From assembly GCA_021325615.1 (NCBI GenBank), contig JAJPGU010000015.1, forward strand, positions 1 through 43,324: a DNA stretch of 43,324 bases, given 5' to 3'. This document shows, in pieces, positions 1-43,324 of the stretch (position 1 is its first letter; every line of letters begins with the position of its first letter). A program made the position numbers and the translations under genes. The notes under the pieces were generated by a model, which saw only the letters and a list, made by a program, of their open reading frames with translations, did not search any database and had not been told where the DNA came from. The stretch is from Nitrososphaerota archaeon. GTDB taxonomy: Archaea; Thermoproteota; Nitrososphaeria; Nitrososphaerales; Nitrosopumilaceae.

Positions 1-97
1 CTGCAGCGACGATTACAAACGCAATCATTACTATTGCAGACTCTATACCGATGACTCCTCGACGAGTTCTTCTACTTCGTCTTGAAACAGAGTTCAT
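1..97 (-). CDS. flaB: Archaellin (archaeal flagellin) N-terminus, partial
   Basis: This is the 5' end of a gene that continues off the left edge; 32 complete codons are visible, starting at an ATG at 97-95. The peptide begins with a short basic stretch (MNSVSRRSRRTRRG), then VIGIESAIVMIAFVIVAA. That is the class III signal peptide of archaellins. The expected cut follows the RRG glycine, leaving a mature chain with Glu at +5 and a hydrophobic assembly helix. Archaellins are the filament subunits of the archaellum and are processed by a FlaK/PibD peptidase, and a candidate for that peptidase lies at 24759-25457. A weak TATA-like AT-rich stretch lies near 121-133, about 29 nt upstream. Because only the N-terminus is visible, a type IV pilin is the alternative, but the GIE motif and the adjacent chemotaxis genes favour archaellin. 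Confidence 0.8.
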   Translation of the reverse strand, partial: MNSVSRRSRRTRRGVIGIESAIVMIAFVIVAA

Positions 98-388
98 TGT
101 TGTTGATTACAGGTGGTGTGGATATTATGCACAAGTCTGTCTGATCCGAACAAACTGTGACTGGGGTATATCTGGGGACCCCTATCTATGCCTGTATTGG
201 GGGTGCCTTGAAAGATAGGCCAATAAGGGGGATCTGTCAGGGAGCCACCTTGCGCCTTGGGTCTTGCAGCCTTGTATGTTTGATTGATACACACGTTATT
301 CTATAATGTAGAAAGGGCTCTAAAAATCAGCAAAAATGTCCCATGCCCAAAATATTGGCAGACTAATCTACTTTCCAGAGGTTGCGAT
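98..388. promoter_or_regulatory. Divergent intergenic region between archaellin and receptor gene
   Basis: About 290 bases separate the archaellin start on the minus strand from the Cache-protein start on the plus strand. I see no convincing gene here. An AT-rich TATA-like element for the minus strand lies near 121-133, and TATA-like stretches for the plus strand (TTCTATAATG near 300, CTAAAAATC near 321) precede position 389. The middle is rich in G-runs and C-runs (GGGGACCCC near 173-182) and may hold operator sites, but none can be assigned. Confidence 0.4.
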
Positions 389-1495
389 ATGAGCAACACC
401 ATGCTGAATCAGGATGGGCTTAAACAAGAGGGCAACAAGTCCAAGAACGAAGGATTTACACTAGAACGGGTTGCGGAGCTGGCAGAAATCTTGGCTGCTA
501 GGGTAGAGTCAGCCATAGGTGAGATAGAAAGACTCAATGGTCAGACCCAGATGATTGCAATTAATGCAAGGATAGAGGCAAGCAGGGCAGGAATGGCGGG
601 AAAGGCATTCTCCGTTGTTGCAGAGCAGATGAACGACTTGTCGGGAAAAATTGGAGTGGTAAGTAAAAAGATGAGACATGAAAGTCGGGACTCTATCGAC
701 GAGCTTGGTAATCTTATCAAGACTCAGGCGACAAATGTCCGGGGTACGAGGCTTTCAGACATTGCCTTGACTAACATAGACCTGATAGACCGGAGCCTCT
801 ATGAAAGATCATGCGATGTGCGTTGGTGGGCTATAGACGGTAGTATTGTTAATGCCCTTACCTCGCAAGCACCCGAGGCACGCGAAATGGCCTCAAGGAG
901 GCTTGGAATCATACTAAACTCGTACACGGTCTACTTTGATCTTGTGCTATGTGATCTTGATGGCAATATCATAGCAAACGGCAGACAGGACTTGTACAGG
1001 TCTGTGGGAATGAACGCTAAAAACAATCTTTGGTTTGAAAGCGCGATGAAGACTTCGAGTGGTAAAGAATTTGGTTTCCAGACTGTTAGCAAATGTCCGC
1101 TTGTTAACAACGAACACACCCTTGTTTTTTCATGTACTATCCGTAAAGATGGTGATCAGAACGGCTCGATTATTGGAGTGTTGGGAGCCATCTTTCGTTG
1201 GGAAGATCTCGCTCAAAAAATAGTCAAAGGAATACCGATTTCTGACGAGGAAAGGAACCGAACCAGGGTCTGCATTGTTGACAATAGCGGTTTACTTCTT
1301 GCAGATTCTCAAGACCATGTCTTAGGGGAAAGAGTGGAATTCCTGGCGAAAAACGACCTTTTCTCGCAGATAAAGGGATTCACAATAACCCAATACAAGG
1401 GGGATGATTGTTGCATCGCACATGCCTTTTCCCAGGGATACGAAACATATTCATCCAAATGGCATTCTTTGATAATTCAGAGACTTGAGCGGTGA
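389..1495 (+). CDS. Soluble chemoreceptor-like protein: short MCP hairpin followed by Cache sensor
   Basis: This 368-aa protein has no predicted signal peptide or membrane helix. Residues about 44-95 match the hairpin tip of MCP signalling domains (QTQMIAINARIEASRAG, then GKAFSVVAEQM), the part that contacts CheA and CheW. Residues about 125-360 look like a Cache-type sensor domain (LYERSCDVRWWAIDGS, LCDLDGNIIANG, CIVDNSGLLLADS). The order is therefore signalling first and sensor second, the reverse of ordinary receptors. The helical bundle is too short for the usual methylation helices. I chose the ATG at 389 because GAGGT lies just upstream (377-381); an open frame extends 35 codons further, but its composition is unconvincing. 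From memory, similar Cache domains are common in proteobacterial cytoplasmic receptors, so transfer from bacteria is plausible. It sits just upstream of the che operon and may be a soluble input to it. Confidence 0.75.
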   Translation: MSNTMLNQDGLKQEGNKSKNEGFTLERVAELAEILAARVESAIGEIERLNGQTQMIAINARIEASRAGMAGKAFSVVAEQMNDLSGKIGVVSKKMRHESRDSIDELGNLIKTQATNVRGTRLSDIALTNIDLIDRSLYERSCDVRWWAIDGSIVNALTSQAPEAREMASRRLGIILNSYTVYFDLVLCDLDGNIIANGRQDLYRSVGMNAKNNLWFESAMKTSSGKEFGFQTVSKCPLVNNEHTLVFSCTIRKDGDQNGSIIGVLGAIFRWEDLAQKIVKGIPISDEERNRTRVCIVDNSGLLLADSQDHVLGERVEFLAKNDLFSQIKGFTITQYKGDDCCIAHAFSQGYETYSSKWHSLIIQRLER

Positions 1496-1585
1496 GTAAT
1501 CCGGGTTCCAAAAAGGCCATGCTATAAACCCGAATCTCCAAAAAGGCACTCCATATGCAGTAGATCGGCCAGATTCCTTTAATCC

Positions 1586-1870
1586 ATGCAAGCCAAAAAA
1601 TCATTTATGGTGACTTCGTCAGGCGATCGTCCCTTTGATGCCATCTGGGAGGCCCTTGGAATGCAGGCTCCTGAGCCACTAGGGGAGGATGACGGGTACA
1701 GGTGGGGGCTCTCGCACTTGGAGTATGTGAAGAAAGAGCTTTCAAAACTCGAGGAAAGGGCAATTGCCAGGAGGGATTCGAGCCTTTTGCATAGCATAGT
1801 TAATTCCAAGCTTAGGGCAAGCGAGGCAGAGCAGGAACTACGCCAAAAACTGGGAAACCTCCAGAAATAA
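1586..1870 (+). CDS. Small coiled-coil protein in chemotaxis cluster, unknown function
   Basis: This 94-aa protein belongs to no family I recognise. The N-terminal half contains a short acidic and aromatic stretch (FDAIWEALG, LGEDDGYRWG). The C-terminal half, residues about 45-92, is charged and heptad-like (VKKELSKLEERAIARR, then LRASEAEQELRQKLG), predicting a helix or coiled coil. A TATA-like CCTTTAATCC at about 1574-1583 lies 28 nt before an internal ATG at 1607, so a leaderless start there (87 aa) is an alternative to 1586. It lies between two receptor-like genes and reads in the same direction as the che operon, so a role as an adaptor or receptor accessory is possible but not shown. An overlapping antisense frame exists but looks less protein-like. 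Confidence 0.5.
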   Translation: MQAKKSFMVTSSGDRPFDAIWEALGMQAPEPLGEDDGYRWGLSHLEYVKKELSKLEERAIARRDSSLLHSIVNSKLRASEAEQELRQKLGNLQK

Positions 1871-1993
1871 CCGATTCACGCCAAGAATCAGACGGGTGAT
1901 CCGGGAATTTTTTGAGGATGACGCTGTTTGTATGATCACTTTAAACACACGTGAACATATTATCAGTACAGAAAATAAAATAACGGTACAAAA

Positions 1994-3325
1994 ATGGATT
2001 TTGGAAGAATCTTCAGGATAGGTCTAAAGACAAAAATCAACGCGATGGTAAATGTCGCGTCTGCAATTTCTATAGCCACGGTTTCAGTTTCTAGCTACAT
2101 GGCGGGAGGTCATGGTGGGACAGATGATGCAACACGCTATGTCATGACTGGGATTGTAATGCAGGCTGTCGTTGGTGTACCTGCCTACTTTGTTGCCCGC
2201 TCTATTGCTCAACCAATACTTAGAATGGCCCAGACTGCCGAAAAAGTCGGACATGGGGATCTCACAGGGGAATTGATTGAATCAAAATCAAACGACGAGC
2301 TCGGTAAACTAACGCGCTCTTTTAACAACATGGTTGTAAACTTGAGGAACTTGGTAATTCAATTACGCGACAGTTCATCATTGGTGGCATCTAACTCCGA
2401 ACAGGTAGCCTCGTCGACTGAGCAAATGAACTCATCTGTCCAGCAGATTTCATCCACAATCCAACAAATTTCAAAAGGCTCCCAAACCCAGGCCCACGAG
2501 CTGGAGGCCACAAGCAAGGTAGTTACAAAATTAACAAAGGACATGAAAAGCTTGGCCACGAAGGCAAGAGCAACTGCAGACCTCACAAGGGAGGTGGGTC
2601 TGATATCAGAATCCGGATCAAAGTCAGCCGCAGAGGCCGATTTCAGGATGTCAAAAATAATCAGCGTAACAAACGACTCCGCAAGAAAAATTAAGGAGTT
2701 GGCGGAAAGGAGTGGGGAAATTACTGCGGTTCTTGAAGTCATACGAAAAATTGCAGATCAAACCAACCTTCTAGCTCTTAATGCGGCGATAGAGGCTGCC
2801 CGCGCAGGAGAGGCAGGGAGGGGATTCGCAGTGGTTGCCGACGAGGTAAAGAGACTTGCAGAAGGTTCTGCCAAATCTTCGGAGGAGATTGACGGTCTCA
2901 TAAGGCAAATCCAGGATGATGCGCAGGCCACAGTACAGAGCATAGAGGGGGGGAGCAAGGAGGTTCTTGAAGGAAGGATTGTCATAGACAAGGCCCTGAA
3001 GGCACTGAATGATATCGCAAGCAAGGTGAAGGAAGTTTCCTTAAACGTGACAGATGTTGCAAGCACCTCCCAGGCGCAGGTAAGCGAGATTGAACATCTT
3101 TCAAAAGCAGCATCGGAAATTGCCGCCGTTTCAGAACAGAACGCGTCAGCAACGGAGGAAGCATCTGCTGCAACAGAGGAACAGACGGCAGGAACTCAGG
3201 AGATAGCGGCATCAGTTCAGAAAATGGCTTCAATGGCAGGAGATCTGTCAAAGATAGCATCGGAATTCAAAATACCTGAGGAGTCCCAGCACCAAGCCAC
3301 AAGAAAAGGGGAATTGGTGGCATAA
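1994..3325 (+). CDS. Transmembrane methyl-accepting chemotaxis protein with minimal extracellular loop
   Basis: This 443-aa chemoreceptor has two membrane helices at about 16-36 and 49-71, separated by only about a dozen residues ([14 protein letters not shown]). It is followed by a HAMP linker (about 68-121) and a full MCP signalling domain. The hairpin tip is canonical at about 245-295 ([35 protein letters not shown]), with Glu/Gln-rich flanking helices suited to methylation by CheR and demethylation by CheB. Ordinary receptors have a ligand-binding domain of 100 or more residues between the helices, and here it is essentially missing. The receptor may sense through the membrane or HAMP, or work with a partner. 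It is the first gene of the tight che run; its stop codon shares a base with the cheW start. Confidence 0.93.
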
Positions 3326-3807
3326 TGAGCGAGACCATTGTAGAAGGCCACCTTCAGGTAGTTGTTTTCAGCCTAGTGGATAGAAAAAACAATAAGAAGG
3401 AAGATTACGGCGTGTCGATAGAACAGGTAAGGGAAATCCGCCCCATTGACTCAATCACCAAAGTACCAAACGTGAAGAGTTACGTCAAGGGAGTGATGAA
3501 CCTGCGGGGAATGATAATCCCTGTAATTGATGTAAAACTAAAGCTCGGATTTGTGGGTGCAGACTCGGGACCAAAGTCTAGAATTCTGGTGGCAGATGTT
3601 GGAGGAAAGCTTACGGGGCTATTAATTGACGAGGTAGACCAGGTAATGCGCATCCCGTTGAAGGAGGTAGAAACAAACCTTTCTGGGGGCTTGGAATCGC
3701 TAGATTACATCAGGGGAATTGCAAAGACATCGGGGAAACTTATTGTGCTTTTGGATATTGTAAAGTTCCTTGAGGCAGAATCCATGACGGAATCGAGAGG
3801 AAAATAG
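3325..3807 (+). CDS. cheW: Chemotaxis coupling protein CheW
   Basis: This 160-aa single-domain CheW (SH3-like fold) bridges receptors to the CheA kinase in the cytoplasmic signalling array. Visible hallmarks are the opening strand VVVFSLVDRKNNKKEDYGV, the EQVREI motif, the conserved VMNLRGMIIPVIDVKLKLG core and a closing strand with ILLDIVKFL-like character. Its ATG overlaps the last base of the upstream MCP stop codon, with GGTGG just upstream as ribosome-binding site, so translation is probably coupled. The length is normal for the family. Only one cheW is present in the window; CheA also carries its own CheW-like domain. Confidence 0.95.
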   Translation: MSETIVEGHLQVVVFSLVDRKNNKKEDYGVSIEQVREIRPIDSITKVPNVKSYVKGVMNLRGMIIPVIDVKLKLGFVGADSGPKSRILVADVGGKLTGLLIDEVDQVMRIPLKEVETNLSGGLESLDYIRGIAKTSGKLIVLLDIVKFLEAESMTESRGK

Positions 3808-3808
3808 C

Positions 3809-4192
3809 ATGTCCACAACCGCCTCTGCCAAGATCTTGATTGTAGATGACGCATCGTTCATGAGGGTTGTCCTAAAGGACATACTGGTATCGCATGGCCT
3901 AGTCTCCCAAGTCTTTGAGGCAGGTGACGGGGTCGCAGCAGTTGAGTCATACAAGCAGGCAAAACCAGACATCGTGACAATGGACATAAACATGCCCAAG
4001 GCAGATGGGATACAGGCGCTCAAAGCAATAATGCAACTGAATCCTAAGGCCAAAGTCGTAATGGTCACTTCTGTTGAACAAAAACACATCGTTCAAGATG
4101 CCATGAGGGCTGGTGCGCGAGACTACGTGGTGAAGCCTTTTGACAGATCAAACGTGGCCATGGTAATAAGTAAGGTAATCAGGGCGAGATAA
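3809..4192 (+). CDS. cheY: Chemotaxis response regulator CheY
   Basis: This 127-aa single receiver domain carries the phosphosignal from CheA toward the archaellum motor. The acidic pair is D13-D14 (ILIVDDASFMR), the phospho-acceptor is D59 (TMDINMPKADG), the switch Thr/Ser is T87 (VMVTS) and the conserved lysine is K109 (VVKPFD). All functional residues are intact. It starts one base after the cheW stop and ends two bases before cheB. In archaea CheY is thought to reach the motor through the adaptor CheF, which is not seen in this window; it could lie in the adjoining archaellum cluster beyond the left edge. Confidence 0.94.
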   Translation: MSTTASAKILIVDDASFMRVVLKDILVSHGLVSQVFEAGDGVAAVESYKQAKPDIVTMDINMPKADGIQALKAIMQLNPKAKVVMVTSVEQKHIVQDAMRAGARDYVVKPFDRSNVAMVISKVIRAR

Positions 4193-4194
4193 TC

Positions 4195-5256
4195 ATGATG
4201 ATGGCATCTGAAAAAAATCAGATCAACGTCATGATAGTAAATGATTCTCCTTACATGATTGAACTCATTCGCGATATGCTATCACTCCAAAGCAACATGA
4301 AGGTGATCGAGACTGCAAGGGATGGATGCGAGGCGCTTCGAAAGATCAGGCATGTTAACCCAGACGTAATTCTTCTTGATCTTGAAATGCCGAATATGGA
4401 CGGACTAACATTTATCGAGAACGTCATGAAGGAAAAAGTTGTCAACATCATAGTAGTCAGCAATTATAGCAAATCAGGCACCAAGATGATACTCGACTCG
4501 TTAGAACTCGGCGCAGTCGACTTTGTCGCGATCCCGCAGGATGATCCAGATTTGCTGAAAAATCTCAGAGACACGTTAGTGGCAAAGGTGGAGGCGGTTT
4601 CAAGGTCCAACCCAAGTATCCTTGTCCCAAAAGCAATTTCCAGGCTCAGGCCGAAAATCCAAAAAAATCCTTCCTCAGAAACAAGGGCCAAAAAGGTAGT
4701 TGTGATAGGGGCGTCAACTGGAGCCCCGAGAATAATAACCAACATACTGCGTGAAATTCCTCCTGACATACCAGCGGGGTTCTTGATTGTCCAACACATG
4801 TCAAAGGAATTCATCACCTCCTTTGCAGAAAGGCTCGACGACGTGTCAAACATCAGGGTCAGACAGGCAAAGGAGAACGACATGGTCGAGGAAGGGCTGG
4901 CACTTCTTGCGCCGGGAGACATGCACATGGAAGTTTCCCAGGATGGCATGGTGCGGCTTAACCAGAGTCCGAAAAGATTCGGGGTACGCCCTGCTGTGAA
5001 TGTGACCATGGTGTCAGCATCAGAAGCTTTTGGTGCCAATACCGTGGGGGTGCTTCTGTCCGGAATGGGGCAAGATGGGGCGTTCGGAATGAAAATGATT
5101 AAAAAAAGACACGGTGCAACCATGGCGCAGGATGAGTCGTCATCTGTGGTTTTTGGGATGGCAAAGGCTGCCAACGAGTTACATGCCGTTGATAAGTTAG
5201 TGGACGCTGGAAGCCTTGCAACGGAGATTACAAAGGTGGTAGGACGGGATGTCTGA
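4195..5256 (+). CDS. cheB: Chemotaxis methylesterase CheB, with altered receiver pocket
   Basis: This 353-aa protein has an N-terminal receiver (about 10-130) and a C-terminal methylesterase domain (about 165-350). The esterase catalytic triad is visible: S174 in GASTGAP, H201 in IVQHMSKEF and D294 in GMGQDGAFG. It removes methyl groups from receptor glutamates and may deamidate glutamines. The receiver keeps phospho-acceptor D62 (LDLEMPNMDG) and the switch Ser (VVSN). The first of the paired acidic residues is Asn (IVNDSPYM), and the invariant lysine is replaced by Ile (AVDFVAIPQD, around I113). Three ATGs in a row open the gene, so the start is uncertain by two codons. It overlaps cheA by 8 bases. 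Confidence 0.94.
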   Translation: MMMASEKNQINVMIVNDSPYMIELIRDMLSLQSNMKVIETARDGCEALRKIRHVNPDVILLDLEMPNMDGLTFIENVMKEKVVNIIVVSNYSKSGTKMILDSLELGAVDFVAIPQDDPDLLKNLRDTLVAKVEAVSRSNPSILVPKAISRLRPKIQKNPSSETRAKKVVVIGASTGAPRIITNILREIPPDIPAGFLIVQHMSKEFITSFAERLDDVSNIRVRQAKENDMVEEGLALLAPGDMHMEVSQDGMVRLNQSPKRFGVRPAVNVTMVSASEAFGANTVGVLLSGMGQDGAFGMKMIKKRHGATMAQDESSSVVFGMAKAANELHAVDKLVDAGSLATEITKVVGRDV

Positions 5257-6826
5257 AAACAGCAAATACCGAGAGATGTTCGTCCAAGAGGCACTTGAAC
5301 ACGTTGAAAACCTCAACCGCCACCTCCTACAATACGAGGAGGAGCCAAGTGTACGGGATCATATAGACATACTGTTTAGGTCAGCCCATACATTGAAGGG
5401 AATGGCTGCCACCATGCAGTATGATCAAATCAGGGACATCTGCAAGGCAATTGAGGAGATTTTTGACGGTTTCAGGAATGGCGAGATGACAATCTCGTCA
5501 GAACTTGGGAACGTTCTTCTCCTTGGGATAGATCACCTTAGGAACCTGGTGCCAGATGAGGCAAAGCGGGTTGATTTGGAGGAGTTTTTAAATTATTTAA
5601 AAAACCCCGGAGAATTCAGGGCCGCGCCGGCGGAGCCTGGAGCCCAACCAGAAAATAAGACCGCATCTCCTACTGTGAGGGTAAAAATGCAGGATCTTGA
5701 CTCGGTTGTCAACTTGGTAGGGGAAATGATGATATCAAAAATGCAGCTTGATCAAGTCATCCAGGGGTCCAACTTGGAAGAGGGCAGAGAAATTCTCATG
5801 AACCTAGGGAGGCTGATAACAGATTTACAATACCAAACAATGAAAATTCGGCTCGTCCCAATCGAACACATATTTAACATGTTCTCAAGAATGGTGAGGG
5901 ATGTTTCACATTCCCTTGGAAAGGAGGTGAATCTTGAGATTCAAGGCTCCGATATAGAACTCGACAGAACTGTCCTTGACGCCATAAGCGATCCGCTCCT
6001 CCACATGCTGAGAAATGCCATTGATCATGGGTTGGAAACGCCAACTGAAAGAGTCGAATGCGGCAAGCCTGAAATGGCAACAATCCTTCTCAAGGCAAAC
6101 AGGGTTGGAGATAGGGTGGAAATCCAAGTTGTTGATGATGGAAGAGGGATAGACCTTGATGCGATAAAGAGGAAGGCTCTTGAGAGAAAACTGATCTCTG
6201 AGGATGAAATAAACCGGATGTCAGAGGAGGAGATAGTCAACCTCATCGGGACCCCTGGACTTTCCACGGCAAAGGAGGTAACGGACATTTCCGGACGTGG
6301 CGTGGGAATGGATGTCGTACTGACCCAGGTAAAAAATGTCGGGGGGCAGGTCAAAATCTCGACTAAAAAGGGTGAGGGGACAAGTATAGTTCTCACAATC
6401 CCTATGAGCCTTGCCATAATAGGGGGACTGCTAGTGAACATCTCTGATCAAAAATTTGTGCTGCCATTATCGAGCATTTCAACCACAATAACCGCAAACG
6501 CCGATGAAATCAAGTCAGTCCACGGCAGGGAGGTAATTTCGTTAAGGGGAGAGGTGATCCCCATCGTCAGGGCAGCACGAATCCTAGGGTTTGATGAGCC
6601 CGCAGACGGTAGGTCCTTATCTCAAGTTAACATAGTCGTGGTGGAAAAGGAGGGCAAATCTTACGGACTTGTAGTTGATTCTCTTGAGAAGGAGCAAGAG
6701 GTTGTTATCAAACGGATGGAGGGCATGCCAAATTCAAATTCATCGTTCTCAGATGCTACAATTCTACCCGATGGCAAAGTGGCGTTGATTCTCGAACCTT
6801 CTTTGTTGGTGTCGGTGGAAAGATGA
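5249..6826 (+). CDS. cheA: Chemotaxis histidine kinase CheA lacking P2 domain
   Basis: This is a 525-aa kinase. Its P1 phosphotransfer domain (about 1-110) carries H47 in RSAHTLKGMA. A short Pro/Ala-rich linker (about 118-142) takes the place of the P2 domain that binds CheY in many CheA proteins. The P3 dimerisation helices follow (about 145-205), then the P4 ATPase with N-box N256 (RNAIDHGLE), G1 box VVDDGRGID and G2 box GRGVGMDVV, and a CheW-like P5 (about 390-525). The lack of P2 makes it shorter than the roughly 650-aa enterobacterial enzyme. It phosphorylates CheY and CheB in response to receptor signals. It overlaps cheB by 8 bases and cheC by 4, indicating translational coupling. Confidence 0.95.
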   Translation: MSENSKYREMFVQEALEHVENLNRHLLQYEEEPSVRDHIDILFRSAHTLKGMAATMQYDQIRDICKAIEEIFDGFRNGEMTISSELGNVLLLGIDHLRNLVPDEAKRVDLEEFLNYLKNPGEFRAAPAEPGAQPENKTASPTVRVKMQDLDSVVNLVGEMMISKMQLDQVIQGSNLEEGREILMNLGRLITDLQYQTMKIRLVPIEHIFNMFSRMVRDVSHSLGKEVNLEIQGSDIELDRTVLDAISDPLLHMLRNAIDHGLETPTERVECGKPEMATILLKANRVGDRVEIQVVDDGRGIDLDAIKRKALERKLISEDEINRMSEEEIVNLIGTPGLSTAKEVTDISGRGVGMDVVLTQVKNVGGQVKISTKKGEGTSIVLTIPMSLAIIGGLLVNISDQKFVLPLSSISTTITANADEIKSVHGREVISLRGEVIPIVRAARILGFDEPADGRSLSQVNIVVVEKEGKSYGLVVDSLEKEQEVVIKRMEGMPNSNSSFSDATILPDGKVALILEPSLLVSVER

Positions 6827-7419
6827 CATCTATCTTGAACCCGTCAGAACTTTGCTCCCTTGAGGGGGTGCTGGATTCATACATTGCTCAGAAGACCGCC
6901 ATGGCTCTCTCTTCACTCCTTGGTGAAGATGTATCGCACAGCCTGAAGGCAACCCACGTGGAGCCTGAAAAATCCAACGGCCTTAGGGAATTTGCAGAAG
7001 AATTGGTCGTCTGCTCCGTTTTCCTCCATGGCGGCGGAGACGTGAGATTGGGTATCCTGTATTCGATTCAGGAATGTGATGCAAAAAAAATAGCTGCCAA
7101 ATTGATGTGCCTGGACAAGGTCGATAGTCTGGATGACATAGGCAAGTCCGCAATATCCGAAGTTGGAAATATAATGTCGGGTTCGTTTTTCAACGCCTTA
7201 TCTAACCATACAGGCCTCAAAGTAGACTTGTCAACGCCTGATTTTGCAATGACATCCGTGGGAACTCTAATGGAACCCCACGCCTCTGAATTCCTGTGTC
7301 CCATCAGCGACATCGTAACCGAGGTGGAACTGATTGGAGACAGTAGCGGCGTCCGAGTTCATATGTTGATAATCCAAGACAACGACAATGCGCGGAAACT
7401 ACTCAACGCCAAGGCATGA
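6823..7419 (+). CDS. cheC: CheC-family CheY-P phosphatase, single-site
   Basis: This 198-aa CheC-family protein carries one phosphatase signature, [D/S]xxxExxN-(22 residues)-P, at S109, E113, N116 and P139 (SAISEVGNIMSG ... LSTPDF). Typical bacterial CheC has two such sites, and the N-terminal half here lacks the first. CheC dephosphorylates CheY-P and partners with CheD. It overlaps cheA by four bases (ATGA). A paralogue with the same single motif lies at 8580-9167. The two may form a heterodimer or act on different CheY-like receivers; that is inference. Confidence 0.88.
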   Translation: MTSILNPSELCSLEGVLDSYIAQKTAMALSSLLGEDVSHSLKATHVEPEKSNGLREFAEELVVCSVFLHGGGDVRLGILYSIQECDAKKIAAKLMCLDKVDSLDDIGKSAISEVGNIMSGSFFNALSNHTGLKVDLSTPDFAMTSVGTLMEPHASEFLCPISDIVTEVELIGDSSGVRVHMLIIQDNDNARKLLNAKA

Positions 7420-7459
7420 TAGGTTGGACTGCAATGACAGTGATGAAAAATGAATTGAA

Positions 7460-8353
7460 ATGGATGGCGTCCACAGTGTTTCAAGTGGTGTCGCGAGTTT
7501 GAACGGTACATCTTCTAACGAGGACGTCCTGAATCTTTTTGGTAGTGTGTTTGAAAGCTATGGCTTTGATATGGGGAGATACAAGGCATCCTTCATAAAA
7601 AGACGGTTAGATCGGAGAATGGGAATTTTAAACATTGTAAATTATGAGGAATATGCAGGATTTGTAAAGAAAGACAAGAGGGAATTTGATGAATTCTTCA
7701 CATCGCTATCGATTAATGTGACAAACTTTTTTAGGGATTATTCGGTGTATGATTGTTTCAAAACCTGCGTCATACCAAAGATATTGGAAGGCTTGGAAAA
7801 GTCTGAAAAAATCAAGGTGTGGAGTGCGGGGTGTGCGTCAGGAGAGGAACCCTACTCCATCGCAGTCATGTTTTTGCAGGCGATGGAAAAACTAGGGAAA
7901 TTTGTGGTCGAGGTTACTGCGAACGATATCAACAAGGCTGCTGTCGAATATGCAAAAAATGGTACATATCCAGCAGGTGCCGTGGAAAAACTGCCAAGGG
8001 ATACCATCAGCAAGTATTTCGAAGTTCTTGATACGGGGGATGATTTGCACTATACGGTAAAGCCTGAGATAAAGGAATTTGTTTCCTTTAGGACATCAGA
8101 TATTCTGTCAAATGACGCAAAGCGAATGGATGCCGTGTTCTGTAGAAATGTCCTGATTTATTATGAACGAGAGGCACAAGAACTAATCATAAACAAATTC
8201 TACAACTCTCTCAAGAATTCCGGGTTTCTTGTTCTCGGCATGGATGAGACAATGCTAGGAAGGAGATGCGAAAAGTTGTTTCTGCCAGTGATGCCCCGAG
8301 AGAGGATTTACCAAAAAGTTTCACCTGCGACTGGCCTGTCCAACAAAACCTGA
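7460..8353 (+). CDS. cheR: Chemotaxis protein methyltransferase CheR
   Basis: This 297-aa protein transfers methyl groups from S-adenosylmethionine to receptor glutamates. The N-terminal helical domain (about 20-95) includes YKASFIKRRLDRRM and SINVTNFFRD. The Rossmann methyltransferase domain has the AdoMet motif WSAGCASGEEPYSI at about 121-134, an acidic ribose-contact region near TANDIN, and CRNVLIYY at about 228-235. The length is normal. A 40-base gap separates it from cheC. With CheB it forms the adaptation pair for the MCP at 1994-3325, which is the only receptor in the window with full methylation helices. Confidence 0.94.
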   Translation: MDGVHSVSSGVASLNGTSSNEDVLNLFGSVFESYGFDMGRYKASFIKRRLDRRMGILNIVNYEEYAGFVKKDKREFDEFFTSLSINVTNFFRDYSVYDCFKTCVIPKILEGLEKSEKIKVWSAGCASGEEPYSIAVMFLQAMEKLGKFVVEVTANDINKAAVEYAKNGTYPAGAVEKLPRDTISKYFEVLDTGDDLHYTVKPEIKEFVSFRTSDILSNDAKRMDAVFCRNVLIYYEREAQELIINKFYNSLKNSGFLVLGMDETMLGRRCEKLFLPVMPRERIYQKVSPATGLSNKT

Positions 8354-8381
8354 TGCCACGTACTCGCGGACTGCTGCCATG

Positions 8382-8398
8382 TGTGATCGAATATCACA
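8382..8398. promoter_or_regulatory. Inverted repeat between cheR and cheC2
   Basis: TGTGAT and ATCACA form a perfect 6-bp inverted repeat with a 5-base spacer. It sits 29 bases after the cheR stop in the only sizeable gap within the che run. It could be a regulator-binding site or a weak hairpin. No T-run follows it, so a terminator is unlikely. Confidence 0.3.
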
Positions 8399-8445
8399 AA
8401 CACTGCAATATTACTGGCTTTGACAAACACATTAGTGGAATCTGA

Positions 8446-8592
8446 ATGGCGCGTACAGTTTACAAGTCTACGGAACTGGAAATTAGGAACTCTGGGGTAA
8501 ATCCTAAGACATGTGATTCATTGGATGGTTTGAAGTCTCAATGTGGGGAAAGATGTGGGTGTGATGCCTCACTCCCATCTTGTTGGCGATAG
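8446..8592 (+). CDS. Possible small cysteine-rich ORF overlapping cheC2 start
   Basis: A 48-codon open frame starts at the ATG at 8446 and ends with TAG at 8590-8592. The product is polar at its N-terminus and Cys-rich at its C-terminus (CGERCGCDASLPSCWR, with one further Cys upstream), spacing that could bind a metal. It occupies most of the gap between cheR and cheC2 and would overlap the cheC2 start by 13 bases. There is no strong ribosome-binding site and I recognise no family, so it may be a chance frame. Confidence 0.25.
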   Translation: MARTVYKSTELEIRNSGVNPKTCDSLDGLKSQCGERCGCDASLPSCWR

Positions 8593-9167
8593 GCTTGACG
8601 GCTGGAAATTTACTCCAAGTGGGAAATATTATGGAACAATATGTCTGCGCGAAAACAATTCCGATGCTTTACAATCTCATGGGAGAACCTTTTTCATATT
8701 CTGTTAAAAATATGGATCCTGCAAATGCTGAACCCTTCAGACATTCTGTGCATGAGGTGGAAAATACGGGTGTGGTTTCTGCCGCATATGTTCGTTGTCA
8801 GGGGGATTTTCATTTTGGTTTCCTATGGCATGTTCAAGAAAAAGATCTCAGGCTGCTGGCAAAAAAGATGCTTGGTCGTTATCATATTGGCGCAATTGAA
8901 AACCTAGAGATTTCATCCGTCTCGGAATTTGGTAATATTCTCACTGCATCAATTGTCAATGCAGTCTGTAATGAGAGGTACTGCAGGCTTATCTCAACGG
9001 TCCCCGGGTTTGCTGTGGAATCCTTGAGGGCACTTCTAGGGGAAGTTATTTCTGATTTCGAAACAGGATCCGCCGATTTCTCGGCATTTGCAGCGGAGTT
9101 CCATGGAACACTATCCGGCATAAAATTGGGAATGCTCTTGGTTGAGAATCCTCCGAGGGAAAATTAG
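8580..9167 (+). CDS. cheC: Second CheC-family CheY-P phosphatase
   Basis: This 195-aa paralogue of the protein at 6823-7419 has the phosphatase signature S112, E116, N119 and P142 (SSVSEFGNILTAS ... STVPGF) and lacks a second site. The TTG at 8580 is the first possible start after an in-frame stop at 8562. Its N-terminus then aligns with that of the first CheC (LLQVGNIMEQYVCAK against LCSLEGVLDSYIAQK). The later ATG at 8631 would cut into the conserved first helix, so I prefer 8580. It lies directly before cheD, the usual CheC partner, with a 24-base gap. Confidence 0.85.
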   Translation: MLAIGLTAGNLLQVGNIMEQYVCAKTIPMLYNLMGEPFSYSVKNMDPANAEPFRHSVHEVENTGVVSAAYVRCQGDFHFGFLWHVQEKDLRLLAKKMLGRYHIGAIENLEISSVSEFGNILTASIVNAVCNERYCRLISTVPGFAVESLRALLGEVISDFETGSADFSAFAAEFHGTLSGIKLGMLLVENPPREN

Positions 9168-9191
9168 CTCATCTGCCGGAGGAATTTTTTC

Positions 9192-9689
9192 ATGACTGAC
9201 ATGGTTGAGGTAAAAATGGGCGGGATGGAAATATCAAGCGGTGAAGTTGGGGAGATGAAAACCTTTGTGGGATCATGTGTGGCTCTTTGTCTTTTTGATC
9301 CCGTGTCAAAGATTGCAGCGATGGCACACATAATGCTGCCAAAAAAAGCCGGGGAAAAATCCGTATGTGAGCCGTCGGAATGTGGAAAGTATGCGGATAA
9401 AGCCTTTGAAATAATGCTTCAAAAGATGACTGCCTTGGGGGCAAACAAAGATAGGATACTGGCAAAGATTGTAGGCGGTGCGGCAATTTTCTCACACGAG
9501 TCGGAAAATGGGATATTTAACATTGGGGCGAGGAACATAGCCGCGATAAAACAAATCCTGGAAGAGCACCATATTGTTATCGCTTCTGAGGACATAGGGG
9601 AAAATTTCGGAAGATGGGTAAAATTCAATCTCGTGTCGGGAGAGATCACTGTTACATCTGCCCTGAAAAAAACAGAAACAACCATCTAG
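9192..9689 (+). CDS. cheD: Chemoreceptor glutamine deamidase CheD
   Basis: This 165-aa enzyme deamidates receptor glutamines and forms complexes with CheC. The catalytic cysteine is C29 in VGSCVALCLFD and the catalytic histidine is H46 in AMAHIMLPKK, both in the family's standard context. The GGAGGA ribosome-binding site at 9178-9183 sits 8 bases before the ATG and fixes the start. The length is typical. It closes the enzymatic part of the che operon. Confidence 0.93.
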   Translation: MTDMVEVKMGGMEISSGEVGEMKTFVGSCVALCLFDPVSKIAAMAHIMLPKKAGEKSVCEPSECGKYADKAFEIMLQKMTALGANKDRILAKIVGGAAIFSHESENGIFNIGARNIAAIKQILEEHHIVIASEDIGENFGRWVKFNLVSGEITVTSALKKTETTI

Positions 9690-9811
9690 ATCTGCCCTTA
9701 AAAAATTCAGTAAGGCCTCCTGAAATTAGGTTCTATATGTATGGTATTGGGTCAAATTATGAGATAAACAAATAACCTACCAAGGGCAAATGTTTGCGGG
9801 AATGATAGGCA

Positions 9812-10432
9812 TTGGTGGTAAGGCTAGCTGACCTAAGGGACAGGCTTGTCGTATTTGCCGTAGTCACGGGGATCTTTCTGCCAGTAAGGTTGCTTTTTTA
9901 CACCTATGTTTCATCCCATTGGATTGGTAGTCTGGGGCTTGTTTCCTCGATGATGCTTCTAATCACCCTCCTTGCCCACAAAGGCAAACTGGGGTTCTTC
10001 GGAAGGATCTTTGTCGAACAGATGACCAAGTCAATGCGGGGCAGGTCTGGGGTTATAGCGATAGGTCTTTCTGTGGTATTGATTACATATTTGGGCAGTA
10101 CTCTTGTTTGGATAGATCGTGGAGACACGGTTTATTCTGGCGAGAAGCAGGTTGTTGCCCAGCTTATCTTTTCTGGCTCGAGCCCAAACGCGTCTCAAAT
10201 GAGGTATATGGGACAGGTCCTCCAGTCTCATCCGAGTGAATTTATTCCGGGCCTTTCGCGTTTCGACCAGGTGATTTCCATGACATATGCAATCCTTAAC
10301 GACATGATGGGGGGATGGCTTGTAAACCTCGATACGATACTTCTTGTGGAGCAGTTTGAAATCCTCGGCCTTGTAATTTTCTACCGAAAGGTGGTGGGCC
10401 ATTATCTGCTTGTGCCTTCAACCGCGGGATGA
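9812..10432 (+). CDS. Small multi-pass membrane protein after cheD, unknown function
   Basis: This 206-aa protein has hydrophobic segments at about 12-32, 38-56 and 80-100 and an amphipathic or hydrophobic C-terminal stretch (about 165-195), suggesting three or four membrane helices. I do not recognise the family. An in-frame TAG at 9806-9808 limits the start to TTG 9812 or GTG 9815. A loop of about 60 residues after the third helix (DRGDTVYSGEKQVV onward) could face outside. It follows cheD by 122 bases in the same direction, so it may belong to the motility regulon, but no motif ties it to signalling. Confidence 0.65.
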   Translation: MVVRLADLRDRLVVFAVVTGIFLPVRLLFYTYVSSHWIGSLGLVSSMMLLITLLAHKGKLGFFGRIFVEQMTKSMRGRSGVIAIGLSVVLITYLGSTLVWIDRGDTVYSGEKQVVAQLIFSGSSPNASQMRYMGQVLQSHPSEFIPGLSRFDQVISMTYAILNDMMGGWLVNLDTILLVEQFEILGLVIFYRKVVGHYLLVPSTAG

Positions 10433-10629
10433 CCAGAACCGCAATCTACACTTACACTTGTCATGATCCACTGAAATCTGGGTGGAGCCCAGGACGTTTT
10501 CTGCCACTCACGTCGAGGTAGCCATATAAAATTCTCCAAAATAAGCAATCCTTGTTGTAAAAGTATCACTTGTTCGTTCGTTTCGTACAACCATAAAAGT
10601 TAATGTGCCTTTTATTGATAATAAGTGGG

Positions 10630-11727
10630 ATGACCCAGCAGTCGGAAGAAACCGACAAGAACAAGTCACTACTAGAAGATCTCAGTACCCTCACGGGACG
10701 TGCATTCAAAGAACTTGATGCGACAAAGACCGAACTTCTGGAAAAAGAAAAACTGCTCAACCAACTTGCCTCTGAATCCATGGAAAAGATCAAGGATCTG
10801 TCAAAAATAAACCACGACTTGCAGGACAAGGTTGGATTCCTTCTGGATCTTAGCGCGTCGCTCAACAAAAAAAATGATGAACTTGCCAAGTCCAACAAAG
10901 ATCTTGAAACCCAGAAACTCCACTACAACAAAATGACGGTCGAGCTTAAGGAAAAGTTAGACAGGGTGATTACCAAGGAAAAAGAAATCTCGATGCAACG
11001 GGACTTTCTTGCAAAACAGGTGGATGAAAAAACCCAGGATTTGATAAAAAATGCAAAGTTCACCGTAATAGGAGAGCTGGCTGCCAGGCTTGCCCATGAC
11101 CTGCGAAATCCGCTTTCCATTGTGAAAAATACGATGGATATCATGCGCGTCAAACCTACCATGAAGGTGGAGGAGCGGCTTCAACACTTTACCAGGTTTG
11201 ATAGAGCCGTTCAACGCATGGCACACCAGATTGACGATGTGCTGAACTTTGTCAAGAGGTCTGAACTGACTCTTCATGCCACATCGGTCCTTGCAACACT
11301 GGACAGCGCCATAGTGGGCGTAATGATTCCTCAGGGCGTTACAATTAGCAAACCCTCGGTAGACGTTCAGATAAACTGCGATTCAAGGAAACTGGAGGCG
11401 GTATTTTCAAATCTCATCATAAACGCGATACAGGCTATGGAGGAAAATGGCGAGATCATAATCCGGATTACAGACCTTGGACCCAGTATTCAGCTGGAGT
11501 TTGAGGACTCGGGACCGGGAATACCGCCAGAAGTCCTACCAAAAATATTTGATCCGCTCTTTACCACAAAACAGACTGGCACGGGGCTGGGCTTGTCAAT
11601 ATGCAAGAGCATTGTGGAGCAACACGGGGGCACTATAACCGCTAGATCTCATCCCACGGTATTCGTCATGAGACTGCCGAAAAACATTTCTCAAAAGTAT
11701 GAGATTCCGTCAATTTATACTTCATGA
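10630..11727 (+). CDS. Soluble coiled-coil sensor histidine kinase
   Basis: This 365-aa cytoplasmic kinase has no membrane segment. Residues about 20-140 form a long charged coiled coil, followed by a HisKA dimerisation domain with H156 in LAARLAHDLRNPLS. The HATPase domain shows an N-box (NLIINAIQAMEE), a G1-like EDSGPGIPPE, FTTKQTGTGLGLSI and a final G-rich segment. No PAS or GAF sensor is evident, so it probably receives signals through protein contacts along the coil. A TATA-like CCATAAAAG at about 10591-10599 and GTGGG before the ATG favour the start at 10630 over an ATG nine codons upstream. It overlaps the convergent gene at 11722-12048 by 6 bases. Partners could be the receiver-only regulators nearby. 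Confidence 0.88.
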   Translation: MTQQSEETDKNKSLLEDLSTLTGRAFKELDATKTELLEKEKLLNQLASESMEKIKDLSKINHDLQDKVGFLLDLSASLNKKNDELAKSNKDLETQKLHYNKMTVELKEKLDRVITKEKEISMQRDFLAKQVDEKTQDLIKNAKFTVIGELAARLAHDLRNPLSIVKNTMDIMRVKPTMKVEERLQHFTRFDRAVQRMAHQIDDVLNFVKRSELTLHATSVLATLDSAIVGVMIPQGVTISKPSVDVQINCDSRKLEAVFSNLIINAIQAMEENGEIIIRITDLGPSIQLEFEDSGPGIPPEVLPKIFDPLFTTKQTGTGLGLSICKSIVEQHGGTITARSHPTVFVMRLPKNISQKYEIPSIYTS

Positions 11728-12048
11728 GGAGCCGCCTCCAGACGATGACACTCCGCGTAATTTGCTCTGCCGCATTATGTGAATGACTCTTCCATCGTCC
11801 AGGGTGTACTGAACCGATATTATTCGATCAAGTGGCAGTTGCTTCGAAATGTCACCAATGCTTTCATGGGGTGCCCTTGATTCATTCTTGGTTTCTAAAA
11901 CCTCGGGTTCGGAAAGGGTCTGATCAAATAAAAACTTGGCCACTGCTAATTTTATGACAGTATTTGTTGAACAGTTCTTGGTGCGCGATAGGTTCTCGAT
12001 GCTGGATATCATGGCCTCTGGCATTTTCAGGCTTAAAATCTTGTCCAT
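11722..12048 (-). CDS. Ribbon-helix-helix-like small protein
   Basis: This is a 108-aa protein. Its first ~45 residues (ILSLKMPEAMISSIENLSR, then STNTVIKLAVAKFLFDQ) have the strand-helix-helix pattern of ribbon-helix-helix DNA-binding proteins. The middle is polar. The C-terminal half (RIISVQYTLDDGRVIHIMR) looks like a small beta hairpin, and the protein ends in a Ser/Gly tail. It is the last of a minus-strand series TPR–receiver–kinase–receiver–RHH and may provide a DNA-binding output that the receiver-only regulators lack. That link is inference from position. Its tail overlaps the end of the soluble kinase gene. Confidence 0.6.
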   Translation of the reverse strand: MDKILSLKMPEAMISSIENLSRTKNCSTNTVIKLAVAKFLFDQTLSEPEVLETKNESRAPHESIGDISKQLPLDRIISVQYTLDDGRVIHIMRQSKLRGVSSSGGGSS

Positions 12049-12124
12049 GTATCACCTTAAACGAGCTTAAGACATAAAAGATACGGAATTTCTATGCCCA
12101 AAGTCATTCCAAAATGGAATCTAG

Positions 12125-12529
12125 TCACTGGGCTCTCTTTATGATGCAGGTGCCCTCGATTTTCTTTACGAGAAAATCCAACGAGAATGGCTTTTGGATT
12201 ATCTCAACTGAATCTCTGAGGATTGTAGAGGCGTCGTCAAGCACGCCTGCACCAAAGGCTGATGCAAATATGATCTTTTGATTGGGCCTCAACTCTAGAA
12301 TTTCTTTTGCTACGAGCACTCCATTTTTCTTCGGCATAACAAAATCAAGCAGTACCACGTCAAATGGGGTGGACCTCAGGGGACAACCTTGTAGGGCTTT
12401 CCTGTAGGCCGCAACGCATTCTTCGCCGTCGCGCGCAATCGTTACATGGTGCTGGTTTTTCTCAAATATTTTCTTGTACTGCAGGGCTGCAAATTCGTTA
12501 TCTTCACCTGAAAGTATCGTAAGACCCAT
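12125..12529 (-). CDS. Receiver-only response regulator
   Basis: This 134-aa protein is a single receiver domain. E9-D10 form the acidic pair (LSGEDNEF), D62 is the phospho-acceptor (VLLDFVMPKKNG), S90 is the switch residue (IIFASAFG) and K113 is the conserved lysine (QKPFSL). The loop between helix 2 and strand 3 is about ten residues longer than in CheY (RKALQGCPLRSTPF). It shares that loop and the KPFSL/KPFTL motif with the regulators at 14070-14549 and 17931-18437, so the three are paralogues. It has no DNA-binding output domain. It lies 58 bases downstream of the membrane kinase and is a likely substrate. Confidence 0.88.
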   Translation of the reverse strand: MGLTILSGEDNEFAALQYKKIFEKNQHHVTIARDGEECVAAYRKALQGCPLRSTPFDVVLLDFVMPKKNGVLVAKEILELRPNQKIIFASAFGAGVLDDASTILRDSVEIIQKPFSLDFLVKKIEGTCIIKRAQ

Positions 12530-12587
12530 GAACTTTTCTATGCAATATGGCTAGATTAACGCTAGTCTGTTCGGGCCAGACAAACAC

Positions 12588-14045
12588 CTATCTCAATTGG
12601 GCATCACGAGGCAAATTGCGTTCCAGTTGCAGGGGTATGGAGAACGAAATGCTGGCTCCCCCGTCGCTGTTATTCCAAGCATGTATGTCGCCTCCATGAG
12701 AGTCTGTAATCCCCTTGCAGATGTACAGTCCAAGCCCACTCCCGTCTGAGTTCTCACTCCTCTGATTTTTTGTGACAAACTTGTTAAACATGATTGGGAG
12801 TATATCCGGGTGGATTCCAGGACCAGTATCCGATATCGAAACTACGGCACGATCATCGTTCTTTGAAGAAGTAATGGTTATTCTTCCCTTGGTAGTGAAC
12901 TTCATGGCATTATTGAGTATATTTCTAATGACTTGAGCTATGCGTACCTTGTCCGCATCTACTTCGATGACTCCAGAGAGATCCGCCTCTAATACGACGC
13001 CCTGGGGGATGTTTGTCCTTGCGCCCTCCAAAAGTTCTGTTATTAGGTAGTTCAAGTCGAACCTTTCAGGGAATATCCTAAATCTGTTGCCATCTATTCT
13101 GCCAATGTCCAGCATCTTGTTTGCAACCTCCTCTATTTGTCGGGCCTGTTTGGCAATCCCGGCCAAGGCCTCCTCCTTGTCCATGTCCCCGCATTTTGCA
13201 AGTTCGACAAAACCATAGATTGGGTTAAGGGGGCTCTTTAGCTCATGTGATGCCTCGCTGATAAACTCGTCCTTCATGACATTCAAGCTGTGAAGCTTTT
13301 CATTGGCCCTCTGGAGAGATCTTGTCTTGTCCACCACCTCGCGTATCAGATCTTTGCTTATCTGGTTGACAAAATATCCTGATGCCAACGAGATGATTCC
13401 TGCAGATACAATGATGATTATCTCAAGGGTCAAGAACCTTTGTTTTTCGTCACTTACTGCATTTTCCGCATGTGTGTAAGATGAATCTACGCCAGCGAGT
13501 AATGCTGCCTGCTTTTCATCAATGGATGTTTGCTTGGCTCTTAGGTCACTTATTATGGAGGTGATTTTTTCCCCGTTTCCTTGGTTTTGGGTCGAAAACA
13601 GGCTTGAAGCAGACTGGTCATATTCGGAGTCGAGTTTTTCTAGGTCGCTTAGTTGAGCAAGTACGGAAGCTGGGTCAGGATTGAGGATGTCTTGAGTGTA
13701 GGTGTATGACCCAATATTTGCAATCTCTCTTGCGTGGTTTATCTCGTCAGATAGCTGTCCATCATATAGGTAGAATGACCCTGCTACCACCTGTAATCCG
13801 GATATGTTCTTAACCTCTAGGAACCTTACTGCGCTGTTCATGGCGTCTTCTTTACTTTTCTGCAGGCTTGCCATCTGGAGGGCAGACTTTTCTAGCGGGA
13901 GGGTAAAACCCATAACAGCCTTCACTTGGTTGTCCATTGACGACATGGCATAGATACTGAATGCAATGGTAACACCCAGCATCAATACAATTATTCCCAC
14001 CGAGGCTCCTATTCTGAAACCTGTGGATGCCTTTTGAAGATTCAT
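12588..14045 (-). CDS. Membrane sensor histidine kinase
   Basis: This is a 485-aa kinase. TM1 at about 13-35 and TM2 at about 206-224 enclose an extracellular all-helical sensor of about 170 residues, similar in layout to four-helix-bundle sensors. A short juxtamembrane coil follows, then HisKA with H267 in SEASHELKSPLNP. The ATPase domain shows NILNNAMKF (N-box), SDTGPGIHPD (G1) and SDGSGLGLYICKG (G2). It is flanked on both sides by receiver-only regulators, 24 and 58 bases away, so it may phosphorylate two alternative targets. The ligand is unknown; the sensor lacks a Cache or PAS signature. Confidence 0.9.
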   Translation of the reverse strand: MNLQKASTGFRIGASVGIIVLMLGVTIAFSIYAMSSMDNQVKAVMGFTLPLEKSALQMASLQKSKEDAMNSAVRFLEVKNISGLQVVAGSFYLYDGQLSDEINHAREIANIGSYTYTQDILNPDPASVLAQLSDLEKLDSEYDQSASSLFSTQNQGNGEKITSIISDLRAKQTSIDEKQAALLAGVDSSYTHAENAVSDEKQRFLTLEIIIIVSAGIISLASGYFVNQISKDLIREVVDKTRSLQRANEKLHSLNVMKDEFISEASHELKSPLNPIYGFVELAKCGDMDKEEALAGIAKQARQIEEVANKMLDIGRIDGNRFRIFPERFDLNYLITELLEGARTNIPQGVVLEADLSGVIEVDADKVRIAQVIRNILNNAMKFTTKGRITITSSKNDDRAVVSISDTGPGIHPDILPIMFNKFVTKNQRSENSDGSGLGLYICKGITDSHGGDIHAWNNSDGGASISFSIPLQLERNLPRDAQLR

Positions 14046-14069
14046 TTCAAAGTCCCCGAATTCACGCCA

Positions 14070-14549
14070 TTACGTTGATCTGCTTGGGCCTACTGGTACT
14101 GACGTACCTGAATATCCGTCCCAATCCTTAAACCCCTTCCTTGCTTGTTCTCTCCAAGTGTAAAGCGACCAGCCCTCTATTTGTACTACCAGAGCTTTGA
14201 GCGTGAACGGTTTGTTCATTACCTCGACCTCTTCCTTAAGGGACCTCAATTTTTTTATCACCTCGTTTCCAAATCCTGTAATGAAGATAATCCTCTGTCT
14301 GATGTTGATCTTCTGGATCTCTCTTGCAACATCTATCCCATCCATTCCAGGCATTTGTTGATCTAAAATTATCACATCAAAAATCGAAGAATTTCCACCA
14401 CCTTCTGTTTTCAGTGAATCGGAATAGGTCTGGAGGCATTCGATTCCGTCCCTTGCCGTGACTACCACATGGCCGCGATTTTCAAGGGCGACCTTGTAGG
14501 TCTCGGAAAGATCTGGGTTGTCCTCTGAAACTAGAATCCTGAGTGCCAT
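14070..14549 (-). CDS. Receiver-only response regulator
   Basis: This 159-aa receiver has the acidic pair E9-D10 (LVSEDNPDL), phospho-acceptor D63 (IILDQQMPGMDG), switch T91 (IFITGFG) and K113 (MNKPFTL). It has the same enlarged helix 2–strand 3 loop as its paralogues (SDSLKTEGGGNSSIF). The ~35-residue C-terminal tail (SLYTWREQARKGFKDWDGYS onward) is polar and aromatic and belongs to no output domain I know. It lies 24 bases upstream of the membrane kinase gene, so it is probably co-transcribed and phosphorylated by that kinase. Confidence 0.87.
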   Translation of the reverse strand: MALRILVSEDNPDLSETYKVALENRGHVVVTARDGIECLQTYSDSLKTEGGGNSSIFDVIILDQQMPGMDGIDVAREIQKINIRQRIIFITGFGNEVIKKLRSLKEEVEVMNKPFTLKALVVQIEGWSLYTWREQARKGFKDWDGYSGTSVPVGPSRST

Positions 14550-14649
14550 GATGCCCTACTGAATCCTGTAAGAAATATTTCCATATAGTATGTTGTTTGT
14601 CTGGAACAAACACAATCTTCGCAAGGGATAATGATGGGCTCTGTACTTC

Positions 14650-15957
14650 CTAGTTTGCAATTTTCCTAAAACTTCTTTCAGCCTTTGTTCCCTTAAGACG
14701 TATTTCATCCCTCAGGATGTCTCCGTATCTTGAATCTGTCATTACCATAGATTCTAGCGTCTTAAGTGATTCTTCGCTGTCTTTCTCCTTTAAAATGGTG
14801 CATGATCTGTAAAAAATCGCGTTTGTATTCGAGGGGTTTTGCAGGAGGGCCATGTCAAAATACCCTATGGCTTCAGAATGTCTTCCCAATGAGGAAAGCA
14901 ACCTTCCCTTCTGGCAAAGTATGTTGCCATAGTCTTGGTTAATGCTAATTATCCTATCGTAGCACTCCAGCGCCTCCTCAAACATGCCAAGTGATTCCAA
15001 GGCGAATCCCTTGTTATATAATGCCTGGAGGTGTACCGGGTCTATTTCCAACACCCGGTTGAAGCACTCTATGGCCTCCTTCCGCCTTATCATTTCTGAT
15101 AATATTAATCCTTTATTGTAGAGGGCTAGGATATGTTCAGAATCGACTGAAAGAACCATATCGAAGGCTGCGATGGCAGAGTCTCCTAGCCCTATCTTCG
15201 ACAAGATTACTCCCTTGTGGAAGAGTGAAGGAAGGTGATCTGGTCGCATCCTCAGTACTGATTCATAACATGACAGAGATTCGTCAAAACGTTCCAGCCT
15301 TTCGCAAGCTAGTCCCTTGTTGTAAAGTGACTGATAGTGGGATGGGTTTATGCGAAGGACTCTCTCAAAACATAAAACAGCTGTTTCTGGCGAGGACTCG
15401 GAAACCAACAATCCCTTGTTATACCATGAGAGAATGTGATTCATGTTCCTCTCTAGTGCGCTTTCAAAACATCGCACTGCCTCCTCATTTCGTGAGATCT
15501 TTGCAAGGAAGCAACCCTTGCGGAAAAGGACCATGGTGTTACTCCCCCCTCTCTGAATTGCGGCATTATACGAGTAGATTGCATCGTCTATCAGTCCCAA
15601 CTCTTCCTTTATTTGTGCTTGACACAATACGGGCTTGGGATTGGATGGAAGTGATTTTATTATGTCCTCGAGTCCTTCCAGCGCGTCCTCCAATTTCCCG
15701 ATGCTGTAAAAGTAGTTACAAAGTCCAAACTTGGTAACTGTTGGTAGTTTGCATAATTTTGATGGGTGTACCCCGCAGGGTGACAGTTTTTTGTAAAGTT
15801 CTATCATGGAATCCATCTTTTCTCGCTTTTCCTCTACGGGCGGGGCCTTTACCAAATCAAAATCAGTCAGTAATGACATCTCATCAAGCAGTTGTCTTAT
15901 TATTCCTGACACTAGTGATGATTGTATGCGTGTTTTTTCAGCCTGGGTGTATGTCAT
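14650..15957 (-). CDS. Tetratricopeptide repeat (TPR) protein, about ten repeats
   Basis: This 435-aa soluble protein is made almost entirely of tandem 34-residue TPR units. The A and B helices recur as YNKGLxLSEM...EAIECFNRVLEIDP-type blocks, and I count about ten (EDALEGLED, DDAIYSYN, EEAVRCFE, ETAVLCFE, DESLSCYE, DSAIAAFD, KEAIECFN, EEALECYD, SEAIGYFD, EESLKTLE). TPR arrays are protein-binding scaffolds. I chose the ATG at 15957 because AAAGGAGCC lies just upstream; an open frame extends 39 codons further but lacks such a site. It heads a minus-strand series with two receivers and a kinase and may scaffold that signalling module. Confidence 0.88.
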   Translation of the reverse strand: MTYTQAEKTRIQSSLVSGIIRQLLDEMSLLTDFDLVKAPPVEEKREKMDSMIELYKKLSPCGVHPSKLCKLPTVTKFGLCNYFYSIGKLEDALEGLEDIIKSLPSNPKPVLCQAQIKEELGLIDDAIYSYNAAIQRGGSNTMVLFRKGCFLAKISRNEEAVRCFESALERNMNHILSWYNKGLLVSESSPETAVLCFERVLRINPSHYQSLYNKGLACERLERFDESLSCYESVLRMRPDHLPSLFHKGVILSKIGLGDSAIAAFDMVLSVDSEHILALYNKGLILSEMIRRKEAIECFNRVLEIDPVHLQALYNKGFALESLGMFEEALECYDRIISINQDYGNILCQKGRLLSSLGRHSEAIGYFDMALLQNPSNTNAIFYRSCTILKEKDSEESLKTLESMVMTDSRYGDILRDEIRLKGTKAERSFRKIAN

Positions 15958-16099
15958 TTTTGGCTCCTTTTCGAGGGAAACTGCACGCCTTGCATGCCCG
16001 CTCGACGAAGTCTTATGCTCACAATTGTTTAAAAACGGTAGATTGTGCGTTTCAAGTAAGCTCCAAAAATGCAACCACGGCCTTCTTCCGGTTTGTTGC

Positions 16100-17698
16100 C
16101 TATTCGTTTATCTTGCAGTTTGTAAGTGGGATGGAAAAGTTTTCAAAAAACTTTCCAAGATCGCCTTGCTTGATGGCGCAGGTGACATATAGGAGATTCA
16201 GGCTAGAATTGGTCTCGTTACTTGGGGTACCAGTCTGGTTCGCATACTTGGCTATTGAAGAGGTGAGGTTCTCCAGATCCCCTTTTGTAAAGGAGAGATT
16301 CGCATTAACGCTCAAAGTCGAATTTTCATATACAGCATTTTGCAGCTCCTGCTGGGTCATGTCAAGGGTGGAATTCCGGCCCATGAGTTTCATGAGTTCG
16401 TCGGGCATTATTGCAAGAGTCGTATTTTGACCCAGCAGGTCTTGAATTTCTTGAGGGGTTATTTCTAAAGTTGCATTTCCGTAGGGTGACTGGCCAGTAC
16501 TCGTTGCATTAGCTTGTAGACCCATCATATCTTGTAACTCCTTCGAGGATAGCGAAAGTGAGGCGTTTTGACCCAGGAGATCTTGCAATTCCTGCGGACT
16601 CACTTCGAGTGTGGAATTTTTTCCAATTAGCTGCTGCAGCTCGGCCGGGGTGATCCTAATGTTCGTTCCGTTCAAGCCCGGGAGGCTTGGCGCGGCCAAT
16701 TTGTATGGCGTTGTGGAGGAATTGGTCTCGTTGGAAAGTTGGATTGAAACAACATTGTTTGAGAAAAGGCTTGATACGTACAGCTTGTTCGTAAGGGTGT
16801 TTATGGCTATGTTTCGCGCTGAAGTGCCAGAATTGATTTCATGTATCACGCTATTTGAATTTCCGTCTATCTCAAATATCGTTCCAGTCTGCTCATTGGC
16901 CTCGTAAATCCTGTTGGTTATAGGGTTTACCGCCACTGACGATGAGCCGCTGACCGTGGGTATGCTGGAGACCACTGTGTTTGTTGTGCCGCTGACTACC
17001 ATGAGCAAGGCGTCATTCCAACAGGTAACGTAAATCTGGTTTGTAATGGGGTTTGTGACAACCTCCCACGGTCCTCCGTCAATGGGAATTGTCGCATCCA
17101 CGGAATTTGTGTTACCGTTGATTATGGTTAGCGAGTTTGAAAGGCTGTTGGGGACATAGATCTTGTTGGTAAAAGGATTTACTGCTATATCCCACGGACC
17201 GTTTCCCACCGGTATCGTAGCCACGATGGAGTTGTCTGAGCCATTTATTACCGAAACTGAGTTTGAAATGAGGTTTGTAACATAGATTAGGTTAGTAGAT
17301 GGATTAACGGCAACTCCCCAAGGGTTGCTCTGCACATGGATGCTCGTCAAGACCCTGTTTGTGTGTAGGTCTATCACGGATACTTCGTTTGAAAATCTAT
17401 TTGTCACATACGCAAGGTCAGTAAGCGGATTTGTCGCAATGTGGGATGGGCCTGAACCAATTAGGAACCTGTTCTGTCCAAGCGGGATGTTCTCTAATAC
17501 CTTGTCTGCTGATCCATCAATTACGGTTACAAAACCAAAGACGTAACTGGTTACGTAAACCCTGTTATCCGAGGGGTTGACGGCAATTCCGCTGCTTCCC
17601 CAGCCGACGTTTATGTTGGTCATGTATGCCATGGCGCCTTGGCTGAAAATGATGCAGACTATGGTCACAACTAGCATTATGGCATACAGGCCTTTCAT
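16100..17698 (-). CDS. Secreted seven-bladed YVTN beta-propeller with sequon-rich repeat tail
   Basis: This is a 532-aa exported protein. Residues 1-24 form a signal peptide (MKGLYAIMLVVTIVCIIFSQ). Residues about 30-320 contain seven YVTN-type blades, each with a form of xIAVNPxTNxIYV (GIAVNPSDNRVYV, HIATNPLTDLAYV and so on), consistent with a closed seven-blade propeller. Residues about 347-481 carry a 17-residue repeat of the form TPxELQxLLGxNSTLxV, each unit with an N-x-S/T glycosylation sequon. The short C-terminal segment has two cysteines (LYVTCAIKQG, LTNCKINE). There is no membrane anchor or sorting motif. I chose the start at the ATG before the signal peptide; an upstream open frame of 34 codons is unlikely to be translated. 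YVTN propellers in archaea are surface-layer or binding proteins. Confidence 0.85.
   Translation of the reverse strand: MKGLYAIMLVVTIVCIIFSQGAMAYMTNINVGWGSSGIAVNPSDNRVYVTSYVFGFVTVIDGSADKVLENIPLGQNRFLIGSGPSHIATNPLTDLAYVTNRFSNEVSVIDLHTNRVLTSIHVQSNPWGVAVNPSTNLIYVTNLISNSVSVINGSDNSIVATIPVGNGPWDIAVNPFTNKIYVPNSLSNSLTIINGNTNSVDATIPIDGGPWEVVTNPITNQIYVTCWNDALLMVVSGTTNTVVSSIPTVSGSSSVAVNPITNRIYEANEQTGTIFEIDGNSNSVIHEINSGTSARNIAINTLTNKLYVSSLFSNNVVSIQLSNETNSSTTPYKLAAPSLPGLNGTNIRITPAELQQLIGKNSTLEVSPQELQDLLGQNASLSLSSKELQDMMGLQANATSTGQSPYGNATLEITPQEIQDLLGQNTTLAIMPDELMKLMGRNSTLDMTQQELQNAVYENSTLSVNANLSFTKGDLENLTSSIAKYANQTGTPSNETNSSLNLLYVTCAIKQGDLGKFFENFSIPLTNCKINE
16256..16660 (-). repeat. Degenerate 17-codon in-frame repeat with N-glycosylation sequons
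   Basis: Six or so copies of a 17-residue unit (ITPAELQQLIGKNSTLEV, SPQELQDLLGQNASLSL and so on) lie in tandem, with one insertion between the third and fourth (around GQSPYGNA). The DNA has diverged while the protein pattern is kept, which points to selection on the protein. Nearly every unit carries an Asn-x-Ser/Thr site at the same place. Confidence 0.75.
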
Positions 17699-17788
17699 AC
17701 AACTAGAGACGGATTCAGCGTAAATAACTGGGTTGGATAATTTTTTGAAAAAACAATGCCGTTCTGGTCTTTGCATAAAAAAGAAGGA

Positions 17789-17827
17789 CTGGGAACGCAT
17801 ATGTTGGGAATGATAGAATGTTCCCAG
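17789..17827. promoter_or_regulatory. Inverted repeat in divergent promoter region
   Basis: CTGGGAAC (17789-17796) and GTTCCCAG (17820-17827) are perfect 8-bp inverted arms with a 23-base spacer. They lie between the propeller gene (start 17698) and the receiver gene (start 17931). They could form a hairpin in either transcript or be a pair of regulator sites. Confidence 0.35.
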
Positions 17828-17896
17828 TTCTTGATTCTTAAAGGGAGTTTCTATAGATTAACGGTTGTTTGTGCAGAACGTACAAACGGCGGCAAA

Positions 17897-17922
17897 TAAG
17901 ATATAATATCCCTGATATCTTA
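17897..17922. promoter_or_regulatory. Palindrome overlapping the promoter of the plus-strand receiver gene
   Basis: TAAGATAT (17897-17904) and ATATCTTA (17915-17922) are perfect inverted arms with a 10-base spacer. The left arm runs into a TATA-like GATATAATAT about 25 bases before the ATG at 17931, so the palindrome covers the TATA box and start region of a probably leaderless transcript. This is the usual position of an archaeal repressor operator. Similar ATCTTA/TAAGAT halves occur at 23014-23025. Confidence 0.45.
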
Positions 17923-17930
17923 TAGAGGGA

Positions 17931-18437
17931 ATGGATGTCTTAATCGCCGAAGACGAGCAGGATTTGCTTGATCAATACAAGATGGCACTCGAGGAGAACG
18001 GCCACAAGGTGACCACCTGTATAAATGGGCAGCTGTGTCTCCAGGTTTACCAATCCGAGGCGGGGGGACATGGGGAGGAATCTGAAACTCGGTTTGGCGC
18101 CGTAGTTTTGGACTATCAGATGCCACAGAAGAATGGCATAGAAACAGCCCGCGAAATTCTTTCAATCAACCCGCATCAAAGGATTATTTTTGCCTCTGGT
18201 TACATCCAGGAAACCTTCCTTGACTCTATAAAGCAGCTCGGACAGGTTACGGAGATAATGAAAAAGCCCTTCTCCCTGCAAGCCCTTGTTGACACAATAG
18301 AGGATAGGGAGATTTATTCTGAGCTTGAAAAATTAAACGTGGATGTCACCGCTATAAAGGAACTAAACCCATCACATGCGCAAATAAAGGCTTACTTTGA
18401 CGTCCTTTGCAAGCTGCAGAAAGGGCGCACTTTCTAG
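17931..18437 (+). CDS. Receiver-only response regulator with helical tail
   Basis: This 168-aa protein begins with a receiver: acidic E7-D8 (LIAEDEQDL), phospho-acceptor D61 (VVLDYQMPQKNG), switch S89 (IIFASGY) and K112 (MKKPFSL). It shares the long helix 2–strand 3 loop with the two minus-strand paralogues (YQSEAGGHGEESETRF). The last ~45 residues (YSELEKLNVDVTAIKEL onward) look helical and may be a dimer or partner contact; no DNA-binding domain is present. It is transcribed away from the kinase cluster with its own palindromic promoter, so it may be controlled separately. Confidence 0.87.
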   Translation: MDVLIAEDEQDLLDQYKMALEENGHKVTTCINGQLCLQVYQSEAGGHGEESETRFGAVVLDYQMPQKNGIETAREILSINPHQRIIFASGYIQETFLDSIKQLGQVTEIMKKPFSLQALVDTIEDREIYSELEKLNVDVTAIKELNPSHAQIKAYFDVLCKLQKGRTF

Positions 18438-18469
18438 AGGAAATCGTAACCAATCTCTTAGGTCAAATC

Positions 18470-19462
18470 TCACTGGGCGCCGCAGTTTTCATTAATTGCG
18501 TTTCCGTCATAAAGGGACTTTATTGCGCTAATGTCGCATTTCGAGATAAAGGGATACTCTGTCTGAATCACGGCATGCATAAGATCCTGCGAGTCATTGG
18601 AATGTGGAAGACCCAAGGCGTGACCAAACTCGTGCCTCACTATAGTTGCAAGCTGGCTGTCTGAAAGCTTATTTGCATCATAAATCGTGATGAAAGACTT
18701 TAGTATTTGGGAGTCGTCAACAACGGACCTAGTGTATCCTGAATATCCGTCGGGATCCTCCAGGTGAGAAAGCGTGATAACTATCTGGCCGGGGCCGTTG
18801 GTGGACTCTACTATGTCAAACTGGTTTGGGACATAGTATTTTGTATCATTTATGTTTGCAAGAGCTCCCTTCCAACCTTTGAAATACTCAGACTTGGCGT
18901 CAGGCGGTGACTTACCAAGTAGGGAGTTGTCTACGTATACTGGCTCGGTGGAAAGTATGGCCTCCTTTATCATGTTGATTTTTTCCTGGCTTAGATTGTC
19001 GGGGTTTACGATACTCACGGTAAGAGGCATCCCTTTTGCAATGTTCCAGTACTTGTAGGCTGGCCCTGACTCGCCTTGGAGGTTTTCTATGAGGTACCTA
19101 GTCTTGAAATGGCCTTGTATTTCCGAACCATCCGACCCGAAATGGGTTGTGACTCCATAGAAAAGCAGGACAGCCAGGATGGGAAGGACTACCAGTTCCG
19201 CCTTGAGTATTGTCTTTGCACTCATCCTCTGAATCTTCTTTTTGATAGCGATAATCTCATGCGAAATTTTGTTCTGTTTTTTTATGAGCTCGCTTATTTC
19301 CTCTTTTGGAAGCCCATCTTCGATATGTTCACCTAATTCTGAATGGATCTCCAGCAACTGGAGCTGCTCCGTAGTCTTACTTAATTCGCGCGTAAGCGAT
19401 TGGAGCTGCAATCTTAGCTGCTTTATAGATCTCTCATTGTCTGTCGTCTGTTTTGACTGCAT
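18470..19462 (-). CDS. Membrane-anchored matrixin-type zinc metalloprotease
   Basis: This is a 330-aa protein. The first ~80 residues are a cytoplasmic coiled coil (LRLQLQSLTRELSKTTEQLQ). One membrane helix follows at about 85-103 (AELVVLPILAVLLFYGV), then an extracellular zincin domain of about 220 residues. The zinc site HEFGHALGLPH matches HExxHxxGxxH of matrixins (family M10), and DLMH eight residues later supplies the Met-turn. I chose the ATG at 19462 because AGGAGGGGG sits about 8-10 bases upstream. A GTG at 19498 overlapping the upstream stop is an alternative. It is the last gene of a three-gene minus-strand group after the Ig-like and CBS proteins and probably cuts surface proteins. 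There is no obvious inhibitory propeptide. Confidence 0.87.
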   Translation of the reverse strand: MQSKQTTDNERSIKQLRLQLQSLTRELSKTTEQLQLLEIHSELGEHIEDGLPKEEISELIKKQNKISHEIIAIKKKIQRMSAKTILKAELVVLPILAVLLFYGVTTHFGSDGSEIQGHFKTRYLIENLQGESGPAYKYWNIAKGMPLTVSIVNPDNLSQEKINMIKEAILSTEPVYVDNSLLGKSPPDAKSEYFKGWKGALANINDTKYYVPNQFDIVESTNGPGQIVITLSHLEDPDGYSGYTRSVVDDSQILKSFITIYDANKLSDSQLATIVRHEFGHALGLPHSNDSQDLMHAVIQTEYPFISKCDISAIKSLYDGNAINENCGAQ

Positions 19463-19494
19463 TGTATCAAACCCCCTCCTCTTTTGCCATAAGA

Positions 19495-20436
19495 TCACCT
19501 AAGTGCGAAAACCAAATCCCATGGCGTAAGAACATTTCTTGATGTCATGACAAAGGTGTGCTTCATCCCTAGCATGATCTTACACATTTCTGGAATAGTG
19601 GTATTCTCAGAAATTATCTTGCCGTTCCTTAGGTTTAGGGTGATGGCCTTCATGTCGAAGAAGTTTTCTATATTTTCAAGGTAGTTAAGCTGCAGAATCT
19701 TTTCAAATATTATGTGCGGGTTTACAAACTGGGGGGTGTTTTCAAGGATCATTATCTCGGTGCCATCCCTGACCATTTTCGTAACAATGGTCCCTATCGT
19801 GTCATCCCTCCCAAAAGTTGGGATTGACCTAGTGGGCATGTCGGAGACCTTCATGTGGGTGGCACATAGAATTGCAACTTCAAGCAGCCTTCTTGCAGAT
19901 ATGGTAGAATAATTGCCATCATCATTTTTTACAAGCGCAAAATCCCTCTGAATTTGTTGCATTTTTTTGAGAAGGTCGCTTACTTTTGTCTTTGGGGAAG
20001 CTATGTAGAGTTGCCTGTTCATGACGTCCTCCACGCCGGAACTGAAAAAGAAGGATCTGGTGGGGTTTTTTGAAAATGCCTTCAAAACTTCGCGGCCGCC
20101 GAGCATCCCAACCGGGGCATCGCCCTCCATTACGACCAAGTTGTTCGTGAATGTCTGGAGGAACCTCGAAAGCATTGATGTCGCCACCCACATCCGCTCC
20201 TTCAAACCGATGCTAGCCATGGATGAGTACACCAAGAGGTGGGGCAGTATTTGCTCAATTGTGCAATCCCTCAGGAAAAGATCCGCTTTGTTGTCAGATG
20301 ACGAAAAAAGGAAATGCCGCCTGGAGGTGTCTCTGCCTCCGTTTCTCTGGAGCCTGCTCTTGATGCTCATGACAAAGCCTGTCTTCATTTTAGAGTTCGA
20401 CCCTGTAAAATTCTGGTACCTTGAAAAGTCCCGCAT
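19495..20436 (-). CDS. CBS-domain protein
   Basis: This soluble protein of up to 313 aa has at least one clear CBS pair. VEDVMNRQLYIASPKTKVSDLLKKM matches the opening of a CBS motif in two parts (VEDVMNRQL, then TKVSDLLKKM), followed by VSDMPTRSIPTFGRDDTIGT. Further half-motifs lie on either side (APVGMLGGREVL, KIISENTTIPEM), so three or four CBS units are likely. CBS pairs bind adenine nucleotides and act as energy or metabolite sensors. The start is uncertain: later ATGs at 20388 and 20370 are possible. It sits between a surface Ig-like protein and a membrane protease, and the stop overlaps a potential upstream start of the protease. It may gate the operon's activity by nucleotide status, which is inference. 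Confidence 0.72.
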   Translation of the reverse strand: MRDFSRYQNFTGSNSKMKTGFVMSIKSRLQRNGGRDTSRRHFLFSSSDNKADLFLRDCTIEQILPHLLVYSSMASIGLKERMWVATSMLSRFLQTFTNNLVVMEGDAPVGMLGGREVLKAFSKNPTRSFFFSSGVEDVMNRQLYIASPKTKVSDLLKKMQQIQRDFALVKNDDGNYSTISARRLLEVAILCATHMKVSDMPTRSIPTFGRDDTIGTIVTKMVRDGTEIMILENTPQFVNPHIIFEKILQLNYLENIENFFDMKAITLNLRNGKIISENTTIPEMCKIMLGMKHTFVMTSRNVLTPWDLVFALR

Positions 20437-20566
20437 CAGTCATGTTTTTCGTTATCTCTTACAAATGATAATTTTTCGTATGTTCACATTGAACAGACGT
20501 GCGTATGATTTTATTGTACTAACAAAGACTCGCAATCCCTACATTATGGATTCATATCGGGTTTGG

Positions 20567-22990
20567 TCAGATCTTCGGAGCCGGGGAAGGTTGTCCTTTC
20601 CTAAACATCCGAATGTTTTTCTTTTTCATCAAGAAACCCCCCGCCGCTATCGAACCTACAACTGCGATCGGCAATGGATCGATGCCATTAATCCTAAATG
20701 ATTTCATCCCTGATGGGAGGCCTGATGAAGTGGTGGAATTTGTGGCATTTCCCTGAAATCCCGTAGAATTTATCTGGATGGTATCCCTTAGTGTGAGCGG
20801 GTTAAAGCCAAAACCCGAGATGGTTGGCTTTATTGTGACCATGCCATCATCTCTGGGTATCAGGGAAACAACTGCTATGCCATCCTTGTTGGTCGTCTTG
20901 TCGGCACTTTGTATTGTTGCTCCGAGAACCTTCCAGTCGATCGACATGTTGGAAAGGGGTTGGCCATACCTTTCAACCGTCAATGTTGCAAGAAAGGTTT
21001 CTTTTGGCAGTACTGAGGTGGATGAGTTTATCGTTGCCGTAGGTACGAGGCTTTCTACAGTTATGGGAAAAGTGGTAAGCGGGAGATTGTCGCCAAGTAC
21101 GGATATGGTGGCAGTGCCCGCAGATTTTGGAATTGCGTCAAAAGCGGTATAATATGTCCCCTGGGACATTTTTATTTTTGCAGGCATCTCAATTACCGAA
21201 TCATTGCTGGACACCAGCCTTATGGTGGTATCCTTCTCAAGGTATGAAGGGTTTGAGCCGGAGCCGAATATTTGAATTCCCATGAGGTTGCTGTAGTCTG
21301 ATAGGAGGATTTGGGGATGATCGAGGTCTACACTGGAGGGGTAGGAACTTGCCGAACTCAGCATGATGCTAGCGGGATAGTTTCCTGCCACAATGTTGAG
21401 AGTAGCGGTGCCATCCTTTGTGGATTTGGTATCAAACAAATCTATCGAGTCTCCACGCGATATTTTTCCGGAATTTACCAGAAAGTAATCGTTGGGGAGT
21501 ATGGTAGGCGTGGAGTCTCCCGGAAAATATGCTGCTTTTCCTGAAGGATCTTCCATGTATAATGCCAGCGGAATTTCGGACTGGCTGAGTATTCTTGGAA
21601 CGAGCGTGTCAGCTACCAATTTGAGCGAGTTTACTGAGGTCCCGTTTATGTTTGCTGTAATGGTCGTATCGTTATACGTGTCCACGTGTAGTGACAGAGG
21701 TTGGGGAGGTGGGGTATTGCCAACTTTGCCAAAAACAGGGGCTACTCCAACCCCCCTGCTCATGTTTACCTTGTCGATTGAGAGGTAGCTTGGGTCGGAG
21801 GAATCCACCTCGATTTGGAGATTCTCGTTTGAAATGATTGGGTTTCCATTAGGATCCGCAAGATGCATGATTCCGACAAGCTCCTTGTTTCCTGTTGCAA
21901 GGATGGGCAAAATGTCGAGTTTTGCCGACTTGTCGTCCAGAAGTTGGGCTGTCACGGTCTGAAGCTGTATCAGTGCTCCCGTCGAGTTGACATTTGAAAC
22001 AGTATATCCGTTTGGCGCAGATAGTCTGATGTTGAAGGTTCCATTTAGACCTGCGTTGACCTCGACGGTGGAATATCCGATATAGTCGCCCTTCTTGATG
22101 ATTATGGGGCTAGATGATCCGAATAGCTGCTCCTGGGGGCTTGTGTTCACGAGTCCTGTATTTGTCGAGTTTGTTATTGAGATGGTGATTGGGATGTCGG
22201 TGTTTGCCTCAACGGCATTGCCAGAGCTGTCCTTGAGCAATGCCACGACATATGCTATCGAGGAGGCAAAGTCGTTGATTTTCAACGGGTATACGTATGC
22301 CTGGATGGTAGGCGTGGTAGATGCTGCTACAGTTATCGTGGCGCTTGCGGAGGTAATTGACGGGGCGGATGCAAGTATGCTGGCGGATCCTGGTTGGTTG
22401 ACCTCAAATTCGCCTATCGCATAATACTGGCCGTTCTTGATGACAATTGATGACGAGCCAAGGGATACTACCTTGGTGTCTGTGGAAACGACGGTAATTG
22501 GAATATCGGCCTTTGCAAGGACGGGCAAGTCATTGACATTTGCAATCTCGATTGAAAAATACCCATTTCTGGGCCCGCTTGTGGAAAATGAGGATGGCAG
22601 TGCCTTTACCATGAGTCTTGCGGGTGAAGCCCTGTCGCCATAAACCGTTACAGGGAACTCCATTGGGGAAAACCCGGGTGCTGCAAGGACTATGTTCGCA
22701 GTACCCGGGTTGCTCGACCTGATTTTTATGTGAGTGACAAACCCTGTGTCATTTACTGCTTGTCCCTCAACCTGCAATATTGATGAGTTTGTGGAGGAAA
22801 TCCCCAAGTTTTCAATTTTTTCTGGCAGAACATGCTTCATATGAAGTGCGCTTACCTCCAAAATCCCATCCGAGTTTTCGATCATTTTGTTTGGTATCAA
22901 CCTGACCCCGAAGTTTTTGGTGTCATCGCCATACGCCGTTGCTACCGTCAGTGTAGACAAAAGAATTACCATTATCAATAACCGTCTCAA
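20567..22990 (-). CDS. Large secreted Ig-like repeat surface protein with C-terminal anchor
   Basis: This is an 807-aa protein. It has an N-terminal signal peptide (MRRLLIMVILLSTLTVATAYG), then about seven beta-rich Ig/Big-like units with recurring phrases such as VPITVVSTDTKVVSLGSSS, GxATIxVxA and FPITVESL. Near the C-terminus is a single membrane helix (PIAVVGSIAAGGFLM) followed by a basic tail (KKKNIRMFRKGQ), so the bulk faces outside. Many Asn-x-Ser/Thr sites are present. The TTG at 22990 keeps the basic start of the signal peptide; a palindromic TATA-like ATCTTATAAGAT lies about 29 bases upstream, suggesting a leaderless transcript. Such proteins are adhesins or surface-layer components. 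It heads the group with the CBS protein and the protease and may be a substrate or partner of the protease. Confidence 0.82.
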   Translation of the reverse strand: MRRLLIMVILLSTLTVATAYGDDTKNFGVRLIPNKMIENSDGILEVSALHMKHVLPEKIENLGISSTNSSILQVEGQAVNDTGFVTHIKIRSSNPGTANIVLAAPGFSPMEFPVTVYGDRASPARLMVKALPSSFSTSGPRNGYFSIEIANVNDLPVLAKADIPITVVSTDTKVVSLGSSSIVIKNGQYYAIGEFEVNQPGSASILASAPSITSASATITVAASTTPTIQAYVYPLKINDFASSIAYVVALLKDSSGNAVEANTDIPITISITNSTNTGLVNTSPQEQLFGSSSPIIIKKGDYIGYSTVEVNAGLNGTFNIRLSAPNGYTVSNVNSTGALIQLQTVTAQLLDDKSAKLDILPILATGNKELVGIMHLADPNGNPIISNENLQIEVDSSDPSYLSIDKVNMSRGVGVAPVFGKVGNTPPPQPLSLHVDTYNDTTITANINGTSVNSLKLVADTLVPRILSQSEIPLALYMEDPSGKAAYFPGDSTPTILPNDYFLVNSGKISRGDSIDLFDTKSTKDGTATLNIVAGNYPASIMLSSASSYPSSVDLDHPQILLSDYSNLMGIQIFGSGSNPSYLEKDTTIRLVSSNDSVIEMPAKIKMSQGTYYTAFDAIPKSAGTATISVLGDNLPLTTFPITVESLVPTATINSSTSVLPKETFLATLTVERYGQPLSNMSIDWKVLGATIQSADKTTNKDGIAVVSLIPRDDGMVTIKPTISGFGFNPLTLRDTIQINSTGFQGNATNSTTSSGLPSGMKSFRINGIDPLPIAVVGSIAAGGFLMKKKNIRMFRKGQPSPAPKI

Positions 22991-23013
22991 TACGCGATTT
23001 GATAAATGAAAAT

Positions 23014-23025
23014 ATCTTATAAGAT
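23014..23025. promoter_or_regulatory. Palindromic TATA element upstream of Ig-like gene
   Basis: ATCTTATAAGAT is a perfect 12-bp palindrome centred about 29 bases before the TTG at 22990, the expected TATA position for a leaderless minus-strand transcript. It may serve as TATA box and operator together. Its halves match the TAAGAT/ATCTTA arms at 17897-17922. Confidence 0.45.
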
Positions 23026-23089
23026 CATGTGTGCATTTTTCGAACGAATTTACAATCCGGAAAGGAGGGTTTAGGATGAAATCTTTTCC

Positions 23090-23902
23090 CTATGCTGACT
23101 GGTAGGCCACCGCTAGTGGCTTTGATTTCTTCCAGAGGTGTGAACACAGGCTGAAGATGTTGTTGACAATTTCTACCGAGTTGGTGTGCACAATCGAGTC
23201 TGTGTCGTCATTTAGATCCATGGATCCTTTCATGGAACCAGACATGATTATCTGCCTGTCCTTTTCCCCTACGATTCGACCCTTTGAAGGAAGCTTGCCG
23301 AGCCTGACCTCGCTTGCCCCCAGTCTGTTTACAAGCTGTACTGCCTGCTTGTTTTCAACCTCCGTTATTATCCTTACCTCGCCTCCTTTCTTTATGCAAT
23401 CTTTGATTTTCTCTGGAATGGCAGTGTGATACATGCGCATTATGTCCTCGACCGTTGTGACGACATATACCACATCGTTAGATTCTGTTATCATCTTCCC
23501 TATCCTGGAGTAAATGTTTGAGCGTCCTTGGATTATTGAAAACGAGGAAACCTCGCTGGTCTGGGCGGGCCGCTTGAGTTCATCAAGACTCGTGACCAGT
23601 TGCTTTGAAAGTTTTTCCATTGTAGTGATCTCATCTTGCTTTTTCTGGATGATGTTTTTCAGTGCTTCTTGTGGGTCAACGGCCTTGCAAATCGTCGGAT
23701 TTGAAAGTGTTGTATTAATCATTCCAAAATTTCTAAGTTTGTTGAGTGCCCTGTACGTCTTGCCCCTATCCACATCCAGTTTTGCCGACAAGCTTCCAAC
23801 CGTGACCTCGCCCGTCCTTAGCAGTCCAAGGTAAATTTTTGCGTCATCTCCCTCTAGGCCAAAATACCTGAGTGCTGACACGAGTTCTTCTTCGGTGGTC
23901 AT
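23090..23902 (-). CDS. TrmB-family transcriptional regulator
   Basis: This is a 270-aa protein. The N-terminal winged helix-turn-helix (about 8-75) reads LRYFGLEGDDAKIYLGLL, VTVGSLSAKLDVDRGKTYRAL and LRNFGMINTT, typical of TrmB. A coiled-coil linker (IIQKKQDEITTMEKLSKQL) leads to a phospholipase-D-like effector domain (IIQGRSNIYSRIGKMI ... VRIITEVE ... QIIMSGSMKGSMD). In archaea this family often senses sugars or metabolites. The ATG at 23902 has GGGGGAG about 8 bases upstream and is preferred over a GTG six codons earlier. A perfect palindrome 38 bases upstream may be its own operator. It lies next to the surface-protein group and the pre-archaellin peptidase gene, either of which it could control. 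Confidence 0.88.
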   Translation of the reverse strand: MTTEEELVSALRYFGLEGDDAKIYLGLLRTGEVTVGSLSAKLDVDRGKTYRALNKLRNFGMINTTLSNPTICKAVDPQEALKNIIQKKQDEITTMEKLSKQLVTSLDELKRPAQTSEVSSFSIIQGRSNIYSRIGKMITESNDVVYVVTTVEDIMRMYHTAIPEKIKDCIKKGGEVRIITEVENKQAVQLVNRLGASEVRLGKLPSKGRIVGEKDRQIIMSGSMKGSMDLNDDTDSIVHTNSVEIVNNIFSLCSHLWKKSKPLAVAYQSA

Positions 23903-23939
23903 GCTTTTCTCCCCCCGCACCCATCATCATTATCGGTTA

Positions 23940-23953
23940 CGGTACAGGTACCG
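23940..23953. promoter_or_regulatory. Perfect palindrome upstream of trmB-like gene
   Basis: CGGTAC-AG-GTACCG is a perfect inverted repeat with 6-bp arms, 38-51 bases upstream of the TrmB-family ATG. The position and symmetry suit an autoregulatory operator. A related ACGGTACA occurs just before the MCP gene start (about 1981-1988). Confidence 0.4.
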
Positions 23954-24233
23954 GAATTTTGTTTGGAATGGACGCATGCAAGAAAATCAGGTACAACCGC
24001 GGCTAGATTAGAAGCGAATTTTGGACTCATACCACCCCTCGGAGATCCATTTTCACCCTTTTGAGTATATAAGAAGTTCGATACATTGGCTCCAATGTAC
24101 GGTCTATTTCTTTTGACATGGGGTAATTTGTGCTGCAGGTTGTGATTTGCTGTTGGTTCCATCTCATCAGGTATCAGATCCAAGGGGGATATGAGAAGAT
24201 GTTTGTACAAAACAAACAAACGTTACAATCGCA

Positions 24234-24257
24234 TTTGCATGCAAAAACATGCAAAAA
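24234..24257. repeat. Duplicated decamer and octamer-type palindrome
   Basis: TTTGCATGCAAA (24234-24245) is a perfect 12-bp palindrome. It overlaps the first of two tandem copies of CATGCAAAAA (24238-24247 and 24248-24257). Such an arrangement in a gene-poor region suggests a protein-binding site, though it may be chance in AT-rich DNA. Confidence 0.4.
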
Positions 24258-24435
24258 TGGGATACATTTGCCATTTTTTGGAACCATTTTCATCGTACCA
24301 TAACGACATCCCTTTGCGGGTAAATCAGGGACACCAAGTATTGGTTCAGGGACAGAAATCGGTAAAACCATTCTGTGTTTATCTGTAAAATACATACAGC
24401 TACTAATAGTTCTGGCAACACCATAAAAAGAACAG

Positions 24436-24490
24436 TTGGAGGGAATTCAATTCATCACAGATCCATTCCTTCCCTCCAATTCGTTTTTTT
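24436..24490 (+). terminator. Long hairpin followed by T-run, possible terminator or small RNA end
   Basis: TTGGAGGGAA (24436-24445) pairs perfectly with TTCCCTCCAA (24470-24479) across a 24-base loop, and seven T residues follow at 24484-24490. Archaeal termination relies on oligo-T, so this could end a transcript starting near one of the upstream TATA-like elements (24065 or 24422). No protein-coding gene precedes it on this strand. Confidence 0.4.
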
Positions 24491-24758
24491 CCGGGAAGAA
24501 AAAGGCTAGGCATTGGAATTGCCAGTGCATGGCAAAATTGGTACATGAAATACTTGGGAATTTTTCCATGGTTGGCTGCAAGTCCATGAAACAGTTCGTT
24601 TTTTACGGAAAGCATACTTTGTGCAGGACAGGAAAGTACGAGGCACTCCCTTCAAGGGCTTGCAATAAACCTGACATGGCACTTGATTCAAACAATTCGG
24701 GCATATCGGCAAATAATTTTGAGAACCCAATTTATTGGGGTCATGTTGGGTTATTGGC

Positions 24759-25457
24759 ATGATGATTGAAGGCACGGCAACCGACCTGCGACTCATCCTT
24801 TCACTTTCCATGCTAGGGCTTGCCACCTACTGGGATCTGAAAACGAGGGAGATAAGCGACTTTCTGTGGATTGCCTTTGGAGGCGCATCCGCGGTTCTCA
24901 TTCTGTTCAGTCCCGATATGGGCAGCACCCTGGTGTCAGTAGGGATATCATTGATAGTTGCACCGGTAGTTCTGTTAATTTGGAGATTTGGCCTCTTTGG
25001 AGGTGCCGATGCCTTTGGACTGATAGTCTTGGCCGCGCTAGCTCCGGAGTTTACTTTTTTGCCAGGTGTGGTAACTCCGTTTACCACCCTGACCAATTCC
25101 GCCATACTTTCAGTTGCCCCAATTGTTATCAATTTTTCGAGGAATGCCATATCTCTTGCAAGGGGGCAGGACCTGTTCCGTGGCCTTGAAAACGAGAGCA
25201 AGCGAAAAAAAATTACGGCTCTTTTTGTGGGCTACCGTGCCAAGCACCCAAGATTCAGTTTTTCAATCGAAAGGTCGGAGGGGAATGCAAAGAAATTTGA
25301 TTTTTCTTTAAAGAATGCAGAGGATGCAGAGTTCTGCACCGCCCCTGACACTTGGGTAACGCCGGGCCTTCCGTACATGATCTACATTACATCCGGTTTT
25401 GTCCTCCAGCTGGTTTATGGCGACATTATCTTTCACTTCGTAAAGATATCGCACTAG
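24759..25457 (+). CDS. flaK: Pre-archaellin / prepilin peptidase, GxGD type
   Basis: This is a 232-aa polytopic membrane aspartic protease (family A24) that removes class III signal peptides from archaellins and pilins. The two catalytic aspartates are D26 in TYWDLKTREISD, a classic context for the family, and D84 in the FGGADAFG version of the GxGD motif. Hydrophobic helices lie at about 10-25, 35-52, 55-75, 85-100 and 110-125, with a large soluble segment (about 140-210) before a final helix. That soluble insert makes it longer than some archaeal homologues. The start is an ATG pair at 24759/24762. The archaellin at the left edge of this window is a probable substrate. Confidence 0.85.
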   Translation: MMIEGTATDLRLILSLSMLGLATYWDLKTREISDFLWIAFGGASAVLILFSPDMGSTLVSVGISLIVAPVVLLIWRFGLFGGADAFGLIVLAALAPEFTFLPGVVTPFTTLTNSAILSVAPIVINFSRNAISLARGQDLFRGLENESKRKKITALFVGYRAKHPRFSFSIERSEGNAKKFDFSLKNAEDAEFCTAPDTWVTPGLPYMIYITSGFVLQLVYGDIIFHFVKISH

Positions 25458-25518
25458 GGACGCCCATCGTGGGGCCAATAATTTGAAAGTTTATTACCAA
25501 TTCGGAATTAGGAATTTC

Positions 25519-25926
25519 ATGGCCCTCAAGGCAGCGATCATAATGTCAGTGATCTCAATAATCATGTTGGCAGTATACGGAGCAGACGTGATAGCGGCGG
25601 GCCCTAACTCCGATCAGTCTGGAAAGACGGGGTTTCTGGCGATGGACGCGTCCACAAGGGGCTCGGTATTTGGAATCATACCATCGGCGATGCTCATTGC
25701 GTCGTACTTTATCACTAGGAAGGAGCCTTCAAAACCACTTGGCGTACTCATGATAGTTGGGGGAGCCATGATAATTGTGGGCACCGGCGTCATATTAGCA
25801 ATACAGGGGAGCCAGTCAATGGATTCAAGGGCAGTCCGTGAATTCGGGGCGGTCTTAGGTATAGGGGTGGTAATCGCAGTTCTTGGTGGCATCAAGATAA
25901 AAAAATCAATGAAGACCGTAGTGTGA
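25519..25926 (+). CDS. Small four-helix membrane protein, unknown
   Basis: This 135-aa protein has hydrophobic segments at about 3-22, 53-68, 76-98 and 110-127 and a basic C-terminus (IKIKKSMKTVV), suggesting four membrane helices. I recognise no family. A TATA-like GTTTATTACC at about 25488-25497 is 26-30 bases upstream of the ATG at 25519, supporting a leaderless start there rather than at an earlier TTG. It follows the peptidase gene by about 60 bases but seems to have its own promoter. Confidence 0.65.
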   Translation: MALKAAIIMSVISIIMLAVYGADVIAAGPNSDQSGKTGFLAMDASTRGSVFGIIPSAMLIASYFITRKEPSKPLGVLMIVGGAMIIVGTGVILAIQGSQSMDSRAVREFGAVLGIGVVIAVLGGIKIKKSMKTVV

Positions 25927-25957
25927 CCATTCTTTTATAGAACAAAATCTTCATACC

Positions 25958-26137
25958 ATGGCACTTTCATGTCAAATCATGGAAACCTGCAGCAAATGCG
26001 GGAAAGAGTCAACAAAAACCTATGACTGCGAGCATACGAACGAAGAGGAATACTGCGTCGAGTGCTACACCGAGCTTCATTACTACCTGACTGAGAAACC
26101 GCGGGAAGACATCAGAAAAACGGAACCGATTGGATAA
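25958..26137 (+). CDS. Small zinc-ribbon-like protein
   Basis: A 59-codon frame encodes a Cys-rich protein with paired ligands: CSKC at residues 11-14, C24 and H26, then CVEC at 33-36. It is followed by an aromatic and charged tail (YTELHYYLTEKPRED). The two CxxC pairs about 20 residues apart suit a single zinc ribbon. The ATG at 25958 gives 59 aa; a second ATG at 25979 would give METCSKCG and 52 aa. It stands alone between a membrane protein and the nucleotidyltransferase operon. Function is unknown; small zinc ribbons of this kind often bind nucleic acid or transcription machinery. Confidence 0.65.
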   Translation: MALSCQIMETCSKCGKESTKTYDCEHTNEEEYCVECYTELHYYLTEKPREDIRKTEPIG

Positions 26138-26269
26138 GTATCGGGCCTCGAAAAAATCATACAAGTTAAATTTTTAGACCACGAGGTGTAGCCATAGATC
26201 CAAAGGCGTTCGTTGCCCATAGTTGTTGTTTCCAAATCTTTTAATTCCAATCCACGCGGTGTTCGTAAT

Positions 26270-26959
26270 GTGAAAGTAGTAATTCTTTCCGGCGGCATGG
26301 GGAAGAGGCTGAGGCCTCTGACTGACTATCTGCCGAAACCGTTGCTTCCAATTTGCGGCATCCCAATAATAGAATGGCAGATAAAATATTTCAAGAAGTT
26401 CGGGGTGGATGAGTTCATAATTTGCGCTGGATACCGAGGAGCCCAGATAATCGACTTTCTGGAATCCAAGGATCTCGGAGCCAAGATTAGTTTCTCTTTA
26501 GAAAAATCACCGCTTGGAACTGGCGGGGCAATTAAAAATGCCAGCAGACATATCGGTAAAGAGGACTTTTTTGTGATCAACGGTGACGTGATAACCAACT
26601 TGGATCTGAACAGGCTGAAAGGAAACCCAAACTCCATTGCAGTCATCCCGTTGAGGACAAACTTTGGGGTCGTACACATCGAAGGCAACAAGGTAAGGAA
26701 ATTCGAGGAAAAGCCTGAACTTGTGAATTACTGGATGAACGCAGGCATATATTACCTGAAAAACTCCGTGCTCAAGTTGCTTCCGAAAACTGGAAACATA
26801 GAAAATACCGCATTTCCAAAACTTGCAACGGCTGGAAACCTCCTTGCTGTCAAATTTGAAAGAGTCTTCTGGCAGTCCGTAGATTCTCATAAGGACATTG
26901 ACGAGTCTACTAGGCAGATGCAATCCATAAAATATGAAGACTTTCTTCTAAGATGGTGA
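26270..26959 (+). CDS. Sugar-1-phosphate nucleotidyltransferase
   Basis: This 229-aa enzyme transfers a nucleotide from NTP to a sugar phosphate. The signature ILSGGMGKRLRPLTDYLPKP is complete, followed by KSPLGTGGAIKNA, FFVINGDVITN (metal-binding Asp) and NAGIYYL with a downstream EE/Glu pair (RKFEEKPELV). I chose the GTG at 26270 because families of this type begin with MKxVILxGG, and a TATA-like CTTTTAATT at 26238-26246 lies 28 bases upstream. Upstream in-frame codons look untranslated. It lacks the C-terminal left-handed helix of longer acetyltransferase fusions. It heads a four-gene operon, overlapping the next gene by 7 bases. The sugar is unknown. Confidence 0.88.
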   Translation: MKVVILSGGMGKRLRPLTDYLPKPLLPICGIPIIEWQIKYFKKFGVDEFIICAGYRGAQIIDFLESKDLGAKISFSLEKSPLGTGGAIKNASRHIGKEDFFVINGDVITNLDLNRLKGNPNSIAVIPLRTNFGVVHIEGNKVRKFEEKPELVNYWMNAGIYYLKNSVLKLLPKTGNIENTAFPKLATAGNLLAVKFERVFWQSVDSHKDIDESTRQMQSIKYEDFLLRW

Positions 26960-27933
26960 TTGGTTTGAGGCTAGGCTTTAGTCTCGGGTCTCTTCTGTCG
27001 GTGGACGAGATACTGGACTGCGCGAAAGTTTTGAAGCAGTACAGCCCAGATTCCATATGGGTTCCGGAAACGTGGGGGATGGAATGTGGCACGATGCTCG
27101 CGGCAGTCTCTCAGATTGCACGAGAACCCAAGATAGGCTCGTCCATCATAAACATCTATTCTAGAACTCCATCCCTCATAGCCATGAGTGCTGCCACACT
27201 TGACCTCCTCTCGCATGGGCGTCTAATACTCGGGCTTGGGACAAGCAGCAAGGCAATCGTTGAGGAATGGCATGGCCTTGAATTCATGGAGCCGCTTCAA
27301 AGGATGCGGGAATGCGTCGAGATCATCCGGAGGATCCTTGCTGGAAACAAGGTAAACTACGACGGTAAAATCTTCAAGATTAGGAATTTTGGGCTTCTCA
27401 TCAAGCCGCTAAGGATGTCGGTCCCAATCTACTTGGCCGCAGTAAATGAAAAGATGGTAGATCTGGCCTGGGAGATGGGAGACGGGGTAATCTTCTACCT
27501 CAGGCCAAGGAATGAGCTGCAAAAAACTATTACTAGAATGCATAACAGGAAGAGGATAGACGTGGCATGCCAGATTATTACCTGTGTTTCTGACGATTTG
27601 GAAAAAGCTCTTACAAGGGCAAAAAAGACCATATCCTTCTACGTTGCGGTAGGTAAGACATACAGAGACTTTTTGTCCATGAACGGGTTCAGGAAGGAAA
27701 CTGAGGCGATTTTTTCCGAATACGGAAGATCAGGCCTTGGGGGGATACATGATCTAGTGCCAGATTCCATGGTGGAATCGCTTGCACTTTGCGGTACTCC
27801 GGCGGAAATTCCTGCAAAACTCAAGCGTTTTTCCGAGGCCGGTATAGACCTCCCAATTATTCAGTTCAACCCGATAGGCGACGTGGCAGGATCATTCAGG
27901 ACGCTCGCGGCTTCCTTGAAGGGGGAGATTTGA
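26953..27933 (+). CDS. F420-dependent oxidoreductase, luciferase-like (LLM) family
   Basis: This is a 326-aa TIM-barrel flavin/F420 enzyme. Typical features are LGFSLGSLLSVDEILDCAK (N-terminal strand and helix), SIWVPETWG, SRTPSLIAMSAATLDLLSHG, RLILGLGTSSKAIVEEWHG and PIYLAAVNEKMVDLA, matching the methylenetetrahydromethanopterin-reductase-like branch. The substrate cannot be read from sequence. It overlaps the nucleotidyltransferase by 7 bases and is followed directly by the thiolase start, so the operon is translationally linked. Ammonia-oxidising archaea make coenzyme F420, which fits. Confidence 0.87.
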   Translation: MVIGLRLGFSLGSLLSVDEILDCAKVLKQYSPDSIWVPETWGMECGTMLAAVSQIAREPKIGSSIINIYSRTPSLIAMSAATLDLLSHGRLILGLGTSSKAIVEEWHGLEFMEPLQRMRECVEIIRRILAGNKVNYDGKIFKIRNFGLLIKPLRMSVPIYLAAVNEKMVDLAWEMGDGVIFYLRPRNELQKTITRMHNRKRIDVACQIITCVSDDLEKALTRAKKTISFYVAVGKTYRDFLSMNGFRKETEAIFSEYGRSGLGGIHDLVPDSMVESLALCGTPAEIPAKLKRFSEAGIDLPIIQFNPIGDVAGSFRTLAASLKGEI

Positions 27934-29043
27934 TTGAGGAGGGTCGGGATTGTTTCCGCAGGGCAGACCAAGTTCACCAAGGACGACTCTTCCATCGAGT
28001 CGCTTCTAGTCTCCTCGGTAAAACCCCTTTTTGATGAATCAAAAGACCTGTCTCAAAAAGACATCGATGTAGTACTGACCTCCACAAACTCAAACCAGAA
28101 ATATCTTGCAAATATCGTTTCGGAGTTGTCAGGGATATCGCCGAGGATAGCACATTCGGTGGAAAGCCTTTGCAATTCAGGGACAAATTGCATAGTGTCC
28201 GCATTTTCATACATCGCCTCGGGGCTTGCAGACGTCGCACTCGTCGTTGGGGCTGAGAAAACTGACAGTCCGGGGCTTGTTTTGGACTGGGACGTATCAA
28301 GGGGGCAATACAAGCATCCAATTTACTGGTCCTCACTCTTTACTAGCTCCCACATGAGAAAATACGGTACTACGCTTGAAGACTTGGCCTATGTTTCTGC
28401 AAAAAACCACGTGAATGGTAGGGCGAACCCGTTTTCTTATTTTGATAGGTCATACTCTTTTGAGGACGTGATGGCCTCGAAAAAACTCACCGATAACGTA
28501 AGGCTGCTTGACTGCTCAATGCCATGCAACGGGTCCGCCTCCATCCTTCTTGCCTCGGAGGACGTTGCGAACAAATTCAAGGAAAAGCCTGTGTGGATTA
28601 CGGGCATAGGACAAAAGTCTATTTCTGCCGGATTTACAAAGAATTCCGACCTATCTTCCATGCAAAGCACCTCTATCGCGGCCTCAGATGCCTTTTCGAT
28701 GGCAAGATGCTCGCCGAGGGAGATCGACGTTGCTGAGGTGCATGATGCCTTTAGCATATGCGAGATTATGGCCCTTGAAGATCTCGGGCTAGCCGAGCGC
28801 GGGCGCGGCGCGAAGATTGTAAGGGACCTTTATGAGACCGGGAGCAGGAAAGTTAATCCGCGCGGTGGGCTCATTGGTACAGGGCATCCACTCGGGGCAA
28901 CTGGGATTGCACAGACAATAGAGGCATACAGGCAAATCTGCGGGGAATCTGGCAAGAGGCAGATTGATGGTGCGAGGACTGCACTAGTGCACAACATGTC
29001 TGCAGCGGCTACATCCTCAACCGTCATGGTATTAAGGTCATGA
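27934..29043 (+). CDS. Archaeal thiolase / acetyl-CoA C-acetyltransferase
   Basis: This 369-aa enzyme condenses two acetyl-CoA into acetoacetyl-CoA, the entry step of the mevalonate pathway. The nucleophile is C80 in VESLCNSGTNC. The HDAF motif (H270) and GGLIGTGHPLGATG (H318) are present; the C-terminal segment NMSAAATSSTVMV lacks the second cysteine of bacterial thiolases, as in archaeal enzymes. The start is the TTG directly after the previous stop (RRVGIVSAG); no better start exists nearby. The next gene is a DUF35 protein overlapping by 4 bases. In methanogens, thiolase, DUF35 protein and HMG-CoA synthase form one complex; here the synthase is about 8.7 kb away at 37722. Confidence 0.9.
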   Translation: MRRVGIVSAGQTKFTKDDSSIESLLVSSVKPLFDESKDLSQKDIDVVLTSTNSNQKYLANIVSELSGISPRIAHSVESLCNSGTNCIVSAFSYIASGLADVALVVGAEKTDSPGLVLDWDVSRGQYKHPIYWSSLFTSSHMRKYGTTLEDLAYVSAKNHVNGRANPFSYFDRSYSFEDVMASKKLTDNVRLLDCSMPCNGSASILLASEDVANKFKEKPVWITGIGQKSISAGFTKNSDLSSMQSTSIAASDAFSMARCSPREIDVAEVHDAFSICEIMALEDLGLAERGRGAKIVRDLYETGSRKVNPRGGLIGTGHPLGATGIAQTIEAYRQICGESGKRQIDGARTALVHNMSAAATSSTVMVLRS

Positions 29044-29366
29044 ATAGATTCGAAAAGGAGCTAAAAGAAGGCAATTTTGTTTGCGGCGAGTGCCCAAATT
29101 GTAAAAACATCGTGTGGCCCCCGAGTGAATACTGTAGTGCATGCCTTGGCGGAGTTATTTGGCGCGGGGCATCCCGCAGTGGAACCTTGATTGAGTATTC
29201 TCGCAAGAACGGAGAATGGTTTGGGATGGCGGAATTTGAGGGAAAAATAAGGATACTTGGGACCATAATGTCCGACAATGAACCAAGAGTTGGGCAAAAA
29301 CTGCGTCTTGAAAAATGCGGTTATGATGAAGGCGAGAGGTTTCTATTTAACGTCGTTGGGAACTGA
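29040..29366 (+). CDS. DUF35 acyl-CoA-binding OB-fold/zinc-ribbon protein
   Basis: This 108-aa protein pairs with archaeal thiolases. An N-terminal helix (MNRFEKELKEGN) leads to a four-cysteine rubredoxin-like zinc ribbon (CGECPNCKN and CSACLGG; the outer pair are C19-like CPNC and CSAC), then an OB fold (SGTLIEYSRKNGE, IRILGTIMSDNEPRVGQKL). Known members channel acetoacetyl-CoA between thiolase and HMG-CoA synthase. It overlaps the thiolase stop by 4 bases and ends the operon. Confidence 0.9.
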   Translation: MNRFEKELKEGNFVCGECPNCKNIVWPPSEYCSACLGGVIWRGASRSGTLIEYSRKNGEWFGMAEFEGKIRILGTIMSDNEPRVGQKLRLEKCGYDEGERFLFNVVGN

Positions 29367-29383
29367 GTTTTTCAACCCGCGCA

Positions 29384-29716
29384 TTACGGGAATCTGAGCG
29401 TGGCCTTCTCTAACTCCAAGATGGGGATGTAAAGTGACATGCTGTCGCTGCCAATCTTTTCCACAAAGGCAAAATCCCCCGTCAGTCGCTTCAACTCGAT
29501 GAATTTTTTCGATGGCTTGTCCTTTACCTCTAGATAATGGACAACTGTGCCACCGATTGCACCAGTTTGGATGAAAATTATGTTTTGGCCATTGTGCGTT
29601 ATATGGTAGATCAGGGGAATCGCACCAAGCATCGACTGGGAGGAATACAGGATTACCTTGAGAAGGTCTTCGTATCCACTGTATTTGAGATATGTAACCG
29701 AATCAGCCGAAGACAT
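29384..29716 (-). CDS. Small conserved-looking protein, unknown function
   Basis: This 110-aa soluble protein reads as a mixed alpha/beta domain (LLKVILYSSQSML, NIIFIQTGAIGGTVVHYLEV, FAFVEKIGSDSMSLYIPI). I recognise no family or catalytic motif. A TATA-like TATTAATC at 29740-29747 lies about 27 bases upstream of the ATG, supporting expression from this strand. It converges with the DUF35 gene, 17 bases apart, and stands alone otherwise. Confidence 0.6.
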   Translation of the reverse strand: MSSADSVTYLKYSGYEDLLKVILYSSQSMLGAIPLIYHITHNGQNIIFIQTGAIGGTVVHYLEVKDKPSKKFIELKRLTGDFAFVEKIGSDSMSLYIPILELEKATLRFP

Positions 29717-29866
29717 GTTGGAAATACCAAGTCCATGTCATATTAATCCTGAGGTCTTTTTCTATTTAAGTAACGGCAAGGCCTCACCTGAATCAATGAA
29801 AATAGCCAACTTGGTGTTATCAGAATTACCATCAACTCTATTACCTTAGCGGCTTTTCGATAATCA

Positions 29867-30487
29867 TTGGCAGTACAGGTTGAACGCGATTCAAGAGGAA
29901 TAGGAAGACATGTTGCCACAAGCAGAAAAAAAACCAGGGCTGAAAACCAAAGGATTGCAAGGACTAGGAGGCAGCGGGGCTACAACTGGGAGGATACCCT
30001 CGTCAAGAGATTCAATTCTGTGGATGGGTGGAAGGCCTTCCGACTTGGCTCGCCAAGCGTGGGGTTGCCTGACATACTTGCAGTTAGCACGAAAGAAAAC
30101 ACCATTTATACAATAGAGGCCAAGTCTGGGACCAGCACCACCCTACAGGTACCATATGACCAGATTCAAAGGTGTCTGAAATGGATTCACACTTTTGAAT
30201 TATACGACAGGAGGAAAATGGTAATTGCCTTCAAATTCCTGTCGAAAAAAAGGATTGGAAAGGGGATGTACGAGCAGAGGGAGCTTAGGGAATATTACAA
30301 GATTTGGGATGAGGCCCACCCAGTAACCAACTTCGTATGCACTTATGACGGTGCGACATATTCCATATCTGACGGCCAGAGGAAGACGCTACAACTTGGA
30401 GACTGCCAAATGCCATTCAAAACAAGGACTGGATCGGGCCGTTTGCCTGCTGCGCAATCACATGATTCATCAGCCAATATCCAATAA
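29867..30487 (+). CDS. Hjc-like PD-(D/E)xK nuclease
   Basis: This 206-aa protein has the archaeal Holliday junction resolvase core in residues about 37-100. GYNWEDTLVKRF supplies the first Glu, GLPDILAV the Asp, and YTIEAKSG the ExK pair; a later YDQIQRCLKW helix is also typical. Archaeal Hjc is about 130-140 aa; here a basic N-terminus (SRKKTRAENQRIARTRRQRG) and about 60 extra C-terminal residues (after YEQRELREYYKIW) are added. It may resolve recombination or replication junctions. The TTG at 29867 follows a TATA-like CTATTACC by about 27 bases. A stand-alone repair nuclease of related fold is the alternative. Confidence 0.78.
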   Translation: MAVQVERDSRGIGRHVATSRKKTRAENQRIARTRRQRGYNWEDTLVKRFNSVDGWKAFRLGSPSVGLPDILAVSTKENTIYTIEAKSGTSTTLQVPYDQIQRCLKWIHTFELYDRRKMVIAFKFLSKKRIGKGMYEQRELREYYKIWDEAHPVTNFVCTYDGATYSISDGQRKTLQLGDCQMPFKTRTGSGRLPAAQSHDSSANIQ

Positions 30488-30520
30488 CTTCTTTAATGGC
30501 TTGGTGTCATTATATGAGAG

Positions 30521-30880
30521 ATGAGTTTTGAAGATTTTGTAGATGAGCGAAGTCTGGTAAGCCACGATGCATTGGGCACGAAAGAAATAAAGCTAAAACT
30601 CCTGGAGGTTCAGGATGATACGTCAGACCACGTTTGGAGGTTCGGTGTAAGAGTCAAGGTGAAAAAAGTTTTGGTGACAATCAAACACATCAGGACGCAG
30701 CAGGTGGAGGAGGGGGAATTCGACCTGCAAGAGATTGAAAAGGAAATGAAGGAAAAAAGGCACTACAGTTCCACAAACCGCTGGGTCCAAACAACAGACA
30801 TCAAGAACGGGTACATCCTAAGTACGAGACATGCATCACTTCTCGGTGACGCAGTTGCGCTTGACTACATAGTCATCTGA
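30521..30880 (+). CDS. Small soluble protein, unknown function
   Basis: This 119-aa protein is rich in charged beta strands (KEIKLKLLEVQDDT, RFGVRVKVKKVLVTIKHIR) with a helix EFDLQEIEKEMKEKRHY. I recognise no family. A TATA-like TCTTTAATGG at about 30489-30498 sits 27 bases before the ATG, so the transcript is probably leaderless. It converges with the flavin-reductase-fold gene and overlaps its end by 8 bases. Confidence 0.6.
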   Translation: MSFEDFVDERSLVSHDALGTKEIKLKLLEVQDDTSDHVWRFGVRVKVKKVLVTIKHIRTQQVEEGEFDLQEIEKEMKEKRHYSSTNRWVQTTDIKNGYILSTRHASLLGDAVALDYIVI

Positions 30881-31769
30881 GCAAATGCCGCAGGAATGAG
30901 TCCGTTGCGGGAGAAACCCAAGCAACAGGGATCGAATTCTTCTGAAGAGTACCATCAAAGAGGACAATGTTCAGCCTCTGCTGCCTCTTGTTGTTCTGGA
31001 GCAAGAGTCTGCACATCCTGGGCTTTCCCTTGATAGAAATCTTCAGCCCGGCATTGCTCAAATAGATTCCAAGTTCCTCCTTGTAATCTGACCCTTTTTT
31101 CGGGTGGGTGAAAGGGATTGTTGCTTTCATGGCCTTATCTGTAGGTCCGCTGGTCAGAATCATGTTCTTTGACCTTACAACCACGCCGGTTGCCTTTGTG
31201 ATGAACTTGGTTTGACCCTGCTGGCTAAATGCATCAAAAACTCCCTTCGATACCCGGACCTTTCTCCTTTCAGGCTCTATAGGCCTGCACATCCCAAAAT
31301 ACCTGTTGCGGTGATATATGAGGGGTTTTTTGTCTTCATCATGTCTTATCGAGTAAACTCTCCCGATTACCATCTCATGGTCTCCCGTTCTCTGTATCTT
31401 ATGCACCAGGCATTCTGCATTGACAACACATCCCTTGATCATTGGCAGGCCAGACCTTGTCCGATACGTGGTAAAAAGGCTGTCAAGTCCCAATTTATCG
31501 ACTTCCTTCCTTGAGAAACCCCCTGCTATGCTGACAAGGGTTGCCTGTTCTTCCGAGGCAACATTCACGCCAAAACATCTTGACCGCTTTATATTTTCAA
31601 GTGTGCTGGAGCCATCATGTATGAACACCGCAATTAGCATTGGCTCGTATGAAACCTGCATTGTCCATTCGGCCGCCATCACATCACTCCCTGCAGGACC
31701 CGTGGATGTAATAAGACTCAGCCCTGTTGCAAAGAATCGCTGGGCCTGCTTCATGGCTTTATTTTGCAT
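30873..31769 (-). CDS. Flavin reductase-like (FMN split-barrel) protein
   Basis: This is a 298-aa protein. Residues about 5-165 follow the flavin reductase pattern: MKQAQRFFATGLSLITS, SDVMAAEWTMQVSYEPMLIA, LENIKRSRCFGVNVASEEQ, and LVHKIQRTGDHEMVIGRV. The remaining ~130 residues form an extra C-terminal domain with short basic strands (RVSKGVFDAF, LKISIKGKPRMCRLLLQNN) not seen in simple reductases. I chose the ATG at 31769 because a TATA-like ACTAATATTT about 27 bases upstream suggests a leaderless transcript; a TTG at 31790 is the alternative. It binds FMN and may reduce it with NAD(P)H or act in another redox reaction. Confidence 0.8.
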   Translation of the reverse strand: MQNKAMKQAQRFFATGLSLITSTGPAGSDVMAAEWTMQVSYEPMLIAVFIHDGSSTLENIKRSRCFGVNVASEEQATLVSIAGGFSRKEVDKLGLDSLFTTYRTRSGLPMIKGCVVNAECLVHKIQRTGDHEMVIGRVYSIRHDEDKKPLIYHRNRYFGMCRPIEPERRKVRVSKGVFDAFSQQGQTKFITKATGVVVRSKNMILTSGPTDKAMKATIPFTHPKKGSDYKEELGIYLSNAGLKISIKGKPRMCRLLLQNNKRQQRLNIVLFDGTLQKNSIPVAWVSPATDSFLRHLLR

Positions 31770-31954
31770 ACCGCCAGTTTCAATCGTCAAAATATTAGTT
31801 TAGCTGAAATTCCATACACCTGAAATCCCTCTGATTCCGCTTTAATGATTCCAAAGCCCAGCCGGTATCCAAAGTCCCACTGCTTGCGTAGAACAAACCA
31901 AGGGGTTAAAAGTGGTAATCGGGGCAGTGAATTTTGAAAAAGGCGCCCTGAATC

Positions 31955-32512
31955 ATGGTAAGAAAGACAAAAAAGAAGACGCGGAAGATAGATTTCGAAA
32001 AGGAACGCCGACAAGACAAAAACACAATCATTGCCATAGGGGCAATCGCGGCGGTGGTTGCTGTATTGGTCGTAGTTTCGTACAGTTTGAACCACGCAAC
32101 CAATGGGTCTGACAAGGCTTCGATAATTGACGGCGTTGGATGCGAGAAGGTGCAATCTGATGGGTTTCATTCCTCGGCACACTTGGATCTTTTCGTCGGA
32201 GGGCGTCCCTATGAAGTGCCCTCGGAAATCGGGGTGATTAACGGCACCTGTCGTTATTGGCTAAATACGCAAGACGAATCGGGTATCCTCCACCTCGATG
32301 CGCCGCAAAGTAACCAGTTCACCCTTGGTCAGTTTTACGATATTTGGAAGGCTACAAGCAGCCCGCCTCCCCCCGGGACACCGGAAATTTACATCAACGG
32401 CAAGAGAGAATCCAACGGGATTAACGAAACAGCGATTGGCCCTGGCGATGAGATTGCCGTCATCTACGGGTATAAGCCATCGATCATACCTTCGTCGTAT
32501 CACTTTTCCTAG
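31955..32512 (+). CDS. Membrane-anchored extracellular protein, possible altered metal-binding family
   Basis: This is a 185-aa protein. A basic N-terminus (MVRKTKKKTRKIDFEKERR) and one membrane helix at about 25-44 (IIAIGAIAAVVAVLVVVSYS) anchor an outside domain. That domain reads HSSAHLDLFVGGRPYEVPSEIGV, then CRYWLNTQDESGILHLDAP and FTLGQFYDIW. From memory, a bacterial family has the same layout with WLHTHDxxGIIHIE; here two of those histidines are Asn and Gln. If the histidines bind metal in relatives, this member may have lost or changed that site. It stands alone; an antisense frame overlaps but is less protein-like. Confidence 0.68.
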   Translation: MVRKTKKKTRKIDFEKERRQDKNTIIAIGAIAAVVAVLVVVSYSLNHATNGSDKASIIDGVGCEKVQSDGFHSSAHLDLFVGGRPYEVPSEIGVINGTCRYWLNTQDESGILHLDAPQSNQFTLGQFYDIWKATSSPPPPGTPEIYINGKRESNGINETAIGPGDEIAVIYGYKPSIIPSSYHFS

Positions 32513-32574
32513 TCTGATACATCGGATCAATTTCTTACAGAAAACTTTATGAAAGTAGGATGAAGAGTCCATGC

Positions 32575-32922
32575 ATGATAAGTCAGGAGATTACATTAAA
32601 TGGCAAAAAATACAGGTTAACACTGACTGATCAGCTCCTTTCCGATGTGAGGAGGCTCAAGGCCCTTTATAATGCGGCCTACGAGGATCCGGAAAGTTTT
32701 GAGGAGGTAAGTTCGGCAATATCTGATGCCATAAACCAAATCGCGGGGGCCGTAGAACCTGCAGTCTCGGATAGTGACCTAGATGCCTTGATACAGGCCG
32801 TGATGAAGGCGGTAGATGAGAAGAGCAAAGAAACGGAGGAGGCCAAGGCACGGCATGCGGAGGAAAGGGCAAGGGCCGAGAAGGGTAAGACGGTAACGAA
32901 ACAAAAGAAACCAAAAAAATAA
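32575..32922 (+). CDS. Small charged helical protein
   Basis: This 115-aa protein begins with a short beta-rich motif (ISQEITLNGKKYRLTLTDQL) and continues as helices, ending in a long Lys/Glu/Ala-rich tail (EEAKARHAEERARAEKGK, then KKPKK). I recognise no family. The ATG at 32575 lies about 27 bases after a TATA-like ACTTTATGA (near 32544-32552), supporting a leaderless start; an ATG five codons earlier is too close to that TATA. The basic tail suggests nucleic-acid or protein contact. Confidence 0.6.
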   Translation: MISQEITLNGKKYRLTLTDQLLSDVRRLKALYNAAYEDPESFEEVSSAISDAINQIAGAVEPAVSDSDLDALIQAVMKAVDEKSKETEEAKARHAEERARAEKGKTVTKQKKPKK

Positions 32923-32991
32923 TGCGAGAGGCTGGCGCGGGTGGGAAAATAACCCTCATATGGGTCAAAACCAGTAGATATTCAGTAAAAC

Positions 32992-33105
32992 ATGCAAACC
33001 CATTGCGAATGCGGAATATGCGGTCACGTGTCTGAAAAGGATTGCATTCTAAAAGAGTGCAAATGTTGCATGAACTTTCACATGCGCTCAGGCCCGAAAA
33101 GATAG
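32992..33105 (+). CDS. Tiny cysteine-rich zinc-binding protein
   Basis: A 37-codon frame from the ATG at 32992 to TAG at 33103-33105 encodes a protein with seven cysteines and three histidines: HCECGICGHVSEKDC, then CKCCMNFHMR. The CxCxxC and CxCC groups could coordinate one or two zinc ions. It ends exactly where the convergent membrane-protein gene ends, with no spacer. The dense, ordered Cys pattern in a 37-residue frame argues against chance. Similar tiny Cys-rich proteins are, to my knowledge, common in this phylum, of unknown role. Confidence 0.65.
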   Translation: MQTHCECGICGHVSEKDCILKECKCCMNFHMRSGPKR

Positions 33106-33426
33106 TTACTTGATTTTTGGTTTTTGAATCAATCCGAAAATTGCAATGCCTGCTCCCGATGCCTCAAATGCAATGGCCACAACCTGAAGGTTTGAAAGCA
33201 ACCCGCAGCCAAGAGAAAAGTCCTCTGAAGTATAGGTGGAAACTATCCCCGCCATGGAGTTGCAGTTTTCTATACCCGGAATCACTGCGTAATGAAGGGT
33301 TGCTGCAATTATCGCCATTCCCACCCCATAGGAAATCGTGCTTATTTTCACCCTGATTGATGTATTTCGGGTGCATTTATCTTCATGTCGATTTTTCCGA
33401 GGTTTGGCCGGGTTTGTGTACCTCAT
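33106..33426 (-). CDS. Small two-helix membrane protein
   Basis: This 106-aa protein has hydrophobic segments at about 30-47 (ISYGVGMAIIAATLHYAV) and 80-99 (VVAIAFEASGAGIAIFGLI), with a small outside loop containing cysteines (IENCNSMAG, LGCGLL) that could form a disulfide. I chose the ATG at 33426; upstream codons run into the threonine synthase gene. The TATA-like element at 33458-33467 is shared with threonine synthase in the opposite direction. Family unknown. Confidence 0.6.
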   Translation of the reverse strand: MRYTNPAKPRKNRHEDKCTRNTSIRVKISTISYGVGMAIIAATLHYAVIPGIENCNSMAGIVSTYTSEDFSLGCGLLSNLQVVAIAFEASGAGIAIFGLIQKPKIK

Positions 33427-33457
33427 GTCGTGGTGTTGAAAAATCGCGTTCTGTAAC

Positions 33458-33467
33458 TTTAAATAAG
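33458..33467. promoter_or_regulatory. Shared divergent TATA element
   Basis: TTTAAATAAG lies about 26 bases before the threonine synthase ATG (33488) and about 36 bases before the membrane-protein ATG (33426). Its reverse, CTTATTTAAA, is also a good TATA box, so one element may direct both transcripts. Confidence 0.5.
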
Positions 33468-33487
33468 TACCCTCTAAAATTTTCATA

Positions 33488-34819
33488 ATGAGGTCCGAAG
33501 CGTTCCAGAGATGCATCGATCCAATCTGCGGCCTTGAGTATCCAATAACAGACATCAGAATCGAGTGCGAACGCGGTCACCTGTTGGACATAAAATACCG
33601 GAATTCCCCACCATCCTCGCTGAAGGAGGTATTCTACCAACGAAGGAACCATGCAAACAACATCTTCAACGAAAGTGGGGTGTGGCGCTTCAGGGAGCTT
33701 CTGAACTTTTGTCAAATAGACACGGAAAACATCGACGAGTGTTCCAAACATCTTGTCTCGCTGGACGGTGCGGAAGGCAGGCTTTCAAAGCCTTACCACA
33801 TGTCCAAAGTTTCAGATTATGTTGGAGTCCAGAACATGAGGCTCCAGCCAGAGGGATACAACCCAAGTGGCTCCTTCAAGGACAACGGAATGACTACAGC
33901 TGTTACACATGCCAAACTTGTCAACATAAAAAAGATAATCTGCGCATCAACAGGGAATACATCAGCTTCGGCAGCCATGTATGCGGCAAACGAGAATATG
34001 GAATGCGATGTTTACATTCCTGCTGGCGAGGTTGCCCCGGGAAAACTCAGTCAGGCTTTCCAATTTGGGGCTCAAGTGATTGAGATAAGGGGGAATTTTG
34101 ATGATGCTCTTACAACCTCGCTCAAAAACGCTGGAAAGGGAGGTGGTTATACCGTCAATTCCGTGAACCCGTTTAGGATAGAAGGGCAGAAAACGATTGT
34201 TTACAGGGCATTAGAGTCCCTTGACTGGCAGGCACCAGACTGGATAGTGTATCCTGGGGGTGCGCTGGGAAACACCTCAAGCTGCGGGAAAAGCCTCATG
34301 GAACTGTATGAATGGGGGTGGATCAAAAAGATACCTCGCATAGCAGTGATAAATTCGGAAGGTGCAAACACACTCTACAACCTTTACAACGGCAAATTCG
34401 AGGGAAAAGAGCTCCGCTGGAACAAGGGAAAACCCGACACGGACCTGATAAAAGAATACTACAATTTCATGGATACTAAGGGAATTAGACCAAAGACAAA
34501 GGCGACTGCCATCCAGATTGCCAAACCTGCCAACATACTAAAAGGACTACGGGCGCTGGAGTTCACAAACGGGGTGGTGACCCAGGTTTCAGACGGCGAG
34601 ATGCTTGACGGAATGGCACTTGTGGGGCTAAACGGATTTGACTGCGAGATGGCATCAGGGGCGGTCCCTGCAGGCATCAAAAAGCTTGTTGGCGAAGGAG
34701 TTGTCAAAAAGGACGACACCGTCATAGGGATTCTGACTGGCAGGCAAAAGGACTCCAGCATTCCGGTAGATTATCACAAGGACTCGAAAAACAAATTCGC
34801 CAACCCGCCTAGGACCTAG
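33488..34819 (+). CDS. thrC: Threonine synthase
   Basis: This 443-aa PLP enzyme makes threonine from O-phosphohomoserine. An N-terminal zinc-ribbon-like segment (CIDPICGLEYPITDIRIEC) precedes the fold-type II core with the PLP lysine K131 in YNPSGSFKDNGM. CASTGNTSASAAMYAAN (phosphate-binding loop) and GGALGNTSSCGK follow. The length is normal. The start ATG is at the expected leaderless distance from the TATA element. It converges with the CDF transporter gene and overlaps it by 4 bases. Cysteate synthase is a relative but less likely given the SGSFKD context. Confidence 0.92.
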   Translation: MRSEAFQRCIDPICGLEYPITDIRIECERGHLLDIKYRNSPPSSLKEVFYQRRNHANNIFNESGVWRFRELLNFCQIDTENIDECSKHLVSLDGAEGRLSKPYHMSKVSDYVGVQNMRLQPEGYNPSGSFKDNGMTTAVTHAKLVNIKKIICASTGNTSASAAMYAANENMECDVYIPAGEVAPGKLSQAFQFGAQVIEIRGNFDDALTTSLKNAGKGGGYTVNSVNPFRIEGQKTIVYRALESLDWQAPDWIVYPGGALGNTSSCGKSLMELYEWGWIKKIPRIAVINSEGANTLYNLYNGKFEGKELRWNKGKPDTDLIKEYYNFMDTKGIRPKTKATAIQIAKPANILKGLRALEFTNGVVTQVSDGEMLDGMALVGLNGFDCEMASGAVPAGIKKLVGEGVVKKDDTVIGILTGRQKDSSIPVDYHKDSKNKFANPPRT

Positions 34820-35715
34820 TCGTGTTCTGGCTCTGGAATTACAATTACCCTTGCGAGCATCATTTCATTTTTTACGGCAGTTGCAATGGTCTTTGTCGTT
34901 TTACTTGTGTCGCCAAGCCTTGAGTCGTTTGGAAATAGTACGTGGATCTCGGCATTGAATTCCTTGCCCACGGGCCTTAAGAACACCTCCTTGGTCCGGA
35001 TTTTGAATCTGGAAAGAATGAAGTCTTTGATATTGTCTGTCATCTGCGGGTTGTCCACTGCGTCTACCAGTATGAGAGTAGATTCCCTGATGGCGGTATA
35101 AGCCATCAGGAATATGTAGACTGCAATAATCATTCCTCCGACAGCGTCCATGAACTTTAGGCTGCTATATGTACCGACAAGAACACTTGCAAAACCTACA
35201 AGGGACGCAGTACCGTCCTTAATCGAGTTTTTGGCGTCAAGTTTCAACGAGATGAGGTTTGATTCAATCGCGACCTTTCGTATAGAAAAGGCCCGGTGCA
35301 GCGATATCCCGCCAGCGGATAGGAGGGTAATCATGGTAATCTCAGGATAGCGGATTGTTGTGGGATGAAGCAACACTCCAACGGCATGATATGTTATCAG
35401 GACCCCAAGTACTACGATTATTAGCGCGGCCGTAAAGGCTGCCAAAACCTCGACTTTTCTGTAGCCGAAGGGAAAGAGGTTGCTCTTTGGTTTTCGAATC
35501 ATGCTTATGCCAAACCATACAATGAAGGAAATCATAGAGTCGGCAAGTGAGTCTACACCATCGGCAGTCAAGCTGGTGCTTCCTGTAAATAGGGTCACGA
35601 TAAGCTCTGCCACACCGATGGCGGCAAGCGTGATTATTGATGTTCTCGAAGCAAGCTGAGCCTTCGTTAAGACGTCAAAACGGGTCGTCTCTTTAGTTTT
35701 CTCTGTAGAAACCAA
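34816..35715 (-). CDS. Cation diffusion facilitator (CDF) metal transporter
   Basis: This 299-aa transporter has six membrane helices (about 22-44, 55-72, 85-106, 122-140, 175-195, 200-216 by hydrophobicity) and a cytoplasmic C-terminal domain (about 220-295; FKIRTKEVFLRPVGKEFNAE). The helix-2 site is D55-D59 (ADGVDSLAD), as in YiiP. The matching later site reads NSIKD, with N163 where zinc transporters have His or Asp and D167 conserved. This suggests a metal choice other than standard zinc, such as manganese, but is not proof. The start is a TTG. It exports divalent metals using the proton gradient. Confidence 0.9.
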   Translation of the reverse strand: MVSTEKTKETTRFDVLTKAQLASRTSIITLAAIGVAELIVTLFTGSTSLTADGVDSLADSMISFIVWFGISMIRKPKSNLFPFGYRKVEVLAAFTAALIIVVLGVLITYHAVGVLLHPTTIRYPEITMITLLSAGGISLHRAFSIRKVAIESNLISLKLDAKNSIKDGTASLVGFASVLVGTYSSLKFMDAVGGMIIAVYIFLMAYTAIRESTLILVDAVDNPQMTDNIKDFILSRFKIRTKEVFLRPVGKEFNAEIHVLFPNDSRLGDTSKTTKTIATAVKNEMMLARVIVIPEPEHD

Positions 35716-35769
35716 ATTGTAACCTAATCTAAGATGAATTGCATTTCGTTCTTTTTAAACAATTTGTCC

Positions 35770-36819
35770 TTAATGCCTCTTAAAGTGTTCTTCAAGCAAT
35801 CGTTTCTTCTCCCCCATGTGAAACAGCTCCTCGGTATGCTTGAATGCTTCATCCCTTGGTCTCTTGAACAGCATTGCCTGCATGAGAAGGTGGTTTTCTG
35901 GTACTACGATGCCGGTCTGGTCGTCTGAATACGTGAGTTTTACCACATCGTCCTGTACCTCGGTAAGGTCTGCGTGTATGTGGATCATATTCGTATCTTT
36001 AAAGTTGAAATGAATGGATTCCGCATAATCCCGGATATCCTTAGTTCCTTTTACACCGTAAAGCGTCGCAACACCGTATTCGTTTTTGTAAAGATCTGTA
36101 ATTTCTGAAACACTCGGGGCAGGACCATCAAACCTTATGTCCATCAAGTGTACGTGCATCTGTCTTGTTGGTACCTTGAACACCCTTATGAAGAGTGGTG
36201 TGTCAGCACCCATGTAGCTTTTCACATCTTCGTCATGGTGGGGCTTGGCGGTCCACTCGATCGAGTCCTTGACAGGCGTCTTGGAATCGTCAAGGTCTGC
36301 CCACCTCCTGAGCAGCGTGGCATCCAATCGCTTTATCCTCTTTCCGTACTTTTCCTTTAAAGGCTGGATTATCCTGCCCATTCCAGTAACATTACAACTT
36401 CCCTGCATTGTGAATTGCCTTTCAAAAGCCTTTTCGTAATTTACGCGCGAGTTGAATATTAGCTGTGCGACAGATTTTTCGCCGGTTATCTTTTCACCTC
36501 CTTGGAATATGGCCCGAGCATTTGATGGCTCGTAAATCTTCTTCTTGTTTTCATACCCCAGGCCACCAGGTGAGGCGTCGATTACAAGGTCGCAACTCGG
36601 TATGATTTCCTCTATGCTTCCTGCTATGCGATAATTCTTGAAACTGTCAATCTTGTTCTTCGGTACAAAGACTTTGAACCCCCGAGAGATGGCATCTGCG
36701 ACCTTTTCATCAGGCGAATATTTGCCGACGCCTGCGACCTCTATGTCCTTGTCGTCAGCGATAAACTGGGCTATCCTACTTCCTATCGATCCGTAACCGT
36801 TCACAAAAACCCGTTTCAC
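35770..36819 (-). CDS. gap: Glyceraldehyde-3-phosphate dehydrogenase, archaeal type II
   Basis: This 349-aa enzyme converts 1,3-bisphosphoglycerate and glyceraldehyde-3-phosphate; in autotrophic archaea it works mainly in gluconeogenesis. VNGYGSIGSRIA opens the NAD(P)-binding fold. The catalytic cysteine is C142 in QGSCNVTGMGRI, and the following HVHLMDIRF region fits archaeal GAPDH. The GTG at 36819 has a TATA-like CTAAATAAG about 26 bases upstream. It is divergent from the DsbA-like gene. The FBP aldolase/phosphatase at 42006 provides the next gluconeogenic steps. Confidence 0.93.
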   Translation of the reverse strand: MKRVFVNGYGSIGSRIAQFIADDKDIEVAGVGKYSPDEKVADAISRGFKVFVPKNKIDSFKNYRIAGSIEEIIPSCDLVIDASPGGLGYENKKKIYEPSNARAIFQGGEKITGEKSVAQLIFNSRVNYEKAFERQFTMQGSCNVTGMGRIIQPLKEKYGKRIKRLDATLLRRWADLDDSKTPVKDSIEWTAKPHHDEDVKSYMGADTPLFIRVFKVPTRQMHVHLMDIRFDGPAPSVSEITDLYKNEYGVATLYGVKGTKDIRDYAESIHFNFKDTNMIHIHADLTEVQDDVVKLTYSDDQTGIVVPENHLLMQAMLFKRPRDEAFKHTEELFHMGEKKRLLEEHFKRH

Positions 36820-36840
36820 AATTTTGCAAAAGCATCTCCC

Positions 36841-36888
36841 TCTTATTTAGATAACCCACCCGGGGCAAACCCGATAAGGACTAAATAG
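36841..36888. promoter_or_regulatory. Divergent promoters of gap and DsbA-like gene
   Basis: Two TATA elements lie back to back. TCTTATTTAG (36841-36850, read CTAAATAAGA on the minus strand) is about 26 bases from the gap GTG. GACTAAATAG (36879-36888) is about 26 bases from the plus-strand GTG at 36910. Both suggest leaderless transcripts. Confidence 0.55.
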
Positions 36889-36909
36889 TCTCGGTCCTCA
36901 AAGTTCACC

Positions 36910-37617
36910 GTGAAGATCCACTTGCCCTCGGCTGGCATAGGAGCAGGAATAGCATTAGCCGCCGTGGTGGCATTGGTTTTGGTTTCAGGACAGGGTTTAT
37001 TGATAAAATCCCCGGTAACACAGACGGCTACCCAGAACGATCAAAGTGCTGGCCAGAAGGTGAGCTTGGACCTCCTAACAGGCAACTCATCACCCGTGTT
37101 GGGATCCGAAAATGCGCCCATAACAATGATAGAATTTGGCGACTACCAGTGCTTTTATTGCAATAATTTTTTTCACAATACCGAGTCTGATATCGTAAAG
37201 AACTATATCGATACAGGGAAGGTGAAGATGTACTTTAAGGATTTCACAATAATTGGCCAAGATTCAGTCACCGCCGCCAATGCGGCACATTGCGCCCAAG
37301 AGCAGGGAAAATTCTGGCAGTATCATGACGTCTTGTATACTAACTGGTCAGGGGAGAACACCGGATGGGCAACATCTACGAACCTTGTCCAGTTTGCAAA
37401 GCAGGTAGGGTTAAACATGGATCAATTCAACCAGTGCTTCCAGCAAACAAAATACAATTCGGTCATTCGTGGCAGCGTATCTGACGCCAATACGCTCGGC
37501 CTAACAGGCACGCCAGACTTTTTCATAATAGGGCCTGACAATTCAGTCACAAAGGTAGTAGGCGCACAGCCATACTCGGTTTTTGACGAGATTTTTAAGT
37601 CAAAGATGCAATCTTGA
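36910..37617 (+). CDS. DsbA-like thiol-disulfide oxidoreductase, exported
   Basis: This is a 235-aa protein. A hydrophobic N-terminal segment at about 10-33 (IGAGIALAAVVALVLVSGQG) anchors or exports it. The thioredoxin-type domain carries C81 and C84 in DYQCFYCNNFF, the helical insert of the DsbA family, and the cis-proline loop TGTPDFF. It probably forms or isomerises disulfides in extracellular proteins, such as the Cys-bearing surface proteins in this window. The GTG start lies about 26 bases after a TATA element. Confidence 0.9.
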   Translation: MKIHLPSAGIGAGIALAAVVALVLVSGQGLLIKSPVTQTATQNDQSAGQKVSLDLLTGNSSPVLGSENAPITMIEFGDYQCFYCNNFFHNTESDIVKNYIDTGKVKMYFKDFTIIGQDSVTAANAAHCAQEQGKFWQYHDVLYTNWSGENTGWATSTNLVQFAKQVGLNMDQFNQCFQQTKYNSVIRGSVSDANTLGLTGTPDFFIIGPDNSVTKVVGAQPYSVFDEIFKSKMQS

Positions 37618-37690
37618 CATTTTTTAACTGGTTTGAAGGCAAAGTGAATAAAAACTATCGATAAAAGGGATCTATTTTGACCCTCCAAAT

Positions 37691-37700
37691 GCTTATATTT
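37691..37700 (+). promoter_or_regulatory. TATA element of HMG-CoA synthase gene
   Basis: GCTTATATTT is centred about 28 bases upstream of the TTG at 37722, the expected distance for a leaderless archaeal transcript, and supports that TTG as the start. Confidence 0.6.
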
Positions 37701-37721
37701 GTTATAACGAAATTTTAGCTG

Positions 37722-39116
37722 TTGGCTGCAGGTATAGACGACATAGCCATCTACGTTCCAAGATTATTTGTCGATGCACGAGATTTCGCAAAAGCCCGTG
37801 GCATGGATCCAGATAAACTTCAACGTGGACTGGGCGTATCTAAAATGGCTATGGTGGATACTAATCAAGATCCCGCGTGTATGGCTGCCAACGCGTGCTT
37901 GAGGATAATGGAAAGAAACAAGATCGCGCCAAAAGATATCGGAAGGCTTTATGTGGCCACCGAGTCCTCACTTGACGAATCAAAGGCGATGAATTCCTAT
38001 GTGGTCGGAATGCTCGAACAGGTTTACGGTGACGATTCTTTTGAACACTGCGGCGGGATAGAGTGCAAGTTTGCATGCGTTAGTGGATCTTATGCTTTGT
38101 ATGACAATTCAAACTGGATAAGAGCTGGGGAGGCAGAAGGGAAAAATGCCATTGTAGTAGTTTCAGACATTGCCAAATACGACCTTGGATCAAGCGGTGA
38201 ATATACGCAGGGTGCAGGTGCGGTGGCGATGCTTCTCAACGACAACCCCAGAATAATGACCTTTGATCCAAAGGTGACATCAACATCAATCAAGAACGAA
38301 TATGATTTTTACCGGCCATTTGGAAAGGAGACCCCCATCGTTAACGGTCAATACTCGAACCTTCTCTACATGATCCAGGTAAAGAAAGCCCTCATGGCAT
38401 ACAAGGATAAAGCCATTGCAACCGGACTCATCAAACTCAAGGAAGGGGAAACCATACTGGACTATATCGATTTTATCAACATGCATTTGCCGTATAGCAA
38501 CATGGGCAAAAAGGCCCTGGCCTACCTCCTAAGACACGAGTGGAGAGGCATGCCATACTGGAAGAAGATAATAGAAAAGATGGGCATGGAAGAACCGGCA
38601 CCTAAGGATCCGAGGGGTACAATTGAGTCAGTCCTTGCAGATGAGGAGTTCATGGCAAAGGATCATGAGTTTACAAAGAGGTTTAGCCAAACTGACGAGT
38701 TCCAGGAGGCATATGATTCCAAACTGGCAAGCTCACTGATAGCATCCAGAATAGTAGGAAACCTGTATACCGCCTCGCTTTACATGGGCTTTAGAAGCTG
38801 CCTAGAATTCGAATTCCAAAAGGGCACGGATCTTGAAGGCAAGAGGTTCGGGTTTGGTTCCTACGGGAGCGGCAGCAGCGCAATGGTCTTCAGCGGAGTC
38901 ATCATGCCGACTTACAAGGAAATCGTCAAAAACATGAACCTAGAGTCAGAGATTGGCAACAGGATAAAGATTTCACTTGAGGAATACGAGGAGATTCACG
39001 AAAACAAGCGCGGACTCAACGATAACCTCCTTGACAGCAAGAAGGAATTTGTGCTGGTGGGCGTGGAGAACAGGCCGGAGATGCGTGGCCAGCGCAAGTA
39101 TGTCTTCAAAGAATAG
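37722..39116 (+). CDS. Hydroxymethylglutaryl-CoA synthase, long form
   Basis: This 464-aa enzyme joins acetyl-CoA and acetoacetyl-CoA to HMG-CoA, the second step of the mevalonate pathway that feeds archaeal lipids. The catalytic Glu is E81 in ATESSLDESKA, the nucleophile C119 in CKFACVSGSYAL, and the His H255 in NMHLPYSNMG. The C-terminal GSYGSGSSAMVF matches the CoA-binding end. It is about 110 residues longer than the common archaeal form, with extra segments like those of eukaryotic and bacterial enzymes. The TTG start is set by the TATA element. Its last 17 bases overlap the next small gene. Confidence 0.9.
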   Translation: MAAGIDDIAIYVPRLFVDARDFAKARGMDPDKLQRGLGVSKMAMVDTNQDPACMAANACLRIMERNKIAPKDIGRLYVATESSLDESKAMNSYVVGMLEQVYGDDSFEHCGGIECKFACVSGSYALYDNSNWIRAGEAEGKNAIVVVSDIAKYDLGSSGEYTQGAGAVAMLLNDNPRIMTFDPKVTSTSIKNEYDFYRPFGKETPIVNGQYSNLLYMIQVKKALMAYKDKAIATGLIKLKEGETILDYIDFINMHLPYSNMGKKALAYLLRHEWRGMPYWKKIIEKMGMEEPAPKDPRGTIESVLADEEFMAKDHEFTKRFSQTDEFQEAYDSKLASSLIASRIVGNLYTASLYMGFRSCLEFEFQKGTDLEGKRFGFGSYGSGSSAMVFSGVIMPTYKEIVKNMNLESEIGNRIKISLEEYEEIHENKRGLNDNLLDSKKEFVLVGVENRPEMRGQRKYVFKE

Positions 39117-39303
39117 ACCCGCACGATCACTGGAAATAAGCAAAAAAGATATTAATTCACTGGACTTTATGGAAGATATGAAAGATCGTTCAATGCCAGT
39201 CTGTTTTACTGCAGAACAATATGGCAAAATTGAGCAGATTGCAAAACAAAGAGGTATGCTCAACCCAAGCCAGCTTATCGAAGAGGCTTTAGGCGAGTTC
39301 TAA
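39100..39303 (+). CDS. Small ribbon-helix-helix-like protein overlapping HMG-CoA synthase
   Basis: This is a 67-aa protein. Its second half, PVCFTAEQYGKIEQIAKQRG then NPSQLIEEALGEF, has the strand-helix-helix rhythm of ribbon-helix-helix DNA-binding proteins; the first half is charged (NRPARSLEISKKDINSLDF). The ATG at 39100 lies inside the synthase end; later ATGs at residues 24 and 27 would leave mainly the RHH part. It could be a regulator of the lipid gene or stand alone. Confidence 0.6.
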   Translation: MSSKNRPARSLEISKKDINSLDFMEDMKDRSMPVCFTAEQYGKIEQIAKQRGMLNPSQLIEEALGEF

Positions 39304-39375
39304 AAGGCAAATTAGCCTTTATTTTTCATTTCATGATGCATCAACTTTTTTAACGGATCTTTCCCAAACCATTTC

Positions 39376-39786
39376 ATGGGACTCTTTGGGAAAAAGCATG
39401 GTGCTTGTTCCATATGCAAGAAGGAAATTACCCACAGGCACAAGCCGAAGCAGGAGTGGCAGGTGGAGGGGCCCCTCTGCGGGGACTGTTATGTGAGCCA
39501 GATGCAAAGGTTCTACGATCAGAGCCTCAAGCAGAGGTGCGTAACCTGTAACGTGGAAAAGGACGTGCCAGACATGTGGGAACCGAGGTACCAGTGGGAT
39601 ATGAAGGGCCTTCTCTGCAAGGAATGTTTTGACAGGAAGGACGCCGAGTTCAAGAACACGAAGGATTTCTGCAAGATCTGCGGCAAGAAGCTCGGAATGA
39701 TACGATACAACCCAAAGAGCAAATGGGCCCTGGAGGGGCAACTCTGCAGGGAATGCTGGGACTCCAACAAGGCAAAGATGGGATAG
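39376..39786 (+). CDS. Triple zinc-ribbon protein
   Basis: This 136-aa protein is built of three similar units, each with a CxxC pair, a W-bearing strand and a second CxxC pair: CSICKKEI ... WQVEGPLCGDC, CVTCNVEKDV ... WDMKGLLCKEC, and CKICGKKLG ... WALEGQLCRECWD. Each unit should bind one zinc. The opening MGLFGKKHG resembles the MGLFKKHE start of the next gene, three bases downstream. I recognise no named family; it may bind nucleic acid or partner proteins. Confidence 0.8.
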   Translation: MGLFGKKHGACSICKKEITHRHKPKQEWQVEGPLCGDCYVSQMQRFYDQSLKQRCVTCNVEKDVPDMWEPRYQWDMKGLLCKECFDRKDAEFKNTKDFCKICGKKLGMIRYNPKSKWALEGQLCRECWDSNKAKMG

Positions 39787-39788
39787 CC

Positions 39789-39989
39789 ATGGGCCTATTC
39801 AAAAAACACGAATGTGGCAAATGCGGCAGAAAATTTAGGCAGGAGGAAGAGCTGATGCACCACCATCTGATTGCCCACGGTGATAGAACCTATGACTGCA
39901 AGAAATGTAACCTTTATTTCTCAAGCATGGAGGAAATGAGAACCCACCTCCAGCGCGAGCATCAATACCGCGGAAAATCAGATTCTTAG
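39789..39989 (+). CDS. Two-finger C2H2 zinc-finger protein
   Basis: This 66-aa protein has two tandem classical fingers: CGKCGRKFRQEEELMHHH then LIAH, and CKKCNLYFSSMEEMRTHL then QREH. Each has the CxxC pair, conserved Phe and hydrophobic residue, and His pair of DNA- or RNA-binding fingers. I chose the ATG at 39789; earlier codons in frame are part of the preceding gene. It follows the triple zinc-ribbon gene with a two-base gap and probably shares its transcript. It converges with rpo12, overlapping by 4 bases. Confidence 0.82.
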   Translation: MGLFKKHECGKCGRKFRQEEELMHHHLIAHGDRTYDCKKCNLYFSSMEEMRTHLQREHQYRGKSDS

Positions 39990-40195
39990 AAAGCCTTTAC
40001 CGTTTTTACTACTGGGGGGCGTACTTTTGTAAAGACCCTAAACCCGCATATGCATTTTATCTCTGGAAGCCGGGTAAGTTCGGATTGGCTCACCTTGGTG
40101 CCGCACCTCATGCACGAGTAATATACGCTAAAACTGGCTTGCTTTTCTTCTTGTTGTTGCGTTTCTTCCACTGGTTCTTCTACTGGTTCAGACAT
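39986..40195 (-). CDS. rpoP: DNA-directed RNA polymerase subunit Rpo12 (RpoP)
   Basis: This 69-aa protein ends in the Rpo12/Rpb12 zinc domain: VYYSCMRCGTKV ... EIKCICGFRVFTKVRPP, with CxxC and CxC-type ligands and the final basic KxRPP. The first ~20 residues are an acidic extension (EPVEEPVEETQQQEE) beyond the usual ~45-aa core. Rpo12 helps assemble the polymerase core. It follows rps10 on the same strand by 40 bases. Confidence 0.85.
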   Translation of the reverse strand: MSEPVEEPVEETQQQEEKQASFSVYYSCMRCGTKVSQSELTRLPEIKCICGFRVFTKVRPPVVKTVKAF

Positions 40196-40235
40196 GTTTT
40201 ATCACGAGTTCATCTGTAATTTAAGTATACCAAGG

Positions 40236-40544
40236 CTACTTGAGGGTAAGCTCTATGTAGACATCGTTGGGTATTTTGATTCTCATCAGTTGTCGGATTG
40301 CCCTGTCATCTGCGCTGAGGTCTATTACCCTTCGGTGAATCCTCATCTCCCATTTTTCATAGGTGTTGGTTCCTTGCCCGCATGGTGACTTGCGTGTGAC
40401 CACGTTTAGTTTTTTTACGGGAAGCGGGGTCGGACCTTTGACTTTGACGCCAGTTTTTTCCCCGATTCCTTTTATTTCACTGCAGACCCCGTCCAGCCTT
40501 TGGAGACTTGTACTCGTTAATTTTATCCGGGCTGTCTGGGTCAT
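40236..40544 (-). CDS. rps10: Ribosomal protein uS10
   Basis: This 102-aa 30S ribosomal protein matches the archaeal uS10 pattern: ARIKLTSTSLQRLDGVC, VKVKGPTPLPVKKLNVVTRK, SPCGQGTNTYEKWEMRIHRR and DVYIELTL. It lies 8 bases downstream of tuf on the same strand, the standard archaeal tuf–rps10 arrangement. The length is normal. Confidence 0.96.
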   Translation of the reverse strand: MTQTARIKLTSTSLQRLDGVCSEIKGIGEKTGVKVKGPTPLPVKKLNVVTRKSPCGQGTNTYEKWEMRIHRRVIDLSADDRAIRQLMRIKIPNDVYIELTLK

Positions 40545-40552
40545 TTAGATCT

Positions 40553-41860
40553 CTATTTTGTGAATTTCTCAGTGATCTCTTTTACAATTCCTGCGGCGAT
40601 TGTTGCTCCCATGTCTCTGAGCGCAAACCTGCCAAGCTCTGGAAAGTCTTGGAAGGTTTCAATCGGCAGTGGCCTCACTGGCTTGATTCTTACAATTGCA
40701 GAATCGCCAGCCTTCAAGAACTTTGGATCCTTTTCCTCGACTGCGCCTGATTGCGGGTTTATTTTTGCTTCAAAGGCAACTATTGTAGCTGCAACTTGAG
40801 CCGTGTGTGCATGCATTACCGGCGTATAACCGGGTGCAATTGCTGTCGGGTGGTGAATGACTATGATCTGTGCTCTGAACTCTTTTGCAACGTTTGGAGG
40901 ACTGTCTGGACTTCCAATTACATCTCCTCTCTTGATGTCCTTCTTTTCAATTCCTCTCAGGTTGAAACCGATGTTGTCTCCTGGCTCTGCAGATTCCATC
41001 TGGGTGTGGTGAGTCTCTATGCTCTTGATTTCACCTGTGGCACCAGACGGCATTACTACAATCTTCATGTTTGGCTTTGCAACCCCTGTCTCTACACGGC
41101 CTACTGGCACGGTTCCTACACCTGTGATTGTATAAACGTCTTGTACTGGAATTCTCAGTGGCTTGTTTGTCGGCTTGTCTGGAAGCTTGAATTCGTCAAA
41201 TGCCTCGAAGAGTGTCTTGCCGGTCCACCATGGCATGTTTGCGGATTTCTTTACTAGGTTGTCTCCCTTCCACCCTGAAACTGGAATTATTGGTACTGTC
41301 TCTAGCTTGTATCCTACTGACTTTAGCAGTTTCTCTGCCTTTTCCTTAGCTACCTTGTATGCCTGCTCGGAATAGTTGCTGTCGTCCATCTTGTTTATTG
41401 CAACGACCAGTTGGCCTACTCCCAAGGTCCTGAGAAGGAAGGCATGCTCTCTTGCCTGTCCGCCTGGTGCTATGGCTGTATCGGTCTCACCTTCCTTTGC
41501 AGAAAGGACCAGAACGGCACAATCTGCCTCGGATGCTCCGGTGATCATGTTTTTGATAAAGTCCCTGTGTCCTGGGGCGTCTATCAAGGTGAAGAAATAC
41601 TTCGGTGATTCAAACTTTTGAAATGCCAAGTCAATTGTGATACCTCTCTCTCTTTCGTCCTTTATGTTGTCCATTACCCATGCGTATTTGAAAGTGTCAC
41701 CCTTGCCAGTCTTCTCGGATTCGGCGGCATGGGCGGCAATTGTCCTTTCATCTACCAGGCCCAAGTCCATGAGGAAGTGGCCCATTGTAGTGGACTTTCC
41801 GTTGTCGATGTGCCCGACAACGATCATGTTTAAGTGTGGTTTTTTGCTTGCAGCGCTCAT
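40553..41860 (-). CDS. tuf: Elongation factor 1-alpha
   Basis: This 435-aa GTPase brings aminoacyl-tRNA to the ribosome. G1 is GHIDNGKSTT, with Asn where many members have His or Ser; G3 is DAPGHRDFIKN and G4 is NKMD. Domains 2 and 3 follow with RIPVQDVYTITGVGTVPVGR and HTAQVAATI. The length is typical for archaea. A strong promoter (TATA and BRE-like) lies just upstream at 41883-41898, and rps10 and rpo12 follow on the same transcript. Confidence 0.97.
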   Translation of the reverse strand: MSAASKKPHLNMIVVGHIDNGKSTTMGHFLMDLGLVDERTIAAHAAESEKTGKGDTFKYAWVMDNIKDERERGITIDLAFQKFESPKYFFTLIDAPGHRDFIKNMITGASEADCAVLVLSAKEGETDTAIAPGGQAREHAFLLRTLGVGQLVVAINKMDDSNYSEQAYKVAKEKAEKLLKSVGYKLETVPIIPVSGWKGDNLVKKSANMPWWTGKTLFEAFDEFKLPDKPTNKPLRIPVQDVYTITGVGTVPVGRVETGVAKPNMKIVVMPSGATGEIKSIETHHTQMESAEPGDNIGFNLRGIEKKDIKRGDVIGSPDSPPNVAKEFRAQIIVIHHPTAIAPGYTPVMHAHTAQVAATIVAFEAKINPQSGAVEEKDPKFLKAGDSAIVRIKPVRPLPIETFQDFPELGRFALRDMGATIAAGIVKEITEKFTK

Positions 41861-41882
41861 ACCGAACCCTTGAAGACTTGGG

Positions 41883-41898
41883 CTTTATTACCATTTCG
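41883..41898 (-). promoter_or_regulatory. tuf promoter (TATA with BRE-like element)
   Basis: On the minus strand ATCGAAAT (BRE-like) is followed by GGTAATAAAG (TATA), centred about 27 bases upstream of the tuf ATG. This is a strong archaeal promoter layout for a leaderless transcript. Confidence 0.6.
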
Positions 41899-41971
41899 AT
41901 TTTTTGAAATTGTTTTTGGCAATTTTTCAAGAATTTGTGGTTTGGTCTTTTGCGGAGCAGATTTTTCACAT

Positions 41972-41981
41972 ACTATAAATC
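41972..41981 (+). promoter_or_regulatory. TATA element of FBP aldolase/phosphatase gene
   Basis: ACTATAAATC lies about 29 bases upstream of the ATG at 42006. It is back to back with the tuf promoter about 85 bases away. Confidence 0.55.
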
Positions 41982-42005
41982 GAGGAATTTGTGTGTAAAA
42001 TCACA

Positions 42006-43324
42006 ATGAAAATCACCGTAACCGTGATCAAGGCTGACGTAGGCGGAATTGGTGGACATACAAGACCAAGCGATGGCCTGCTAAATGCTGTTAAGAATAT
42101 CGTAAGATCCCAGATGATACGAAATGGAAAAGGACTCTTGATTGATTCCTATGTAGGATACTGCGGAGACGACATACATATCGTCATGACACACACGCGA
42201 GGAACCGACAACAGGGAGGTTCACCAGCTTGCATGGAAGGCTTTCGAATCTGCAACAAGGGTCGCCAAGAATGAGGGACTCTACGGGGCAGGACAAGACC
42301 TTCTAAAGGACTCGTTCTCAGGAAATGTCAAGGGCATGGGGCCGGGTGTCGCCGAGATGACTTTTGAGGAAAGGCCAAACGAGGCTTTTACAATCTATGC
42401 TGCGGACAAGACGGAGCCTGGAGCTTTCAACTACCCGTTTTACAGGATGTTTGTCGATACGCTGAGCAACACAGGGCTCATAGTAAACCAGAACCTTGCA
42501 AGCGGAGTCAAGATCAATGTGATGGATGTCGAAAAGGGCAAGATTGCACAGCTTGTGATGTGGCAGGACAAGCCCACACTTGAGGCTGCACTCATGTACC
42601 CTGGAAGGTATGTCGTTTCAAGCGTTTACACCAGAGACAACCAGCCGATCCTCTCAGCCTCGACTGACAGGCTGCACAACATTGCAGGCAAGTATGTAGG
42701 CAAGGACGACCCGATTTGCATCATTAGGACCCAGAAGGACTTTCCGGCGACCGAGGAAGTAGGATCTGCCTTTAGCAACCCGCACCTCGTGGCAGGAAAC
42801 ACTCGAGGAAGCCACCACATGCCACTGATGCCAGTGAGGATAAACTCGGCTGCAAGCATCAACTACGCGGTGCCAATAGTCTCAGCACTTGTCTTCAGCA
42901 TGCACAACGGCAAGCTCGTGGGTCCGGTGGACGGATTTGATACTGCCGACTGGGACCATGTAAGGCAGATTGCAGTAAAGAGAGCAATCGCAATTAGGAG
43001 CCAGGGATTTGTCCATCCTGCAACGCTTGTACCTGAGGAACTAGAGTATGCCGAGGGATACAGGGCAAGGATGAACGTGTTGTGGAGCAAGATGAGGCCG
43101 ATACCCGAGTCCAAGGGTCATCCCTCTCAGTCGCAGAAGCAGCAAAAGTCCCAGAAGCCTCAAGGTAACAGGCCACAGCAGGGTGCAAGGCCACAGCAGG
43201 GTAACAGGCCACCGCAAGGAATGAGACCTCAACAAGGTAACAGACCTCAGCAGGGAATGAGACCTCAACAAGGTAACAGACCTCAGCAGGGAATGAGACC
43301 TCAACAAGGTAACAGACCTCAGCA
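42006..43324 (+). CDS. Fructose-1,6-bisphosphate aldolase/phosphatase, 3' end missing
   Basis: This is a bifunctional gluconeogenic enzyme; 439 codons are visible and the frame stays open to the right edge. The N-terminus KITVTVIKADVGGIGGHTRP carries a metal- and phosphate-binding motif. YAADKTEPGAFNYP, Y230 and K233 in KYVGKDDP (equivalent to the tyrosine and Schiff-base lysine known from Thermoproteus FBPA/P) and GNTRGSHHMPLMPV complete the active site. The folded enzyme normally ends near residue 375; here a Gln/Pro/Arg/Asn-rich tail of repeated GNRPQQGMRPQQ units follows and continues beyond the window. The enzyme converts triose phosphates directly to fructose-6-phosphate. Confidence 0.93.
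   Translation, partial: MKITVTVIKADVGGIGGHTRPSDGLLNAVKNIVRSQMIRNGKGLLIDSYVGYCGDDIHIVMTHTRGTDNREVHQLAWKAFESATRVAKNEGLYGAGQDLLKDSFSGNVKGMGPGVAEMTFEERPNEAFTIYAADKTEPGAFNYPFYRMFVDTLSNTGLIVNQNLASGVKINVMDVEKGKIAQLVMWQDKPTLEAALMYPGRYVVSSVYTRDNQPILSASTDRLHNIAGKYVGKDDPICIIRTQKDFPATEEVGSAFSNPHLVAGNTRGSHHMPLMPVRINSAASINYAVPIVSALVFSMHNGKLVGPVDGFDTADWDHVRQIAVKRAIAIRSQGFVHPATLVPEELEYAEGYRARMNVLWSKMRPIPESKGHPSQSQKQQKSQKPQGNRPQQGARPQQGNRPPQGMRPQQGNRPQQGMRPQQGNRPQQGMRPQQGNRPQ
43164..43324 (+). repeat. 18-nt in-frame tandem repeat, about nine units
   Basis: Units of 18 bases alternate between GGTAACAGACCTCAGCAG and GGAATGAGACCTCAACAA types, making a 36-base higher-order repeat that becomes nearly perfect toward the right edge. 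Earlier units (GGTAACAGGCCACAGCAG, GGTGCAAGGCCACAGCAG) have diverged. The product is GNRPQQ/GMRPQQ. The array is cut by the window end, so its full size is unknown. Confidence 0.9.

Follow-up and report, generated by a model that had tools for sequence, protein, structure and literature searches.

A soluble protein joining a chemoreceptor tip to a dCache sensor at an archaeal chemotaxis locus: a probable minimal cytoplasmic receptor

The window analysed here is the whole of a 43,324-nucleotide stretch of contig JAJPGU010000015.1 (assembly GCA_021325615.1, positions 1 to 43,324) from a Nitrososphaerota archaeon. Near its beginning it carries a chemotaxis (che) operon headed by the genes of two proteins related to MCPs, referred to below as P0001 and P0002. 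The features of the locus are as follows.

389-1495, plus strand: P0001, candidate soluble tip-dCache chemoreceptor of 368 amino acids (Pfam, hydropathy, AlphaFold2, Foldseek)
461-742, plus strand: predicted hairpin tip of the MCP type in P0001, spanning residues 25-118 and turning at residue 69 (Pfam, HMM, tip model)
743-838, plus strand: helix linking the hairpin C-arm of P0001 to the Cache domain, being the Cache N-terminal helix, residues 119-150 (conservation)
743-1486, plus strand: predicted cytoplasmic dCache sensor of P0001, residues 119-366, with no domain beyond it (Pfam, AlphaFold2, Foldseek)
1586-1870, plus strand: conserved small ORF, che-linked, no Pfam match (found in 30 of 68 genomes)
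1994-3325, plus strand: P0002, membrane MCP without an extracellular sensor, with TM hairpin, HAMP and 44H-type bundle (Pfam, hydropathy, heptads)
3325-3807, plus strand: CheW (Pfam)
3809-4192, plus strand: CheY-like receiver (ORF translation, by eye)
4195-5256, plus strand: CheB (ORF translation, by eye)
5249-6826, plus strand: CheA with Hpt, H-kinase_dim, HATPase and CheW domains (Pfam)
6823-7419, plus strand: CheC/CheX-like protein (Pfam)
7460-8353, plus strand: CheR (ORF translation, by eye)
8580-9167, plus strand: conserved operon protein of CheC-like length, no Pfam match (Pfam scan, neighbourhood comparison)
9192-9689, plus strand: CheD (Pfam)
9812-10432, plus strand: multi-pass membrane protein closing the che operon (hydropathy, neighbourhoods)

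The ATG at 389 is supported as the start of P0001 because its homologues begin with the same MSNT. A hydropathy scan revealed no transmembrane segment in the protein, and its dCache is not of the extracellular, TM-flanked kind. Residues 36-88 match positions 32-84 of the 172-position Pfam MCPsignal profile (PF00015; E 2.5e-10, 40.9 bits against a curated cut-off of 34.6), and residues 152-350 match dCache_1 (E 1.8e-10) with 41.2 bits, just under the curated cut-off of 45. MCPsignal is matched by all 61 members of the aligned family and dCache_1 by 57 of the 61 at E<=1e-3. With the helix starting at residue 25 and turning at residue 69, the hairpin would have about six heptads per arm. To our knowledge, this is far shorter than any known receptor class, the shortest described being 24H, with 12 heptads per arm. 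The restriction of the MCPsignal match to the profile positions given above means that the adaptation (methylation) helices are absent, and P0001 would therefore be incapable of self-adaptation.

The AlphaFold2 monomer model of P0001, for which the alignment of 61 family sequences was the input (pLDDT 89.8), consists of a helix at residues 25-147 followed by a two-lobed domain with a dCache fold and a long N-terminal helix. The Foldseek matches of this second part are dCache sensors, with DctB (3e4p, E 9e-12) first, followed by CtaA, PctA and Tlp3. By DSSP, the first helix of the full model is unbroken; a straight rod was nevertheless rejected, because the tip modelled alone (pLDDT 91.7) matches chemoreceptor hairpins along both arms. 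The top 13 PDB matches of this tip model are all chemoreceptor signalling domains, and the tip is therefore best read as a fold-back hairpin, a reading taken from the Foldseek matches of the tip model. The best match is Tsr from the core signalling unit of E. coli (6s1k; TM-score 0.72, rmsd 2.3 Å, 95 columns), and Foldseek gives a TM-score of 0.74 against 1qu7. The E-values are modest (3e-3), as expected of a short, helical hairpin. In an HMM comparison with the PDB, the closest solved sequences to the tip are T. maritima receptor fragments of 85-90 residues, in 4jpb and 3ur1, which we take to be receptor:CheA:CheW co-crystals.

Conservation in the family is highest at residues 119-150, where the hairpin C-arm turns into the Cache N-terminal helix (mean entropy 0.56 bits). 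The tip core (residues 45-90, 1.64 bits) is better conserved than the two hairpin arms (2.48 and 2.65 bits). In an ungapped mapping to Tsr made by eye, 60, 52, 52 and 61 of the 61 family members retain the equivalents of Tsr N381, E385, R388 and F396, respectively, and the equivalent of F373 is not conserved among them.

P0002 is organised quite differently. Pfam places a HAMP domain at residues 66-118 and MCPsignal at 224-379, and the signalling arms comprise 22 heptads each. The loop of the TM hairpin, approximately residues 36-48, leaves about 13 residues outside the membrane; TM2 is clear, and TM1 falls under the hydropathy cut-off of 1.6, yet lies above it in close homologues (including L063 and L064). 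The genes of P0001 and P0002 are co-directional and 498 bp apart, with the 94-residue ORF at 1586-1870 between them. This arrangement is conserved across the genus, so it is not a matter of chance. Only P0001 and P0002 match PF00015 in the whole 1.83 Mb genome. The preliminary description of this locus had portrayed a soluble protein in which a Cache sensor is preceded by a hairpin tip alone, close to and co-directional with a membrane MCP having a full signalling bundle and only about a dozen residues outside the membrane. This picture is borne out: Pfam, AlphaFold2 and Foldseek agree on the first protein, Pfam and hydropathy on the second, and the gap and the gene order are those stated above.

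The small protein between the two genes belongs to a family of 86-94 residues that is absent from the che-negative controls; in other genera its gene lies between those for CheW and CheB, and it is possibly an unrecognised archaeal chemotaxis component. At the edge of the contig (1-97, minus strand) lies the N-terminus of an archaellin gene, divergent from P0001 and cut by the contig end. Complete relatives have several near-identical archaellin genes at this site, upstream of P0001, and these repeats probably account for the many MAG contigs that break there.

The distribution of P0001 tracks the chemotaxis system. In 300 genomes of the class, P0001 was found in 48 and CheA in 49; 44 genomes have both, 4 have P0001 alone, 5 have CheA alone and 247 have neither (Fisher 3e-42), and inside the genus the corresponding counts are 12, 1, 1 and 13 (p 9e-6), genomes, many of them MAGs, being counted as independent apart from this within-genus check. 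P0001 thus follows CheA far above chance, as would be expected from the earlier suggestion that the protein docks onto the CheA/CheW array. Four genomes have P0001 without CheA. In G116 and G183, the P0001 genes are on short contigs or contig ends, and the G148 genome is 93% complete. The fourth, G074, carries a remnant of 189 amino acids with an in-frame TGA stop (C26:2767-3288), and the P0001 gene seems to decay, as in this genome, upon loss of the che system. Conversely, five genomes have CheA without P0001. G098 and G172 are fragmented, and G218 was discarded as a counter-example: its contig stops just upstream of the MCP, at the same break point as the contigs of other members of the genus, so the absence is uninformative. 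The remaining two, G084 and G164, are well-assembled che-positive genomes in which the absence is apparently real.

P0001 is not confined to archaea. A contig scan yielded at least 594 relatives, many of them bacterial, with Planctomycetota, Verrucomicrobiota and Pseudomonadota represented among the best 80. Some records of relatives, at 72-78% identity, bear the name Nitrosotalea. CheA is present in 47 of 49 non-archaeal (bacterial) genomes carrying the family, a proportion that refers to carriers of the family. Other che genes lie within 6 kb at 16 of 62 bacterial loci, and a Verrucomicrobia locus has the order CheA-MCP-CheB-CheR-P0001-CheY. In archaea, the gene is found between MCP and CheW (L038, L067, L068), just after CheA (L035), at the operon head, or away from the che operon (L041). 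A few bacterial relatives are on plasmids, including Methylobacterium plasmids, and full-length viral or phage relatives number zero in IMG/VR and a phage collection. The archaeal sequences form one clade in the tree (support 100/97). Nearest to this clade are bacterial sequences (L082, L084, L085, L086, L115) from records labelled as anammox planctomycetes, a Nitrosomonas MAG and a betaproteobacterial MAG, in a tree sample chosen by similarity and with MAG contamination possible for these records.

Taken as a whole, we consider it probable that P0001 joins the CheA/CheW array as a minimal autonomous cytoplasmic chemoreceptor, its dCache signalling backwards, alongside P0002 as a scaffold. The N-terminal hairpins of two P0001 molecules would pair into the tip of a short four-helix bundle, which would dock onto CheW and the P5 domain of CheA, with the tips arranged in trimers of dimers of their own or mixed with P0002. 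The dCache would bind a cytoplasmic small molecule, and the resulting change would pass backwards from the dCache to its own N-terminal helix, to the hairpin C-arm and on to CheA. No other MCP-tip protein of this genome has a recognised sensor; P0001 therefore probably supplies much of the chemical input to the array, and array-level cooperation with P0002 is for the same reason plausible, the longer 44H-type P0002 serving putatively for array scaffolding and adaptation.

The proposed direction of signalling is unusual for a Cache domain. According to Upadhyay et al. (PMC4822843), nearly all Cache families are principally extracellular, the long N-terminal helix of the Cache directly continues TM1, and the sole signalling route out of an extracellular Cache is its C-terminal TM helix. 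The Cache of P0001 is predicted to be cytoplasmic and C-terminal, with the hairpin on its N-terminal helix, and any covalent signal path would therefore be this helix. Backward signalling of this kind is suggested by the order of the domains; as an alternative to the covalent route, the Cache may pack directly on the hairpin.

A separate question is whether P0002 has an input of its own, independent of P0001, either through its TM hairpin and HAMP, responding to energy or membrane state, or through the multi-pass protein encoded at 9812-10432 as a possible partner. This is a serious possibility, albeit one that we rather doubt, and it is compatible with the explanation preferred above, which concerns P0001. 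P0002 spans the membrane as a TM hairpin and exposes next to nothing outside, the multi-pass gene is conserved at the close of the che operon, and Htr transducers working with sensory rhodopsins provide a precedent; on the other hand, the multi-pass family is present in che-negative genomes (G129, G007, G044) and missing from nearly all che-positive genomes of f2 and f3. The multi-pass family also adjoins a fused form of the P0001 gene, described below, at L055 and is near one at L053.

The preliminary description had gone further, to a receptor split between the two genes. What stands of this idea is that P0001 tracks the che system, is frequently encoded within or next to che operons, and has a hairpin predicted to be like a receptor tip; what falls is the dedicated pair. 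That P0001 evolved specifically to give sensing to P0002 via mixed trimers is unlikely in our view. The two genes are adjacent throughout the genus, they encode the only two PF00015 proteins of the genome, and the lone full MCP found in the genus of the window and in G019, G072, G109 and G193 lacks a sensor, all of which would suit such a pair. In these lineages, sensor domains on MCP-tip proteins were found in P0001 alone. However, a comparison of archaeal loci and bacteria indicates that the presence of P0001 is not tied to a sensorless MCP. Its relatives coexist with partner MCPs having their own dCache (L037 and L068, in f3/g27 and f2) or a PAS domain (L033, L049), and long and short MCPs occur together in g2. 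Nor can all TM-less archaeal partner MCPs be counted as sensorless, because Pfam finds a C-terminal PAS in the soluble ones of g7 and g4. The family therefore did not evolve to complement sensorless receptors, although it may still have this role here; the architecture is present in many bacteria, and the G084 genome mentioned above has a sensorless MCP without P0001. Within a 44H array, moreover, the hairpin of P0001 would be mismatched in length (6 versus 22 heptads per arm), which makes mixed trimers awkward. Adjacent separate pairs of P0001-like genes were also seen in bacteria (L108 and L143, Armatimonadetes and Asticcacaulis records).

It is likewise improbable that P0001 is a modulator, whose tip competes for CheW/CheA or caps trimers and is freed or trapped by a ligand that tunes array size or gain: the tip-only form without a methylation region, diverged tips such as those of the fused relatives and a report that Vibrio ParP can intercalate into core units via MCP and CheA contacts (PMC5706961) favour it, but the trimer-contact positions lie in the conserved tip, as expected for a receptor, and no other MCP-tip protein in the genome bears a recognised sensor domain.

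The fused relatives just alluded to are tip-dCache-tip-dCache proteins of 710-727 residues from genera g7 and g4 (L033, L050, L051, L053-L058, L072), which are seen in single-contig genomes too. G019 carries two separate genes of the family side by side. In the tree, the first of these branches with the first halves of the fused proteins and the second with their second halves, so duplication preceded fusion. The counterpart of Tsr N381 is T in the first halves and remains N in the second. The simplest reading, by analogy, is that the fused tandem is a natural single-chain pseudo-dimer in which one of the tips has specialised. Tsr dimers engineered as single chains are functional (PMC4692393); like the tandems, these Tsr~Tsr proteins and natural soluble single-chain MCPs have two receptor hairpins in one chain, but theirs are full signalling domains, in contrast to the archaeal tip-dCache-tip-dCache arrangement.

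Several known systems share part of the P0001 architecture. H. pylori TlpD has a C-terminal cytosolic sensor that controls CheA, as reconstituted with CheW and CheA (PMC6715182). Like P0001, it is soluble with the sensor after the signalling hairpin, and it acts through CheW and CheA; unlike P0001, it has a longer receptor coiled coil, an extra N-terminal region and a zinc-binding CZB in place of dCache. T. maritima Tm14 (PDB 3g67) is also soluble, but has a longer bundle and no sensor domain. The T. maritima fragment of 3ur1/4jpb is close to the P0001 hairpin in size as well as being its best sequence match, but is a crystallographic construct. The chemoreceptors PctA, Tlp3 and CtaA and the kinase DctB have the same sensor fold, theirs being extracellular, whereas that of P0001 would be cytoplasmic, C-terminal and joined by its N-terminal helix. 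Methylobacterium MtpA, a receptor for methanol/formaldehyde taxis, is soluble too, with the MCP signalling domain alone recognised, and differs in that no dCache is reported (PMC10613068, PMC12202990), the comparison being one of published descriptions. A phrase search of the open-licence literature returned no relevant papers on cytoplasmic Cache receptors.

The amino-acid-binding motif of the dCache_1AA subfamily was looked for in P0001 and rejected. This motif, as we understand it, has an Arg two residues before a conserved Trp; in P0001, W215 is invariant across the family and position 213 is N, the five commonest residues there in the family being A, T, S, E and N. The anammox and Nitrosomonas labels on the nearest bacterial relatives hint at a nitrogen compound, which is only a lead. 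We know of no established stimulus for chemotaxis in ammonia-oxidising archaea.

A broader picture, in which these proteins form a family of minimal cytoplasmic receptors, present in ammonia-oxidising archaea and many bacteria, whose dCache drives CheA via its N-terminal helix, whose tandem tips are specialised, and which in Nitrosotalea-type archaea supply the sole recognised sensor of the array, is offered tentatively, as falling a little short of an even chance. A natural tip-only receptor would test how little of a chemoreceptor suffices for the control of CheA, and the fused tandems may serve as natural single-chain dimers for the study of asymmetric roles of the two tips. A dCache attached via its N-terminal helix would widen Cache signalling beyond the C-terminal-helix route. 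For ammonia-oxidising archaea, P0001 is the most likely entry point of a cytoplasmic signal into chemotaxis, and since its expression in soluble form is to be expected, it should be open to ligand screening.
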